Below are positions 1 to 64,000 of a stretch of 64,000 nt of DNA, piece after piece. The notes below the pieces were generated by a model that did not search any database, had not been told where the DNA came from, and saw only the letters and a program-made list of their open reading frames with translations. The position numbers and the translations under genes were made by a program. The stretch spans positions 1 to 64,000 of the forward strand of contig NZ_JAGGPQ010000024.1 in the NCBI RefSeq assembly GCF_018613675.1, read 5' to 3'. The DNA is from Arthrobacter sp. ISL-85 (GTDB lineage: Bacteria > Actinomycetota > Actinomycetes > Actinomycetales > Micrococcaceae). Position 1 is the first letter of the stretch, and every line of letters begins with the position of its first letter.

Positions 1-277
1 CCCGGAACCAGGCCGGAGACCCAGACCAGCCCACCCGCTCAGCCAACACCGTCGCCGGCATCCGCGGGTTCTCCACCAGCAGCGCACGAATCGCCGGTTC
101 CACAGCCTTGATCCCGGAGTCCCGCGGCGCCCGAACATACGTAGGCGGACCGTCAGCACTGACGGCCTTCGCGACTGTATTCCTGGAGATCCCCAGCCGC
201 GCTGCTATCGATCTCATCGACTCACCCTCGGCAAGATGCAACCGCCGAATAAGCGCCCAATCCTCCACTGTGATCAC
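1..277 (-). CDS. istA: IS21-family transposase IstA, N-terminal part (partial)
   Basis: Translation from a GTG at 277 opens VITVEDWALIRRLHLAEGES and continues through a helix-turn-helix, SMRSIAARLGISRNTVAKAV at about residues 20-39, which binds the element ends. The sequence then matches the linker that precedes the DDE integrase domain of IstA proteins, including PATVLAERVGWSG near residues 76-88. The gene runs off the left edge after 92 codons, so the catalytic residues are not visible. An in-frame stop lies upstream at about 311-313, which fixes the start close to 277. The gene is intact as far as it can be read. Confidence 0.85.
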   Translation of the reverse strand, partial: MITVEDWALIRRLHLAEGESMRSIAARLGISRNTVAKAVSADGPPTYVRAPRDSGIKAVEPAIRALLVENPRMPATVLAERVGWSGSPAWFR

Positions 278-350
278 CCACCCAATCGTTTGGAACGGGT
301 GGCTCAGTTTTCAACCATCACAATGGCTCAGTTTTCGACCGTCACCGACA
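1..350 (-). mobile_element. IS21-family insertion sequence, left end (truncated by window)
   Basis: The segment contains the start of an IstA-type transposase and a characteristic terminus. Two direct repeats of a 17-base unit (tggctcagttttcaacc at 300-316 and the near copy at 324-340, 24 bases apart) lie just outside the transposase start, as in IS21-family multiple terminal repeats. The outer end read on the minus strand begins TGTCGGTGACGG, ending at about 350 with the CA typical of this family. The rest of the element lies left of the window, so the other end, istB and any target duplication cannot be seen. Confidence 0.8.
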
Positions 351-487
351 CGCCCACATGCCGACTGATCGCGGGGGCAGGGCCTTTGCAGCTACGTGGA
401 CGCTGGTTCGACTTAGCTGCTGTTTACTGGCGCTTCATCTGGGGACCGTATCTTTGGGGAACAAGCCAAGGAACGGGACCAGGACGC

Positions 488-718
488 ATGAACACTGACG
501 AGATGACCGAAACGACCGTGGATGGCACCGCCCTGTGGCGGGGCCAGGAAGTCCGCGTCCGCGCCGGTGGCCGCGATCTGGGCACCGGCTTCGTTGACGA
601 CCTGACCGGGGACGGCTCCATCGTCTGGATCCTCTTCGGCGCAGCCGAACCGCGGCGGATGTTCCTTGCGGAAGACGCTGCCCGGTACACCGTGCTCCCG
701 CCCACATCGATTCGCTAG
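488..718 (+). CDS. Hypothetical protein, 76 aa
   Basis: This is a small acidic protein starting MNTDEMTETTVDG, with an AGGA-like ribosome site about five bases before the ATG. The middle (residues 17-55) alternates short beta-like strands, with WRGQEVRVRAGGRDLGTGFV and SIVWILFGAAEPRRMF, suggesting a small beta-barrel or SH3-like fold. No catalytic motif, signal peptide or membrane segment is seen. It lies directly beside the IS21 end in an accessory stretch. The reading frame is open further upstream to 236, but that part crosses the IS terminus and is unlikely to be translated. I do not recognise a named family. Confidence 0.6.
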   Translation: MNTDEMTETTVDGTALWRGQEVRVRAGGRDLGTGFVDDLTGDGSIVWILFGAAEPRRMFLAEDAARYTVLPPTSIR

Positions 719-842
719 AGGCAGAGGCTCCCTTAGGGGCTTTGTGTTCCTGAGCCCGGAGCTACCTGCTGCTGAAAACTCAGGCTCTTAGGGTGCGGAG
801 TTTCACCCGGGCCTGCCAGCCCCCCGGTCTTAGACTTTCGCC

Positions 843-1001
843 ATGCATCCTTTAATGGCGATCGGCCTGGTGTTCCTCGCCGGGCTTGCCTGGATGGGTA
901 CCATCGTGACCCTGCTGATTGCCCTGGCCAGGAGCGGCAGTGTGCGCAGACGCACTGCCGGAACAGTTCACGACGCCGAGACCCAGTTGCCAGTCAGATG
1001 A
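843..1001 (+). CDS. Small single-pass membrane protein, 52 aa
   Basis: A short frame opens MHPLMAIGLVFLAGLAWMGT and ends with a polar tail rich in arginine (RSGSVRRRTAG). Residues 4-28 form one hydrophobic helix, and the following arginines would keep the C-terminus in the cytoplasm by the positive-inside rule. There is no strong Shine-Dalgarno sequence, so initiation is uncertain. Its size matches another one-helix peptide encoded about 500 bases downstream. No function can be assigned; it could also be a chance frame. Confidence 0.45.
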   Translation: MHPLMAIGLVFLAGLAWMGTIVTLLIALARSGSVRRRTAGTVHDAETQLPVR

Positions 1002-1025
1002 AGATGGGGCTACTCGTCCCCCAAC

Positions 1026-1403
1026 TCAGTGCCATTCTCGTCCGAGGGCCCAAGCAGCCACACTATGGCTTTTTCCTCTGACGTGAAGTACCTGATTGGG
1101 AATCCGGTGCAGCCGAGGCAAGCGGAACATGGCGATCACCCGGTCAACAGGGGACGATCCCAGAAGCGCCATCCGCGAGATACTGGATGCGTCAGGGAAG
1201 AGCTTCCGGGCGGCCGCGGAGTGAGTAACTCCTTGAATCTCGACCAACATCGGCAACCGGGCGCCCTGGGTTAGGGTGGTGATGGCCTCAAGCGCCGCCC
1301 TGGCGACGTCGATGCCGATGTACGCCCCGGGCTTCCAGCGCAAGTGCAGGACCCCGCCGGACCGCTCCAACGTTCCTTTACCCTTGAGGTCCACAGTGCT
1401 CAC
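1026..1403 (-). CDS. STAS/SpoIIAA-like hypothetical protein, 125 aa
   Basis: The protein resembles a family of Arthrobacter hypothetical proteins with a STAS-like alpha/beta layout. Strand HLRWKPGAYIGIDVARAALE (residues 20-39) leads into a helix, LPMLVEIQGV (50-59) is a central strand, and SRMALLGSSPVDRVIAMF (75-92) is the most conserved block I recall for the family. Such domains often act as small regulatory or lipid/nucleotide-sensing modules, but no function is established here. The start is a GTG at 1403; a second GTG nine bases inside is possible. It stands alone, facing the neighbouring plus-strand peptides. Confidence 0.6.
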   Translation of the reverse strand: MSTVDLKGKGTLERSGGVLHLRWKPGAYIGIDVARAALEAITTLTQGARLPMLVEIQGVTHSAAARKLFPDASSISRMALLGSSPVDRVIAMFRLPRLHRIPNQVLHVRGKSHSVAAWALGREWH

Positions 1404-1492
1404 CCTGCAGCCAGGCAGCCCCGGATGTCGTCAAGCTTTAGTCCCCTCGTCGGTTCACGTAGCTCAGGGGCAACGACTATTTGGGGGTAGCT

Positions 1493-1651
1493 GTGAATCC
1501 AAGCCCGGGCTTCAGCATCATGGGCATCCTGTCCGCGGTCTTCACGTTCGTCCTGGCCGGCCTGGCCGTCTACGCCCTGATCCTGGCCATCATCTTCCTC
1601 CGGCTGCGCATCGCCGGACTCAAGCGGGCCGCGCGCCGCCCGCTGCCCTGA
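1493..1651 (+). CDS. Small single-pass membrane protein, 52 aa
   Basis: A GTG start preceded by a clear GGGGG ribosome site two to three bases upstream opens a frame reading VNPSPGFSIMGILSAVFTFV. Residues 9-36 form one long hydrophobic helix, followed by a basic tail with RLRIAGLKRAARR. The layout (short N-terminus, one helix, arginine-rich cytoplasmic tail, 52 residues) is like that of the peptide at 843-1001, although the sequences are not close copies. No known family is recognised. Confidence 0.5.
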   Translation: MNPSPGFSIMGILSAVFTFVLAGLAVYALILAIIFLRLRIAGLKRAARRPLP

Positions 1652-1666
1652 TGCCGGCAGCAGCGG

Positions 1667-1859
1667 ATGACCCAGATCAAGCGGCCAGCCCCGAACCCGG
1701 AGTGGGTACAGATGTACCGGCAGGGCATCCCGACACGGAAGATCGCCACGGCCGCCAGCGGCCGAGACCAACGTGCGGTACCACCCGGCCATCGCCGCCA
1801 AGCAGGATCCGGGCCTGCGGGCCGCGCATCAAGCAGCCGCTCCGGCATGCCGGCAGTAA
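1667..1859 (+). pseudogene. Remnant of a helicase-associated-domain gene (frameshifted)
   Basis: The first frame reads MTQIKRPAPNPEWVQMYRQG, the typical opening of Arthrobacter proteins carrying helicase-associated repeats. After about residue 31 the similarity jumps to another frame, which continues ETNVRYHPAIAAKQDPGLRA and stops at 1857-1859. Together they cover only some 60 residues of a protein that is normally several hundred long. A frameshift and loss of the whole body mark it as decayed. It sits between the IS21 end and the conserved chromosome, in keeping with an accessory insertion hot spot. Confidence 0.6.
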
Positions 1860-1968
1860 TCTCGATTGTGCGTCAACCTCGTCACGCTCCGTCTGCTAGA
1901 TACGTGCTCGCATGGCCTTATTAGGTCGAGTTGCCCGTGCGCCCCGCATGTTCGACGACGGCGCCGTC

Positions 1969-2697
1969 CTAGTAGTCGATGGCTTTCCGGTCGATGGACT
2001 TCAGTGCAGCGAGACGGGCTTCCACTTCAGTCTGCTCGTCGAGGTCTTCGAGGGACGCGAACTGGGCGTCCAAGGATGAGGCGGCGAGTTCCTGCTGGCC
2101 GCGGACACTGGCTTCCTGGCGGCGGATGTTCTCCTCGTACCGGCCAATGGCCGAGGTCGGGTCACCGGCATCCAGCGACTTGAGAGCGTCATTGACCTGG
2201 GACTGCGCCGCGGCGACGCGGGAGCGGTTGACCAGCTCGTTGCGCTTGGCGGTCAGCTCCCCGAGCTTGCCGCGCATCTTGTCCAGGCCGTTCTTGAGCT
2301 GGTCGACGACCTGGTTCTGCGCGGCGAGGTTCGGTTCCTGGGCCTTGGCCGTTGATTCGGCGGTCATCTGTCGTCCGATGGCGACCCTGGCCAAGGCATC
2401 GAACCTATCGGCATCCACGCTGTTCCCGGCGGCACGGAACTCGTCGGCCTTGCGGGACGCGGCGATCGCCTTGCGGCCCCAGGTGTTGGCGTCATCCACG
2501 GCCCGGTTGTGGTCGTCCTCGGCCATGCGCAGGTTGCCGATGGTCTGGGCGACGGCAGCCTCTGCTTCGGCAATGTTGTTCGAGTAGTCGCGGACCATCT
2601 GGTCCAACATCTTCTGCGGGTCTTCCGCGGAGTCCAGGAGGGCGTTCAGGTTGGCCTTCGCGAGCTGGGCGACGCGGGCGAAAATACTCTGCTTCAC
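1969..2697 (-). CDS. pspA: PspA/IM30 (Vipp1) family membrane-stress protein
   Basis: The 242-residue product begins MKQSIFARVAQLAKANLNAL, an amphipathic helix of the type that anchors PspA to stressed membranes. Residues 25 to about 215 are almost entirely heptad-rich coiled coil, including the conserved early block DPQKMLDQMVRDY. PspA/IM30 proteins polymerise on the inner face of the membrane and limit proton leak. The length is usual for the family. It lies 84 bases downstream of a four-helix membrane protein on the same strand and may share its transcript. The start is the only ATG close to the amphipathic helix. Confidence 0.9.
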   Translation of the reverse strand: MKQSIFARVAQLAKANLNALLDSAEDPQKMLDQMVRDYSNNIAEAEAAVAQTIGNLRMAEDDHNRAVDDANTWGRKAIAASRKADEFRAAGNSVDADRFDALARVAIGRQMTAESTAKAQEPNLAAQNQVVDQLKNGLDKMRGKLGELTAKRNELVNRSRVAAAQSQVNDALKSLDAGDPTSAIGRYEENIRRQEASVRGQQELAASSLDAQFASLEDLDEQTEVEARLAALKSIDRKAIDY

Positions 2698-2781
2698 TGG
2701 GGTCTTTCTATCTGTGGTCGAGTTCGCATGTTACGTGCACGGCACGGCCGTGGACCAGGCACGGGAGACGGCGCCTGGCCG

Positions 2782-3174
2782 TTACGCCCGCTGCCGGTGC
2801 CCACGGGCCCAGATTACTTCGGCCACCCCGGCCAGGGCGAGTGGGAATGTCACGACCGCGGCCAAATGTCGCAGCAGGCTGTAGGGATCTGACCAGGCTG
2901 CCCAGCCCACAAGAACCCCGGGCAGCGCCACGCACACGCTTACCCACACGGGGTTTCCGCGGAAGTGTGACCAGACAGCGGCTGCGAGGGACAGCACGCA
3001 GCCGGCGTCGACGTATCGGCTGCCAATCGAGGATTCCCGCTGCTCGACCGGATTTGGCAGCCAGAGGTGCCAGCCGGCGCGCATAATCCCGTAGCCAATC
3101 AGGACCATCGAGCTCTGCACGAGCAGTATCCAGGCGACTGTTCTTGTCCAACGGCGGCCTGCTTCAGACATCAT
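2782..3174 (-). CDS. Small integral membrane protein, about 130 aa
   Basis: From the ATG at 3174 the protein reads MMSEAGRRWTRTVAWILLVQ and shows four probable membrane helices: about residues 12-32, 50-65, 75-92 and 100-120. A GGAGAGG ribosome site lies about eleven bases before the first ATG; the next ATG directly after it could also serve. The short loops carry no recognisable catalytic motif. It precedes pspA on the same strand, which hints at a membrane-stress connection, but that is inferred only from position. No named family is recognised. Confidence 0.65.
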   Translation of the reverse strand: MMSEAGRRWTRTVAWILLVQSSMVLIGYGIMRAGWHLWLPNPVEQRESSIGSRYVDAGCVLSLAAAVWSHFRGNPVWVSVCVALPGVLVGWAAWSDPYSLLRHLAAVVTFPLALAGVAEVIWARGHRQRA

Positions 3175-3507
3175 CACGCTCGAGGCCTCTCCGTGCGGCC
3201 CGCAAGCCGCGCCGCTGCAGGATCCCGCCACGTGGCCAGGTCATGCTCCGCGGGGCAGGTAGGTGGGGGTCCGTTTGCTGGCACTCTTGCTCGGGATCTT
3301 GCATTAGGATCCGAGGTCCGAAGCGGAGGGTTCGAAACGGGTTAATGGGAAGTACCGTCCGACGTGGCTGGCGAATCCATAATCCGCAAGGCTACTTTGA
3401 GGGCGTGCTTTTGCCCCTGCTTCGGACCATCATCCACCTAAGACGTTAATTCGTAACCGCCAACTAGCTTCCAACCACACATCCGAAGGAGGAAGGAAGA
3501 AGAAGGA
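3175..3507. other. Intergenic stretch, no gene recognised
   Basis: This 333-base gap lies between the end of nrdF and the start of the small membrane protein gene, both on the minus strand. Short open frames exist on the plus strand, but they lack family resemblance, good ribosome sites or codon bias. It should hold the promoter of the membrane protein gene and the 3' end of the nrdF message. A purine-rich patch (aaggaggaaggaagaagaag, 3485-3504) adjoins the nrdF stop. No convincing intrinsic terminator was seen. Confidence 0.4.
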
Positions 3508-4563
<1,056 letters not shown>

Positions 4564-4579
4564 TTAGTTGGAGATACAA

Positions 4580-6751
4580 CTAAAGCATGCAGCTGACGCA
4601 GCCCTCCACCTCAGTTCCCTCCAGCGCGAGCTGGCGGAGACGGATGTAGTAGATGGTCTTGATGCCCTTCTTCCAGGCGTAGATCTGGGCCTTGTTGATG
4701 TCGCGCGTGGTGGCCGTGTCCTTGAAGAACAGCGTCAGGGACAGGCCTTGGTCCACGTGCTGGGTAGCAGCCGCGTAGGTGTCGATGACCTTTTCGTAGC
4801 CGATCTCGTACGCGTCCTGGTAATACTCCAGGTTGTCGTTGGTCAGGTACGGCGCCGGGTAGTACACGCGGCCCAGCTTGCCTTCCTTGCGGATCTCGAT
4901 CTTGGACGCCACCGGGTGAATCGAGGAGGTGGAGTTGTTGATGTAGGAGATCGAACCGGTGGGCGGCACCGCCTGGAGGTTCTGGTTGTAGATGCCGTGC
5001 TCCATGACGGAAGCCTTCAGCGCCAGCCAGTCAGCCTGGGTGGGGATGTGCACATTCTTGAACAACTCGCGGACCTTTTCGGTCTGCGGCACCCACTCCT
5101 GCTCCGTGTACTTGTCGAAGAACTCGCCCGAGGCGTACTTGGACTTCTCGAAGCCGCCGAACGTCTGGCCGGTCTCGATGGCCAGCAGGTTGGAGGCGCG
5201 GACCGCGTGGTACACCACCGAATAGAAGTAGATGTTGGTGAAGTCCAGGCCCTCTTCCGAGCCGTAGTGGACCCTCTCACGGGCAAGGTAGCCGTGCAGG
5301 TTCATCTGGCCCAGGCCGATGGCGTGGCTCTGGTCGTTGCCCTTGGCAATGGACGGCACCGAGGTGATGTTGGACATGTCCGAGACTGTCGAGAGGGAGC
5401 GGATGGCCGTCTCGATGGTGAGCCCGAAGTCCGGCGAGTCCATGGTCTTGGCGATGTTCAGCGAGCCCAGGTTGCAGGAGATGTCTTTGCCGGTGTCGGC
5501 GTAGGAGAGGTCATCGTTGTACGTGGTGGGCTGGGAAACCTGGAGGATCTCCGAGCACAGGTTGGACATGATGATCTTGCCGTCGATCGGGTTGGCCCGG
5601 TTCACGGTGTCCTCGAACATGATGTACGGGTAGCCGGATTCGAACTGGATCTCGGCGAGGGTCTGGAAGAACTCGCGGGCCTTGATCTTGGTCTTCTTGA
5701 TCCGGGAGTCGTCCACCATCTCGTAGTACTTCTCGGTGACCGAGACGTCGGAGAACGGCATGCCGTAGACGCGTTCCACATCGTAGGGCGAGAACAGATA
5801 CATGTCCTCGTCCTTCTTGGCCAGCTCAAACGTGATGTCCGGGATGACGACGCCCAGCGAAAGGGTCTTGATGCGGATCTTCTCATCCGCGTTCTCGCGC
5901 TTGGTGTCCAGGAAACGGTAGATGTCCGGGTGGTGCGCGTGCAGGTACACGGCACCGGCACCCTGGCGGGCACCGAGCTGGTTGGCGTAGGAGAAGCTGT
6001 CTTCGAGAAGTTTCATCACGGGGATGACGCCGGAGGACTGGTTCTCGATCTGCTTGATGGGCGCGCCCACCTCGCGGATGTTGGTCAGGGCGAACGCCAC
6101 GCCGCCGCCGCGCTTGGACAGCTGCAGTGCGGAGTTGATGGAGCGGCCGATCGACTCCATGTTGTCTTCGATGCGCAGCAGGAAGCAGGAGACCAGCTCG
6201 CCGCGCTGCTTCTTGCCGGCATTCAGGAACGTGGGGGTGGCCGGCTGGAACCGGCCGTCAATGATCTCGTCCACCATCTGCAGGGCGAGCTGCTCGTTGC
6301 CGCGGGCAAGGTGCAGGGCCACCATGCAGACGCGATCCTCGTAGCGCTCCAGGAAACGCTTGCCGTCGAACGTCTTCAGCGTGTAGGACGTGTAGAACTT
6401 GAAGGCGCCCAGGAAGGTCTCGAAGCGGAACTTCTTCTTGTAGGCGCGGGTGAACAGCTCACGGATGAAGTTCATCGTGTACTGGTCCAGCGTCTCGCGC
6501 TCGTAGTACTGGTTCTTCACCAGGTAGTCGAGCTTCTCCTCCAGGTCATGGAAGAACACCGTGTTGTTGTTTACGTGCTGCAGGAAGTACTGGTGCGCGG
6601 CCTCGCGGTCGGCGCCGAACTGGATTTCGCCGTTGGGACCATAGAGGTTCAGCATGGCGTTCAGCTCGTGATAGCCCAGCCCCTTGTAGGCGGCCGGCAT
6701 TTCGGGCTCCTGGGCCCTGGCTACTTCTGTGTCTGCGACAGTCGTGTCCAA
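4580..6751 (-). CDS. nrdE: Ribonucleoside-diphosphate reductase class Ib, alpha subunit NrdE
   Basis: NrdE reduces ribonucleoside diphosphates to deoxyribonucleotides using a thiyl radical generated through NrdF. The product of about 723 residues shows [16 protein letters not shown] near the N-terminus, the active-site cysteine region [15 protein letters not shown], the second cysteine in SNLCSEI, the loop [15 protein letters not shown], and a redox-active C-terminal tail CVSCML that is re-reduced by NrdH. It lacks an ATP-cone, as class Ib enzymes do. The start is uncertain: a TTG at 6751 overlaps the end of nrdI by 31 bases and has AAGGA upstream, while the next ATG lies at 6700. Confidence 0.96.
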
Positions 6752-7245
6752 AACGTGTCCAATCCTTGGTTTACCCGGGTGACGTCTTCCGGCGTTCCCA
6801 TAAGTTCGAATCGATAAAGGTGGGGTACCTGGCATTTGGCGGCGATGATGTCCGCGGCCATGCAGTAGTTGTCCCCGAAGTTTGTGTTGCCGGCGCCGAT
6901 CACGCCGCGGAGCAGTTGCCTGTTCAGCGGGTTGTTCAGGAACCGGATGACCTGCTTGGGAACGGACCCTTCTCCCCCGGTGCCTCCATATGTGGGCACC
7001 ACCAGCACGAACGGCCGGGTGGCGAGGAGGGGTGAGTCCTTTGCGTGCAACGGGATCCGGGCGGCCTCGCGGCCAAGCTTTGCGACGAAGCGGCTGGTGT
7101 TCTCGGATGCCGAGGAAAAGTAGATGAGCTGGCTGTCCGTGACAACCTGCTGCGGCTGGTGGTGCGAAGTGGCCGGCGGGGATACCTCCACGCGCTGAGC
7201 CGCGTGGTGTTGGGAAGCGCTTCGCTCTGCTGTTGGTGCTGCCAT
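6721..7245 (-). CDS. nrdI: NrdI, flavodoxin-like RNR activase
   Basis: NrdI is the flavodoxin-like FMN protein that supplies the oxidant needed to assemble the dimanganese-tyrosyl cofactor of NrdF. The 174-residue protein has the core [19 protein letters not shown] (FMN phosphate-loop region), [18 protein letters not shown] and [18 protein letters not shown]. The ATG at 7245 has an AGGTGA ribosome site; upstream in-frame sequence looks non-coding. The N-terminal ~35 residues are a low-complexity, His/Gln-rich extension compared with short NrdI proteins. Its end overlaps the beginning of nrdE, implying translational coupling. Confidence 0.95.
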
Positions 7246-7294
7246 GGGAGTCACCTCAGCTGATTGATGGTTGCCGGCAGGAAAAGTGGAACTC

Positions 7295-7540
7295 CTAGGC
7301 CACGGAGGAAACGGCCAACAGTGCGAGTTCCTCGATCTTGTCGGGGCGGAAGCCTGACCAGTGGTCCTGGTCGGTGACCACAACGGGAGCCTGCATGTAG
7401 CCCAATGCCTTCAGGCGCTCGAGTGCCTCAGCGTCCTGGGAGATGTCAACGCTCTGGTAGGTGATGCCCTTCTTGTCGAGCGCGCGGTAAGTGGCGTTGC
7501 ACTGAACACAAGCAGGCTTCGTGTAAACCGTTACGGTCAT
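7295..7540 (-). CDS. nrdH: NrdH glutaredoxin-like electron donor
   Basis: NrdH is the small redoxin that passes electrons from thioredoxin reductase to NrdE. The 81-residue protein has the signature CVQC at residues 11-14, the cis-proline region MQAPVVVTD, and the typical C-terminal [12 protein letters not shown] that replaces glutathione-binding residues. It is the first gene of nrdHIEF and follows a promoter region with a strong palindrome. An AGGGG ribosome site lies about eleven bases upstream of the ATG. Confidence 0.97.
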
Positions 7541-7604
7541 TGTCCCTGTCCCCTTAGTTGAAATCTTTGCTGGTTCGGTGTCCCCCGTCCAGCTGTATGT
7601 AGAT

Positions 7605-7616
7605 ACTACATGTAGT
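7605..7616. promoter_or_regulatory. Palindrome upstream of nrdH, candidate NrdR box
   Basis: The perfect 12-base palindrome ACTACATGTAGT lies 64 bases upstream of the nrdH start. Its core CTACATGTAG resembles the NrdR-box consensus CWATATWG known from other bacteria. NrdR is the ATP-cone repressor of nrd operons, and its boxes usually occur in pairs. A weaker partner, ATTACAAGTAT, lies about 44 bases further upstream. The nrdR gene is not in this window, so the assignment is inference. Confidence 0.55.
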
Positions 7617-7822
7617 GCAGACGCCTCTTTGGAACCCCAAGATGATGTATTACAAGTATGTCATTTAATGCACCGTTAATCCACAGGCAGGGGCCCGAAT
7701 ATTGCCCGCGATCCCGGGTTTTTTGGGGACTGGATCCACACCCTGTGGATGGGGTTGAACACATATGCACAGTCAGCGTGTCGTGATCCTCGGCGTGTCG
7801 CCGCATGTTCCCCGGCCATACA

Positions 7823-7864
7823 AAAGGGGTCCGTGACCACTACATGTAGTGGTCACGGACCCCA
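7823..7864 (-). terminator. Rho-independent terminator of the cfa operon
   Basis: A perfect palindrome of 38 bases (7827-7864, arms ggggtccgtgaccac and complement) is followed on the minus strand by TTTTGT, the layout of an intrinsic terminator. It stops transcription coming from the lipid-modification operon before nrdHIEF. Its centre is ACTACATGTAGT, identical to the palindrome in the nrdH promoter region 234 bases away. Confidence 0.85.
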
Positions 7865-8057
7865 TGAGTCATTCCGGGCCCCCGGGACTGCGGCCCCGGC
7901 CCCGGCCCCTAAGCCCTGGCAGGATTAGCCCGCGTGGGGTTAAGCCGGGCGACGGCGGTGGACAGCACCGTGGCGAAGCAGCACCACGCCGTACGCGGAG
8001 CGAGCGATGCTCCGGCGGTCCCGTTCAGCCGGTACGTCCGCCGCAACCTGGAGCAAA

Positions 8058-9431
8058 CTACAGCTGCGCCTCCCGGCGGTCCAGCACAATTTGCTGAACG
8101 TCCAGGTAGCCGGACTGGAAGCCGGCGCGCGAGTAGCAAAGGTAGAACAGCCACATCCGCTGGAACACAGCGTCGAACCCCAGCTTCCCTACCTCCCGGG
8201 AGCGGGACAGGAACCGTTCTTCCCACAGCCGCAGGGTGGCGGCGTAGTGGTCGCCCATCCCCATCCGCTCCCGCACCCGCAGGGTGGTGTGCTGCTGCGT
8301 GACACCCTCGATGGCCCGGACGGACGGCAGGAAGCCGCCGGGGAAGATGTATTTGTGGACCCAGGTATACGCGTTGCGGGTGGCCAGCATGCGCCCGTGC
8401 GGCATGGTGATCGCCTGGATGGCCACCTTTCCGCCCGGGGCCAGGACGCGGTCAATAGTCTGGAAGTAGATGGGCCAGTACTCGTATCCCACGGCCTCGA
8501 TCATCTCGACCGACACCACGGCGTCGTACTCCCCCTCCACTGCCCGATAGTCCTGCAGGGCCACCGTCACCCGGTCCGCGAACCCGGCCTCCGCGATGCG
8601 TTCCTGCGCCAGGGCCTGCTGCTCGCTGGACAGTGTAACGCTGTAGACGGTGGCGCCGCGGGCAGCGGCCCGCAGGGCAAGCTCACCCCAGCCGGTGCCG
8701 ATCTCCAGCAGCCGGGTGCCTTCGCCTACGCCGGCCTTGTCCAGCAGCCGGTCGATTTTGGCCTGCTGGGCCTCCGCCAGGAATTCCCACGTGACGGAGG
8801 CCAGCGGCCCGGCGGCGTCAGGAAACAGAGCCGATGAATAGCTCATGGTGGAGTCCAGGAAGTTGGTAAACAACGCATTGGACAGGTCGTAGTGCCGGGA
8901 AATGTTGCTGCGGGTGTTCTGTTCGGCGTTGCGTTCCTGGCGGGGCGTCCGTGGCAGGTACAGCGAGCGCAGTTTCTGCAGCGGCACGGGGATGAGAGTG
9001 TCCACGGAGGCGGCGAAGACCTCGAGCACCGCGGCCAGGTCCGATGCCTCCCAGTCCCCTGCCATGAAGGACTCACCCAGTCCGATCAGCCCGTTGTCGC
9101 CGATCCGGGCCTCAAATGCAGCGGGCCGCACCATGGTCATCACGGGAGCTTGGGGTCCGCCCGTTCCCAGGACCGAACCGTCCGGGTATTCAACGCGCAG
9201 CGGGAGTCGCTTAACCGCGCCCCTGAACAGCAGTCCGGCGGCTTTACCGGCCACATCAGCTTTAAGGCCCGACGGCGGTGCGGCAACACCGGGCCACAGG
9301 CCGGGATCGATGGTGGCGGGCGCAGCCGGCACACCTTCCGCGGTCCAGGATTCGCGGGCGTGGGTGGCCGGACCGTGGGCCTTGCCGCGGACGGAAGCTG
9401 CAGCAGTTCCGTTGTCGTCAGTCATTGTCAT
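8058..9431 (-). CDS. cfa: Cyclopropane-fatty-acyl-phospholipid synthase-family methyltransferase
   Basis: Cfa-family enzymes use S-adenosylmethionine to add a methylene or methyl group to unsaturated acyl chains of membrane phospholipids. The 457-residue protein has an N-terminal Cfa cap domain (about 60-160), the conserved HYDLSN at 180-185, the SAM-binding loop LLEIGTGWGE at 241-250, and the later active-site blocks SVEMIEAVGYEYWP and FIFPGGFLP-type sequence. Its start overlaps the end of the DUF1365 gene by four bases (ATGA), so the genes are translationally coupled. The 60-residue N-terminus is Ala/Pro-rich and probably disordered. Confidence 0.92.
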   Translation of the reverse strand: MTMTDDNGTAAASVRGKAHGPATHARESWTAEGVPAAPATIDPGLWPGVAAPPSGLKADVAGKAAGLLFRGAVKRLPLRVEYPDGSVLGTGGPQAPVMTMVRPAAFEARIGDNGLIGLGESFMAGDWEASDLAAVLEVFAASVDTLIPVPLQKLRSLYLPRTPRQERNAEQNTRSNISRHYDLSNALFTNFLDSTMSYSSALFPDAAGPLASVTWEFLAEAQQAKIDRLLDKAGVGEGTRLLEIGTGWGELALRAAARGATVYSVTLSSEQQALAQERIAEAGFADRVTVALQDYRAVEGEYDAVVSVEMIEAVGYEYWPIYFQTIDRVLAPGGKVAIQAITMPHGRMLATRNAYTWVHKYIFPGGFLPSVRAIEGVTQQHTTLRVRERMGMGDHYAATLRLWEERFLSRSREVGKLGFDAVFQRMWLFYLCYSRAGFQSGYLDVQQIVLDRREAQL

Positions 9432-10159
9432 TGAACTGCCTCCTGTGAGGGGTGATGTGGTCTGGCAACCACGGGCAGGCGTCTTGCCCAGAGTTTAATG
9501 CCCTGGACCCGGATCAGCACGGAGACCAGCAGCGGCGCGGCAGGCACCGTAAGGGCCGCCGAAAGGATGTTGGAAATAGTGGCTGGTTTGCGGCGGCCGT
9601 CCATGCTTGCCACGAAGGGGCGCTGCCCTTCACGCTCCAGCACAATGGACACCGCCAGCTGGCCCCCCGGCGCCGGAAGCTTCATCCGGTACTGCCCGTC
9701 GACGTCGTTGAAGGGTGACACGTAAAACGCCTTGGGGACTGAGGCGCGCCCGGCAGGGTCGGTCCGCAGGAGGTAGCAGTGCCGCTCCCCGTAGGTGTTG
9801 TGGACCTCTGCCACCACACATTGCAGTTCTCCGCTGGAGCGGTAGCACCAGAACAGGGTGAGCGGATTGAACACGTAGCCAAAAACCCTGGCGCTGGTCA
9901 GCATGTGGATGGCGCCGCCGTCGGGCTCAATGCCCTGCGTCCGCAGGTACCGCTCCACGTTGGACCGGATGCCGGCGTCCGGGTCGCCCAGGTGGTCTCC
10001 GGCGCGGAACACGGCGAGGGGCCGCAGGAGGAACGGCAGCCGGGGAAGGCTGTCCACGTCCACGAACCAGCTGTAGCTCCGGTAGGTGAACGCATTCTTC
10101 AAGGGCGTGCGTCGTACATGGGATATGGACGTGCGGTAGATCGAGGCTTCCATGGTCAT
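9428..10159 (-). CDS. DUF1365 domain protein of cyclopropane-lipid operon
   Basis: The 243-residue protein starts MTMEASIYRTSISHVRRTPL and shows the DUF1365 core: the FTYRSYSWFVDVDSLPRLP segment near residues 24-42, GYVFNPLTLFWCYRSSGEL around 114-132, and VSPFNDVDGQYRM near 167-179. DUF1365 proteins have no proven biochemical role but are almost always encoded next to Cfa and a FAD oxidoreductase, as here, which implies a job in making or modifying unusual branched or cyclic fatty acids. It overlaps both neighbours by four bases. A hydrophobic stretch near residues 200-220 may touch the membrane. Confidence 0.9.
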   Translation of the reverse strand: MTMEASIYRTSISHVRRTPLKNAFTYRSYSWFVDVDSLPRLPFLLRPLAVFRAGDHLGDPDAGIRSNVERYLRTQGIEPDGGAIHMLTSARVFGYVFNPLTLFWCYRSSGELQCVVAEVHNTYGERHCYLLRTDPAGRASVPKAFYVSPFNDVDGQYRMKLPAPGGQLAVSIVLEREGQRPFVASMDGRRKPATISNILSAALTVPAAPLLVSVLIRVQGIKLWARRLPVVARPHHPSQEAVQ

Positions 10160-11553
10160 GCAGGCTCCGCGGCCAGCAGTTCCCGCTCCCCTTCCCCGGC
10201 GGAGTCCCTGAAGCCAGCGGCCCGCACCACCGGCCAGGTGCGGCCGAGCTTTTCGGCGGCCCGCACCCCTGAGAGGGCACCATCCTCGTGGAAGCCCCAG
10301 CCGAGGTACGCGCCGGCGTAGGCGATCCGGCTGTCGCTCAGCGCCGCGATGGCCTTCTGGGCCTTCAGGGATTCCGGCGTGTACTGCGGGTGTTCGTACA
10401 CCATCCGTTCCAGCACCGCGCTGTCGGAGATCAGCCCGGACTCTCCCAGGCTCACCAGGTACGGACGGCCATCTGCAGGCTCGAGCCGCTGCAGCCGGGT
10501 GAGGTCGTAGCTCACCAGGACCTTGTCCGGGCGTGCGTCGCAGGCCGGGAGCCGGTAGTTCCAGGACGCCCTCGCGTTGTCCGCCGCAGGCAGGACCGCG
10601 GGGTCCTGGTGGAACACGGTGTGGTTGACCGAGTAGGGCATCCCGCCCAACGCCTCTTTCTCCTCCGGGGTGGCGTCGGCCAGGAAGCCAAGGGCCTGCG
10701 CAGGATGCGAGGCGATCACGACGGCGTCGAAGTCTTCCAGCCCGCTGGCCGTTGCGATCTCCACACCACCGGGCAGGCGCCGGATGGCGGTGACGGGAGT
10801 GCTGAGGCGGACGTCAGGGAGCGTCGCGGCCAGCTTTTCGACATACCGTGCCGAGCCGCCGGTCACGGTCCTCCACTGCGGTGAGCCCTTGATGCCCAGC
10901 ATGCCGTGGTGGCCCAGGAACGTGAAGAGGTACCGCGCAGGATAGGCCAGGGCGGTGGTGGGATCGCAGGACCAGACGGCGCTGACCACCGGGGTCATGA
11001 AGTGGGAAATGAAATAGGGACTGAACTTCTCCCGCACCAGGAACTCGCCAAGCGTCAGTTCCGGCACCTCCACCTCGTCGCTGACGGCCGACGGCGGCGC
11101 CGTCCTGAGCAACTCCCTGGCCTTCCGGTAAAAGCGGGTGACCTCCAGCAGCATCAGCAGGTAGCGGCCGCGCAGCAGGCTGGAGGGCCTGGCAATGATT
11201 CCGCGGGCGCCGTCGCGGGCCCCGGCGTATTCCAGTCCGCAGCCGTCGCAGCGGATGGACATGCTCATCTCGGAGTCCTGGGTTTCGACGCCAAGCTCGG
11301 CGAACAGCCGCAGCAGGGTGGGATAGGTCCGTTCGTTGTGCACGATGAACCCGGTGTCCACGCCAATAGCGCTCCCGTCGGCCTGCGGCATGTCGTGGGT
11401 GTGCGCATGGCCGCCCAGCCGCGAGTCCGCCTCGAACAGGGTGACGTGGTCCTGCCTGTTCAGTACATAGGCTGCCGTCAATCCGGCCACGCCGCTGCCG
11501 ATCACGGCTACGCGCCGCCGGCCGCCGGCGCTTACTGCTGGGTCAAGTGACAC
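10156..11553 (-). CDS. FAD-dependent amine-oxidase-like oxidoreductase
   Basis: The 465-residue protein begins with a Rossmann dinucleotide site, VAVIGSGVAGLTAAYVLNRQ (residues 15-34), followed by the acidic ribose-binding residue and GG loop in LFEADSRLGGHAHT. It belongs to the NAD(P)-binding/FAD amine oxidase group found with DUF1365 and Cfa. In such operons it is thought to supply a desaturation or redox step on fatty acyl chains, but the substrate is not proven. It is the first gene of the three-gene operon, and its divergent partner is a LysR regulator 79 bases away. Confidence 0.88.
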   Translation of the reverse strand: MSLDPAVSAGGRRRVAVIGSGVAGLTAAYVLNRQDHVTLFEADSRLGGHAHTHDMPQADGSAIGVDTGFIVHNERTYPTLLRLFAELGVETQDSEMSMSIRCDGCGLEYAGARDGARGIIARPSSLLRGRYLLMLLEVTRFYRKARELLRTAPPSAVSDEVEVPELTLGEFLVREKFSPYFISHFMTPVVSAVWSCDPTTALAYPARYLFTFLGHHGMLGIKGSPQWRTVTGGSARYVEKLAATLPDVRLSTPVTAIRRLPGGVEIATASGLEDFDAVVIASHPAQALGFLADATPEEKEALGGMPYSVNHTVFHQDPAVLPAADNARASWNYRLPACDARPDKVLVSYDLTRLQRLEPADGRPYLVSLGESGLISDSAVLERMVYEHPQYTPESLKAQKAIAALSDSRIAYAGAYLGWGFHEDGALSGVRAAEKLGRTWPVVRAAGFRDSAGEGERELLAAEPA

Positions 11554-11632
11554 TTCATGCTCCTCTGCTGAACATTTACCGCTGTGCGGGGTTATACAGA
11601 CGGCAATTCGGCGCGGTTACGGCGGTGGATGG

Positions 11633-12568
11633 GTGCAGTACTGTGAACTGGTGGTAAATCCCGTGCACCTGAAGACCCTCCTGGAGGTCACGCGGCTGGG
11701 CTCGTTCGCTGCGGCAGCCGCAACACTGGGCTACACAGCCTCGGCCGTGTCACAGCAGATATCCGCTTTGGAGCGGGAAACGGGCGTAACCCTGTTCCAG
11801 CGGTCGGCGCGGGCCGTGGTTCCTACGGAAGCCGCCGTCGTCATGACCCGGCACGCCGCGAAGGTGCTCACGGACATCGAAGCGCTGATGGCCGCCGCCT
11901 CGCGGACGCAGGACACCGAAAGCCAGGAGCTGCGGCTGGGCATCTTTCCCAGCCTGGCCACCTACGTCCTGCCGCGGATCCTCAAGAATCCGGCGTGGAA
12001 GAAGCTCGGGATCGACCTGCGGGTCTCCGTGGCCGAACCGGGGCAGACCATCCAGGGGCTGCGCACCGGCGGGGACCTGGACCTGGCCGTGGTGTTCCAG
12101 GTGGGCCAGACCGGTTTCGCCTGGCCCAACACCATCAACCGGCAGTGGATTGGGGACGACGACTTCCGGGTGGTGCTGCCTGCCGGCTGGGGGTTCCGCG
12201 CCGATGCGAAGGTGGCGGCGGACCACCTTTCGGAGATGCCGTGGATCATGCATCACCCCGGTACCAGCGACGCCATGGTGATCGAGCGCCTCTTCGCCGG
12301 CTGCAGCCTGCACCCCCGGGTGGTGGCGCACAGCGACGATTTCCATGCCAGCCTGGAGATGGCAGCTGCCGGCCTGGGCGCAGCCCTGGTTCCTGAACTG
12401 GCGCTGCGGAACAAACCGGCCGGTGTGGTGGTCCTGGACGTGCCGGAAATCCGGCTGGCACGGAATGTCTTTGCGCTGCTGATCAATGACCGGAAGACCG
12501 CCAGGGTGCAGCTTTTCGTGGATCTGCTGGCGGAGACCCTTGCCGGGATGCGTACCGCGGTGAATTAG
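11633..12568 (+). CDS. LysR-family transcriptional regulator
   Basis: The N-terminal winged helix-turn-helix is clear: HLKTLLEVTRLGSFAAAAAT followed by LGYTASAVSQQISALERETG at about residues 12-52. The C-terminal two-lobed effector-binding domain runs from about residue 98 to the end, with LRLGIFPSLATYVLPRIL at its start. It is divergent from the FAD-oxidoreductase/DUF1365/cfa operon, the usual arrangement for a LysR protein that controls its neighbour, though this is inferred. The start is either the GTG at 11633 or a GTG at 11651; neither has a strong ribosome site. The effector is unknown. Confidence 0.9.
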   Translation: MQYCELVVNPVHLKTLLEVTRLGSFAAAAATLGYTASAVSQQISALERETGVTLFQRSARAVVPTEAAVVMTRHAAKVLTDIEALMAAASRTQDTESQELRLGIFPSLATYVLPRILKNPAWKKLGIDLRVSVAEPGQTIQGLRTGGDLDLAVVFQVGQTGFAWPNTINRQWIGDDDFRVVLPAGWGFRADAKVAADHLSEMPWIMHHPGTSDAMVIERLFAGCSLHPRVVAHSDDFHASLEMAAAGLGAALVPELALRNKPAGVVVLDVPEIRLARNVFALLINDRKTARVQLFVDLLAETLAGMRTAVN

Positions 12569-12613
12569 GCGCGAACGCTGGAATGGGCTGCCCTTCGGGT
12601 CTATGTTGAGACT

Positions 12614-13120
12614 ATGAACAAGGTAGCGAGCCAGCACTTTGGGGAGATTGAGCTCAACCACGGGAGGGATCATCTCTTCGCCGCCAAACATGAGCTTGGC
12701 GGCCACCCGCTGGAACTCGACCTGAACATCAACGCCCACGACCACTTCGATGAAGCCGCGCTGCGCAAAGTCGAGTACCGGCTGCGCTTCCTGCCCGAGC
12801 TGGTTGACGAGGTCCGGGAAATGATTGCCGAAGAGCTGGAGCAGGAGGGCACCAGTCCGCAGGAGTACCTGCACTTCCACTGCAACGCGCTCAAGGACGA
12901 GCAACTGCGCAAGGTGTTCGGCGTCCAGGACCGGAGCCAGCTCACCAACGAGGTGTTCCTCAAGTCGCTGAAGCTGGGCCATGTGGCCATCTATCCCGGC
13001 CAGCCGGAACGTTACTTCGTTTTGGATTTCACCCTCGGTGAGCACTTTACCGACGAAGTCCTGGTGGCGTCCGCGGACCAGGACGGCGTGGTGGACGACG
13101 AAATCGTCTGGGAGTCCTGA
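12614..13120 (+). CDS. DUF2004 domain protein, 168 aa
   Basis: The protein starts MNKVASQHFGEIELNHGRDH and appears to belong to the DUF2004 family of acidic cytosolic proteins of unknown function. Visible blocks include LELDLNINAHDHFDEAALRK (residues 36-55), a helical segment rich in glutamate (60-84), and the C-terminal strands YFVLDFTLGEHFTDEVLVAS. There is no signal peptide, membrane segment or catalytic motif. It lies 45 bases after the LysR gene on the same strand and 45 bases before a membrane protein gene; any functional link is unknown. Confidence 0.65.
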   Translation: MNKVASQHFGEIELNHGRDHLFAAKHELGGHPLELDLNINAHDHFDEAALRKVEYRLRFLPELVDEVREMIAEELEQEGTSPQEYLHFHCNALKDEQLRKVFGVQDRSQLTNEVFLKSLKLGHVAIYPGQPERYFVLDFTLGEHFTDEVLVASADQDGVVDDEIVWES

Positions 13121-13164
13121 AACCGGCTCCAACGAGTGCCCGGTACTAAGGATGGTGGGCGTCC

Positions 13165-13881
13165 ATGGATGGGATCCAGGAAAGGCGCAAAACCTGGCGG
13201 CTGGCCTCCTCGCTCCTCCTTGCCGGCGTAGCGATTTCCATCATCGCGGGCGTATTCCACGCCGAGTCCCACGACGCAAACGACCACGTTGCATCGTTCA
13301 CCGCCTACGCCGACAGCGGCCCCTGGACCGGTGTGCACCTGGGCCAGTTCGTAGGCATGGCCCTGGTGTGCGCAGGACTGGTGTCCCTCTGGGCCGCCGT
13401 TGATGTCCCGCGGCACGCACTGGCCTGGATTGCACGCTTTGGCGTTCTCTCCGCCGCCGCAGCCATTGCCCTTTACGCGGCCCTGCAGGCAGTGGACGGT
13501 GTGGCGCTTAAGCACGCGGTGGACGCCTGGGCCGCTGCACCGGAGCCGGAAAAGGCGGCGCGGTTCGCCACCGCGGAGGGCATCCGGTGGCTGGAGTGGG
13601 GAATGCGGAGCTACCAAAACTTCCTGCTGGGCGTCGCGCTGGTGCTTTTCGGTGTGGTGGTGGCAGCAACGCACCAGGTTTCCCGGATGATCGGTTACCT
13701 CATGGCGCTGTCGGGGCTGGCCTATCTGGCGCAGGGATGGATCATCGGTGTGTCCGGATTTTCGGCGGCCAACTCGCTGCCCACCCTGGTGGGCATCGTG
13801 GCAATCGTCGCGTGGACCGTTTGGCTGTTTTTCAGCGCGCTAAGAATGAAGGAGGCGACGCCGGCGGGTCACCCGAGGTGA
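13165..13881 (+). CDS. Six-helix integral membrane protein, unknown function
   Basis: The 238-residue protein shows six hydrophobic helices at about residues 14-32, 52-76, 84-112, 153-170, 175-195 and 203-225. The first loop holds HAESHDANDHVASFTAYADS, a His/Asp-rich extracytoplasmic segment that could bind a metal, although this is speculation. A basic N-terminus (QERRKTWR) fits a cytoplasmic start. The end of the gene runs into a bidirectional hairpin shared with metE. I do not recognise a named family. Confidence 0.75.
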   Translation: MDGIQERRKTWRLASSLLLAGVAISIIAGVFHAESHDANDHVASFTAYADSGPWTGVHLGQFVGMALVCAGLVSLWAAVDVPRHALAWIARFGVLSAAAAIALYAALQAVDGVALKHAVDAWAAAPEPEKAARFATAEGIRWLEWGMRSYQNFLLGVALVLFGVVVAATHQVSRMIGYLMALSGLAYLAQGWIIGVSGFSAANSLPTLVGIVAIVAWTVWLFFSALRMKEATPAGHPR

Positions 13882-13896
13882 CCAGCCGACGTCGCC
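13854..13896. terminator. Bidirectional terminator between membrane gene and metE
   Basis: An inverted repeat with arms GGCGACG (13854-13860) and CGTCGCC (13890-13896) encloses a second stem GGGTCACC/GGTGACC. It spans the last codons of the plus-strand gene and lies just after metE on the minus strand, so it can serve both. There is no long T-tract on either side, so the efficiency is uncertain. Confidence 0.6.
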
Positions 13897-13903
13897 CGCT
13901 GCT

Positions 13904-16246
13904 CTATTTCGCTGTTTCCAGGAGGCCCGCGCGGACCGTCTGCGTGGCCTTGACCAGGTTTCGCAGGGACTCCTCAGTCTCCGCGTAGCCGCGGGTCTTC
14001 AGGCCGCAGTCCGGGTTGACCCAGAGCTGGCGGGACGGGACGTGCTTGACGGCGGTGCTGAGCAGCTCGGTGACCTCCTGCTCGCCGGGGACGCGTGGTG
14101 AGTGGATGTCGTAGACGCCCGGGCCCACCCCGCGGCCAAAGCCATGGGATTCAAGGTCGTGGACAACTTCCATCCGGGAGCGGGCGGCCTCGATGGAGGT
14201 GACATCCGCGTCCAGTCCGTCGATCGCGTCGATGATCACGCCGAACTCCGAGTAGCAGAGGTGGGTGTGGATCTGCGTTGAATCGGCGGCACCGGCAGTG
14301 GCCAGGCGGAACGAGTCGACGGACCACTTCAGGTAAGCGGCCTGGTCTGCCTTGCGCAGCGGCAGCAGTTCGCGCAGGGCAGGCTCGTCCACCTGGATGA
14401 CCTTGATGCCGGCGGCTTCGAGGTCGGCAATCTCGTCGCGCAGGGCCAGGCCAACCTGGTTTGCGGTTTCACCCAGCGGCTGGTCGTCCCGGACGAAGGA
14501 CCAGGCCAGGATGGTGACCGGCCCGGTGAGCATGCCTTTCATCGGCTTGCTGGTGAGGGACTGCGCGTATTCAGCCCATTTGACAGTAATCGGTGCGCTC
14601 CGGGTGACGTCGCCCCAGAGGATGGACGGGCGGGTGCAGCGGGAACCGTAGGACTGGACCCAGCCGTGGACGGTGACGTCGAAGCCTTCAAGGTTCTCGG
14701 CGAAGTACTGGACCATGTCGTTTCGCTCGGGTTCGCCGTGCACCAGGACGTCGTAGCCCAGCTCCTCCTGCAGGTCCACGACGCGCTTGATCTCGTCCTT
14801 CATGAGCTGCTGGTACTGCTCATCGCTCAGCTCGCCCTTGGTGTTGCGGGCGCGGGCTGAGCGGATTTCTGCAGTCTGCGGGAACGACCCGATGGTGGTG
14901 GTGGGCAGTGGCGGCAGGTGCAGGGCCTCTTCCTGGGCCGCTTCACGCACCGTGTAGTCGGAGCGGGCGAAGTCCGCTGCGGTGAGGGCTCCGGTTCGGG
15001 CCCGGACATCGGCGCGGCGGACTCCTTCTGCCGTAGTGCGGGAAGCGATGACGGCGGTGGCTTCGTCGATGGCTGCCTTGGTTGAGGCAGGGTCCGCCAG
15101 GTAGGAGGCAAGCGTTGTGACCTCGACGGCCTTTTGGTCAGCGAACGCCAGCCAGCTGCGGAGCTGCGCGGGCAGTTGGGTTTCCTCCACCACGTCATAC
15201 GGGACGTGCTGGGTGGAGGTGGACGTGGAGACTGCCACCCTTCCGGCGGCGGCCTTCAGTTCGTCCAGCTTCGAGGCGGAGCCGGCGAGGTCGTTGCGCC
15301 AGATGTTGTGGCCGTCCACGACGCCGGCGACGAGGGTTTTGTTGCCCAGGCCCGCGAGTGCGGCTGCTGTGGGAACGGCGCCCTTGAAGACATCGAGGTG
15401 GAGGGCGTCGATGTTGGTGGCGGCGAGGGTGCCCAGCTGGGCGCCGAGTGAACCGTACGGAGTGGAAACGAGGATCTGCGGGCGGTTGGCCGCAGCGGTC
15501 AGCACCTCGTAGGCCCGGGCAACGGCGGCGTCGATTTCGGCGGCCGGGGTGTCCTGGTCAACCACCAGGGCGGGTTCATCGAGCTGGATCCAGCCGGCGC
15601 CGGCGGCGGCGAGCTTTTCGAGCAGTTGGACGTAGATGGGGAGGATGTCGTCGAGGCGGGACAACGGCGCGAAGCCGGCCGGAGCGTCGTCGGAAGCCTT
15701 GGACAGCAGCAGGTAGGTGACAGGGCCAACGATGTACGGACGGGTTTCGATGCCGTTGTCCAGGGCGAACGTAAACTCGTCAACCTTGGCAGTGGAGGCA
15801 AGGGTGAATACGGTTTCAGGGCCAATTTCCGGCACCAGGTAGTGGTAGTTGGTGTCGAACCATTTGGTCATCTCCAGCGGCTGCTGTTCCTTGGTGCCGC
15901 GGGCCAGGGTGAAGTAGCCGTCGATGTCCAGTTGCCCGTCAGCGCCCAGGAGCTTGCCGAAGCGGGCGGGCACTGCGCCCAGGTGGGCGGTGGTGTCCAG
16001 GACCTGGTCGTAGTAGGAGAAGGTGCCCGGGACTGCCGCGGCTTCGGTGAGGCCGAGTTCCTGGAGGCGCCGGGCGGTGGACAGCTGGATGTCCTTGGCC
16101 GCGGCGTCCAGGGCGGCGGCGTCGATCCGGCCGGCCCAGTACGCCTCGACGGCCTTCTTGAGTTCGCGGCGGCGGCCGATCCGGGGGTACCCGAGGAGTG
16201 ATGCGGACGGGAAGGGGGTGTTTTTGGGCGCGGTCAATTCAGGCAT
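13904..16246 (-). CDS. metE: Cobalamin-independent methionine synthase MetE
   Basis: MetE transfers a methyl group from 5-methyltetrahydropteroyl-triglutamate to homocysteine, the last step of methionine synthesis. The 780-residue protein has the double-barrel layout: an N-terminal domain beginning SLLGYPRIGRRRELKKAVEA and the catalytic C-terminal domain from about residue 440 (TTTIGSFPQTAEIR). Zinc ligands are visible in IHTHLCYSEFG and NPDCGLKTRG near the end, with the glutamate in EPERNDMVQYF. An AGGAG ribosome site precedes the ATG. It follows metF by 61 bases and is probably co-transcribed. No cobalamin riboswitch was found in front of the operon. Confidence 0.97.
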   Translation of the reverse strand: MPELTAPKNTPFPSASLLGYPRIGRRRELKKAVEAYWAGRIDAAALDAAAKDIQLSTARRLQELGLTEAAAVPGTFSYYDQVLDTTAHLGAVPARFGKLLGADGQLDIDGYFTLARGTKEQQPLEMTKWFDTNYHYLVPEIGPETVFTLASTAKVDEFTFALDNGIETRPYIVGPVTYLLLSKASDDAPAGFAPLSRLDDILPIYVQLLEKLAAAGAGWIQLDEPALVVDQDTPAAEIDAAVARAYEVLTAAANRPQILVSTPYGSLGAQLGTLAATNIDALHLDVFKGAVPTAAALAGLGNKTLVAGVVDGHNIWRNDLAGSASKLDELKAAAGRVAVSTSTSTQHVPYDVVEETQLPAQLRSWLAFADQKAVEVTTLASYLADPASTKAAIDEATAVIASRTTAEGVRRADVRARTGALTAADFARSDYTVREAAQEEALHLPPLPTTTIGSFPQTAEIRSARARNTKGELSDEQYQQLMKDEIKRVVDLQEELGYDVLVHGEPERNDMVQYFAENLEGFDVTVHGWVQSYGSRCTRPSILWGDVTRSAPITVKWAEYAQSLTSKPMKGMLTGPVTILAWSFVRDDQPLGETANQVGLALRDEIADLEAAGIKVIQVDEPALRELLPLRKADQAAYLKWSVDSFRLATAGAADSTQIHTHLCYSEFGVIIDAIDGLDADVTSIEAARSRMEVVHDLESHGFGRGVGPGVYDIHSPRVPGEQEVTELLSTAVKHVPSRQLWVNPDCGLKTRGYAETEESLRNLVKATQTVRAGLLETAK

Positions 16247-16307
16247 GGAAATCTCCTAGGAATGGGGAGCTTGTGAAGATGGTCTGTTGAAAATTCTGAG
16301 CGGGTGC

Positions 16308-17264
16308 TCAGCTGGCCAGTTGGGGCCTGGGAATGGCACTTCGCGTGCGGCTGTGGCGCGGCAGGGCCAGCTTGTCCAGCACTTCCAGCGCGCTTTGGTG
16401 CTCGTTGAAGGTGTAGAGGTGGATGCCGGGAGCTCCGGCGTCCAGGGCAGCGTTGGCCAGCTCAACCGTGGCGTCGACGCCGATGTGGAGCCGTTCCATG
16501 TCATCGTCGGCGGCCGCCAGGCGTTCCATCAGCTGGGGTGCCGGCTCGACGCCCGCCAGCTCGCCCAGCCGGGTGAGGCGGCGGAGGCTGGTGAACGGCA
16601 TCACGCCGGGAATGATGGGAATGGTCACGCCGGCACGGCGTGCACGAGTGAGCAGGTCCTCGTACTCCGCAGCTTCAAAGAACACCTGGGTGATGGCGAA
16701 GTCGGCGCCGGAACGTTGTTTCGCGAGCAGCACCTCGACGTCGTGCTCCTCGCTGGGTGACTCAGGATGACGGGCGGGGTACGCGGCCACCCCAACCGCG
16801 ATCTTTCCGGCGCACAGCAGCGCGGAACGCCGCTGCTCCACCCGCCGGATGAGGTCGATCAGGTCCTGGGCGTACCGCAGCGACCCGGCCGCCGGCCTGC
16901 CGCCGTCCTTCGGCAGATCGCCGCGCAGGGCAAGGATGCCCCGCACCCCGATGTCCAGCAGTTCACCGATGACCGCAGCGAGTTCCTGCGGGGTGTTTCC
17001 TACACAGGTCAGGTGGGCCAGCGGCCTCAGCGTGGTCTCGACCAGGAGCCGGTTGATGAGCTCAAGGGCTGTGTCCCGGTTTGATCCGCTGGCACCGTAC
17101 GTCACGGAGACGTAGTCCGGCTCAGTGGTCTCCAACTCGCGGATGGTGGTCCAGAGGGTCTCTGCAGCTGCGGGTGAACGCGGCGGGAACAGCTCGTAGG
17201 AGAGCGCCACCGGAGCGGTGTCGGAGAGGTGCGGATGTGCGTCAATAAGGCTTGGTGGTGACAT
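16308..17264 (-). CDS. metF: Methylenetetrahydrofolate reductase MetF
   Basis: MetF reduces 5,10-methylene-tetrahydrofolate to 5-methyl-tetrahydrofolate, the methyl donor for MetE encoded just downstream. The 318-residue flavoprotein has the TIM-barrel opening VALSYELFPPRSPAAAETLW, the block SVTYGASGSNRDTALE, HLTCVGNTPQELA, GILALRGDLPKDG (FAD and folate contacts) and FAITQVFFEAAEY. The ATG at 17264 is preceded by AAGGAC; a frame open to 17405 upstream is poorly conserved leader sequence. It is the first gene of metF-metE and has a leader of roughly 210 bases with strong predicted structure. Confidence 0.95.
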   Translation of the reverse strand: MSPPSLIDAHPHLSDTAPVALSYELFPPRSPAAAETLWTTIRELETTEPDYVSVTYGASGSNRDTALELINRLLVETTLRPLAHLTCVGNTPQELAAVIGELLDIGVRGILALRGDLPKDGGRPAAGSLRYAQDLIDLIRRVEQRRSALLCAGKIAVGVAAYPARHPESPSEEHDVEVLLAKQRSGADFAITQVFFEAAEYEDLLTRARRAGVTIPIIPGVMPFTSLRRLTRLGELAGVEPAPQLMERLAAADDDMERLHIGVDATVELANAALDAGAPGIHLYTFNEHQSALEVLDKLALPRHSRTRSAIPRPQLAS

Positions 17265-17477
17265 TTGCGTCCTTGGCTTTGGTCCATTGGGTGCCTGCCG
17301 CAAAAGACAGGTAACCGGCAATGATTTGAGTTTGGGGAACACGGAGGGACTCCACGAGGACGCAGCCGCGACTGTTACGCCTCGAATGAAGTAGTCCGTG
17401 AGCAAATGTCAGGCCCACATGGGGGCACCCACACCCTCCGGAACGGAGGATCGCTGACACGTTACCGCGGTAACTTG
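17265..17477 (-). ncRNA. Structured metF leader, candidate cis-regulatory RNA
   Basis: Read on the minus strand the leader contains a closed three-way junction between 17460 and 17406. P1 pairs TGTCAG with CTGACA, P2 is CCTCCG-TTC-CGGAGG, and P3 is built from the GTGGGTGCCCCCATGTGGGC part. A second hairpin (CCTGTC ttttgc GGCAGG) lies about 40 bases before the metF start. The conserved cores of SAM-I, SAM-IV, SAH, THF and cobalamin riboswitches are not recognisable. A structured leader in front of metF-metE fits methionine-pathway control, but a ligand is not implied by the sequence. Confidence 0.45.
17461..17474. promoter_or_regulatory. 14-bp perfect palindrome at metF transcription start
   Basis: GTTACCGCGGTAAC is its own reverse complement and falls a few bases after the predicted transcription start of metF. 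This is an effective position for a dimeric repressor. In RNA it could instead form a five-pair stem with a CGCG loop. The element GGTTACC recurs later in the leader and could pair with GGTAAC. Confidence 0.6.
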
Positions 17478-17483
17478 TCTAAG

Positions 17484-17512
17484 ACTCTATTGGGCTGGCG
17501 GGACAGGCACAA
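17484..17512 (-). promoter_or_regulatory. Predicted metF-metE promoter
   Basis: The minus strand carries TTGTGC (17512-17507) and TAGAGT (17489-17484) separated by 17 bases, a good match to an actinobacterial housekeeping sigma promoter. Transcription would start near 17477, giving a leader of about 210 bases. Confidence 0.55.
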
Positions 17513-17588
17513 GCCGGGCGCCGAATTAAGACGCAGTTTTACAGCTTGTTTCTTCCGCCAACAGAATTTCCTTCGTCCACAGGCGTTC

Positions 17589-18326
17589 CTACCAGGGGCG
17601 CTCCGGCCTCGTCCCATCGCTGCTGTCCAAATACTCCTCACGTTCCCGTCCACCGTTCCGCTCCCGTTCTGCCCGCCGCGCACTGTCCTGCAGCTGGTCC
17701 AGTTGGCCCTGCCGGGTGCCGCCGGCCCCGTCCGGGGACGGCTCTTCCGACGGGGCGGGCGACATGGCCGCTGGTTGCCCCACGGCGTCAAGTTTGTTGT
17801 CCAGCCGCTCCTTGGCTGCCGCCAGCCGTCCGTCCGCTCCGGCTTGTGCGTCTACCGAGAGACACCCTTCCGGCGCTTGGGTGGCTACGTCCACGGCCTC
17901 CTTGAAGAGGAGAGCGGCCGACGCAGGGTCCCCGGCTTGGAGACGCTGGTCACCCAGGCGTTCGATCACCAGGACCAAATTCACCCGCACCAGGCATTCG
18001 TCACCCGAGCCGCCGGGCACCACCTTCAACGATTGTTCGAACAGGGTCCTTGCAGCCCCGTAATCACCCGCCAGCACGGCCGCGTCACCAGCGGCGAACG
18101 GCGCCTTGTGCGGTTCCACGACGTTGGCCACTCCAAGGCCTCCGGCGGCACCGCCCACCGCGGGGGCGTTGCCGGCCTCGAAACCGGCGGCAGCGCGCTG
18201 GGCGAGGATGTCCAGGCTGAGGAGCTTGGCAGCCAAGCACAGCACCAGGAGCACCGGCACCGCGGACCACAGCAGCAGGCGCCGCCTGCGGACCCTCCTA
18301 TCTCCGGCAGGACGGCGGGTGTTCAC
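17589..18326 (-). CDS. TPR-like membrane protein of the MoxR/VWA cluster
   Basis: The 245-residue protein has an arginine-rich N-terminus (GDRRVRRRRLLLWSAVPVLL) leading into one membrane helix at about residues 16-36. The extracytoplasmic part contains a tetratricopeptide-like pair, AAVLAGDYGAARTLFEQSLK near 81-100 and RLQAGDPASAALLFKEAVDV near 128-147. The C-terminus is Gln/Arg/Glu-rich and probably disordered. TPR proteins often close MoxR-DUF58-VWA operons, as here; the gene start overlaps the end of the VWA gene. Its role is presumably scaffold or adaptor, by inference from context. Confidence 0.7.
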   Translation of the reverse strand: MNTRRPAGDRRVRRRRLLLWSAVPVLLVLCLAAKLLSLDILAQRAAAGFEAGNAPAVGGAAGGLGVANVVEPHKAPFAAGDAAVLAGDYGAARTLFEQSLKVVPGGSGDECLVRVNLVLVIERLGDQRLQAGDPASAALLFKEAVDVATQAPEGCLSVDAQAGADGRLAAAKERLDNKLDAVGQPAAMSPAPSEEPSPDGAGGTRQGQLDQLQDSARRAERERNGGREREEYLDSSDGTRPERPW

Positions 18327-19659
18327 CGAACGCCCTCCTTGCCGGTCCTGGGCGGGAGCCTGCGAAGCTGCCGGATGATGCCCGCCGCTTCCGGCAAGGC
18401 CAGCAGGAAAGCGCCGGCGGCGAAGATCCAGTAGAGCTCGGTCGCGGCCGCCAGCGAACCGACTTCATCCGCCCGTTCCGCCTTGCCGGGACGCGCTTTC
18501 TGCATCATGTCCGCCACCGGATCACCGGCTGCGCGGTGGACGTAGGGCACGCCCAGCTGGGAGGCGATGTTCCGCAGCCGGCCTTCATCGATAACGGACG
18601 ACGCATCCCGCGGCTGCCGGCCCGGGTGTCCTGCACATACTTTGCCGGTGCGGGCGCAACGTCCCCGCCGCCCGTGCCGCCGTCGTCGTCAATGCGGCCC
18701 GTGTTCTCCTTCATCCTGCCGCCTCCGGACGTGCCGTAACCCAGCACCGCTCCCCCGGCCACCAGTCCGCCGTCGACCTTTATTGGCTCCGGCTCCTTGC
18801 CACTGGTCTGTTCGCCGTCCCCGAGGTAGTACACCAGTCTGGGCCGGCCGGGCTGGCTGTCCCGGGCAGCGGCCAACCGCTCGGCGAGCACCTGACTGGC
18901 TGCGGTGATGCTGCTGCCCCTGGCATAGGCAGTCACTTGGGGTTCGATGACGTCCGTGATGGTTTCCAGGGCCAGGGTGTCGGTGCTGAGCGGCATCCGG
19001 ACGTGCGCCGTGGTGTCGAAGGTGATGACGGAAAAGCGGGCGCCGGGCAGCTGTTCGGCGATGGCTTTGATGTCCTTGCGGACGCCCTCCAGCCGTGGAG
19101 CCGCATTGCCGTAGTCTTCGGCCACCATGCTGGTGGTGGTGTCCACCACAAAGAACACGTTGAGCTCGGCGGTGGCAGCCTGCACGGAGCCGCCGGGCAG
19201 GCTGGGCCGCATGGCTGCTGCAAAGACCAGCAGGATAACGGCGCCCCTCCGCAGCCACGCCCTGCTCCGGAGGGGCCTCCGCTGCAGGCGCCACAGGATT
19301 GTGCACAGGACCAGTCCGGAAAGGAGTGCAACACCCAGCGGCAGGCCAGGTACGTCCGAAAACACGGCCCGTGGCGCGCCGTGGATCGCCGCTGTTTCGG
19401 TCTTCTCGACGCCGGTGACAATCCCGGGCACGGCGTCGGGACTGTCCAGGGCGTGGTAGGAACCGGTGCCGGCCAGTGCCAGCCGACGGCGGTGCCGGCG
19501 GAGGGCTGCCTGGTATTCCGGCAGCGCGGTGAGCCTGTCAGCGTGCGCCACCGGCCGTCGTCGTACGTTGGGCCGCCGGTTCCTGCGCAAGGCAACCCAT
19601 ACTGCCGCCCCCGCGGCAAGGGCGGCCAGTGGCAGCATCCACCAGAACATCAGCTCCAC
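18323..19659 (-). pseudogene. VWA-domain membrane protein with a single-base frameshift
   Basis: The first frame (19659 to about 18610) encodes MELMFWWMLPLAALAAGAAV, two further helices near residues 104-124 and 138-155, and a von Willebrand A domain with the metal site VDTTTSMVAEDYG at 172-184. Near 18607-18612, in CCGCGGGATG, the similarity jumps frame and continues DASSVIDEGRLRNIASQLG, then a C-terminal membrane helix and stop at 18323. One missing base explains it. VWA proteins of this type work with MoxR ATPases in metal-dependent assembly or stress complexes. It may be a real mutation or a sequencing error. Confidence 0.75.
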
Positions 19660-20117
19660 GCGCGCACCGCCTGGAAAGCTTTTGCTGCCGATGCCGTCAC
19701 GGACGGCAGCGGGCCGGGGCCGAATTCGGCGGGGTAGAGGGCTTCGATGACATCGGCTGCCGCCGGGAGCGGGTGCCGGGCCAGGTCCTGGTGCGTCATC
19801 CTGGTGGCGTCTACGCCCGTTGCGTCCCGGACGAAGCCGCGAAGCAGGAGGCTGATCTCCTGGTGGGCAGCGCGTGCATCGAGGTTGCCCGCCGCCGCCT
19901 CCCGCTCCACATCACGCATGCGCTGCAGGTACGCCGCTTTGAGGGCAGGCAGTTGCGTCAGGGCGGGTCGGGGGCCGGGGTTGGAACGCATGGCCGGGCG
20001 GGTGGTGGCCAGCACGAAGACATACCACCCTGCCACCAGGGCCAACAGCGCGGCGCCGCACCACATCCAGAGGGGGCTGTACTGCAGCGGGCCGTAGAAT
20101 GCTGGATCAGCCGGCAC
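19650..20117 (-). CDS. DUF4381-like membrane protein of MoxR cluster, 155 aa
   Basis: From a GTG at 20117 the protein reads VPADPAFYGPLQYSPLWMWC, with one membrane helix at about residues 16-37. The cytoplasmic part carries QLPALKAAYLQRMRDVEREA and HQEISLLLRGFVRDATGVDA, the pattern of DUF4381 proteins that sit between DUF58 and VWA genes. It overlaps the upstream DUF58 gene by eleven bases and the downstream VWA gene by ten, so the operon is tightly coupled. The frame continues upstream to 20372 with unconvincing sequence, so the internal GTG was chosen. The function is not known. Confidence 0.75.
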   Translation of the reverse strand: MPADPAFYGPLQYSPLWMWCGAALLALVAGWYVFVLATTRPAMRSNPGPRPALTQLPALKAAYLQRMRDVEREAAAGNLDARAAHQEISLLLRGFVRDATGVDATRMTHQDLARHPLPAAADVIEALYPAEFGPGPLPSVTASAAKAFQAVRAWS

Positions 20118-21006
20118 GCCGGTGCCTTTCCAGGAGGGCGAACAGGCCGGTGATGACGTCTCCGCTGCCCGCCACTTCCCCTTCCGTGATCCCGGCGGCG
20201 CGGAACATGGCCGCGCGGCCGGCGTCGCGCTTCGCGGCGGCTTTGGCATAGGCTGCCGCCACCGCGGCAGACGTGGCCGGCTGCCAGGCCAGGAGCGAGG
20301 AATCGGCCACGTTGTAGGAATCCGTACCGGTGTCTTGGAGGGCGGTCCGGGGGGAGGGCGCCAGCTCCGCATCCCTGACCGTGAGCCAGAGGATCTCGTG
20401 CTGGGCGCGGAGCCTGCGCAGGAGCTGCGCGGTGGCAGCGTCTGCGGCCAGTTCGTCCGCGACGACGAAGATCAGGTGGCGGCCCTTGATGTGGTGCGCC
20501 ACGTAGTCGAGCTGGGTCTGGATGCTGCTGGGCGCCCCGCCGAGGTCCGCGTGGGAGTCCACGTGCCGAAGGAGCCGTTCGAGGTGCGCTTCACCGCTCT
20601 TTGCCGGCAGTGAACGGGTGGCGGAGGAGTCACCACACACCAGGCCCACCACGTCGCCGTGCCGGTGGGCCAGGTAGCCCATGACCCCCAAGGCAAGCAC
20701 GGCGATGTCCTTCTTCACTTCCCCGGACCGTGCCTCCGCCGCCATGTTCCGTCCCGTGTCGGTAAGGAGCAGGACAGTCTGGCGGCGGACAGCCACATAC
20801 CGCCGGATCAGGGGCGAACCATGGCGCGCCGACGCTTTCCAGTCGATATCCCGGACCTCGTCGCCGGGCACGTACGCGCGCAGGTCATCGAAGTCCAGGC
20901 TGCGTCCCCTGAACACCGAACCATATTCGCCGTCGAGCATGCCGCGGGCTTTGCGGTGCGCGAAGATGGCCATCTTCGACTTCACACGCTGGAGGAGGCT
21001 GGCCAT
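20107..21006 (-). CDS. DUF58 family protein (VWA-like)
   Basis: DUF58 proteins accompany MoxR ATPases and have a VWA-like fold. The diagnostic block is present, with RSLDFDDLRAYVPGDEVRDI and DWKASARHGSPLIRRY in the first third, then a Rossmann-like VWA core with TVLLLTDTGRNMAAEARSGE. The ATG at 21006 opens MASLLQRVKSKMAIFAHRKA; it lies inside the last codons of moxR. An upstream TTG would add ten residues. There are no membrane helices, so it is probably cytoplasmic. Such proteins are thought to be MoxR clients or adaptors. Confidence 0.85.
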   Translation of the reverse strand: MASLLQRVKSKMAIFAHRKARGMLDGEYGSVFRGRSLDFDDLRAYVPGDEVRDIDWKASARHGSPLIRRYVAVRRQTVLLLTDTGRNMAAEARSGEVKKDIAVLALGVMGYLAHRHGDVVGLVCGDSSATRSLPAKSGEAHLERLLRHVDSHADLGGAPSSIQTQLDYVAHHIKGRHLIFVVADELAADAATAQLLRRLRAQHEILWLTVRDAELAPSPRTALQDTGTDSYNVADSSLLAWQPATSAAVAAAYAKAAAKRDAGRAAMFRAAGITEGEVAGSGDVITGLFALLERHRRAG

Positions 21007-21013
21007 GCGGGGG

Positions 21014-22021
21014 TCAGGGCGTCTGGACGGCGGCAACGACGGCGTCGATCACCGATTCCACTGGGACCTGCTCGGCCACCGCGTCAAAGTTCAGGATGAG
21101 CCGGTGGCGCAGCACACGGTGGGCCAGCGACCTGACATCCTCGGGGATCACATGGTCCCTGCCGTTCAGGAGCGCCACCGCGCGGGCTGCCCGGCTGAAG
21201 GCGATGCTGGCACGGGGGCTGGCGCCGAACTCGATGAATCCGGCAAGCCTGGCATCAATGTATTGGGATGCATTCCGGGTCACGTACACCAGTCCCACGA
21301 TGTAGTTGATGATGGCAGGATCGATGTAGATGCGCGTCGCCAGGTCCTGGATTTCTGTGACGGCATCCAGGGAGGCGGCAGCAGCCGGTTTCTGCTCAGG
21401 GGTATAGACGCCGGCGTCGATCCTGCGGATGATCTCGGCCTCTTCCGTGGGGCTCGGGTAGTCCAGCACGTCCTTGAGCATGAACCGGTCCATCTGTGCC
21501 TCGGGCAACTGGTACGTGCCCTCCTGCTCGATGGGGTTCTGGGTGGCCAGGACCAGGAACGGCGAGGGCAGGCGGTAGTCCTGCCCGCCGATGGACGTCT
21601 GGCGTTCCTGCATCGCTTCCAGCATGGCGCTCTGGGTCTTGGCGCTGGAACGGTTGATCTCATCCAGCAGCACGATATTGGCATGGACCGGGCCCAGCTG
21701 GGTGTGGAAGCTTCCCTTGGCGGCGTCGTAGATCTGGGTTCCCATAATGTCGCTGGGCAGCAGGTCCGGGGTGCACTGGATCCGGCGGAATTCACCGCTG
21801 ACCGCGTCCGCCAGGGTTTGCGCGGCGGTGGTCTTTGCCAGCCCCGGGACGCTCTCCAGCAGTATGTGGCCGCCGGTCAGCAGGCCCACCAGCAGCGATT
21901 CGCGCAGCCGGGACTGCCCCACCACCTTCGCATCGAAACTGCGTGAAATGTTGGCGGCCACCTGTTGCGCCCTGGCCAGCTCCGCAGGCTGGATTCTTGC
22001 GGGCACGCTGGTCGAAAGCAC
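21014..22021 (-). CDS. MoxR-family AAA+ ATPase
   Basis: The 335-residue AAA+ ATPase has Walker A ESVPGLAKTTAAQ, Walker B IVLLDEINRSSAKTQSAMLE, a sensor 1 region LVLATQNPIEQEGTYQLPEA and arginine-finger segment AQMDRFMLKDV. MoxR ATPases act as chaperone-like machines that insert metal or assemble complexes with DUF58 and VWA partners, all encoded directly downstream. The GTG at 22021 follows an AGGGGGA ribosome site by about eight bases, which favours it over the start at 22087. It heads a five-gene minus-strand operon. Confidence 0.92.
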   Translation of the reverse strand: MLSTSVPARIQPAELARAQQVAANISRSFDAKVVGQSRLRESLLVGLLTGGHILLESVPGLAKTTAAQTLADAVSGEFRRIQCTPDLLPSDIMGTQIYDAAKGSFHTQLGPVHANIVLLDEINRSSAKTQSAMLEAMQERQTSIGGQDYRLPSPFLVLATQNPIEQEGTYQLPEAQMDRFMLKDVLDYPSPTEEAEIIRRIDAGVYTPEQKPAAAASLDAVTEIQDLATRIYIDPAIINYIVGLVYVTRNASQYIDARLAGFIEFGASPRASIAFSRAARAVALLNGRDHVIPEDVRSLAHRVLRHRLILNFDAVAEQVPVESVIDAVVAAVQTP

Positions 22022-22155
22022 TGGATTCCCCCTGAAGACGGTGTTGGGCACACGGGCCGGACGTGTCCCTGCCGCCATCCTATCCAAGCCGCAGGTCCGG
22101 CGTCCGGCAATGGGGACCCCTCCCCTTGCGGCGCCTTCAGGTCTATCCTTTTGCC

Positions 22156-22353
22156 ATGATCGAGCTTCCAGCCAGCTACAAGGAATATCTCGCCGACAAG
22201 AGCCAGATGGTCATCGACACCGTCAGGCCGGTCCTGATGCAGTCCGCGGCCGAAAAGCTGCACGGCGTCCGCGTGGTCAACAACCCCACCGGCCACCAGG
22301 CACACCTGGACGACACCCTGCCCTTCGGCGTGGTGCTCGAGGACATCGACTAG
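22156..22353 (+). CDS. Hypothetical protein, 65 aa
   Basis: The frame opens MIELPASYKEYLADKSQMVI and ends with a conserved-looking TLPFGVVLEDID. It is acidic and soluble, with a helical first half and short strands in the second (LHGVRVVNNPTGHQAHLDDT). No catalytic motif is seen. It is transcribed away from moxR, and its stop overlaps by four bases the end of the convergent ABC permease gene at 22350. The start is the ATG after which codon usage becomes typical. No family name is known to me. Confidence 0.65.
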   Translation: MIELPASYKEYLADKSQMVIDTVRPVLMQSAAEKLHGVRVVNNPTGHQAHLDDTLPFGVVLEDID

Positions 22354-23180
22354 CCCCGCACAGCTCCCGCCAGGGCCAGCGAGTTCCCGGACCCGCGCGC
22401 CACGATGGCGTAAAGGGCCAGGACCGGAACCGAATAGAGGATCGAGAATGCGGCCAGCTCGCCGTAGGCCACTGCCCCGTGCTGCCCGAAGAAGCTGAAG
22501 ATCGATACTGCGGCCGGCTGCCTGCCCTCCGAGAGCAGGAGCACGAACGGGACGAAGAAGTTCCCCCAGGCCTGGATGAACACGAAGATGAACACCACCC
22601 CCAGGCCCGGGCCCATCAGCGGAAGCACGATTGAACGCAGGCCGGCCAGCCTGGAGGCGCCGTCCACCCAGGCCGCTTCCTCCAGCGCCAGCGGCACGGC
22701 ATCCATGAAGTTCCTGGTCATCCAGATCGCCATGGGCAAGCTGGTGGCGGCCAGGAACAGCACGGTGGCGGGCAGGGAATCCAGCAGCCGGAGCTGCACG
22801 AAGAGACCGTAGACCGGCACCATGATGGCTGTGATGGGCAGGCAGGTGCCGAACAGGATGCCGTACATGAAGGGCGTATTGAAGCGGGACCGGTAGCGGG
22901 ACAGCGGGTACGCGGCAAGCACGGCCGCCGCCAGCGTCACCATACCGGTACCCGCGGACAGCAGGAGGCTGTTCCACAACGGCCGGAACAGCAACTCCGG
23001 CGTGAGGACTGCGGCGAAGTTCTCCAGTCCCGGCTGCCGGGGAACCTTGACGGCGTGCCCGGCGGCCGGATCCAGGGAACTGAGGACCAGCCAGAGCAGG
23101 GGCAGCAGGAAGCAGGCGCCAATCAGCAGCAGGACAACGTCAGCCCACGTGCTGCGGGCGCGTGTGCGCCGGGCGGTCAC
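22350..23180 (-). CDS. Carbohydrate ABC transporter permease (MalG-type)
   Basis: The 276-residue protein has six predicted membrane helices beginning near WADVVLLLIGACFLLPLLWL. The binding-protein-dependent transport signature (EAA loop) is EEAAWVDGASRLAGLRSIVL at about residues 180-199, the docking site for the ATPase. It starts with a GTG that overlaps the stop of the upstream permease gene (GTGA). The frame is open much further upstream, but that part only mirrors the preceding gene. With its partner permease it forms the channel for a sugar or oligosaccharide. Confidence 0.92.
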   Translation of the reverse strand: MTARRTRARSTWADVVLLLIGACFLLPLLWLVLSSLDPAAGHAVKVPRQPGLENFAAVLTPELLFRPLWNSLLLSAGTGMVTLAAAVLAAYPLSRYRSRFNTPFMYGILFGTCLPITAIMVPVYGLFVQLRLLDSLPATVLFLAATSLPMAIWMTRNFMDAVPLALEEAAWVDGASRLAGLRSIVLPLMGPGLGVVFIFVFIQAWGNFFVPFVLLLSEGRQPAAVSIFSFFGQHGAVAYGELAAFSILYSVPVLALYAIVARGSGNSLALAGAVRG

Positions 23181-24058
23181 GGCCGCTGCTCCCGGAGCAG
23201 GCGCAGGTACGCTGCCCCGAACACGGCTCCGATGAGGATCAGGACCGTGGCGACGGCGGTGCCGTAACCGATGTCTCCGAATTTGAACGCTTCCTGGTAG
23301 GCCAGGACCGGCAACGTGGTGCTGCCGTTGGAAGGGCCGCCGGCGGTCATCACCCAGATCAGGGTGAAGACGGCCAGGGTCTGCAGCGTAACCAGCATCA
23401 GGTTTGTGGCAATGCTCCCCCGGATCACCGGCAGCGTGATGAACGCCAGCCGCTGCCAGGCGCCGGCGCCGTCCATCTGCGCGGCTTCGGTCAGCTCGGC
23501 GGGGACGCCATTGAGCGCGGCCCGGTACACCAGCATGGAGAAGGCGGTCCCGCGCCACACATTCGCCAGGACCACGGCCGCCATGGGAACAGTGTAGAGC
23601 CAGTCCGTTTCGGCCAGCCCCAGCCGGCCCAGCAACTGGTTGAGCGTCCCGTCGCGGCTGAAGAAGGCGTAGGCCGCGAACGCTGCCACGATTTCCGGCA
23701 GGACCCAGGCGGCCACGACGACGGTACCCACGGTTGCGGATACGGCCGGACGTGCGCGCCGCATCAGCACCGCAAGGGCCAGTCCCAGCACGTTCTGGCC
23801 CACGATCGCGGAACCGGCGACGAAAAGGACGGTCAGCGCCAGCGAAAGCGGGAAGACCGGGTCCTGCAGCAGGCGCTGGTAATTGTCCAGGCCCACCCAC
23901 TCCGGGTTCCTAACGTGGCGGCCGGTGAGTCCCGCGTTGGTGAGCGACGCCTGGAAGGCCCACAGCACGGGGCCGGCCAGGAACACGAGCAGGAGCACGA
24001 CGGCGGGCATGACCGGCAGGTAACGGAGCACGTGCCATGTGCGGTGGTTGGCGGGCAC
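23177..24058 (-). CDS. Carbohydrate ABC transporter permease (MalF-type)
   Basis: The 293-residue permease starts at a GTG (MPANHRTWHVLRYLPVMPAV) and has six membrane helices. The EAA loop is AELTEAAQMDGAGAWQRLAF at about residues 193-212. It is the first permease in the usual order binding protein, MalF-type, MalG-type, and begins three bases after the binding-protein gene stop. No ATPase is encoded in the cluster, so it probably uses a shared MsiK-like ATPase elsewhere, as is common in actinobacteria. The substrate is unknown. Confidence 0.92.
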   Translation of the reverse strand: MPANHRTWHVLRYLPVMPAVVLLLVFLAGPVLWAFQASLTNAGLTGRHVRNPEWVGLDNYQRLLQDPVFPLSLALTVLFVAGSAIVGQNVLGLALAVLMRRARPAVSATVGTVVVAAWVLPEIVAAFAAYAFFSRDGTLNQLLGRLGLAETDWLYTVPMAAVVLANVWRGTAFSMLVYRAALNGVPAELTEAAQMDGAGAWQRLAFITLPVIRGSIATNLMLVTLQTLAVFTLIWVMTAGGPSNGSTTLPVLAYQEAFKFGDIGYGTAVATVLILIGAVFGAAYLRLLREQRP

Positions 24059-24060
24059 CG

Positions 24061-25413
24061 CTACTTCCGGGTGGTTTTGTCGCCGCCCACAATGCCGGCC
24101 ACGGCCGCGTCATAGTCGGCCGCCGCCTCCGCGGGTGTCCTGCTGCCGGTTATCACGGCCTCGGTGGCCTCCTGCACGGCAGCGGAAATCCGTGGATAGT
24201 CGGATGTAGCGGGCCGGTACCTGGTGACCGACACCAGGCCGGAGACGTCCTTCACGAACGGGTTGGCGGACTGGTAGCCGGGGTCGGCGGCGACGTCCGT
24301 GCGGACGGCGATCTGCGAACTTGCCACGGTAAACGCCAGCGAGTTCTTCGCATTGAGGGCCGTGGTGAGGAAATTGAAAGCAAGGTCCGGCTGCTTGGTC
24401 TCGGCACCAACAGCCAACGTCCAGCCGCCGGACATGCTGACCGCGCCGGGCGCGCCCCCGTTCCGGGTGGGAAACGGGGCCACGGCCATGTCCTGCCCGT
24501 AGCCCGGCCAGGCGTAACTGCCGCCGTCCTGCCAGAACGACGGCGCATAGGACCCCTCCACGGTTGCCCCGAGTTTTGCTTTGGGGAACCATTCGCCGAA
24601 CACCTTCTTCCAGATGTTCGGGTCCAGCGCCTCGGCCGGAGGGACGGCCAGGTTCTCCCGGTACAGCGTTTGGAGGAAGGTCAGCGAATCCTTGAAGCCG
24701 GCCGAGCCAACTACCCACTTCTTCGAATCCTGGTCGTAGAGGCTGGAACCGGTGCCGTACAGAAGCTCGTAGAACCCCTGCATCACGCTTCCTTCGCCGG
24801 TGCCCTTGCCGGCGTACATGTTGAAGGGGATCACATCCGGCTGGGAGGCTTTGATCTTCCTGGCCGTGTCCAGGATGTCCTGCCAGCTGGACGGGCGCCA
24901 CGGAAGGCCGATGCCGGCAGCCTCAAAAACCTTCTTGTTGTACCAGATGGCGCGCGTGTCGGTGCCCAGCGGCACCGCGTACGTACCGCCGTCGTCCGCC
25001 TTCCCCGCTTCCTTGGCCCCCGCGTCGAACTTGTCCCAGTCCCCCCAGCCCTTCAGCCGGCTGTCCAGGTTCATGAGGTAGCCGGCGTCCACGTCGGAGC
25101 GCACCTTGAAGGTGTCTTCGTAAAAGACGTCCGGGGCGGTGGAGGGTGACCGCAGGGCCAGGGCCAGCTTGGTGCCGTAGTCGTCATCGTTGGCCTGGAT
25201 GGGCTCCAGCTCAACCGTGACGCCCTGGTTCGCTGCCTCAAACTCCTTCTTGGCGTCCTGGAACACGCTGTCCAGGGCGGTGAACGAGTCCGTCTTCTGG
25301 TAGGCCACCTTAATGGTCTTGTTTCCGCCTGCCGGATCGGCCGGCGTGCAGGCTGCGAGGACCAGGACCGAGGCGGCCACCAGGGATACTGTCTTGGATG
25401 CCCAGCGAAGCAT
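24061..25413 (-). CDS. Extracellular sugar-binding lipoprotein of ABC importer
   Basis: The 450-residue protein is a family 1 solute-binding protein. It starts MLRWASKTVSLVAASVLVLA with lipobox LAAC and lipidated C22, so it is anchored outside the membrane. The mature part has typical binding-protein features, including APDVFYEDTFKVRSDVDAGY, VPLGTDTRAIWYNKKVFEAA and MSGGWTLAVGAETKQPDLAF. It captures a carbohydrate and hands it to the two permeases downstream. It starts six bases after the stop of the ROK regulator gene, so all four genes appear to form one operon. Confidence 0.93.
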   Translation of the reverse strand: MLRWASKTVSLVAASVLVLAACTPADPAGGNKTIKVAYQKTDSFTALDSVFQDAKKEFEAANQGVTVELEPIQANDDDYGTKLALALRSPSTAPDVFYEDTFKVRSDVDAGYLMNLDSRLKGWGDWDKFDAGAKEAGKADDGGTYAVPLGTDTRAIWYNKKVFEAAGIGLPWRPSSWQDILDTARKIKASQPDVIPFNMYAGKGTGEGSVMQGFYELLYGTGSSLYDQDSKKWVVGSAGFKDSLTFLQTLYRENLAVPPAEALDPNIWKKVFGEWFPKAKLGATVEGSYAPSFWQDGGSYAWPGYGQDMAVAPFPTRNGGAPGAVSMSGGWTLAVGAETKQPDLAFNFLTTALNAKNSLAFTVASSQIAVRTDVAADPGYQSANPFVKDVSGLVSVTRYRPATSDYPRISAAVQEATEAVITGSRTPAEAAADYDAAVAGIVGGDKTTRK

Positions 25414-25419
25414 GCCCGG

Positions 25420-26670
25420 TCAGCTTTCCAGCAGGAGCCGCTGGGCGCGGGGCGCGAGCGTATGTTCAAGGACCAGCGAGGCAGCGCCGATGGCTCCCAC
25501 GTCCTCCCCCACGCCGGTACCTACAACCTCGATGGGATGAATCAGGCGGGCGGCGCTGCCGCCGTCCAGCAGCGGCGGGATCAGTTCGAGGTAACGCTGC
25601 GACAGGCAGGTCCAGAAGGGGCCGCCAAAGACCACCCGCTCAACATCCAAGGTGTTGGTGACCACCGAGACGGCCCGGGCCACAAGGACGGCGGACTTGT
25701 CCAGGATGGCGGCAGCCTGTTCATCCCCTGCGTAGGCACGGGCGCACAGCTCAGAAAAGCTCTGCTGGATTTCGGCGGCGCTCCTGGCCTGGGAGCCCTC
25801 CAGGATTCCGGCGGCCTCAGCTTCCGCCACCAGCACCTGCGGGATGCAGGAGGACTTCACGCAGCCGCGCTGGCCACAGTCGCAGGGCGGACCGTCCGGG
25901 TCCACGATGATGTGGCCGATTTCGCCTGCGTTGCCGGAGGTGCCGCGGACCACTTCATCATTCAGGACGATGCCGCAGCCGATGCCGGTACCCATGTACA
26001 TGAAGACGAAGCTGCCGGCTCCGCTGGGGCCGCCCGCCCACGTTTCCGCCACCGCGGCGCTGGTCACGTCCTTGTCCACCAGCACGGAGTAGCCGGTGGC
26101 CTTGGCCAGGGCGTCCCGCAGTTCCACCCTCTCCCACCCGGGGAGCAGCGGCGGGTCCACCACGGTTCCGTTGTCCAGGTCGATGGGGCCGGGGGCGGCC
26201 ACTCCCAGGCCTGCGATGCGGCTGCGGTCCACCCCGGAAGCATCCACGAGCTGTTCCAGTTCAGCAGCGATGGTGGCGATGACGGCGGCGGGATCGTTTC
26301 CGCCGGGGGTCTTGATCCGCGAGTGCCGTACCACCGCTCCCACGAGGTCAAGCACAACGAACGTTGTCACAGCCGGGTCCAGGTGCACCCCGAGGGCGTA
26401 CATTCCGCCGGGATTGAGGCGGAGGATGGTGCGCGGCTTGCCGGGGCCGCTGCCCTCCTTGCCCGCCTCGACGATCAGGTTCTGGTCCAGCAGGCGGCGG
26501 GAGATGTTGGAGATGGTCTGGGGCGACAGGCCTACGATCTGGGCGAGTTCCACCCGGCTTAGTCCGCCGGACGTCCTGCGGATTGCGTCGAGGATGACGG
26601 TGAGGTTGAAGTCCCCCATCCTGGGCAAGTTGGTTCCGCGCCTCGGAGAGGATTGGCGGATCTCAGACAC
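25420..26670 (-). CDS. ROK-family transcriptional regulator
   Basis: The 416-residue protein has an N-terminal winged helix-turn-helix (SRVELAQIVGLSPQTISNIS) and a C-terminal sugar-kinase-like domain. The ROK signature region includes GTGIGCGIVLNDEVVRGTSG and the zinc motif CDCGQRGC with upstream histidine in GEIGHIIVD. Such proteins repress sugar uptake genes and are relieved by a sugar or sugar phosphate. It is the first gene of the ABC importer operon, so it probably autoregulates the set. The GTG at 26670 has an AGGGGAAA ribosome site; the frame upstream of it looks non-coding. Confidence 0.9.
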   Translation of the reverse strand: MSEIRQSSPRRGTNLPRMGDFNLTVILDAIRRTSGGLSRVELAQIVGLSPQTISNISRRLLDQNLIVEAGKEGSGPGKPRTILRLNPGGMYALGVHLDPAVTTFVVLDLVGAVVRHSRIKTPGGNDPAAVIATIAAELEQLVDASGVDRSRIAGLGVAAPGPIDLDNGTVVDPPLLPGWERVELRDALAKATGYSVLVDKDVTSAAVAETWAGGPSGAGSFVFMYMGTGIGCGIVLNDEVVRGTSGNAGEIGHIIVDPDGPPCDCGQRGCVKSSCIPQVLVAEAEAAGILEGSQARSAAEIQQSFSELCARAYAGDEQAAAILDKSAVLVARAVSVVTNTLDVERVVFGGPFWTCLSQRYLELIPPLLDGGSAARLIHPIEVVGTGVGEDVGAIGAASLVLEHTLAPRAQRLLLES

Positions 26671-26788
26671 TGTTTCCCCTAAACATCTTCGGCTACCTGG
26701 CGGTGGTGATGCTTTGAATCGTACTTTAAGCGTGCGCCCCCGCCCACCTGTACCGGCAGCGGCGCGGCGCGGGATGTCTTTCCCCTGG

Positions 26789-28012
26789 TCAGCGGGAGCT
26801 GCGCGTGCTGCGGGTGACCGTGAACTTGGGGTTCCGGCCTTCCACCACGGTAGGTCCCACATGCCGCTCCAAGGCCGGCAGATAGGCCAGGTGCCGGTTG
26901 TAGACCGTCCACAACTCGCCCCCGGGAGCCAGGACCCGTCCCGCCGCCTCGATCAGCTTTTGCCCGGCGCCGGCATGGACGCCGGCACCAACGTGGAAGG
27001 GCGGGTTCAGGAGTACGGCGTCAACTGCGCCATCAGGGAACGTGCTGAGCGCGTCGTCCTGCAGCACGGTGATCCTCTCCGCCAGCCCGTTCGCACGGGC
27101 GGTGGCGAGGGCGGACTGCACGGCGGCCGACGACTGGTCCGTTGCGGTCACGGCGGCGGACGGGAACTGCCTGGCATACATCGCGGCGAGGATTCCGGTG
27201 CCGCAGCCCAAGTCGACGGCGTGCCGTGCCGGCTTCATCGCGGGCAGGAACGTCAGCAGGAAGCGTGTGCCGATGTCCAGCCTGGCGCCGGCAAAGACAG
27301 CGCCATGCGCAGCCACGTCCAGGTCCAGCTCGTCAAGGTGCTCGATGACAGGGAAGCGCGGGGTGGCGGCGGCACCTTTGGGGCCGGCGGCAAGGAGAAT
27401 CCGCGATTTTTGCCGCGCGAGCTGGGGCTGCACGGAGACGAAGTACCGTTCAAGGACCGCGTTCATGCCCAGTGACATATGCTTCACCCGGCCACCTGCC
27501 AGCAGCCGGACACCCGGTGCAGCGTGCCGGGCCACGGCGGCAGCGACTTCCTCCAGCTCCGCCAGGGTCTTGGGAAGCTGCAGCAGGACGGTGTCCGCCC
27601 CGGCCAGCAACTCGCGCCCCAGGGGCAGCTGGACGAAACCGGGCCCTGGGGCGTCCGCGGGGAGCCCGGCAGCCTCGCGCATTGCTGACAGTTCGGCGGC
27701 GTTAAGCCGCAGGGCCCTTTCCCCGGTGACCAGGTCCTGGTGTACGCGCAGCGAGGCCGGGGCAAGTAACTCTCCGGCGCCCAGGGTCAAGGCCCCGTAG
27801 CGGTCGCCGATGACGGCCACGTTACTGCCCGACCGCCCAAGCTGTACCGCGGTTTCCAGCAGCAGCCGGTCCGTGGCGTCCCAGGCCTGCAGGTTGGGCG
27901 CCTCCACATCGGGGCGCCGGCGCAGCACGTCGAAGATACCCGTCAGGGTGTTTGCTGCCACCGGTGTCCTGCCGCCTTCTGTTGCCCTTGCCGGCCCCTG
28001 CGTCCGGGGCAT
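26789..28012 (-). CDS. Class I SAM methyltransferase, RlmG/RsmC-like
   Basis: The 407-residue protein has two methyltransferase-like halves as in rRNA guanine-N2 methyltransferases RsmC and RlmG. The N-terminal half (about 40-220) is degenerate. The C-terminal half has motif I VDLGCGTGILAAMYARQFP and the catalytic NPPF within DAVLLNPPFHVGAGVHAGAG. The likely substrate is a guanine of 16S or 23S rRNA; which one cannot be told. Its ATG overlaps the stop of the upstream flavin monooxygenase gene (TGATG), suggesting co-translation. Confidence 0.85.
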   Translation of the reverse strand: MPRTQGPARATEGGRTPVAANTLTGIFDVLRRRPDVEAPNLQAWDATDRLLLETAVQLGRSGSNVAVIGDRYGALTLGAGELLAPASLRVHQDLVTGERALRLNAAELSAMREAAGLPADAPGPGFVQLPLGRELLAGADTVLLQLPKTLAELEEVAAAVARHAAPGVRLLAGGRVKHMSLGMNAVLERYFVSVQPQLARQKSRILLAAGPKGAAATPRFPVIEHLDELDLDVAAHGAVFAGARLDIGTRFLLTFLPAMKPARHAVDLGCGTGILAAMYARQFPSAAVTATDQSSAAVQSALATARANGLAERITVLQDDALSTFPDGAVDAVLLNPPFHVGAGVHAGAGQKLIEAAGRVLAPGGELWTVYNRHLAYLPALERHVGPTVVEGRNPKFTVTRSTRSSR

Positions 28013-29093
28013 CACCCCAACGTTACCGTTTCCTCCGCCGCCGCCATTCCGGGCAGCTTCAGGATCGCGGCCACTGCCGCGCGTCCTGCGCGGTTGGCGC
28101 CAATGGTGGACGACGACGGGCCATAACCCACCAGGTGGACGCGCGGCTCGGCTGCCACTTGTGTTCCATCCATGGCGATCCCGCCGCCCGGTCCCCGCAG
28201 GTGAAGCGGCGCCAGGTGTTCCAGCTCCGCCCTGAAACCCGTGGCCCAGAGGATAACGTCGGCCTTCAGCAGGCTGCCGTCGGCACGGCGGACCCCTTCA
28301 GGTTCGATGGCAGTGAACATGGGCTGCCGGTCAAGGGCGCCGCGTTCCCTGGCTGCGCGCAGGGCAGGAGTCCAGATCAGGCCCGTTACCGAGACAACAC
28401 TTTGCGGTGGAAGCCCCTTGCGGACCTGCTCTTCAACGAGCGCCACGGCGTCATGGCCCGCCCGGGCATCAAAATCCGCAGCGCGCCAGACCGGGTGCCT
28501 GCGCGTGAACCAACTGGTGGTGGTGACGCGGGAAATTTCCTCGAGCAGGCCGACGGCGGAGATGCCCCCGCCTACGACGATCACATGTTGGCCGACGAAC
28601 TCGTCGGCGGAAACGTAATCGGCCACGTGCAGCTGACGGCCGCGGAATGAGGACCGGCCGGGATAGATGGGCCAGAACGGGCGGGTCCACGTTCCCGTGG
28701 CGTTGATGAGTGCCTTGGCGCTCCAGTCACCGTCCGGGGTTTCGATCCGGAGCCGCCCCGCTGGATTGCCGTCCTCGCGCCGGACGGCCCGGACCTTGAC
28801 TGGCCGGTGGATGGCCAGCCCCAGCCCGGCCTCATAGCTTCCGAATAGCGGGCAAGGAACTCGGAACTGGGTTCCTCGGGATCCACGTCGGGTTTAGCGA
28901 TGCCGGGCAGGTCGCTGATCCCGTTGACCGTGGCCATTCGCAGGCTCTTCCAGCGGTGCCGCCACGCACCCCCGGGGCCATCCTCGGCGTCGAGCACGGC
29001 ATAGTGGAGCCCCTTGCGCTGGAGGTGGTACGCGGCCGACAAGCCAGCCTGGCCGGCCCCGATGACCACCACATCGGTTGGGTCAGGAATCAC
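28012..29093 (-). pseudogene. Flavin-containing monooxygenase-like protein with a single-base frameshift
   Basis: The first frame (29093 to about 28846) encodes an FAD site, VVVIGAGQAGLSAAYHLQRK, and the block GGAWRHRWKSLRMATVNGIS. At about 28844-28847, in TATTCGG, similarity moves to another frame that continues YEAGLGLAIHRPVKVRAVRR and later has the NADPH site VIVVGGGISAVGLLEEISR, ending at 28012. Restoring one T would give one protein of about 360 residues. It resembles flavin-dependent monooxygenases such as those oxidising amines, ketones or sulfides. It may be genuinely broken or reflect a base-calling error. It is the upstream neighbour of the methyltransferase gene. Confidence 0.75.
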
Positions 29094-29139
29094 TCCCCCA
29101 TGATAGTCGTGGAGGGCAGCCCGGCCTTAGGCTGGGCGC

Positions 29140-30501
29140 ATGGACACTGAAGCAGCCGCACGCACCGGAACCACAAGCACTGGCCATGCCGCCCGGCTGG
29201 AAAAGGCACTGGGGGTGGTGCTGGGCACCGAACAGTCGCCCCTGCGGCTGCGGGCATGGGACGGCTCTGAGGCCGGCCCCCCGGACGCGCCCATCCTGGA
29301 GTTCAAGTCCCGGAAAGCCCTGCGCCGCATGCTGTGGTCCCCCGGGCAGCTGGGGCTGAGCCGGGCCTACGTTGCGGGCGAAATCGACGCTCCGGGCGAC
29401 ATCTTCGCAGCCTTCGTGGCCTTGAGTTCAGCCGGAAAGTTCGCCGAACCCGGACCGTTCCGTCCGCCTTCCGCCAGTGAGCTGTCGCTGCTGCTGCGCA
29501 CCGCAGTCCGGCTCGGGGCCATCGGGCCCAACCCGGCTCCGCCGCCAGAAGAGGCACGTGTAGCGAAGAAAGGCAGGATGCACTCCCGGGGCCGGGACTC
29601 GGCGGCCATCTCGCATCATTACGACGTCGGCAACGACTTCTATGCCCTGGTGCTGGGACCGTCCATGGTCTATTCCTGCGCAGTGTGGCCCGACGGTGAC
29701 GCGGCCGCCGATGGCTCCGCCGCGGGAACGGCCCCGGAGCCAGCCTCTGCTGATGGCCTCGATGCCGCGCAGGACGCCAAGCTGGACCTGGTTTGCCGCA
29801 AGCTGGGCCTTCAGCCGGGAATGCGGGTCCTGGATGTCGGATGCGGATGGGGCAGCTTCGCCCTCCACGCTGCAGGCAGGTACGGCGCCAGCGTGGTGGG
29901 CGTGACACTGTCCACCGAACAGGCCTCCCTGGCCCGCAAGCGTGCAGCGGATGCCGGCCTCACGGACAGGGTGGAGATCCGGGTCCAGGATTACCGGGAC
30001 GTGCAGGACGGGCCGTACGACGCCATCAGTTCAATCGGGATGTCCGAGCACGTGGGACGCGAACAGACTCCTGCCTACGCCGCCGCGCTCTTCGGGCTGC
30101 TCCGACCCGGCGGGCGGCTGCTGAACCATGCCATCTCCTGGAACGCGGGCCCCACCAGCCCCGATCCGGACTCGTTCATCCCCCGGTATGTCTTCCCGGA
30201 CGGTGAAATGATCAGCCTCAGCGAGATGGTGGCTGCCCTGGAAACTGCCCGGTTCGAAGTCCTCGACGTCGAGGCCCTGCGCCGACACTACGCACTGACC
30301 CTTCGTGCCTGGGTCCGCCGGCTGGAACAAAACTGGGAGGAAGCCGTGCGGCTGGCCGGTCCGGGGCGCGCACGGGTATGGCGGCTGTACATGGCGGCCA
30401 GCGCCCTGGGGTTCGAAAACGGACTCACTGGAGTCAACCAGGTCCTGGTGCGCCGCCCTGGCGGGGAGGAACCCCCGCTGCGCCGCACAGCCTGGCTGTG
30501 A
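29140..30501 (+). CDS. cfa: Cyclopropane-fatty-acyl-phospholipid synthase (second copy)
   Basis: This 453-residue protein has the Cfa architecture: an N-terminal cap domain (about 25-130), the conserved SHHYDVGNDFYALVLGPSM near 153-171, SAM-binding VLDVGCGWGSFALHAAGRYG, and YDAISSIGMSEHVG with catalytic-site residues. It is only distantly similar to the family member at 8058-9431, being closer to Mycobacterium-type or Cfa1-type enzymes, and is not in a DUF1365 operon. An insertion of low complexity (PDGDAAADGSAAGTAPEPAS) follows the SAM-domain entry. It is divergent from the flavin monooxygenase gene, 46 bases apart. Confidence 0.92.
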   Translation: MDTEAAARTGTTSTGHAARLEKALGVVLGTEQSPLRLRAWDGSEAGPPDAPILEFKSRKALRRMLWSPGQLGLSRAYVAGEIDAPGDIFAAFVALSSAGKFAEPGPFRPPSASELSLLLRTAVRLGAIGPNPAPPPEEARVAKKGRMHSRGRDSAAISHHYDVGNDFYALVLGPSMVYSCAVWPDGDAAADGSAAGTAPEPASADGLDAAQDAKLDLVCRKLGLQPGMRVLDVGCGWGSFALHAAGRYGASVVGVTLSTEQASLARKRAADAGLTDRVEIRVQDYRDVQDGPYDAISSIGMSEHVGREQTPAYAAALFGLLRPGGRLLNHAISWNAGPTSPDPDSFIPRYVFPDGEMISLSEMVAALETARFEVLDVEALRRHYALTLRAWVRRLEQNWEEAVRLAGPGRARVWRLYMAASALGFENGLTGVNQVLVRRPGGEEPPLRRTAWL

Positions 30502-30508
30502 CGGCAGC

Positions 30509-30542
30509 GCCCTCCTTCCGGGACACAACCCGGCAGGAGGGC
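30509..30542. terminator. Convergent terminator between cfa and symporter genes
   Basis: The inverted repeat GCCCTCCTTCCGGG ... CCCGGCAGGAGGGC lies in the 58-base gap between convergent genes. It forms a stem with one internal mismatch and a short loop, and could serve both strands. A T-rich run (cttcttc) follows on the plus strand. Confidence 0.7.
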
Positions 30543-30559
30543 GGCTTCTTCACCGGGGA

Positions 30560-32236
30560 TTACGCCACCGGGGAAGGACCCCCGGGCTGGGTGAAATGCT
30601 GGGTCTTCTCGATCTGCACCACTTTCGGATCCGTTTCGTCCGCAGCGTAGTCCGTGGACCGGGTGAGGTCCTCGCCGGTACTGACCTTCAGGGCCCGCAG
30701 CACCAGGGTCAGCACGGCAGCCACAATCAGGTTCAGCGCGAACGCCGACACTGCGATGTAGACACTGAAGTCCGTCCCCGGAATGGGCGCCACCGAGCCG
30801 CCGAAGTGCGCCTTGGTCACCGGATTGACCACGTTGTAGGCGGAGACGGTTCCAAAGATGATGCCGACCGCCCAGCCGGCCAGGAGGGCCCAGCGGTCGA
30901 ACCAGCGGGTGTAGAGGCCGGCCACCACGGCAGGGAAGGTCTGCAGGATCCAGATGCCGCCCAGCAGCTGCATGTTGATGGCCGCCGACTGGTCCATGGC
31001 GATCACGAAGACCAATGCGCCCACCTTCACCACCAGGGAGACGATCTTGGACACTTTTGCCTCGGTCTTGGGGTCGACGTCAGGCCGGATGAAGTCACGG
31101 TAGATGTTCCGGGTGAACATGTTCGCAGCCGCGATGGACATGATCGCCGCCGGGACCAGGGCCCCGATGGCAATGGCAGCCAGTGCGATACCTGCGAACC
31201 AGGCCGGGAAGTGGTCAAGGAACAGTTGTGGAACCACCAGCTGCGGATTGACCGACCCGTCCAGGTCAATCGGCTTGGTGCCCGCCTTGATGGCCACGAA
31301 ACCCAGCAGTGCCAGGAAGCCAAGCATCAGCGAGTACAGCGGCAGGATGGCTGCGTTGCGGCGGATGGTGTTGCGGGCCTTCGAGGCCAGCACGGCCGTT
31401 ACCGAGTGCGGATACATGAACAGCGCCATGGCCGAGCCCAGAGCCAGCGACCAGTACGCGGAGTAGTTCGCCGCGCCGGGGACAAAGACGCCTGCCGGCT
31501 TGCCCGTGGCCTGGTTCACCGCGCCGAGTTTGGCCTGCGCCGAGCTGAAGATGCTGTCCCAGCCGCCGAACTTGATAGGCAGGTAGATGACCGCCACGAT
31601 GACGGCAAGGTAGATCAGCAGGTCCTTCACGACGGCGATCATCGCCGGGGCGCGCAGGCCAGAGGTGTAGGTGTACGCGGCCAGGACCACGAAAGCGAGG
31701 ATCAGCGGCAGGTCGGTCAGCAGGACATTGTCGGAGCTCCCCAAGCCAAGGACTGTGAGTACCGCCTTGATCCCCACCAGCTGCAGCGCAATGTAGGGCA
31801 TGGTGGCAACGATTCCTGTGACGGCAACAGCCAGGGAGAGCCAGCGGCTGCCGTAGCGGCCGCCCACGAAGTCTGCCGAGGTGACGTAGCCGTGGCGGTG
31901 GGATACAGACCACAAGCGGCTCATGATGATGAAGATGATTGGATACAGGACGATCGTGTAAGGCACGGCGAAGAAGCCAGTGACCGCGCCCGTGGCCCAC
32001 ATTGCCGCGGGAACTGCCACAAAAGTGTATGCGGTGTAGAGGTCCCCGCCCAAGAGGAACCAGGTGATCCAAGTGCCGAATCCACGGCCGCCCAGGCCCC
32101 ACTCATCCAGGCTGTGCAGCCCTTCCACGTTGGTGCTGCGGCGCCACCGGGCGGCGAGGAAACCCATCACGGCCACGACGACGAAGAGCACCACCACGAT
32201 GACCAGGGCGGTCCAGTTGATTTCGCGCGCGTTCAT
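30560..32236 (-). CDS. Sodium:solute symporter, MctP-like monocarboxylate transporter
   Basis: The 558-residue protein belongs to the sodium:solute symporter family, with thirteen to fourteen hydrophobic helices from residue 9 onward. The segment TWITWFLLGGDLYTAYTFVA (about 54-73) and ATGAVTGFFAVPYTIVLYPI (81-100) correspond to the core of monocarboxylate permeases such as MctC/MctP, which import pyruvate, acetate or propionate. It overlaps by four bases the end of a DUF3311 gene, the usual small partner of this transporter group. The C-terminal 40 residues are cytoplasmic and polar. The substrate is inferred from family and context. Confidence 0.9.
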   Translation of the reverse strand: MNAREINWTALVIVVVLFVVVAVMGFLAARWRRSTNVEGLHSLDEWGLGGRGFGTWITWFLLGGDLYTAYTFVAVPAAMWATGAVTGFFAVPYTIVLYPIIFIIMSRLWSVSHRHGYVTSADFVGGRYGSRWLSLAVAVTGIVATMPYIALQLVGIKAVLTVLGLGSSDNVLLTDLPLILAFVVLAAYTYTSGLRAPAMIAVVKDLLIYLAVIVAVIYLPIKFGGWDSIFSSAQAKLGAVNQATGKPAGVFVPGAANYSAYWSLALGSAMALFMYPHSVTAVLASKARNTIRRNAAILPLYSLMLGFLALLGFVAIKAGTKPIDLDGSVNPQLVVPQLFLDHFPAWFAGIALAAIAIGALVPAAIMSIAAANMFTRNIYRDFIRPDVDPKTEAKVSKIVSLVVKVGALVFVIAMDQSAAINMQLLGGIWILQTFPAVVAGLYTRWFDRWALLAGWAVGIIFGTVSAYNVVNPVTKAHFGGSVAPIPGTDFSVYIAVSAFALNLIVAAVLTLVLRALKVSTGEDLTRSTDYAADETDPKVVQIEKTQHFTQPGGPSPVA

Positions 32237-32607
32237 GGCCTGTCCCCTCCCAGCCCGGCATCGGCGGAGGCTGCGTCCCCCCGGGGCGGTCCGCCTGCAC
32301 GTGCCTCGGCCCGCCGTCGTCGGTCTTCCCTGGTGACCAACCAGTACGAGGTGCCGGTCAGAATGGCGGAGATTGGCACCCAGAGCAGCTGGTACCAGTA
32401 GAAGAACGGCAAGCCGCCAAGGCGCGGCGCATCAAAGGCGTAGAGCTGCGGCATCAGGGGAAAGAGAATGGCCGCGGCCAGCAGGATGCCGGCGCCAATG
32501 TAGGGAGCGGGCCTCGCCGGCCCCCGGATGGCGGTATCACGCGTCAGGCGCGATCCGTTAGAAGCTTCGCCGTTCGGGCGGTAGCCGGACTCTTCTGCGT
32601 GGGACAT
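32233..32607 (-). CDS. DUF3311 small membrane protein, symporter partner
   Basis: The 124-residue protein has two membrane helices, about residues 35-52 (PYIGAGILLAAAILFPLMPQ) and 67-87 (FYWYQLLWVPISAILTGTSY), the DUF3311 layout. Its stop overlaps the start of the symporter gene by four bases. DUF3311 proteins are regularly encoded immediately before MctP-type symporters and may help their assembly or activity, though this is not proven. The ATG at 32607 has a GGAGG ribosome site; an upstream GTG-frame extension lacks one. Confidence 0.88.
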   Translation of the reverse strand: MSHAEESGYRPNGEASNGSRLTRDTAIRGPARPAPYIGAGILLAAAILFPLMPQLYAFDAPRLGGLPFFYWYQLLWVPISAILTGTSYWLVTREDRRRRAEARAGGPPRGDAASADAGLGGDRP

Positions 32608-32786
32608 CGGTGACCTCCTCGTCAACGCGTCCCGCGGGCCCCGCTTTGGGTGAAAGCGGCCGGCCGACGGGACGATGTGCCCTCAGTCTCCAGTTGTACC
32701 CCCGTTTGACCTGCGCGGGAAGTCTTTGGGCCGCTGCCTGGGAGTTTTCACCGCGGGATCCTGTTTCCCGCAGCAAACGACAAAGG

Positions 32787-32817
32787 GAACCATCACTGAG
32801 TGATGGTTCCCTTTGTT
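32787..32817 (-). terminator. Terminator of the first tRNA-Ala gene
   Basis: A stem of AAAGGGAACCATCACT paired with AGTGATGGTTCCCTTT spans 32780-32817 and lies just after the 3' end of the tRNA at 32829 on the minus strand. The T-rich closing arm ends CCCTTTGTCGTTTG on that strand. This is a typical tRNA transcript terminator. Confidence 0.7.
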
Positions 32818-32828
32818 CCTTGCACCGG

Positions 32829-32901
32829 TGGAGCTGAGGGGACTCGAACCCCTGACCCCCTGCATGCCATGCAGGTGCGCTACCAGCTGCGCCACAGCCC
32901 C
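32829..32901 (-). tRNA. tRNA-Ala (anticodon GGC)
   Basis: The 73-base gene folds as a standard cloverleaf. The acceptor arms are GGGGCTG and CAGCTCC with discriminator A, the D-arm reads GCGCAGCTGGTAGCGC, the anticodon stem-loop is CTGCATGGCATGCAG with anticodon GGC, and the T-arm contains GGTTCGAGTCC. CCA is not encoded. It lies downstream of a second identical gene about 200 bases away and just before its own terminator. Confidence 0.97.
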
Positions 32902-33060
32902 GTACAGTTGTCACTTCCGGCCGAATTCCCCGGAGCAACCTGACCAGAGTAATGCACTTTTCCGCTGGACGCCAATCGGTAATCGGCAGGCCAAGCGCCT
33001 GGCTCCGGCCTCCGCGGCCACCAGTTGGAAGCTGCAGCCAATGGCTGCGGCTGCAAACAA

Positions 33061-33098
33061 AAAGTCCGCCGGAACCTTGATGGTTCCGGCGGACTTGC
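33061..33098 (-). terminator. Terminator of the second tRNA-Ala gene
   Basis: The minus strand carries AAGTCCGCCGGAACC, a short loop ATCAA, and GGTTCCGGCGGACTTTTTG. This is a 15-pair stem running straight into five Ts. It lies four bases past the tRNA 3' end and is a strong intrinsic terminator, so the two tRNA genes are separate transcription units. Confidence 0.88.
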
Positions 33099-33101
33099 CG
33101 G

Positions 33102-33174
33102 TGGAGCTGAGGGGACTCGAACCCCTGACCCCCTGCATGCCATGCAGGTGCGCTACCAGCTGCGCCACAGCCCC
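33102..33174 (-). tRNA. tRNA-Ala (anticodon GGC), identical copy
   Basis: This gene is identical over its 73 bases to the tRNA at 32829-32901, including the anticodon loop CATGGCATG. The flanks beyond about two bases differ, and each copy has its own terminator. The two copies have the same polarity and probably arose by tandem duplication. CCA is not encoded. Confidence 0.97.
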
Positions 33175-33288
33175 GGATTGTTGCTGCTCTGTGCTGCTTT
33201 CCCCGGAGTCTCCCCCGAAGCAACTCAAATATCTTAGAACAGCAATTCCGAAAATTCCAAATCGGGAATATTCACCGCCGGGCCGGGC

Positions 33289-33690
33289 CTACTCGGTGTC
33301 GGAAACCGCACTGGCTTTGGCGGATGAGTCGTCGCCGAGCTGCATGTCGACCACCGGGCAGTCCTTCCAGAGACGTTCCAAGGCGTAGAACACGCGGTCT
33401 TCCTCGTGCTGGACATGGATCACGACGTCGGCGTAGTCCAACAGCACCCAGCGGCCCCCGGACCGGCCCTCGCGGCGCACCGGACGCAGGTCCTGCTTGG
33501 CAAGTTCTTCCTCGATGCCGTCCACAATGGCGTTGACCTGGCGTTCGCTGGGCGCCGACGCGATAAGGAAGACATCAGCCAGGGCCAGGCGCTCGCTCAC
33601 ATCCATGGCGACAATGTCCTGGGCGATCTTGTCTGCGGCGGCTTTGGCAGCCGTACGGGCTATGGCGATGGATGATTCTGTTGCAGTCAC
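33289..33690 (-). CDS. rsfS: Ribosomal silencing factor RsfS
   Basis: RsfS (YbeB/Iojap) binds ribosomal protein uL14 and blocks joining of the two subunits when nutrients are scarce. The 133-residue protein shows ALADVFLIASAPSERQVNAI at about residues 36-55, the family core, and WVLLDYADVVIHVQHEEDRV near 86-105, which includes the conserved DYxDxxVHxF-like block. The C-terminal 20 residues are a short acidic tail. It is downstream of a membrane protein and nadD on the same strand, the usual nadD-rsfS neighbourhood. Confidence 0.96.
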   Translation of the reverse strand: MTATESSIAIARTAAKAAADKIAQDIVAMDVSERLALADVFLIASAPSERQVNAIVDGIEEELAKQDLRPVRREGRSGGRWVLLDYADVVIHVQHEEDRVFYALERLWKDCPVVDMQLGDDSSAKASAVSDTE

Positions 33691-33732
33691 GGGACTCCTT
33701 GTTTGGTTTAAGTGTTGATGCCGGCTGGCGGG

Positions 33733-34962
33733 TCAGCGGGACATGCCGCTGACGATCAGGATGATGCCGGCGACGAGGGCCAGGATCCCGAACGCGAGGA
33801 TGCAGAACTGGAGGATGCGGTTTCGGCGGGCCCTGGTCAGGCCCGCGGTGGCGGCATCCAGGGGATCGAGTCCGTAGGCAGACCGGGCAGGCACCCGGGG
33901 AAGGTCCTCAAAGAGGTCCTCCGGATGGTTTTCCGGGACCGATGCCGGTTGGGGACGGCTGGCGGCTTTGGCAACCGCCTCGGCACGCGCGATGACCTGG
34001 GAACGGCCGGTGGCAGTATCCGGGGCCGGCGCCTTGGGACGGGCGGCGGGCCTCCGTTTCCCAGCACCCGGCACCTTGGTGCCGGGCCGGGTGGTGACCG
34101 GGACGTGCGAGGTGGCGGGCGGCTTCATGACCGGCCGCTCGACGCCGGGCACCTGGACAAACTCGAGCGGCGTCACCATGGCCAGGTTACTGGCGGTGGA
34201 TGGACCGGGCTTGTCCGTAGGTGCGGCATCCCTGCCCAGGCCACCACCGGCGGGCCCGCCGGCCTGTTCGGCAAGTTTCTGCCGGGCCATGGCACGGCGG
34301 TTCATGACAGCGGCGCGTTCTGCCAGGGCGATCTGCTCAGCCAGGATCTCCGGATCCACGGCTTCCGGATCCATGGACGCGATGTGCTCCATCTTGGCGA
34401 TCTGGTTCCGGGCCTGAGCGGCAAGGAGTGCGCGCGCCTCAAGGGCCTGTTCCACCGTCATGCCGTCCGGAGCATTTCCGGGAGCCGGCTTTGGGCCTTC
34501 GGCCTTCTCCCCCGCCCTACTGGTCCTGTCACCTGACGGCGTTGCCTTGGGCGCCGGGGAAGCGGCGGGCGGAACTATGGGATTGGCAGCCGTCAGCGCC
34601 TGCTCTTTGAGTTGCTGAAGCCGCAGCTGGCGCCGCGTGGGTGGCCCTCCCGCAGCAAGCTGCCCTTCCTTTTCCTCAAGCTCCTTGATGGTGCGCAGCG
34701 CAGCACGGTCACGGGCACGGATCTGGGAGGAGCGTTGCGTGGCCGTCTGGTCTCCCGCCTCCTGCGGGCGGGCTGCAGGGGCGGGGTCCCCGGTGGAACC
34801 GGGGCGGGCCGCTGGGTCGTGTCCCCCCTGCGAAGGTACACTGACAGCCGGCCGGATGGCGGCAGGCGGGCGCTGCTCCGTGGCAGGCAGGGGGGGCTGT
34901 TGGGCGTCCCTGGCCTTCCGGAGTTCCCGGCGGCTGCGGATTGGGGGCTGTTCCTGACTCAT
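33733..34962 (-). CDS. Low-complexity protein with C-terminal membrane anchor, 409 aa
   Basis: The protein starts MSQEQPPIRSRRELRKARDA and is rich in Ala, Pro, Gln and Arg throughout. Residues about 80-115 and 160-230 are charged and likely coiled coil, for example MTVEQALEARALLAAQARNQ. The only hydrophobic helix is at the extreme C-terminus (LQFCILAFGILALVAGIILI), making it a probable tail-anchored protein with its bulk in the cytoplasm. It lies between nadD and rsfS, seven bases after nadD, so it should be co-expressed with them. A gene at this place is common in Arthrobacter but is not functionally characterised to my knowledge. Confidence 0.75.
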   Translation of the reverse strand: MSQEQPPIRSRRELRKARDAQQPPLPATEQRPPAAIRPAVSVPSQGGHDPAARPGSTGDPAPAARPQEAGDQTATQRSSQIRARDRAALRTIKELEEKEGQLAAGGPPTRRQLRLQQLKEQALTAANPIVPPAASPAPKATPSGDRTSRAGEKAEGPKPAPGNAPDGMTVEQALEARALLAAQARNQIAKMEHIASMDPEAVDPEILAEQIALAERAAVMNRRAMARQKLAEQAGGPAGGGLGRDAAPTDKPGPSTASNLAMVTPLEFVQVPGVERPVMKPPATSHVPVTTRPGTKVPGAGKRRPAARPKAPAPDTATGRSQVIARAEAVAKAASRPQPASVPENHPEDLFEDLPRVPARSAYGLDPLDAATAGLTRARRNRILQFCILAFGILALVAGIILIVSGMSR

Positions 34963-34969
34963 TGGGGGC

Positions 34970-35695
34970 TCATTCAGTACTTGCTGGTTCGCGTGCTTCG
35001 GAAGTTGTGTCATCCACGCTTGCGGGGTCGTCCGAATACAGGCCGTACTTGGCGATGTACTGGACCACCCCGTCCGGGACCAGGTACCAGACGGGGTTGT
35101 TCGCGGCCACGCGGGCACGGCAGTCTGTCGACGAGATGGCCATGGCCGGCACCTCCAGCAGGCTGACGTCCTCGCGGCCCATACCGTCAAGGACGTGCCC
35201 GGGCCGTGTGACTCCCACGAAGTGGGCGAGCGACCACAGCTCGTCGATGTCCTTCCAGGACAGGATCTGCGCCAGGGCGTCCGCGCCGGTGATGAAGAAC
35301 AGGTCGGCGTCCGGGCGCTGTGCCCTCAGGTCGCGCAGGGTGTCGATGGTGTAGGTGGGACCCGGACGGTCAACGTCGACACGGCTGACAGTGAAGCGCG
35401 GATTGGACGCCGTGGCGATGACGGTCATCAGGTAGCGGTGCTCGGGCTCGCTGACCTGTTTATGGGACTTTTGCCATGGCTGCCCAGTGGGGACGAAAAC
35501 CACCTCGTCGAGGTCGAACTCCGCCGCGACTTCGCTGGCCGCTACAAGGTGGCCGTGGTGGATGGGATCGAATGTCCCGCCCATCACGCCCAGCCGCAGC
35601 CTCCCCCGGGCCCCATTGCGTTGCAGGTTGTGGGAAATCTTAGTGGCCCTGCCCGCGATCGTGCTTGTTGGGGTGCTGGCGGTGCGGATCCGCAT
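34970..35695 (-). CDS. nadD: Nicotinate-nucleotide adenylyltransferase NadD
   Basis: NadD joins ATP and nicotinate mononucleotide to give deamido-NAD. The nucleotidyltransferase signature [20 protein letters not shown] (GTFDPxHxGH) and the C-terminal [20 protein letters not shown] (ISSTxIR-like) are both present. The start is uncertain. The catalytic strand RLGVMGG must be included, which rules out the ATG inside it. The frame is open to an ATG at 35695 with GGAC upstream, but that overlaps the preceding small gene by 56 bases; a rarer start nearer 35638 is possible. Confidence 0.93.
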
Positions 35696-35879
35696 GCTCG
35701 TCCGTGGCCGCGTGCCGGTTCCCCAGGTTGTTGTAGGACCAGGCGATCAGCATCAGCACCACCAGGATGCCGAACATGGACAAGCCGAAGACCCACGGCT
35801 CGGCCCACAGCGGAGCGGGCTCCTCATGGCCTGCTTCACCTGCGGCGGCGACGGACATGGCAATCTGCTGGAGCAGCAT
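35640..35879 (-). CDS. Single-pass membrane protein, 79 aa
   Basis: From the ATG at 35879 (GGGGAGAAA directly upstream) the protein reads [20 protein letters not shown]. One membrane helix spans about residues 28-47 ([20 protein letters not shown]), and the C-terminus is His/Asp/Arg-rich ([20 protein letters not shown]), a possible metal-binding or interaction tail. It lies between proA and nadD on the same strand, and its end overlaps a possible nadD start. No named family is recognised. Confidence 0.75.
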
Positions 35880-35907
35880 TTTCTCCCCTATGTTCAAGGA
35901 TATTCAG

Positions 35908-35927
35908 GCAGCGGAACCTTCCGCTGC
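35908..35927 (-). terminator. Short hairpin after proA
   Basis: The inverted repeat GCAGCGGAA-cc-TTCCGCTGC lies in the 79-base gap after proA. It has no T-tract on the minus strand, so it may be a weak terminator or processing element rather than a full stop. Confidence 0.4.
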
Positions 35928-35958
35928 TTTCCGGGTTCTGGTCTATGTTACCGCGTTG

Positions 35959-37341
35959 CTACCCGCGGACCTGGCCTTCGCCCTGGACGATCCACTTGGT
36001 GGTGGTGAGCTCGGTCAGGCCCATGGGCCCGCGGGCATGGAGCTTCTGGGTGGAGATGCCCACCTCCGCACCAAGGCCAAGCTCCCCGCCGTCGGTAAAC
36101 CGGGTGGACGCGTTGACGATCACGGCCGCCGAGTCCACCTCCGCGATAAAGCGCTCGGCATTGGCAAGGCTGTTGGTGAGGATCGCTTCCGTGTGCCCGG
36201 TGGACCAGGTCCTGATGTGCTGGACGGCTTCGTCCAGGCTGTCCACCATTGCCACAGCGAGGTCCAGGTCCATGTACTCCGTTGCCCAGTCCGCGTCCGT
36301 CGCCGGCTGGGTTTCGATTGCGGCGGGCAGTGCGGCGCTGATACGCGTGTCCACATGGAGGCGGACACCTGCGCTGCGCAGGGCGGCCGCGACGGCGGGC
36401 AGCACTGTTGAGCCGGAGTGGACCAGGAGTGTCTCTACTGTGTTGCAGACACTGGGCCGCTGGGTCTTGGCGTTGAGCAGGATTTCCACGGCCATGGTTT
36501 CGTCAGCGGATTCGTCGATGAAGATGTGGACGTTTCCCTCCCCCGTTTCGATGACCGGCACGGCGGAGTTGGTGACAACAGTCTGGATCAGGTCCCGTCC
36601 GCCGCGGGGAATCAGTACGTCCACCCTGCCGCGGGCCTTCATCAGGACGTTGGCGCCCGCGCGGCCGTACTGGTCCACTGTCTGCACTGCATCGGCCGGG
36701 AGACCCACAGATTCCAGGGCTTCGCGCAGGATCCGTACCAGCACCTGGTTTGTGGCTTCTGCTGCACTCCCGCCGCGCAGGATAACGGCGTTGCCACTCT
36801 TGAGGGCCAGTCCTGCGATGTCCACGGTGACGTTGGGCCGTGCTTCGTAGATGGCCGCCACCACGCCCATGGGCACGTTGACCTGGCGGAGGCGCAGCCC
36901 ATTGGGGAGGGTCTGTCCGCGCACTACGTTGCCCACGGGGTCGGGGAGGTTGGCCAGGTTCTCCAGGGCCGCCACCAACCCGGCAACGCGGGCTTCGGTG
37001 AGGGTGAGCCGGTCCAGGAGGGCGGCAGAAGTTCCGTTGGCCTTCCCCTGCTGCACATCAACCGCATTGGCCGCGAGGATGGCCGGGACATTCTCGTGCA
37101 GGGCGGCACCGACGGCGCGGAGGGCACGGTCTTTCCAGGCCCGGTTGGCGGTGGCCATGCGGCGGGCGGCGTGGCGGGACCGGTCGGCGATGGCGTGGAC
37201 AGCCGCTTCCACCTCTGCACCGGACAGCCCTGCACCGGACAGCGGCACCTCAGCCGATGCCGGTTCTGCTGAGGGACCCGGCTGCGCCTGCGCAGCAGTG
37301 GTTCCGGAATGTTCAGCAGCATGGATCAGGGCTTCAGTCAT
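35959..37341 (-). CDS. proA: Gamma-glutamyl phosphate reductase ProA
   Basis: ProA reduces glutamyl 5-phosphate with NADPH to glutamate semialdehyde in proline synthesis. The 460-residue protein has the aldehyde dehydrogenase-like fold. VAAIYEARPNVTVDIAGLAL and SGNAVILRGGSAAEATNQVL lie in the cofactor domain, and the catalytic cysteine is in TQRPSVCNTVETLLVH. The proline-pathway signature VNASTRFTDGGELGLGAEVG is near the C-terminus. An N-terminal extension of about 35 residues is Ala/Pro/Ser-rich. It follows proB, with the two genes consecutive on the same strand. Confidence 0.97.
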   Translation of the reverse strand: MTEALIHAAEHSGTTAAQAQPGPSAEPASAEVPLSGAGLSGAEVEAAVHAIADRSRHAARRMATANRAWKDRALRAVGAALHENVPAILAANAVDVQQGKANGTSAALLDRLTLTEARVAGLVAALENLANLPDPVGNVVRGQTLPNGLRLRQVNVPMGVVAAIYEARPNVTVDIAGLALKSGNAVILRGGSAAEATNQVLVRILREALESVGLPADAVQTVDQYGRAGANVLMKARGRVDVLIPRGGRDLIQTVVTNSAVPVIETGEGNVHIFIDESADETMAVEILLNAKTQRPSVCNTVETLLVHSGSTVLPAVAAALRSAGVRLHVDTRISAALPAAIETQPATDADWATEYMDLDLAVAMVDSLDEAVQHIRTWSTGHTEAILTNSLANAERFIAEVDSAAVIVNASTRFTDGGELGLGAEVGISTQKLHARGPMGLTELTTTKWIVQGEGQVRG

Positions 37342-37367
37342 GATCCAAGTTTAGGCGAGGCGGCAGC

Positions 37368-40113
<2,746 letters not shown>

Positions 40114-40164
40114 TTACATAGCGCCCGCGGACGCCACATCGATTGTAATGCTGTTAAAAGAACA

Positions 40165-40192
40165 GTGGAGCGGACCCTCAGGCCCGCTCCAC
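40165..40192 (-). terminator. Terminator after rpmA
   Basis: GTGGAGCGG and CCGCTCCAC form a nine-pair stem in the gap between rpmA and obg. On the minus strand it is followed by TGTTCTTTTAAC, containing a T-tract. It is probably a partial terminator that reduces readthrough into obg. Confidence 0.7.
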
Positions 40193-40209
40193 CGCTTCAG
40201 AACTGGTTG

Positions 40210-40473
40210 TTACTCTGCAGCTGCAGCAGCAACGATGTTGACTACGCGACGACCGCGGCGCGTGCCGAATTCAACGGCGCCCGGGGTCAGTGCAAACAGG
40301 GTGTCGTCCCCGCCGCGGCCAACGCCGGCGCCCGGGTGGAAGTGGGTGCCACGCTGGCGGACGATGATCTCGCCTGCGGAAACTACCTGGCCGCCGAAGC
40401 GCTTGACGCCGAGGTACTGAGCGTTGGAATCGCGGCCGTTGCGAGTGGAGCTCGCGCCCTTTTTATGTGCCAT
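40210..40473 (-). CDS. rpmA: 50S ribosomal protein L27
   Basis: The 87-residue protein starts [20 protein letters not shown], the conserved N-terminus of bL27 that reaches into the peptidyl-transferase centre. The core includes [20 protein letters not shown] and [20 protein letters not shown], and the length is normal. It is downstream of rplU and upstream of obg, the standard rplU-rpmA-obg order. Confidence 0.98.
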
Positions 40474-40534
40474 CTGAAATGCCTGCCTCTAAATTCTGGG
40501 GAATCTGTTGAAATACCTGAACAGTAACCGCTGG

Positions 40535-40843
40535 TTACTTGATGCCGGTGATCTTGACCTTGGTCAGTTCCTGGCGGTGACCCTGGCGCTTCTTGTAGCC
40601 GGTCTTGTTCTTGAACTTCTGGATGACAATCTTAGGACCACGCAGGTCCTGGAGGATTTCAGCCGTAACAGTTACCTTGGCAAGGTCGGCGGCGGCGGAG
40701 GTGATCTTGTCACCGTCTACCAGGAGCAGTGCGGGCAGCTCAATGGTGCTGCCGGCTCCACCGGCGACGCGGTTCAGGGTAACGAAGTCTCCAACGGAAA
40801 CCTTCTCTTGGCGGCCGCCTGCGCGGACAATCGCGTACACCAC
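40535..40843 (-). CDS. rplU: 50S ribosomal protein L21
   Basis: The protein has the bL21 pattern [20 protein letters not shown] at the N-terminus and [20 protein letters not shown] in the rRNA-binding tail. Beginning at the GTG at 40843 it is 102 residues, the length I expect for the family, with GTGAG seven bases upstream. A GTG twelve bases earlier (40855) is also in frame. A predicted promoter lies about 135 bases upstream. It is the first gene of rplU-rpmA. Confidence 0.96.
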
Positions 40844-40975
40844 TTGGGAACTCACTTCTCTCGACGTTTATTACAAAATTTGCGTGCGGCACCCTGCTCA
40901 GAAATGGCCGGGTTCCCGCTGTGCCTCAACGCCGTGGGGTCATAACCCAAGTGTTGGCGTAAGCACCGAAGATCC

Positions 40976-41005
40976 AGAATACGCTAAATCCATCTACGGC
41001 TGCAA
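40976..41005 (-). promoter_or_regulatory. Predicted rplU promoter
   Basis: The minus strand carries TTGCAG (41005-41000) and TATTCT (40981-40976) separated by 18 bases, a plausible housekeeping promoter in front of rplU-rpmA. The intervening leader to the rplU start is about 125 bases. No other feature is evident in 40856-41107. Confidence 0.45.
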
Positions 41006-41107
41006 ATGAGGCTGGTTCCGGAGGCCCGGCTGTGGTAGTAACCACACCCCGACAGGCAGCACCGCAACCATGCTTCTCCATAATAGCGGTGGCGCTGCCC
41101 GCAGGAG

Positions 41108-42646
41108 TCAGGAATGCAGCCTCGGCGCGTCGAAGAATTCCACTTCCAGGCGGCAGGACTGTTTGAACGCGGTTACCATCGCCTCCCTTTCATGGTCGGA
41201 GGCCTTCCGGCCTGCTGCGTCCACAATGGCGACGGCCTGGCGGGTGGCTTCGGCAAAGCCTTCGTCCGCGTACGTGCGGAGCCAGGCCGCGTAGGCATGC
41301 CCGTCAGGCTCGCCGGCGGCAAGGAACCGGGCGTGCAGCTTGTCACCGACCTCGGCGTAGAGCCAGAAGCAGGGCAGGACTGCGGCGGCGAGGACCGCGT
41401 AACTGCCCGACGCCGACGCGGCAGTGAGGTGGTCCACGTAGGCCTTGGTGACCGGGCCCAGTCCGCCCTGCGCCGGACGGGTGCTGAGCCATGAACGGTG
41501 CAGTTCCGACTCCACTTCAAGGCACTGCCGTGCGGACCCGGCCCAGAACAGTTGCTCCGCCTCGGAGGGTGCCAGAGCGCTCGTCCGGGCAAGCACCCGG
41601 GAGTAGCCGTTGAGGTACAGGGCATCCTGGGCCAGGTAGTAGGCAAATTCCTTCTCGGCAAGGTCATCGGAAGCGAGGCCGTGAATGAAATCCAAGGCGT
41701 AGATGTCAGCGAGGTCCTGCTGCGCTTCCGCCCACAGACGGGCAGCGAAACCGCCTTCCGCCAGCGCCTGGCGCACATGGTGGAAATGGTGCACTGGGCC
41801 GTTTCCCCGGCCCACCTCAAGCTGACCGGAGTTTTCCAGTGCGCCGGCCAGCCAGGGCTTGACCGTCCGGAGCGACGCCTCCCAGTCTCCGGAGCGTGCC
41901 TGGACGGTGGCCATCGCAGAGGACAGGGAACAGCCGGTCCCGTGGCTGTTGCGGGTGACGACGCGCTTGCCCTGCACCTCTACCACTTCGTGCGACAGCA
42001 GGCCCGCGGTGTTCACCAGCGCGTCCGGGCAGTCTGCACCGGCCAGATGGCCGCCCTTGACCAGCACGGTGGCCCCCGTGGCATCCGCGAGGCGCCTCCC
42101 CTGCTCCAGTGCAACGGCCCAGCTCTCCGCAGGGTCCCCGCCCACAAGCATGGCCAGCTCCGGGAGGTTCGGAGTGATGAGATGGGCCAGCGGCAGCATT
42201 TCGCGGAGGGCTGCCTCGGCGGATTCCTGCAGCAGCCGGTCACCGCTGGTGGCCACCATCACCGGATCCAGGACCACGACGGCGGGACGGACCTTCTCGA
42301 GCCACTCGCGGACAGTGCGGATCACGGCCTCGTCCCCCAGCATGCCGATCTTGACAGCGTCGATGGAGATGTCGTCGCTGACAGCATCCAGCTGCTGGGC
42401 CAGGAAGTCGGCTGGAGGAACGTGGACCGCCTGCACGCCACGGGTGTTCTGTGCCGTCAGGGCGGTAATGACCGCCATCCCGTATCCGCCATGGGCAGCA
42501 ATGCTTTTGAGGTCGGCCTGGATACCCGCGCCCCCGGAGGGATCGGAGCCCGCTACGGAAAGGACGCGCGGGACCTCCCGGCCGGCGGGCGGCGCGGCGG
42601 GAACCTCGGAGGCAGCTGGCAGGGGCATGGAAAGGGTCGAAGACAA
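41108..42646 (-). CDS. thiD: Bifunctional ThiD-TenA fusion (HMP-phosphate kinase / thiaminase II)
   Basis: The N-terminal half is ThiD, which phosphorylates hydroxymethylpyrimidine and its phosphate; it has [45 protein letters not shown] and [12 protein letters not shown]. The C-terminal half from about residue 290 is TenA (thiaminase II), which salvages the pyrimidine from degraded thiamin, with [20 protein letters not shown] and [18 protein letters not shown]. The gene follows a TPP riboswitch. The TTG at 42646 has AAGGGA six bases upstream; an internal ATG at 42628 lacks a ribosome site. Fused thiD-tenA genes are also found elsewhere. Confidence 0.95.
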
Positions 42647-42647
42647 G

Positions 42648-42735
42648 AGACATCCCTTCGCCGGTACTAGCCGGACAGGTTCAACGGGTCTGGATCTCAG
42701 CCGGCCTTTGCGCGGCACCCCGTGTCGGCTTCCAG
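42648..42735 (-). promoter_or_regulatory. TPP riboswitch (THI element)
   Basis: Read on the minus strand, the conserved TPP core is present: GGGTGCCGCGCAAAGG, GGCTGAGATCCAGACC, CCGTTGAACCTGTCCGG and CTAGTACCGGCGAAGGGA. Binding of thiamin pyrophosphate stabilises the closed form and shuts off expression. The AAGGGA at the 3' end is also the best ribosome site for the TTG start of thiD-tenA, so control is probably translational. Confidence 0.95.
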
Positions 42736-42788
42736 CCTAGCCCGTGGGACGCATCCGAAGGAGAAAATGACAGCCTTCCGGAAGCAGA

Positions 42789-42853
42789 AATCCCCGTCAT
42801 GCGGACAATTCCCCCTGTGCTTCCCGGGGGAACCGTCCGCAAAACGGGGATTC
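42789..42853 (-). terminator. Multi-stem inverted repeat after rne
   Basis: Nested arms pair in this gap: AATCCCCGT with ACGGGGATT, GCGGAC with GTCCGC, and TTCCCCC with GGGGGAA. They form an extended hairpin with small internal loops between rne and the TPP riboswitch. It probably ends rne transcription. No long T-tract follows. Confidence 0.6.
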
Positions 42854-42894
42854 CTGGTGGTGCGTTGCTCTTTCCTCGCCTGAAACTCCTGGGC

Positions 42895-45800
42895 CTAGAG
42901 CTCCGAGGCAGGAACCCCCACGCCGAGGATGATGGGTTCCCCGGCCGACTTGCCCGGTTCCGCCGGTGCCGTCTGCGGCTTCGCGGGTTCGGGGGCCTTG
43001 GCTGCGTGCGAATGGCCTGCGCCTTCCGCGTGGACGTTCTCGTGGTGCTGGACGGCCGTCTCGTTCGCGGCACCCTGGGCACGGCTGGCGCCACGGTGGC
43101 GCCGCGGCCTGCGTTGCCGCGACTGCTCAAGGGTGTGGTCGGAATAGTCCTTTTCGGGAGCTTCAGCGTCAGTGGCGGCGCGGGCTGCCGCTCCCCCGCC
43201 GGCCGGCTGCCGCTCCGGCGCCGCCTGTTCCGTCGCCTTTACGGCTTCCGTGGTTGGGGCAGGCGCGTTCTCCACGGGGGAAGCCGGCTGGCCGAGGTGG
43301 GCAAATGCTTCCGCAAGCCGGTCCAGGGTCAGGGCGGGCTTGGGGAGCTGCTCCTCCGCGTGCTCCACGAACGGAAGCGGGACTTGCTCACCGCCGAACG
43401 TCAGGACAGCTGCGGGACGTGCCGGGGCGTCGGCGTCGTGCTTCTCCTCAATGGGGGCCGGCACAGGCTCGGTGGAAGGCACCTGCCGGGCTGCCGCCAC
43501 CTCGTCGTCATGCAGGTGGGCGGCATGGGCGGCAGCGGCGATGTTCGCCAAGGCAAGCCGGGTTGCCTCTGCCTTGGCGTGGCGCTCGGCGTCCGACGGA
43601 TCCGGCTGGACAGTGTGGACGTGGACGGAAGGCGCTGGGACCGCTTCGGGCTGCTGGCCGCCGCGTCCGCGCCGCCGCTTGCGTTCGGAACGGACGCCGG
43701 GCTGGGTACTCTCACTCCGCTGCCCCTCCGGACGGGCTTCCACGCGGGCTTCGGGCCGGCTGTCCGCGCGCTGGACGTGGTGCTCGGCCGCGACGATGTT
43801 GGCGCGGCGGTGCTCCACGGGATCGTCATGGGTCACGACGCCGCGGCCGGCGCAGGCCTCGCACTGCTCGCCGAATACTTCCAGCAGTCCGGTACCCATG
43901 CGCTTGCGGGTCATCTGGACCAGGCCGAGCGAAGTCACCTCGGCAACCTGGTGCTTGGTCCGGTCACGGCCCAGGCACTCCACCATCCGGCGCAGGACAA
44001 GGTCGCGGTTCGATTCAAGCACCATGTCGATAAAGTCGATCACGATGATGCCGCCGATGTCGCGGAGCCTTAGCTGGCGCACCACTTCCTCAGCGGCTTC
44101 CAGGTTGTTCTTGGTGACGGTTTCCTCGAGGTTGCCGCCGCTGCCGGTGAACTTGCCGGTGTTGACGTCCACCACGGTCATAGCCTCGGTGCGGTCAATC
44201 ACCAGGGAGCCGCCGGAGGGCAGGAACACCTTCCGTTCAAGGGCCTTGTGGATCTGCTCATCGATCCGCCAGGCGGCGAAGATGTCCTGGTCCTTGGTCC
44301 ACTTCTCAAGGCGGCCCACCAGGTCCGGTGCCACGTAGGTGACATAGGCCTCGATGGTGTCCCAGGCTTCCTCACCGGAAACGATGAGCTTGGAGAAGTC
44401 CTCGTTGAAGACGTCGCGGACCACCTTGATGGTCAGGTCGGGTTCGCCATAGAGCAGCTCGGGAGCCAGGATCTTGGTTGACGCGGACTGGCTTTCGATG
44501 CCTTCCCACTGGGCGCGCAGCCGGTTGATGTCGTGGGTCAGCTCTTCCTCGGATGCGCCCTCGGCGGCGGTGCGGACAATAACACCGGCGTGCTCGGGCA
44601 GGCGGTCCTTGAGGATGCGCTTGAGCCGGTTGCGTTCGACGTCGGGCAGCTTGCGGGAGATGCCGGTCATGGATCCGCCGGGCACGTACACCAGGTACCG
44701 GCCCGGCAGCGAAATCTGGCTGGTGAGGCGGGCACCCTTGTGGCCCACGGGATCCTTGGTCACCTGGACCAGGACTGTGTCGCCGGATTTCAGCGCGTTT
44801 TCGATGCGGCGCTGTTTGCCTTCAAGGTTGACGGCTTCCCAGTTGACCTCGCCGGCGTACAGGACGGCGTTGCGCCCGCGTCCGATGTCCACGAACGCGG
44901 CTTCCATGGACGGCAGGACGTTCTGGACCTTGCCCAGGTACACGTTGCCGATCAGCGAGTCCTGCTGGGTCTTGGACACGAAGTGTTCGGCCAGGACGCC
45001 GTCTTCGAGGACGGCGATCTGGATTCTGTCGTCCCGCTGGCGGACGATCATCTGCCGGTCAACGGATTCGCGGCGCGCCAGGAACTCGGCCTCGGTGATG
45101 ACAGTGCGGCGGCGGCCGGTATCACGGGATTCGCGGCGGCGCTGCTTCTTGGCTTCCAGGCGGGTGGAGCCCTTCACGCTGGTTACCCGGTTGTTCACGG
45201 GCGCTTCAGTGACGGCACGCGGCGCGCGGACCCTGGTCACCGTGTTGGGCGGATCGTCATCCCCGCCGCCTGTGAGCTCCAGGTCCTGGTCGCCGCGGCG
45301 GCGGCGACGGCGTCGGCGGGAGGTCACGCCGTCCTCCAGCTGGCCGGCGCTGTCCTCGTCGGCCTCGTCCTCGGCGTCGGCCTCGGCGTTGCCGCCCTCG
45401 TTGTCCTCGTTCGCGGTGTCGCCGATGCGGCTGCGGCCCCTGCGGCCACGGCTGCGGCGCCGGCGGCGGCCAGCGGAATCGTCGGTGTCTTCGGTTTCTT
45501 CCTCGTCAGGCTCCTCTGCGACGGGGGCAACGGGACGGACCACAGTGCTGAGGTCCGGCGCCTGGAAGAGCACAGACGTGGGGGAAGCAGGTTCCAGGAA
45601 AAGGGAGCCAAAGGGGCTGGCGGCCGCGGCGGGCTCACCGTCTTTCACTTGAGGGGCTTCCGGCGCCTGTTCCTGCGCCGGGGCGGCAGCGGGCGCCGGT
45701 ACGGCAGCGGTTTCCGGTGCGGCAGCGGGCTCCTGCGCCTGTTCCGCGTTCTGGGCCGCGACCTGGTCCGCGGCTTCCGGCACCACTGCCTGCGGCACCA

Positions 45801-46317
45801 CTGATTCCGGCGCCACTTCAGCTGCGGCCGCGGAGTCCGCTTCGGGTGCGGCGGCCGGGGAAGCCGCCTTGCGGGTGGCTACCCGACGGCGGCGCACGGG
45901 CTTGGTTTCGGCGGTTGCGGCTGCGTCCGGCGCCGGGACGGTGGCGGAGCTTCCATCAGCCACCTCCGGTGCGGTGGCAGGGTCGGCAACGGCAGCGACG
46001 GGGCCCGCCGCGGCTGGCTCCGCTTCAGTGGGGAAGGCGGGCAGGGGTTCCGCGGCCTCCGCCTTCTTCCGCGGGGCGCGGGTGCGCCGGGCGGCGGCTT
46101 TGGGCGCCGTGCCGGTTTCGGCGGCGGCGTTGTCTTCAGCCGGCGCGTCCCCGCTGGGGGTGGAGGCTGCAGCTTCCCGCGCCGTCGTTACGGCTCCCGC
46201 CGGGGCGTCCCCGGTGCTGGGAGCGGCTTTGCGGCGGGTGCGCAGAGCCCTCTTGGGGGCAGCAGCCTCAGCAGCGGCTGCTTCGTCGTTAACGGCCAGT
46301 TCCTGATCATTGTCCAT
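42895..46317 (-). CDS. rne: Ribonuclease E/G family protein Rne
   Basis: RNase E/G cuts A/U-rich single-stranded RNA in mRNA turnover and rRNA maturation. In this 1140-residue protein the catalytic core starts near residue 415: an S1 domain (GNVYLGKVQNVLPSMEAAFV), 5'-sensor sequences, the catalytic metal motifs VVDVNTGKFTGSGG and GGIIVIDFIDMVLE, and a zinc link CEACAGRG. The first ~400 residues are an Ala/Pro/Glu-rich extension, and the last ~280 are charged and likely disordered, as in actinobacterial RNase E. The ATG at 46317 follows AGGAG by ten bases. It is divergent from the VKOR-like gene. Confidence 0.93.
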   Translation of the reverse strand: MDNDQELAVNDEAAAAEAAAPKRALRTRRKAAPSTGDAPAGAVTTAREAAASTPSGDAPAEDNAAAETGTAPKAAARRTRAPRKKAEAAEPLPAFPTEAEPAAAGPVAAVADPATAPEVADGSSATVPAPDAAATAETKPVRRRRVATRKAASPAAAPEADSAAAAEVAPESVVPQAVVPEAADQVAAQNAEQAQEPAAAPETAAVPAPAAAPAQEQAPEAPQVKDGEPAAAASPFGSLFLEPASPTSVLFQAPDLSTVVRPVAPVAEEPDEEETEDTDDSAGRRRRRSRGRRGRSRIGDTANEDNEGGNAEADAEDEADEDSAGQLEDGVTSRRRRRRRRGDQDLELTGGGDDDPPNTVTRVRAPRAVTEAPVNNRVTSVKGSTRLEAKKQRRRESRDTGRRRTVITEAEFLARRESVDRQMIVRQRDDRIQIAVLEDGVLAEHFVSKTQQDSLIGNVYLGKVQNVLPSMEAAFVDIGRGRNAVLYAGEVNWEAVNLEGKQRRIENALKSGDTVLVQVTKDPVGHKGARLTSQISLPGRYLVYVPGGSMTGISRKLPDVERNRLKRILKDRLPEHAGVIVRTAAEGASEEELTHDINRLRAQWEGIESQSASTKILAPELLYGEPDLTIKVVRDVFNEDFSKLIVSGEEAWDTIEAYVTYVAPDLVGRLEKWTKDQDIFAAWRIDEQIHKALERKVFLPSGGSLVIDRTEAMTVVDVNTGKFTGSGGNLEETVTKNNLEAAEEVVRQLRLRDIGGIIVIDFIDMVLESNRDLVLRRMVECLGRDRTKHQVAEVTSLGLVQMTRKRMGTGLLEVFGEQCEACAGRGVVTHDDPVEHRRANIVAAEHHVQRADSRPEARVEARPEGQRSESTQPGVRSERKRRRGRGGQQPEAVPAPSVHVHTVQPDPSDAERHAKAEATRLALANIAAAAHAAHLHDDEVAAARQVPSTEPVPAPIEEKHDADAPARPAAVLTFGGEQVPLPFVEHAEEQLPKPALTLDRLAEAFAHLGQPASPVENAPAPTTEAVKATEQAAPERQPAGGGAAARAATDAEAPEKDYSDHTLEQSRQRRPRRHRGASRAQGAANETAVQHHENVHAEGAGHSHAAKAPEPAKPQTAPAEPGKSAGEPIILGVGVPASEL

Positions 46318-46756
46318 ATGTGGCAACACTCCTGCCCCTGACGTACCGCCACATCCGGCACCCATTGGGGCACATATTTGTCAAAACCCGCAGGCATTGA
46401 CAGAAGTCAAGTGGATACTCCCAGGTTCGCACCGTCATTGGGGTGCGGCAGCCCGTGGGAGCCGGTGGCTGTTCTGAAAACCCGTTGTTCTGCATGCCAC
46501 AACCAGGTGCCGCCCAATGGAGTCGCGGGATTGCCGGAAGAATCCGAAAGCTGCCCTGCTCGTCATTGGCGGTCTTGGGAACAAACCACCGGACCGGAGT
46601 CCGAATGTGGATCGGCTTCCAGCCACGTTCATTCTCTCATACCCGCGCTGGATCGCCGCGGAAGCAGGCGTTCCTGTTCCCGATGCTGTGTGGTGGCTTC
46701 AGCCGCCGGCGTTACAATCAGGCACAGGAGCACCGGACGAAAAGGACGCAACACCC
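46318..46756. other. Divergent promoter region of rne and VKOR gene
   Basis: This 439-base gap lies between divergent genes and holds their promoters and probably a long rne leader. An imperfect palindrome TTGACagaaGTCAA lies at 46397-46410. The minus strand has TTGACT and TTGACA boxes in the same area that could serve rne, but a matching -10 could not be chosen. No gene is supported here; short open frames lack homology. Confidence 0.45.
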
Positions 46757-47425
46757 ATGCCCAGCATCTCCCCCGTCAGCGCCCATAAACAGGAACGGGC
46801 CGCCGATCCGCAAACCAGTGCCGCCGGAGCCGTTCCGCGCATGGCCCGGAACCGGCCCTTCGGCTGGCTGCTGGTCATCACCGGAATCGTAGGCTGGCTT
46901 GCCTCCGGAACCCTGGTCCTGGAAAAACTCGCAGTGCTCAAGGACCCCAACCACGCCACCGTGTGCGATGTGAATCCCTGGATCTCCTGTGGCCAGGTGA
47001 TGCAAACCTGGCAGAGCTCGCTGTTCGGCTTCCCCAACATGTTCATCGGAATCGTGGCCTTTGCCATCACCATAACCGTGGGCATGGCCCTGCTTTCCGG
47101 CGCAACGTTCGCCCGCTGGTACTGGCTGGGACTGCAAGTGGGCGTCACCCTTGGCTTCGCGTTCGTCGTCTGGCTGTGGTCCCAGGCGCTGTACGCCATC
47201 CACATCCTGTGCCCGTTCTGCATGATCGTCTGGGCTGCAATGATCCCGCTTTTCGTCTGGACCACCATCCGGAACATCACCGCCGGCGTCATTCCCATGC
47301 CTGCAGGCGCCGCCCGCGTCCTGGGTGATTCCGGCTGGATCATCACCGCGCTGCTGTATGTAGCCGTCATCGCCACAATCTTCTTCGCGTTCATCCAGGT
47401 CTTCGCGGGGACTTCGGGCTTCTGA
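46757..47425 (+). CDS. Vitamin K epoxide reductase (VKOR) family protein
   Basis: VKOR-like proteins re-oxidise DsbA-type enzymes by passing electrons to quinone. The 222-residue protein has four to five membrane helices. The conserved pair of cysteines in the loop is in TVCDVNPWISCGQVMQ (first pair), and the active-site CxxC is CPFCM at the start of the last conserved helix (LYAIHILCPFCMIVWAAMIP). The N-terminal 30 residues are polar and cytoplasmic. An AAAGGA ribosome site precedes the ATG at 46757. It is convergent with ndk, from which it is separated by a very strong hairpin. Confidence 0.9.
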   Translation: MPSISPVSAHKQERAADPQTSAAGAVPRMARNRPFGWLLVITGIVGWLASGTLVLEKLAVLKDPNHATVCDVNPWISCGQVMQTWQSSLFGFPNMFIGIVAFAITITVGMALLSGATFARWYWLGLQVGVTLGFAFVVWLWSQALYAIHILCPFCMIVWAAMIPLFVWTTIRNITAGVIPMPAGAARVLGDSGWIITALLYVAVIATIFFAFIQVFAGTSGF

Positions 47426-47465
47426 ACCGTTCCACTCCCAAAACCCCTTGCGCTCCCCCGCGAGA

Positions 47466-47512
47466 TGACAGATAAGGCCAATGTTCATGAAGAACATTGG
47501 CCTTATCTGTCA
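47466..47512. terminator. Bidirectional 21-pair hairpin between VKOR gene and ndk
   Basis: TGACAGATAAGGCCAATGTTC at 47466-47486 is repeated exactly as its complement at 47492-47512 across a five-base loop (ATGAA). The perfect 21-pair stem sits between convergent genes and can end both transcripts, although T-tracts are lacking on either side. Confidence 0.75.
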
Positions 47513-47566
47513 GTTCGCGGGCCACAAGTCCGCGCGGGGTGTCGGTGGCTTAGGGCCGGACCGTGG

Positions 47567-47983
47567 TTACTGGAACCAGATCTTGATCTCGCGGTCCGCG
47601 GAATCCGTTGAGTCGGAGCCGTGGACCAGGTTCTGCTGCACCTTCAGGCCCCAGTCCCGGCCGAAGTCGCCGCGGATGGTGCCCGGGGCCGCGGTGGTGG
47701 GGTCCGTGGTGCCCGCCAGCGACCGGAAGCCTTCGATGACGCGGTGCCCTTCGAAAATGGCCGCGACGACGGGTCCGCTGAGCATGAATTCCACCAGGGG
47801 CTCGTAGAACGGCTTGCCCACGTGCTCCTCGTAGTGCTGCTCCAGCAGTTCGCGGGTGGCGTCGACCTTCTTCAGCTCCACGAGGCTGTAGCCCTTGGCT
47901 TCAATCCGGGCCAGGATGGCGCCGGTCAGGTTGCGGGCGACGCCGTCGGGCTTGATCAGGACGAGGGTGCGCTCTGTAGTCAC
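47567..47983 (-). CDS. ndk: Nucleoside diphosphate kinase Ndk
   Basis: Ndk balances nucleoside triphosphate pools by ping-pong phosphate transfer. The 138-residue protein has TLVLIKPDGVARNLTGAILA at the N-terminus, the Kpn-loop region, and the phospho-acceptor histidine H121 in NLVHGSDSTDSADREI. The length is typical. It lies downstream of a DUF4233 gene and folC on the minus strand, a common actinobacterial order. Confidence 0.97.
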   Translation of the reverse strand: MTTERTLVLIKPDGVARNLTGAILARIEAKGYSLVELKKVDATRELLEQHYEEHVGKPFYEPLVEFMLSGPVVAAIFEGHRVIEGFRSLAGTTDPTTAAPGTIRGDFGRDWGLKVQQNLVHGSDSTDSADREIKIWFQ

Positions 47984-48034
47984 AACTGCTCCAATGCGTT
48001 GGTGGGGTTTCGGGACAAGTCTACGGGGACCGGC

Positions 48035-48499
48035 TTATGGGGTTTGCGGCTGGGCGGGACCGGGGCCCTGGTCCGGGTGGGCGGTTTCCCATTCCGCCTG
48101 TTCGCGTGCGCGTTGCGCCGCTTCGCGGTCCAGCCGGATGCCGGTGCGGATCCCGTACCACCAGGCCACCGCAAAGAGTGCGCCCACCAGGAACATGGCG
48201 GGCTCGAAAATACCGGTGAGGATCAGGACCAGCTGCAGGATCCAGCCCAGACCGATGCCCCAGGGTTTGTTGAGGACGGCGCAGGCGAAGATCATGACCA
48301 CGCTGAGGGCAATACCCACGCCGAGGATCAGCGCGGGCGGAAACTCCCCGCGGCGCAAACCGAACACCACCAGGGTGGCGAAGAACATGACGAACGCTTC
48401 CAGGAGCAACACGGTGGAGGCGAACATCACCTTAGTGGACCGGCGCTTCTTCGGCATGCCGGGACGCCATTCCCGCTGGGCTTTTGTCAGTCTGGCCAT
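48035..48499 (-). CDS. DUF4233 membrane protein
   Basis: The 154-residue protein starts MARLTKAQREWRPGMPKKRR and has four membrane helices at about residues 23-45, 51-72, 77-95 and 97-114. It matches DUF4233, a small protein regularly encoded between folC and ndk in actinobacteria but without known function. The ATG at 48499 overlaps the folC stop by a few bases and has GGAGG seven bases upstream, so it is translationally coupled to folC. The cytoplasmic C-terminal ~30 residues are charged. Confidence 0.85.
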   Translation of the reverse strand: MARLTKAQREWRPGMPKKRRSTKVMFASTVLLLEAFVMFFATLVVFGLRRGEFPPALILGVGIALSVVMIFACAVLNKPWGIGLGWILQLVLILTGIFEPAMFLVGALFAVAWWYGIRTGIRLDREAAQRAREQAEWETAHPDQGPGPAQPQTP

Positions 48500-48501
48500 A
48501 G

Positions 48502-49860
48502 TCACGCCTCCGTTTTTCCGAGCAGGATCCGCGCTTCGGCCACCAAGGTGATGGAGCCGGTAACCAGCACGGCCCCGGAGAGGTCCTCGTTGGCTTCAGC
48601 CCGCTCAACGGCCCATTCCAGCGCGTCATCCAGTTTTTCAGCGACATGGACATTGTCCTCGCCGAAGCCCAAATCGATTGCGAGCTCTGCCAGTTCAGCA
48701 GCCGGGACCGCGCGGGGGGAGTTGGATTGGGTGAAGCAGTATTCCTCCGCCATTCCGCCCAGGGATTCCTTGAGTGCGCGAAGGATCTCCTCCGCATCCT
48801 TTTCCTTGAGCACGCCCACCACGGGAACCAGCCGGGTGAAGGTGAATGCTTCCTGCAGCGCGGCAGCGGAGGCCTTGATGCCGTCGGGGTTGTGGGCGGC
48901 GTCCACGATGATGGTGGGCGCCGTACGCACCACCTCGAGGCGGCCCGGTGACGTCACTGCGGCGAAGCCTTCCTGCAGCACGTCGAAGTCGAGTTCCTTT
49001 TCGCCGCCGAAGAACGCTTCGAGGGCGGCCACGGCCACCGCAGCGTTTTGTGCCTGGTGGGCGCCGTGCAGCGGTACCAGCAGGTCCGGGTAGCGGCCGG
49101 CGATGCCCTGGATGGTGACCATCTGCCCGCCAACAGCCACCGTCCGGGACTCGACGCCAAACTCCACGCCCTCAAAGCGGAACGGCACGCCCACCTCCTT
49201 GGCCTTCTCCAGCAGCACCTGGGCAGCGTCAAGGGGCTGCGCTGCGCTGATGAGGTAGCCGCCGGGCTTGATGATGCCGGCCTTTTCGTAGGCGATGTCC
49301 TCGGTGGTGTCACCCAGCAGGTCCGTATGGTCCAGCGAAATCGGCGTCACCACGGACACCTGGCCGTCACCCACGTTGGTGGCGTCGGTGATGCCGCCCA
49401 GGCCCACCTCGATCACGGCCACGTTGACGGGCTGGTCGGCAAAGATGGCAAAGCCCAGGATGGTGAGGCACTCAAAATAGGTCAGCCGGGGCTGCCCCTC
49501 CGCCTCCAGCTCGGAGTCAACGATCTGCAGGTAGGGCCGAATTTCGTCCCAGATCCGGACGAACGTCTCGTCCGGGACCGGATGGCCGTCGATGCTGATC
49601 CGTTCGGTGACCTTGGACAGGTGCGGGCTGGTGTAGCGGCCCGTGCTCAGCCCGTGGGCGCGGAGCACGGACTCGATCATCCGGGAGGTGGATGTCTTGC
49701 CGTTGGTTCCGGTCACGTGGATGATCGGGAACGCCTTGTTGGGCTCGCCGAGCACGTCCATGGCGCGGAACAGCGGTGCCAAGCGCGGTTCCATCTTGTT
49801 TTCGGGTGCCCGACCCAGCAGTTCGGCATAGACACTTTCCACGGAGAATTCGTCGGTCAT
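48502..49860 (-). CDS. folC: Folylpolyglutamate synthase / dihydrofolate synthase FolC
   Basis: FolC adds glutamate to dihydropteroate and then to reduced folates, keeping them in the cell. The 452-residue protein has the P-loop GTNGKTS at 51-57 within HVTGTNGKTSTSRMIESVLR, the signature LTYFECLTILGFAIFADQPV, and VGLGGITDATNV. It also has DAAHNPDGIKASAAAL, a typical conserved block of the glutamate-ligase domain. It starts three bases after the end of ileS, and the next gene overlaps it. Reduced folates made by this pathway feed MetF/MetE encoded elsewhere in the window. Confidence 0.96.
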   Translation of the reverse strand: MTDEFSVESVYAELLGRAPENKMEPRLAPLFRAMDVLGEPNKAFPIIHVTGTNGKTSTSRMIESVLRAHGLSTGRYTSPHLSKVTERISIDGHPVPDETFVRIWDEIRPYLQIVDSELEAEGQPRLTYFECLTILGFAIFADQPVNVAVIEVGLGGITDATNVGDGQVSVVTPISLDHTDLLGDTTEDIAYEKAGIIKPGGYLISAAQPLDAAQVLLEKAKEVGVPFRFEGVEFGVESRTVAVGGQMVTIQGIAGRYPDLLVPLHGAHQAQNAAVAVAALEAFFGGEKELDFDVLQEGFAAVTSPGRLEVVRTAPTIIVDAAHNPDGIKASAAALQEAFTFTRLVPVVGVLKEKDAEEILRALKESLGGMAEEYCFTQSNSPRAVPAAELAELAIDLGFGEDNVHVAEKLDDALEWAVERAEANEDLSGAVLVTGSITLVAEARILLGKTEA

Positions 49861-49863
49861 GTC

Positions 49864-52800
49864 CTAGGCCTCCACTTTTTCGACGGCGACGGCGGGTTCG
49901 GCCACGTCGGCCGGCTCAGTGTTCAGGTCTACAGTCAGCGTCTCACCCTTGACCAGTTCAGCATTGGCCGCCAGGGCGTCCACCACGTTCTGTGCGGCGG
50001 TGACGGTGGTCCGGATCCGGTCACTAACGTTGAGCCCGGCGTCCTTCCTGGCCTGCTGGATGGCACGGACCATGTCGCGTGCCAGGCCTTCGGCCTCCAG
50101 TTCGGGGGTGACTTCGGTATTGAGGACCACGAACCCGCCTCCGGGCAGGACGGCAACAGCGGCGGAGCCGCCCTCGGATTCTGCCACCACCGTCTCCAGC
50201 GTGTATTCCTGGGGCTCCAGCTGGAGCCCCCCGGACGTGACCAAACCGTCGTCGTCCACTGACCAGTCGCCGGACTTCGAACCCTTGATGGCCACCTGGA
50301 CGTTCTTGCCCAGGCGCGGACCGGCGGCACGGGCGTTCACCACCAGCTTCTGCTGGATGCCAAACTCCTCCGGGGAAGCGGAGGCGGCGTCCAGCAGGCG
50401 GACGGAGCGGAGGTTGAGTTCATCGGCGACGACGGCGGCGAAGCCTTTCAGCACATCCGCGCCGGGTGCCACCACGGTGAGTTCCTGCAGCGGCAGGCGG
50501 ACGCGCAGGTTGGCTGCCTTGCGGAGCGAGGAACCGGTGGAGCAGATCTGCTGTACCCGGTCCATGGCTTCCACCAGCGACGGATTCGCGGGGAAGAGGT
50601 CGGCATCGGGCCAGTCGGCCAGGTGCACGGACCGGCCGCCGGTGAGGCCGCGCCAGATCTCCTCGGAGACCAGGGGCAGCAGCGACGCGGCGGCCCGGGT
50701 AACGGTCTCCAGTGCGGTGAACAGTGCATCGAAGGCGTCCTGGTCCTCGTCGAAGAACCGCTGCCGGCTACGGCGGACGTACCAGTTGGTGAGCATGTCC
50801 AGGTAGCTGCGCAGCGAGTCGCAGGCACCGGAGATGTCATAGGTGTCCAGCTGCGCGGTCATGGCGCGGACCAGGTCGCCGGTGTTGGCCAGCAGGTACT
50901 GGTCCAGGGTGTCGGCATAGCCGTCGTAGCGGAGTTTCGCGTCGTAGCCCTGTCCTGCGGCAGCTGCGTTGGTGTACAGCGCGAAGAAGCTGTACACGTT
51001 CCAGAGCGGCAGGATTACCTGGCGTACACCGTCGCGGATGCCCTGCTCGGTGACGATCAGGTTGCCGCCGCGCAGGATCGGGCTGGACATCAGGAACCAG
51101 CGCATGGCGTCGGAGCCGTCACGGTCCAGGACCTCGGACACGTCAGGGTAGTTGCGCAGGCTCTTCGACATTTTCTGGCCGTCGGAGCCCAGCACGATGC
51201 CGTGGCTGATGACGTTCCGGAACGCGGGCCGGTCGAACAGCGCCGTCGACAGGATGTGCAGCATGTAGAACCAGCCGCGGGTCTGCCCGATGTACTCCAC
51301 GATGAAGTCGGCCGGGTTGTGGGTGTTGAACCAGGCTTCGTTCTCGAACGGGTAGTGCACCTGGCCGTAGGGCATGGAGCCGGAGTCGAACCAGACGTCC
51401 AGGACGTCCTCGACGCGGCGCATGACCGACTGGCCTTCCTCCGGGGTGCGGGGATCGTCCGGGTTGGGCCGGGTCAGCTCGTCGATGAAGGGCCGGTGCA
51501 GGTCCACCTCGCCGTCCTTGTTCAGCGGCAACCGGCCGAAGTCAGCCTCGATCTCCGCGAGGGAGCCGTAGACGTCGGTCCGGGGAAAGTTCGGATCGTC
51601 CGACTCCCACACGGGGATAGGGCTGCCCCAGTAGCGGTTGCGGCTGATGGACCAGTCGCGGGCGTTTTCCAGCCATTTGCCGAACTGTCCGTCCTTGACG
51701 TTGCCGGGGATCCAGTTGATCTCCTGGTTCAGCTCGGACATCCGGTCCTTGAACTTGGTCACTTCCACGTACCAGGACGAGACGGCCCGGTAGATTAGCG
51801 GGTTGCGGCAACGCCAGCAGTGCGGGTAGCTGTGTTCGTAGCTGGCCTGGCGAACTAAACGGCCATCAGCACGGAGCACCTGCGTGATCGGCCTGTTGGC
51901 CTCGAAGACCTGCAAGCCCACAATGCTCGCAAGTCGTCCGTCCTTGAAGAATGATAAGAATTTCGCCCCTTCGTCAACGGACAGAATGACGGGAATGCTA
52001 TTCGCCTCGCAGATCCTTTGATCATCTTCACCAAATGCCGGCGCCATATGGACAATGCCGGTGCCGTCCGTCGTTGTTACGAAGTCATCCACGAGGATCC
52101 GGAACGCATTTCCGATATGGCGAGTTTTGAATAGCGGCTGGCGTCCTGCCGATGTCGGAGGGACGTAATCTACAACTTCTGTCATGCCTAGCGCGTAGTT
52201 GCGAAGGTCGTTCCACAGTGGCTGGTACTCGAGGCCTTCCAGCTCCGCGCCGGCATGGGTGGACAGGACTGCGGCTTCCGCGTCCTCGAAGCTGTCGTAG
52301 CCCAGGTCCTTGGCGTAGCTGCCCAGCAGGTCCGCTGCGAGCAGGAAGCTGCCCGCCACCGGGGCGTCGGCGGAGGCTGCCTTGATGCCGTTGGGTCCGG
52401 CGGGCAGAACAGCGTAAGTGATGGAAGGCCCGACGGCGAGCGCGGCGTTGGTGGGCAGCGTCCAGGGGGTGGTGGTCCAGGCGAGGGCCTGCACGCCGGC
52501 GAGTTCCTTTGACAGGTCCGACCCGCCCGCGAGGATGGGGAACGTGACGGTGACGGTCTGGTCCTGGCGGTTCTTGTAGACGTCATCGTCCATGCGCAGT
52601 TCATGGTTGGACAGCGGCGTTTCGTCCTTCCAGCAGTACGGGAGGACCCGGTAGCCGTTGTACGTCAGGCCTTTGTCGTGCAGCTGCTTGAATGCCCAGA
52701 GCACAGACTCCATGTACTCGACGTTGAGCGTCTTGTAGTCGTTGTCGAAGTCCACCCAGCGTGCCTGGCGGGTGACGTAGCTGCGCCATTCGTCTGCGTA

Positions 52801-53256
52801 CTTCATCACGGAGGCGCGGCAGGCATCGTTGAACTTGTCAATGCCCATGGCTTCGATCTGGGTCTTGTCCGTCATCCCCAGCTGCTTCATGGCTTCAAGC
52901 TCGGCGGGCAGTCCATGGGTGTCCCAGCCGAAACGGCGTTCCACGCGCTTGCCGCGCTGGGTCTGGTAGCGGCCCACCAGGTCCTTGGCGTAGCCGGTCA
53001 GGAGGTGGCCGTAGTGCGGCAGGCCATTGGCAAAGGGCGGGCCGTCGTAGAAGACGAATTCGTTGCTGCCGGGCTCGCCGCCGGGAACGTCGGCGCTGCG
53101 CTGGTCAATGCTTGCCTGGAAGGTGCCGTCCTGGTCCCAGTACTTCAGGATGCGCTCTTCGATCTCCGGAAACTTCACGGAGGCGGAAACGCCGGCTCTG
53201 CCGCTGGAAGCGGTACTGGAGGCTGAGGCCTTGGGGTAAAACGTCATGTTCGACAT
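49864..53256 (-). CDS. ileS: Isoleucyl-tRNA synthetase IleS
   Basis: IleS charges tRNA-Ile and edits valine. The 1130-residue protein has HYGH at 81-84 (class I HIGH) in [25 protein letters not shown] near residue 695, a CP1 editing domain between about 210 and 480, and a C-terminal anticodon/extension domain as in actinobacterial, eukaryotic-like IleS enzymes. A segment encoded at about 51860-52200 (within editing-domain and adjacent parts) has much lower GC than the rest. The ATG at 53256 or one three codons inside could start translation. A T-box leader precedes the gene. Confidence 0.96.
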
Positions 53257-53620
53257 CCTGGGTTGAGCGCGGTGAACCTCCGGCGCGGCCGGACGTTCCG
53301 TTCAGGATGCGAGGACGGCTGCCGTGCCGTCCCTAAGACTGCACGCCCACCGCGGTACCACCTCACTTACCGGCGCTGCGTGTCTTCCGTGAGGAACACA
53401 CCCTGCTCCGGCCTCTCATTACTGCTGTGACGGGCTTACCCGTCCGGTTCTACTGACGCAGCCGCCCCGACAGGGCACACCGCGCGTTCTTCCGGAAGCT
53501 CACCGGTGATTGCCGGGTCATAGCCATTCCTGAGTCTACTATCGCCGCAGCGCCAGTGCCATTCAGGAGGGCCGGGGCACGGGGGCTGACGCGGCTCGGC
53601 CCATTGCCTAGACTCTCCTC
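53257..53620. other. Divergent intergenic region between ileS and EEP gene
   Basis: This 364-base gap is mostly the ileS T-box leader on the minus strand, roughly 53281-53525. The remaining 53526-53620 must hold the ileS promoter and that of the divergent EEP-family gene. No further gene is seen. Confidence 0.5.
53281..53525 (-). promoter_or_regulatory. ileS T-box leader RNA
   Basis: The minus-strand leader contains the T-box sequence AGGTGGTACCGCGGTGGGC (around 53366-53348), whose GGTGG pairs with the free NCCA end of uncharged tRNA. A short 5' stem with a candidate AUC isoleucine specifier (53510-53508, followed by ACCGG) precedes it. The space between suits the short Stem I of actinobacterial ileS T-boxes, which sense uncharged tRNA-Ile. 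A seven-pair hairpin GGACGGC/GCCGTCC lies downstream of the T-box, without a T-tract, pointing to translational rather than terminator control. Confidence 0.88.
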
Positions 53621-54640
53621 ATGGCAGCTTCCGGGCACCCCGCATGGCGGCGGCGGACGACCGTGGCCTGCAGGTGGTTGTTCATTCCGGCTGCCTTGCC
53701 GGTCGCAGCGGTGTCGGTCATTCGCGCTGTCCCCGCAGACTGGCCCGTTCTTGGGGTTCAACTGGTGGCGTTCACGCCATGGCTCGCGGTGCCTGCGGCA
53801 GCAGCCCTGTTGCTGGCCTTCGCGGGACGGCGGAGGTGGCAGCAGGGGGTGGCCGCGGCTTTGCTGATCGGCCAGGCGTTCTGGCTCTTCCCACTGGACG
53901 TCCGCGAGCCTGCCGCCGAGGCTGCGGCCGAGGCTGCCGGCACCTCTGTCTCCCTGGTGGCCATGAGCATCAACGCGGAATTGGGCGGAGCGGATGCCGC
54001 CGGCATCGTGGCCCTGGTCCGTGAGCTGCATGTGGACCTGCTGGCGGTTGAGGAGTACACGCCCGACATGTCACGAAAACTCACGGCGGCGGGACTGGAC
54101 TCACTGCTCCCCCACCGGGTTGCCCAGGCCCGTGACCACGCCGCAGGCACCGCCATCTACTCCTCCTACAACCTCACAGCCGCCGGCGTCCTCCCGGACA
54201 CCCGGTTCGCCATGCCGGTGGCGCACCTTGAGCTCGGCCACAACAGCAGCGCCGACCTGCGTGTGGTGGCCGTCCATGCCCTGGCGCCCGTGGGAAAGGG
54301 CCTGAACCAGTGGCGCAGCGACCTGGCCACAGTGGCCAGGGCCGACAATGGTTCAGGTCCCCTGCTGCTGGCCGGCGATTTCAATGCAACGTATGACCAC
54401 TGGGAATTCCGGGCGCTGCTGGCCGGCACCGCGGGCGGCCGAAGGCTGGTGGACGTGGCAGCCTCCCTGGGCAGCAGGCTGGTGCCCACCTGGCCTATGC
54501 GCGGTTACCGCCTGCCGGGGATTGCGCTGGACCACCTGGTAACCAGCCCGGACGTGATGGGCTCCGGGTACTCAGTCCAGCGGATTGAGGGGACGGACCA
54601 TGCCGCAGTGGTGGCCACCCTCCGAATCCATGTGTCCTAG
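53621..54640 (+). CDS. Membrane-anchored endonuclease/exonuclease/phosphatase family protein
   Basis: The 339-residue protein has two or three N-terminal membrane helices (about residues 18-36, 45-66 and 73-92) followed by an extracytoplasmic EEP domain. Motifs include LVAMSINAELGGADAAGIVA, the metal-site glutamate in LLAVEEYTPDMSRKLTAAGL, AGDFNATYDHWEFR and the C-terminal LDHLVTSPDV. Such proteins hydrolyse phosphodiesters; the substrate is not known. It is divergent from ileS and convergent with an SDR gene, overlapping its end by four bases. Confidence 0.85.
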   Translation: MAASGHPAWRRRTTVACRWLFIPAALPVAAVSVIRAVPADWPVLGVQLVAFTPWLAVPAAAALLLAFAGRRRWQQGVAAALLIGQAFWLFPLDVREPAAEAAAEAAGTSVSLVAMSINAELGGADAAGIVALVRELHVDLLAVEEYTPDMSRKLTAAGLDSLLPHRVAQARDHAAGTAIYSSYNLTAAGVLPDTRFAMPVAHLELGHNSSADLRVVAVHALAPVGKGLNQWRSDLATVARADNGSGPLLLAGDFNATYDHWEFRALLAGTAGGRRLVDVAASLGSRLVPTWPMRGYRLPGIALDHLVTSPDVMGSGYSVQRIEGTDHAAVVATLRIHVS

Positions 54641-55395
54641 CCTTTCCTGATCAGCTTGTGCGTGGCTGCCTGCGCCACCGGCCGGATGACAATCTGGTCC
54701 AGGTTGACGTGGTGTGGAGCGCTGACGGCGTAACGCACCACATCGGCCACGTCCCCGGCTGTCAGGGGCTTCTCCACCCCCCGGTAGACCTTTTCTGCGG
54801 ACTGCGCGTTCCCAAGGCGGTTGAGCGCGAACTCCTCGGTCTGCACCAGTCCCGGCGCCACCTCGATGACGCGGAGGTTGTGCTCGGCTTCCTCGAGCCG
54901 GAGAGCGTTGGTCATGGCGTGCTGGCCGAACTTGGCGGCGTTGTAGCCGCCTCCGCCCTCGTAGGCGTCCAAGCCGGCAGTCGAGGTGAGGTTCAGTACG
55001 GTGCCCTCGCCTGTTGCGCGCAGCATCGGCAGGAAGGCACGCGTGAGCTTCAGGGTGCCAAGGACGTTGACCCGGAACATCCACTCCCAGTCGGCGGTGT
55101 TGGCGTCGCCTACTTTGTCTGCACCGCGGGCGCCGCCGGCGATGTTGATCAGCGTGTCGATGCCACCCGCCTCCGTGACCTGGGCGAGAAGCCGGGACAC
55201 GTCGTCGTCCTCTGCGATATCGGCCGGAATCGCGACGGCGCCCGTCTCACTTTCCAGGGCTGCCAGGCGTTCGGCACGGCGTGCCACGGCGAAGACCGTC
55301 CAGCCGTCGGCGCGCAGCGCACGCACCGTTGCCTCCCCGATCCCGCTGCTCGCGCCGGTCACCAATGCTGCTTTTTTCTGCACATCCTTCGTCAT
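54637..55395 (-). CDS. Short-chain dehydrogenase/reductase
   Basis: The 252-residue protein is a classical SDR. The cofactor site is VTGASSGIGEATVRAL near residues 13-28, NIAGGARG is the NNAG-type motif with the usual second Asn replaced by Ile, and the catalytic Tyr-Lys pair is in YEGGGGYNAAKFGQHAMTNA. It resembles the YdfG/serine dehydrogenase-like NADP-dependent group, but the substrate is not assignable. It is convergent with the EEP gene and follows the DUF488 gene on the same strand. Confidence 0.92.
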   Translation of the reverse strand: MTKDVQKKAALVTGASSGIGEATVRALRADGWTVFAVARRAERLAALESETGAVAIPADIAEDDDVSRLLAQVTEAGGIDTLINIAGGARGADKVGDANTADWEWMFRVNVLGTLKLTRAFLPMLRATGEGTVLNLTSTAGLDAYEGGGGYNAAKFGQHAMTNALRLEEAEHNLRVIEVAPGLVQTEEFALNRLGNAQSAEKVYRGVEKPLTAGDVADVVRYAVSAPHHVNLDQIVIRPVAQAATHKLIRKG

Positions 55396-55413
55396 GGCAC
55401 CACCCTAGCGGGA

Positions 55414-55794
55414 TCAGCCGGCGGCCCGTCCCCGGAGGTAATCAGCTAAGACCACCGCATTGTTGGCCTCCGTGTTGCGCGCAGCGTAGAGAAGGGTGAT
55501 CCGCGGGTGGCCGGCGGCCAATTCAAGCAGCGTCCCCACGGCAGGATTGGAGTCCAGTTCACGCCGGTAGTGTTCGGTGAAGTCAGCAAACCGTTCGGGG
55601 CGGTGGTTGAACTCCTTGCGCAACTCCGTGGAGGGCGCCACGTCCTTGAGCCAGAGGTCGACGGCGGCGCCTTCCTTGGGCATCCCCCGCGGCCAGAGCC
55701 GGTCCACCAGCACCCGGCAGCCGTCGTCGTCCGCCGGTGGCTCGTAGATGCGCTTCACGCCGAAGGTGCCCCAAAGCTGTCCCATGAGCCGCAT
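55414..55794 (-). CDS. DUF488 (YeaO-like) protein
   Basis: The protein (about 126 residues, or 123 from an inner ATG) has the DUF488 blocks VKRIYEPPADDDGCRVLVDR, LWPRGMPKEGA, DLWLKDVAPSTELRKEFNHR and TLLYAARNTEANNAVVLADY. The family is small, cytosolic and widely conserved, with no proven activity. The two possible starts are three codons apart and neither has a strong ribosome site. It is divergent from valS by about 70 bases. Confidence 0.88.
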   Translation of the reverse strand: MRLMGQLWGTFGVKRIYEPPADDDGCRVLVDRLWPRGMPKEGAAVDLWLKDVAPSTELRKEFNHRPERFADFTEHYRRELDSNPAVGTLLELAAGHPRITLLYAARNTEANNAVVLADYLRGRAAG

Positions 55795-55866
55795 GCTACC
55801 CGCGTTGCCGTCCGCCTGTGCGGCACGGGTTGGGTGGGATGGAACCGGGCATGAAAGAATTGCCCA

Positions 55867-58488
55867 ATGGCTGAAGACACGCAGGGTACAGACACGCCCA
55901 CCACCGCCCCCATCAACGTTCCGGACAAGCCGGCCCTCGAAGGCCTCGAAGCCGCGCTGACCCAGCGCTGGCTGGCCGAGGGAACCTACAAGTTCAACCC
56001 CGACACCACCCGGGAGCAGGTCTACTCGATCGACACTCCCCCGCCCACGGCGTCGGGATCCCTGCACGTGGGGCACATGTTCTCCTTCACCCAGACGGAC
56101 GTCCAGGCCCGGTACATGCGCATGACCGGCAGGAACGTCTTTTACCCCATGGGCTGGGACGACAACGGCCTGCCCACCGAACGCCGCGTCCAGAACTACT
56201 ACGGTGTCCGCTGCGATCCCGCCATCCCGTACAACGCCGGCTACCGGCCGCCCGCACAGCCGGCGAAGAACCAGCGCGACTTCGACGTCGTGTCCCGGCA
56301 GAACTTCATTGAACTGTGCGAGGAACTGGCCGTTGAGGACGAGAAGGTCTTCGAGAACCTGTTCCAGACCCTGGGCCTGTCCGTCGACTGGGACCTGACC
56401 TACCGCACCATCGATGACACCTCCCGCGCCGTGTCCCAGCGTGCCTTCCTTGCCAACCTGGCTGCCGGCGACGCCTATATGGCCGAGGCCCCCACCCTGT
56501 GGGATGTCACCTTCCGTACCGCCGTTGCGCAGGCTGAGCTCGAGGACCGCGAAGTTCCCGGCGCTTACTACCGCTACCCCTTCTTCACCGAAGACGGGCA
56601 CAAGGTCTTCATTGAGACCACCCGTCCCGAGCTGCTGGCCGCGTGTGCCGCGCTGGTGGCAAACCCCGACGACGAGCGCTACCAGCCGCTGTTCGGCAAG
56701 ACCGTGAAGTCCCCGCTTTTTGACGTCGAACTCGAAGTCAAGGCCCACCCGCTGGCAAAGGCGGACAAGGGTTCCGGCATCGCCATGGTGTGCACCTTCG
56801 GCGACCTTACCGACGTCACCTGGTGGCGCGAGCTGCAGCTTCCCACGCGCGCCATCATGGGCCGCGACGGCCGCATCATCGGCGAGACCCCCGAGTGGAT
56901 CACCAGCGAGGCCGGCAAGGAAGCCTACGCCGCCATTGCCGGAAAGACTGCCTTCTCCGCGAAGGAGGCCGTGGTTGAACTGCTGAAGGAAGCCGGCCTG
57001 CTCGATGGCGAACCCAAGAAGATCAGCCACCCGGTGAACTTCTTCGAAAAGGGCGACAAGCCCCTGGAAGTGGTCACCTCCCGCCAGTGGTACATCCGCA
57101 ACGGCGGCCGCGACGAGGACCGCCGCGAACGCCTCATTGCCCGGGGCAAGGACATCGACTTCCACCCGTCCTTCATGCGCTCGCGCTACGAGAACTGGAT
57201 CGCTGGCCTGAACGGTGACTGGCTGGTCTCCCGCCAGCGGTTCTTCGGCGTGCCCATCCCCGTCTGGTACCCGCTCGATGCGCAGGGAAACCCCGACTAC
57301 GACAACCCCATCCTGCCGGCCGATGAGATGCTCCCCGTCGACCCCGCCGCGGACGCCGCCCCGGGCTTCGATGAGGAGCAGCGCGACCAGCCCAACGGCT
57401 TCACGGGCGACGCCGACGTCCTGGACACGTGGGCCACTTCCTCGCTGACCCCGCAGATCGTGGGCGGCTGGAGCCGGGATGAGGATCTGTTCGCGAAGGT
57501 GTACCCGTTCGACCTCCGCCCCCAGGGCCACGACATCATCCGCACCTGGCTGTTCTCCTCCGTGGTCCGCGCCGATGCCCTCCAGGACTGCGCACCGTGG
57601 AAGCACGCGGCCATCTCCGGCTGGATCCTGGACCCGGACCGAAAGAAGATGTCCAAGTCGAAGGGGAACGTGGTGGTACCCACGGACGTCCTGAACGAGT
57701 ACGGCTCGGACGCCGTCCGTTACTGGGCTGCCTCGGCACGGCTGGGCGCCGACACGGCCTACGAGATCGCACAGATGAAGATCGGCCGCCGCCTGACCAT
57801 CAAGCTGCTGAACGCTTCCAAGTTCGTGCTTAACCTCGGCGCCACCGAGAACTCTGTGCTTGCAGGTGATCTTTCGGTCCTGGCCAACCCCTTGGACAGG
57901 GCGCTGCTTGCCCAGCTGGCGGACGTCGTCAGCCAGTCCACCAAGGCGTTCGACAACTACGACTACGCCCGCGCCCTCCAGCTCACCGAATCGTTCTTCT
58001 GGCAGTTCACTGACGACTACGTGGAACTGATCAAGGACCGCGCGTACGGGGCCGCCGGCGATACCGAGCAGGCCTCCGTGCTGGCTGCCCTTGCCACCAC
58101 CCTGGACACTTTGCTGCGGCTCTTCGCCCCGTTCCTGCCCTTTGCCACCGAGGAAGTCTGGAGCTGGTGGCGCAACGGGTCCGTGCACCGCGCCGAATGG
58201 CCGGCTGCGCTGGAGATCCCGGGCGGGGACACCACGATGCTGGCAACAGTGGGCGTGGCCCTCAGCGGTGTCCGCAAGGCCAAGTCCGAGGCCAAGGTCA
58301 AGCAGCGCACCGAAGTGCTGTCCGCAACCATCACCGCCCCGGAGGCACTAACGGCACAGCTGGAGGCAGGGCTCGCTGACCTGAAGGCGGCATCCAATGC
58401 CCGTGAAATCACCTTGGCAGTGGGCGGCGGCGACCTCGCGGTCACCGACGTCGCCCTGGCGCCAAGCGACGAGCCCGCCAAGGCCTGA
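55867..58488 (+). CDS. valS: Valyl-tRNA synthetase ValS
   Basis: ValS charges tRNA-Val and edits threonine. The 873-residue protein has HVGH at 67-70 in PPPTASGSLHVGHMFSFTQT, KMSKS at 594-598 in DRKKMSKSKGNVVVP, a CP1 editing domain (about 200-380) and an anticodon-binding domain with a short C-terminal coiled coil (residues ~800-873). The ATG at 55867 lies in the usual position relative to the conserved KPALEGLEAALTQRW. A terminator-like hairpin follows the gene. Confidence 0.97.
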   Translation: MAEDTQGTDTPTTAPINVPDKPALEGLEAALTQRWLAEGTYKFNPDTTREQVYSIDTPPPTASGSLHVGHMFSFTQTDVQARYMRMTGRNVFYPMGWDDNGLPTERRVQNYYGVRCDPAIPYNAGYRPPAQPAKNQRDFDVVSRQNFIELCEELAVEDEKVFENLFQTLGLSVDWDLTYRTIDDTSRAVSQRAFLANLAAGDAYMAEAPTLWDVTFRTAVAQAELEDREVPGAYYRYPFFTEDGHKVFIETTRPELLAACAALVANPDDERYQPLFGKTVKSPLFDVELEVKAHPLAKADKGSGIAMVCTFGDLTDVTWWRELQLPTRAIMGRDGRIIGETPEWITSEAGKEAYAAIAGKTAFSAKEAVVELLKEAGLLDGEPKKISHPVNFFEKGDKPLEVVTSRQWYIRNGGRDEDRRERLIARGKDIDFHPSFMRSRYENWIAGLNGDWLVSRQRFFGVPIPVWYPLDAQGNPDYDNPILPADEMLPVDPAADAAPGFDEEQRDQPNGFTGDADVLDTWATSSLTPQIVGGWSRDEDLFAKVYPFDLRPQGHDIIRTWLFSSVVRADALQDCAPWKHAAISGWILDPDRKKMSKSKGNVVVPTDVLNEYGSDAVRYWAASARLGADTAYEIAQMKIGRRLTIKLLNASKFVLNLGATENSVLAGDLSVLANPLDRALLAQLADVVSQSTKAFDNYDYARALQLTESFFWQFTDDYVELIKDRAYGAAGDTEQASVLAALATTLDTLLRLFAPFLPFATEEVWSWWRNGSVHRAEWPAALEIPGGDTTMLATVGVALSGVRKAKSEAKVKQRTEVLSATITAPEALTAQLEAGLADLKAASNAREITLAVGGGDLAVTDVALAPSDEPAKA

Positions 58489-58529
58489 CAGCGGAACGGA
58501 TCCAGGTCAGCCTGATTCGAGGCAAAGGG

Positions 58530-58565
58530 GAAGCCCCATCAGCGTTTTGCCGTTGGTGGGGCTTC
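58530..58565 (+). terminator. Terminator of valS
   Basis: GAAGCCCCA (58530-58538) pairs with TGGGGCTTC across an internal region with a further short stem, in the sequence after valS. It is followed by GACTCTTTCG, a weak T-tract. It is the most likely end of the valS transcript. Confidence 0.75.
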
Positions 58566-58765
58566 GACTCTTTCGGCCATCCGGTGACGTGCTCTGATGG
58601 TCTGGCAGGATCCGCTGATTTTCAGGTCTTACTACCCCGTCACTGGTAGCTTGCATTCAACTTTGCCGATGGCTGCGTCAACTTACAAATCACTGAATCT
58701 TTGGTTCCTGCGTCCCCTTCTTTCGAAGTGGTAGGAACAATTGTTCTCCTGCTCCGGTCCACGTG

Positions 58766-58820
58766 CAAGGGCCCCGGGAAAACTACATACCGGTAGTTTT
58801 CCCGGGGCCCTTGGACGTGT
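58766..58820 (-). terminator. Long hairpin terminator of the DsbA-like gene
   Basis: The arms CAAGGGCCCCGGGAAAACTAC and their complement GTAGTTTTCCCGGGGCCCTTG, extended by ACGTG/CACGT with a single mismatch, form a stem of about 26 pairs and a six-base loop. It lies between the DsbA-like gene and valS, so it can end the minus-strand transcript. Confidence 0.8.
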
Positions 58821-58845
58821 CACGCCGTTGCCGGCAGACCGGTGC

Positions 58846-59460
58846 TTAGTGGAATTCCGGGCTCTCCGTGCGGCTGCGCTTCAACTCGAAGAAGTGCGGA
58901 TAAGCGGCAATGGTCGTTGTGGCGTCCCAGATCCTGCCAGCGTCCTCGCCACGCGGAATGCGGGTCAGGACCGGCCCGAAAAACGCTGTTCCGTTGAAAG
59001 CGACCACGGGGGTTCCAACGTCCTGGCCCACGAGCGATATGCCTTCCCCATGGCTGGCACGGAGCAGTTCGTCGTAAGCGTCGGTGGTGGCGGCATCGGC
59101 CAGGGAGGCGGGAAGGCCGCACTCAGCGAGGGCTTTGGCGATGACCCCGGCCCGGTCTTTTTCTCCCTGGTTGTGGATCAGCGTTCCCATGGCGTCGTAC
59201 AGCGGCTTGATGACCTGGGGCCCGTGCTCTTCCCGGGCGGCTATGATCACACGGACCATGCCCCACGCGTTGTCCATGGACTCACGGTATCCCGGGTCCA
59301 GGTCACGTCCTTCATTCAGGACGGCCAGGCTCATGACGTGCCACTCAGTCTCGATGTCGCGGACGGCTTCCACTTCGCCGATCCAGCGGGAAGTCACCCA
59401 GGCGAACGGGCACAGGGGGTCGAACCAGAAGTCGGCTTTGCTCTTTGCAGGTACAGTCAC
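58846..59460 (-). CDS. DsbA-family protein, mycothiol-dependent nitroreductase-like
   Basis: The 204-residue protein has a thioredoxin fold with the DsbA helical insert and resembles the Rv2466c group of mycothiol-dependent enzymes. The active-site region is FWFDPLCPFAWVTSRWIGEV, with C17 but alanine (A20) where Rv2466c has the second cysteine of CPWC. The cis-proline region is GTPVVAFNG, near residue 152. The single cysteine suggests monothiol, mycothiol-linked chemistry. It is not secreted. It follows clpX on the minus strand. Confidence 0.85.
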   Translation of the reverse strand: MTVPAKSKADFWFDPLCPFAWVTSRWIGEVEAVRDIETEWHVMSLAVLNEGRDLDPGYRESMDNAWGMVRVIIAAREEHGPQVIKPLYDAMGTLIHNQGEKDRAGVIAKALAECGLPASLADAATTDAYDELLRASHGEGISLVGQDVGTPVVAFNGTAFFGPVLTRIPRGEDAGRIWDATTTIAAYPHFFELKRSRTESPEFH

Positions 59461-59473
59461 AGGGTCCTCTCGG

Positions 59474-60754
59474 TCAGGCAGACTTACGGCGCTTGGCCAC
59501 GTGCGGAATCATGGTGGGCTCGGCGCCCCGCAGGACCACGTCTTCGGTGATCACCACGCTGGCTACGTCCTCGCGGCTCGGAAGATCGAACATCACGGGA
59601 AGCAGGACCTCCTCCAGGATGGCGCGGAGGCCACGGGCACCGGTGCCCCGCTCCAGGGCCTGGTCGGCAATGGCATCCAGTGCGGCGTCGTCAAACACCA
59701 GCTCCACACCGTCAATCTGGAACATCTTCTGGTACTGCTTCACCAGGGCGTTCTTGGGGGTGGAAAGAATCTGGATCAGGGCGTCGCGGTCCAGGTTGGA
59801 CACGGTGGTGATCACGGGAAGCCTGCCGATGAATTCGGGGATCAGGCCGAACTTCAGCAGGTCCTCCGGCATGACCTCACCGTAGGAGTCCACCTTCTTG
59901 CTGGCCTCGTTCAGGGGGGCGCCGAAGCCGATGCCCTTGCGGCCGGAGCGGGAACCGATGATCTCTTCCAGGCCCGCGAAGGCACCGGCGACGATGAACA
60001 GGACGTTGGTGGTGTCGATCTGGATGAATTCCTGGTGCGGGTGCTTCCGGCCACCCTGCGGCGGCACCGAGGCAACGGTCCCCTCCAGGATCTTCAGGAG
60101 GGCCTGCTGCACGCCCTCGCCGGACACGTCCCGGGTGATGGAAGGGTTTTCGCTCTTGCGGGAGATCTTGTCGATCTCATCGATGTAGATGATGCCCTGT
60201 TCGGCCTTCTTGACGTCGTAGTCAGCGGCCTGGATGAGCTTGAGGAGGATGTTCTCCACGTCTTCGCCCACATAACCGGCCTCGGTCAGGGCGGTGGCGT
60301 CCGCCACTGCGAACGGCACGTTCAGCCGGCGGGCGAGGGTCTGCGCGAGGTAGGTCTTGCCGCAACCCGTGGGGCCGATGAGGAGGATGTTCGACTTGGC
60401 GATTTCGACGTCGTCGTGGTGTCCGCCATCCCCCAGGTTTCCGGACTTGGGCGCATGGCCCGCCTGGATCCGCTTGTAGTGGTTGTAGACCGCCACGGCG
60501 AGGGAACGCTTGGCGGGTTCCTGGCCGATGACATATTCCTGCAGGAAGTCGAAGATTTCGCGCGGCTTGGGCAGTTCGAAGCTGCCCAGGTCAGCGACCT
60601 CCGCGAGCTCCTCTTCGATGATTTCGTTGCACAACTCGATGCATTCATCGCAGATGTAGACACCGGGGCCGGCAATGAGCTTGCGCACCTGCTTTTGGCT
60701 CTTTCCGCAGAAAGAGCACTTCAGCAGATCCGTGCTCTCGCCAATCCGAGCCAT
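59474..60754 (-). CDS. clpX: ATP-dependent Clp protease ATPase subunit ClpX
   Basis: ClpX unfolds substrates and feeds them into the ClpP chamber. The 426-residue protein has the N-terminal zinc domain with C13, C16, C35 and C38 (CSFCG and CDEC), Walker [16 protein letters not shown], Walker [11 protein letters not shown], and the IGF loop in GIGFGAPLN that docks on ClpP. The length is normal. It is encoded downstream of clpP1-clpP2 but is separated from them by a strong terminator, so it probably has its own promoter. Confidence 0.98.
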
Positions 60755-60876
60755 ATATGAACCCCTTAGTATCCTGCTGCCAGGCAGCCCTGCACCATTG
60801 CTGAAAATCTTCCCGGCCAGCGAGGCCGGGTTGTGACACCATCCACTCTAGGTCACATTCGGTGCCAAGGGTGGAA

Positions 60877-60920
60877 TGAAAAGGCCGGTGCGGCCAAATG
60901 AACTGGGCCGCACCGGCTTT
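60877..60920 (-). terminator. Terminator of the clpP1-clpP2 operon
   Basis: AAAGCCGGTGCGGCC and GGCCGCACCGGCCTTTTC form a stem with a ten-base loop on the minus strand, followed by TTTTCATTCC. It lies just after clpP2 and before clpX, separating the two units. Confidence 0.85.
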
Positions 60921-60928
60921 CGGTACTG

Positions 60929-61588
60929 CTATCTCGTGATCGCCTGGGGCTTGATCTTGCGTGAGTCAAGCACCTGGTCGATGAGGCCGTACGCCTGGGC
61001 CTCGTCGGCGGTGAGGATCTTGTCGCGTTCGATATCGTTGTTGACCTGCTCGGACGTGCGTCCGGAATGCTGGGCCAGCGTGTCCTCCAGCCAGGAACGC
61101 ATGCGCATGACTTCTGCGGCCTGGATCTCCAGGTCGGAGGCCTGTCCGCCCTGGCCGCCGGACAGTGCAGGCTGGTGGATCAGGACGCGCGCGTTGGGCA
61201 GTGCCAGCCGCTTGCCGGGAGTACCGGCCGCCAGCAGGACGGCGGCCGCACTGGCGGCCTGGCCCAGGCAGACCGTCTGGATCTCGGGGCGGATGTACTG
61301 CATGGTGTCGTAGATCGCCGTCATGGCCGTGAACGAGCCGCCGGGAGAGTTGATGTACAGCGTGATGTCCCGGTCCGGGTCCGTGGACTCCAGGACCAGC
61401 AGCTGGGCCATGATGTCGTCTGCGGAGGCGTCATCCACCTGTACGCCGAGGAAGATAATGCGGTCCTCGAAGAGCTTGGTGTACGGGTCCTGGCGCTTGA
61501 AGCCGTAGGGGGTGCGTTCCTCGAACTGCGGCAGGACGTAGCGGCTGGACGGAAGATTACCGGCTGACCACCCGAAGTTGTAGTTCAT
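60929..61588 (-). CDS. clpP2: Clp protease proteolytic subunit ClpP2
   Basis: The 219-residue serine peptidase has catalytic S113 in [12 protein letters not shown]138 in [13 protein letters not shown], and D189 in ERDKILT. The N-terminal [20 protein letters not shown] is the characteristic actinobacterial ClpP2 extension. The insertion GGQ after the histidine is found in ClpP2 proteins. It forms mixed tetradecamers with ClpP1, encoded immediately upstream. AGGAG precedes the ATG by seven to eight bases; an upstream in-frame extension is unlikely coding. Confidence 0.96.
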
Positions 61589-61625
61589 TGTGTTTGCTCC
61601 TGATCGAAGGGGTTCTGGATGCCGG

Positions 61626-62276
61626 TTAGTTCTGGGAGGCTGATTCGGCCGAGGAATCGTTGGACGTTCCGCCGCCGCCTGCCACGGAGCCGGCGTGCGC
61701 GGCGATCTTGTCGAAGAAGCCGTATTCGAGGGCCTCGGTGGCAGTGAACCACTTGTCGCGGTCGTTGTCCTTGAGGATGGTTTCAACGGTCTGGCCGGTC
61801 TGGTCAGCCGTCAGTTCCGCCATGACCTTCTTCATGTGCAGGATGAGCTCTGCCTGGATCTTGATATCGGACGCGGTACCGCCGATGCCGCCGGAGGGCT
61901 GGTGCATCAGGACGCGGGCGTTGGGTGTGGCATACCGCTTGCCCTTGGTGCCCGAGGACAGCAGGAACTGTCCCATGGAGGCGGCCAGGCCCGTGGCGAC
62001 GGTCACGACGTCGTTCGGGATGAACTGCATGGTGTCGTAAATGGCCATGCCTGCCGTGACAGAGCCGCCGGGCGAGTTGATGTAGAGGTAGATGTCCTTT
62101 TCCGGGTTCTCGGCCGAGAGCAGGAGCAGCTGCGAGCAGATCGCGTTGGCGTTGTCGTCACGCACCTCCGAGCCCAGCCAGATGATCCGCTCCTTGAGAA
62201 GGCGGTTGTAAATGTAGTTGTCCTGGGCTGCAGGATCGACGGTCGCCATCCGGGGGGCCTCTGAGTGCTGTGACAT
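61626..62276 (-). CDS. clpP1: Clp protease proteolytic subunit ClpP1
   Basis: The 216-residue serine peptidase has S100 in [13 protein letters not shown]125 in [12 protein letters not shown] and D174 in [16 protein letters not shown]. Spacing of the triad matches Escherichia coli ClpP. A C-terminal Gly/Ser-rich tail follows the fold. It is the first gene of clpP1-clpP2 and is separated from clpP2 by 37 bases. Two ClpP proteins are the rule in actinobacteria, where they form a hetero-oligomer. Confidence 0.96.
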
Positions 62277-62429
62277 GTTTACTTACCTCTCACTGGTGAC
62301 GGTGACATCACTGAAAATCACTACTTGGACACTAACCGGTTTCGCCGGTGTTTTGTTCGCGCACCGACGGCTGTTCGCTGACGGCGCACGATCATCGAAT
62401 CAGCGGCGGGCTGCTTCCGGTCCAACGCG

Positions 62430-62464
62430 AACGGCCCCCGGATCGGAAGGATCCAGGGGCCGTT
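62430..62464 (-). terminator. Hairpin between tig and clpP1
   Basis: AACGGCCCCTGGATCC and GGATCGGGGGCCGTT-type arms (minus strand) form a 14-pair stem with a short loop. It lies after tig and before clpP1. No T-tract follows, so it may be a weak terminator or an RNA-stability element. Confidence 0.6.
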
Positions 62465-62482
62465 GCTGCGGGTCGGTGAGGA

Positions 62483-63895
62483 CTATGCCTTGGCGTCTGC
62501 AGTGGTGTCTTCGGCTTCGACGACTTCGGTCTCAACAACGTCGGCCTCGGCAACTTCGGTTGCGTCGGCGTCAGCTGCTTCAGCGGCCGGAGCTTCCTCT
62601 TCGCCGCCGGGGCGGACGAAGTCGCTCAGGTCAACAGTGTTGCCCTCGGAGTCGGTCACCGTGGCCTGGCCGAGGACGACGGCCAAAGCCTTGCGGCGGC
62701 GGACCTCGGAAACCATCATGGGGACCTGGCCGCTCTGATCGATGATCTGGGCGAACTGGTTGGGATCCATGCCGTACTGGCTGGCGGTGGTGACGATGTA
62801 GTCGATCAGCTCGTTCTGGCTGACGTCGACTTCTTCCTTCTCGGCGATGGCGTCGAGGATGACTTCGTTCTGGAAGGCGCGGGCCGTGTTGGCGCGGACC
62901 TCTTCGCGGTGCTCTTCGGTGTCGTGCTCGCCGTCGCCGTGGCCGTTGCCCTCCTGGAAGTGGGCTTCGAGCTGCTCTTCGACCACCGAGTCCGGAACCG
63001 GTACCTCAACGAGTTCCACCAGCTTGTCCAGGACCTTGTCGCGGGCTTCAACGCCCTGCTCCACGATCTTGGATTCGGCGGCCTGCTTGGCCAGGTCTTC
63101 GCGGAGCTCGGCGAGGGTGTCGAACTCGGAGGCCAGCTGGGCGAAGTCGTCGTTCGCTTCGGGCAGTTCGCGTTCCTTGACGGCCTTGACCACAACCTTC
63201 ACCTGGGCGGCTTCGCCGGCGTGGTCTCCGCCCACCAGGGTGGTGTCGAAGATGGCGTCCTCGTCGGCGCTGAGGCCGGTTACGGCCTCGTCCATGCCTT
63301 CAAGCATGGTGCCGGCACCAACCTGGTAGGACAGGCCCGCAGCGGAGTCAACCTCTTCGCCGTCGATCGTGGCGGTGATGTCGATGGTCAGGAAGTCGCC
63401 ATCGGCAGCGGGACGGTCGACGGACTTCAGGGTGCCGAAGCGGCCGCGCAGTTCATCGAGTGCCTTGTCCACGTCGGCCTCGGAGGATTCCGCAGCGGCA
63501 ACCTGGACCTCGATGCCGGCGTAGTCCGGGAGTTCGATTTCGGGGCGGACATCCACCTCGGCGGCGAACTTCAGGCCACCGTCGGTTGCGGAGGGATCGG
63601 GGACCTCGGTGATCTCCACCTCGGGACGGCTCAGGGGGCGGATGCCGGATTCCTGCACGGCAGCCTGGTACCAGCCGTTGAGGCCGTCGTTGATGGCGGT
63701 CTCCAGGACATAGCCACGGCCTACGCGCTGGTCGATGAGCTTGGCGGGAACCTTGCCCTTGCGGAACCCGGGAACCTGGATCTGCGACGCAACAGTCTTG
63801 TAGGCCGAGTCGATGCTGGGCTTCAGTTCCTCAAAGGGGACCTCAACATTGAGCTTGACCCGCGTGGGGGTGAGGTTCTCGACAGCGCTCTTCAC
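62483..63895 (-). CDS. tig: Trigger factor (Tig)
   Basis: Trigger factor is the ribosome-bound chaperone and peptidyl-prolyl isomerase that meets nascent chains. The 470-residue protein has the ribosome-binding signature GFRKGKVP at 43-50, a PPIase domain at about 155-240 and a C-terminal chaperone domain to about 430. The last ~35 residues are an Ala/Glu/Asp-rich disordered tail. It is the usual upstream neighbour of clpP1 and clpP2, and is preceded by a tRNA-Pro gene. Confidence 0.97.
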
Positions 63896-63974
63896 GGTCT
63901 AAGTACTCCTGGGTTGTGGGATGGGTTTCTGCAAACGCAATGTGTGTCCAGGCCTGCTGGTCCTGGCCGCAGAG

Positions 63975-64000
63975 TCGGGGTGACAGGATTTGAACCTGCG
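63975..64000 (-). tRNA. tRNA-Pro, 3' part (runs off the window)
   Basis: The last 26 bases read on the minus strand as CGCAGGTTCAAATCCTGTCACCCCGA. This is a T-arm (GCAGG-TTCAAATCCTGT, with TTCAAAT loop) followed by acceptor arm CACCCCG and discriminator A at 63975. It matches the 3' end of actinobacterial tRNA-Pro, whose usual place is next to tig. The anticodon lies outside the window, so the isotype rests on this recall. Confidence 0.75.

Follow-up and report, generated by a model that had tools for sequence, protein, structure and literature searches.

The ileS gene of Arthrobacter sp. ISL-85 is very probably a mosaic, in which related DNA of lower GC content replaced ∼366 to 464 bases in frame by homologous exchange. 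The gene lies on the minus strand at 49864-53256 of the window (the whole 64-kb stretch of DNA analyzed) and encodes an isoleucine-tRNA ligase of 1130 aa, as assigned from the open reading frame, Pfam PF00133 and NCBIfam TIGR00392, for which the product scored 785 bits against a cut-off of 621.4. The canonical HYGH motif could be read in the translation, and since the best solved matches by sequence and by fold were mostly eukaryotic or type 2 enzymes, the product looks IleRS2-like. The predicted model of residues 226-505 (mean pLDDT, 86.6) resembled IleRS structures as well as isolated editing domains, among them 1wk8 and 1ue0, and the WTTTPW motif, a His and an Asp of the CP1 editing fold were found as invariant columns of an alignment of 41 sequences (A2). 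The replaced tract aligned to the same isolated editing domains and falls within CP1 in the model, confirming its expected place in the editing region; going by these alignments and the predicted model, it makes up the second half of this post-transfer editing domain.

A drop in GC content to ∼53% within an intact reading frame had drawn attention to this part of the gene in the original prediction, and both features proved real. In sliding 300-bp windows, GC content was 0.533 at 51900-52199 and 0.62 to 0.70 clear of the dip up to ∼52700, in keeping with the ∼65% given for both sides, and the frame was open throughout the 1130-codon ORF. A milder dip, to 0.58 at 52600-52899 (residues 121-220), is shared with the relatives and is therefore intrinsic. 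The shift was pronounced at third codon positions, with a GC3 of 0.63 at residues 353-462 versus 0.88 at residues 1-352 and 501 to the end, and none of 20000 resamplings that preserved the amino acids reached 0.63. Codons enriched in residues 353-462 include ATT, ACA, GAT, CTA, AGG, and TTA; ATA-type strings were also said to appear there, but these residues contain no ATA codon.

To place the borders, we took as reference the 12 closest relatives fetched (L004-L015), which also served for the identities and synonymous differences given below, and fitted two change-points to private sites, that is, positions at which ileS differs from all 12. The fit returned a core at 51855-52220 on the minus strand (residues ∼346-468) with a gain in lnL of 76.6 and 3-lnL border ranges of 52219-52257 and 51831-51858; private sites made up 64 of 297 within the core and 65 of 3012 elsewhere. 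A raised synonymous difference marks a probable tail of the imported tract at 51757-51854, to residue ∼500, so that the tract would measure between ∼366 and 464 bases. The extent proposed at first, 51860-52200, was therefore nearly right at its borders, but the divergence runs on past its 3′ end. A small second cluster of private changes was found at residues 550-559 (51580-51609, minus strand), where 8 of 30 sites were private and four of about five synonymous codons differed (mean, 0.78 versus 0.31 among relatives). The import event may have left this cluster as a further patch; discontinuous donor segments lying near one another are described for Bacillus subtilis transformation (PMC13344027).

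Nucleotide identity to the 12 relatives was 0.66 to 0.75 at residues 341-460, 0.83 to 0.85 at residues 461-500, and 0.97 at residues 501-520, and the relatives themselves were 0.91 to 0.94 alike within the bins of residues 341-520 where these could be aligned (0.91 to 0.93 at residues 341-460). The remaining bins of the gene gave identities of 0.75 to 0.98, including two other low 20-codon bins at residues 541-560 (0.75; 0.91 among relatives) and 761-780 (0.75; 0.82 among relatives). Counted at codons whose amino acid agrees, the synonymous difference from the relatives was 0.55 at residues 346-449, 0.38 at residues 450-500, and 0.16 at residues 501-549, with 0.24, 0.16, and 0.12, respectively, among the relatives. 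Over the long flanks it was 0.22 upstream and 0.24 downstream, and the relatives differed mutually by 0.21 to 0.22. The divergence is thus limited to one sharp-bordered tract and includes synonymous sites, as in a mosaic allele, and the synonymous change together with the shifted composition argues for import and not for fast evolution of the protein.

The tract also brings an extra loop of 23 aa at residues 360-382 (52111-52179, minus strand; net gain, 22 residues), seen in the alignments and in the genus search and mostly of low confidence in the predicted model (pLDDT below 50 at residues 359-379). Because of this net 22-residue insertion, the alignments among the matches listed in a genus-wide blastn search end at gene position ∼1044-1064 (∼52200) or begin at ∼1129-1177. 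When residues 352-424 were searched against 206 genomes of the genus, 203 matched, the ISL-85 genome included, and the long loop was found in ISL-85 alone, with a score of 157.9 bits that spans query residues 1-73; the runner-up among the matches listed reached 64.7 bits and began at query residue 31, beyond the loop. The same segment in all close relatives with a congruent tree had been named as the outcome that would point to an intrinsic constraint, and the blastn search, the alignment and the genus search agree that close relatives do not carry it.

Trees of the flanks and of the tract gave different placements. Protein trees were built from 47 of 54 chosen rows, the other 7 being duplicates or outside the filtered set of 163. 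In the flank protein tree (457 columns, 47 rows), ileS falls within the 17-row set of its own genus (support, 98), the sequence of G125, a genome of another genus, groups with three members of its own genus (98), and that of G168, from a third genus, groups with its congener G114 (98); this tree came from a quick search and was not optimal, a constrained tree being 15.65 lnL units higher. Grouping ISL-85 with G125 is rejected on the flanks by the AU test with both protein (P = 5.65e-07) and DNA (P = 2.1e-4). In the tract trees (residues 377-462), by contrast, ISL-85 and G125 are sisters with supports of 96/95 (protein) and 96/92 (DNA). The AU test on the tract (80 protein or 240 DNA columns) rejected neither the placement of ISL-85 in its own genus (P = 0.198 for protein and 0.28 for DNA) nor that of the G125 tract in the genus of G125 (P = 0.185), which we attribute to a short tract with long branches. 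The comparison of segment and flank phylogenies proposed at the outset therefore yields topologies that differ with support, but the incongruence rests on those topologies and the other evidence and not on the tract-only test. In the DNA tree the G168 tract is sister to that of G114 (98/95), and the protein tree unites it with those of G114 and g26 (85/86).

Long-loop tracts are rare in the family. We searched 395 family genomes with a profile built from the three long tracts (A1); 390 matched, and only three carry such a tract, one in each of three genera: ISL-85, G125 (1 of 7 genomes sampled in its genus), and G168 (1 of 3). These three scored 217 to 223 bits over the whole profile, and the next best scored 156.3 bits at positions 33-118 only. 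Loci L177 and L215 represent the G125 ileS and loci L178 and L213 the G168 ileS, each with a divergent long-loop CP1 tract.

Change-point fits on mismatches to one congener each placed the tract at residues 330-449 in ISL-85, 237-445 in G125, and 270-445 in G168, with lnL gains of 66, 40, and 133, respectively; a control pair of normal genes gave 12, elsewhere in the gene. The downstream change-points of the three genes are nearly equal (residues 445-449). Over residues 300-339, G125 resembles its congener about as much as the two control genes resemble each other, which leaves ∼340-445 as the clear part of the G125 tract, nearly that of ISL-85. The synonymous difference between G125 and G225 was 0.59 inside the tract versus 0.36 and 0.41 outside, with 0.39 versus 0.31 and 0.36 for the control pair G225-G211, and the G125 tract has little GC contrast with the rest of its gene. 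G125 is a good parallel to the ISL-85 tract. For G168 and G114, the synonymous difference was 0.62 inside versus 0.22 and 0.16 outside, identity falls from ∼0.92 to 0.56-0.69 in the tract apart from one five-codon bin at 0.80, and tract GC content was 0.51 to 0.64 in 25-codon bins versus ∼0.70 for the gene. The case is less clear for G168, which we held back from counting as a third clear import given that its tract stays near G114 in the tract trees. Between tracts, the synonymous difference was 0.70 for ISL-85 and G125 and 0.57 for ISL-85 and G168. The value of 0.70 means that the shared source is not recent, and comparison of these sequences would make the ISL-85 and G125 tracts either old imports or separate ones whose sources were related without being identical.

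We scanned 154 of 158 family ileS sequences for excess divergence, leaving out L020, L257, L258, and L293, none of which contains a complete ORF; L293 is a filler of 200 bases. Windows above 0.10 occurred in 17 of the 154. ISL-85, L177 (G125), L178 (G168), and L190 (G114) had at least two of them in CP1; a single window exceeded this value within CP1 in L184 and elsewhere in L236 and L242, and the windows of the other ten sequences lay at the C-terminal end, from residue 990 onwards. Under a stricter threshold of 0.15, CP1 windows remained only in ISL-85 and L178, and L032 and L306 had one window each at residue 1080. Excess divergence above 0.10 in at least two windows was therefore confined to CP1, the C-terminal end apart. 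These two or three events, in a scan of ileS alone, suggest CP1 as a hotspot of exchange.

They also lend something to the idea, compatible with import, that CP1 segments circulate as a selected module that alters editing or evades an inhibitor or attacker, an idea that we consider unlikely. That a single domain saw two or three events and that the excess is restricted to CP1 speak for it. Against it, with conserved blocks flanking its variable middle CP1 would be a hotspot passively, the tract leaves the conserved editing residues as they are and mupirocin acts at another site, and we know of no agent that targets the CP1 editing domain in this family. A more specific version, in which long-loop CP1 alleles of an unsampled lineage replaced the second half of the domain two to three times in the family, at almost the same border downstream, and were favored through changed proofreading or interactions, appears just as doubtful.

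An assembly chimera, in which reads from another organism were merged with the contig inside a homologous gene, is very unlikely. The ISL-85 assembly has 38 contigs and a completeness of 90.25%, and 92 of 100 congeners are at 99 to 100% completeness, which leaves some room for such an error, but the frame is open, the tract lies well inside a contig of 208510 bases, and similar tracts occur in G168 and in G125, an assembly of 2 contigs that is 99% complete.

Fast evolution of CP1 within the lineage, through relaxed constraint or diversifying selection with an insertion of its own and no import, would agree with the variability of the domain, whose window divergence was 0.93 to 2.0 times that of the flanks at residues 240-450 (window 360 not computable), with the nonsignificant AU tests on the tract and with the continued pairing of the G168 tract with G114. 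We regard it as highly improbable all the same, since the 2.5-fold synonymous rise in the tract is not a product of selection on the protein, GC3 falls sharply, and the tract and its loop resemble those of G125, a different genus. An old polymorphism, with the long-loop form ancestral in the family and lost except in three scattered genomes, is extremely improbable: the strong differences among the three tracts argue against one recent copy and the G168 tract pairs with its congener, as this reading would have it, but carriers in 3 of 390 family genomes and three genera would demand very many losses, each bordered inside one gene, and the flanks of ISL-85 and G125 go with their own genera whereas their tracts go with each other.

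Import by recombination with a lower-GC relative, as originally predicted, is favored by the synonymous excess, the low GC3, the insertion unique in the genus and the shift in placement. The part of the prediction that concerns the donor fared less well. The suggested search for the closest donor gave, among the loci listed, a best partial match of 79% over 43 residues, in Arthrobacter mangrovi. No donor at high identity was found in the family, order, class, named genomes, plasmids, phages, or viral contigs, the group searches being samples, so that one may exist, and no copy of the ISL-85 insert was seen in 78 of at least 80 loci from 500 relatives (L065 and L067 outside the 78). Neither the order search (390 of 396 genomes matching) nor the class search (384 of 394) gave, among the matches listed, a nonfamily score near those of the long-loop tracts; in the class search, the distant G1109 aligned from position 5 with 60 bits. 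In the order search, G546, G736, G580, and G494 matched from the first residues onwards, but their alignment shows the short form and they were dismissed as carriers. The tract trees place ISL-85 and G125 among family sequences, so that the donor was probably an unsampled, lower-GC member or neighbor of the family, its lower GC being deduced from the tract alone given that no donor was found.

Mobile elements offered no better source. Plasmid origin was rejected, with two blastn records, which lie towards the conserved end of the tract and cover 36% and 21% of it, and 187 tblastn records, every one below 60% identity. Phage origin was rejected as well, with 13 records, none reaching 80% query coverage, as was origin from viral contigs, where two loci matched, at 60% and 52%. 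Loci L163 and L164 are IMG/VR contigs from one metagenome with an IleRS-like ORF of 1046 residues and are possibly bacterial contigs filed as viral.

A plausible course of events can be drawn from the borders. The lineage of the species would have taken up DNA from a family member or neighbor with lower GC content and a longer CP1 loop, and RecA-type strand exchange would have been anchored at a conserved block downstream and resolved upstream, in a variable stretch. A conserved block of 26 residues (residues 465-490; 51787-51864, minus strand) sits just past the downstream borders, near the change-points at residues 445-449, and is a possible recombination anchor. One homologous anchor and a poorly matching end would fit homology-facilitated illegitimate recombination as reported (PMC3240628), whereas the in-frame replacement in ileS fits ordinary homologous exchange equally well. 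The product would combine a native threonine-rich strand with an imported His/Asp half and an extra flexible surface loop.

The imported tract contains a 10-residue segment with the conserved His403 and Asp412 (52021-52050, minus strand), which align with H178 and D187 of A2, two columns without variation, and are unchanged in ileS. The native, threonine-rich half of the editing pocket, WTTTPWTLP (52453-52479, minus strand), corresponds to invariant columns W35-L42 of A2, and residues 260-269 are identical to L004 (identity, 1.00). From the IleRS editing literature, we take both His403/Asp412 and WTTTPWTLP to have a part in editing. A native WTTTPWTLP together with an imported His/Asp pair makes for a chimeric pocket that is probably active. 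The chimera probably retains editing of Val-tRNA(Ile), as judged from sequence conservation, and altered editing through the tract, which had been raised, is possible.

An altered response to mupirocin had been proposed along with it and was not supported. Mupirocin binds the synthetic site, whereas post-transfer editing takes place in CP1 (PMC4861432). The HYGH motif is canonical, and the product scored 637.5 bits with NF000257 (MupA) and 594.8 bits with NF000258 (MupB), far below the cut-off of 1900. We therefore dismissed mupirocin resistance as a consequence of the tract.

Mosaic core genes are a known kind of event. A study on introgression between Campylobacter jejuni and C. coli (PMC3139442) likewise describes parts of core genes that come from the other lineage while the rest is the host's own. 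Those two species differ by ∼15%, with a known donor population; the ileS tract, by contrast, is 25 to 34% divergent from close relatives, adds a loop and comes from an unsampled donor. Pneumococcal pbp genes are likewise core genes made mosaic by interspecies recombination, with drug selection reported as established (PMC6861860), whereas ileS has no known selective agent. Horizontal movement of ileS itself is described together with mupirocin-resistant IleRS2 (PMC4861432 and PMC10485003), and the enzyme studied here looks IleRS2-like, its HXGH motif being canonical; in that spread whole genes move and the synthetic site is concerned, whereas here a part of the editing domain was swapped. Our literature search, in the parts of the sources it covered, returned no IleRS editing-domain mosaic in actinobacteria, which does not prove their absence.

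New here are the extra loop, the presumptive chimeric pocket for editing and a parallel case, of unsampled source, in at least one further genus. Actinobacteria would thus be able to exchange, across ∼30% nucleotide divergence, one half of an essential enzyme's proofreading site, loop included. As natural chimeric editing domains with native counterparts, the parallel tracts would be usable for comparing proofreading under selection with tolerance, and ileS as a marker can mislead trees.

Across the 64 kb, 300-bp windows with a GC content of 0.55 or less form six listed clusters, two of them overlapping. GC content alone was rejected as evidence of import, as three of the four other low-GC places aligned fully to relatives (identity, 0.85 to 0.98) and one aligned over 32 to 33%. 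In a control for low identity, restricted to windows whose flanks aligned to relatives, 44 of 1945 windows in 11 clusters had a best identity of 0.75 or less; the lowest, 0.08, was in the cluster of the ileS tract, and the lowest of the other clusters was 0.59. One such low-identity cluster (32641-32850) lies in the area of two tRNA genes on the minus strand (32829-32901 and 33102-33174), which have equal Rfam scores and are 273 bases apart. Rfam RF00059 matched at 42636-42732 (minus strand) with 60.5 bits and marks a TPP riboswitch there. The lowest 300-bp GC content of the window (0.503) belongs to 7353-7895, which reaches from inside small ORFs into the region upstream and aligned over its full length in three relatives; one small ORF there (7295-7540, minus strand) presumably encodes a glutaredoxin.
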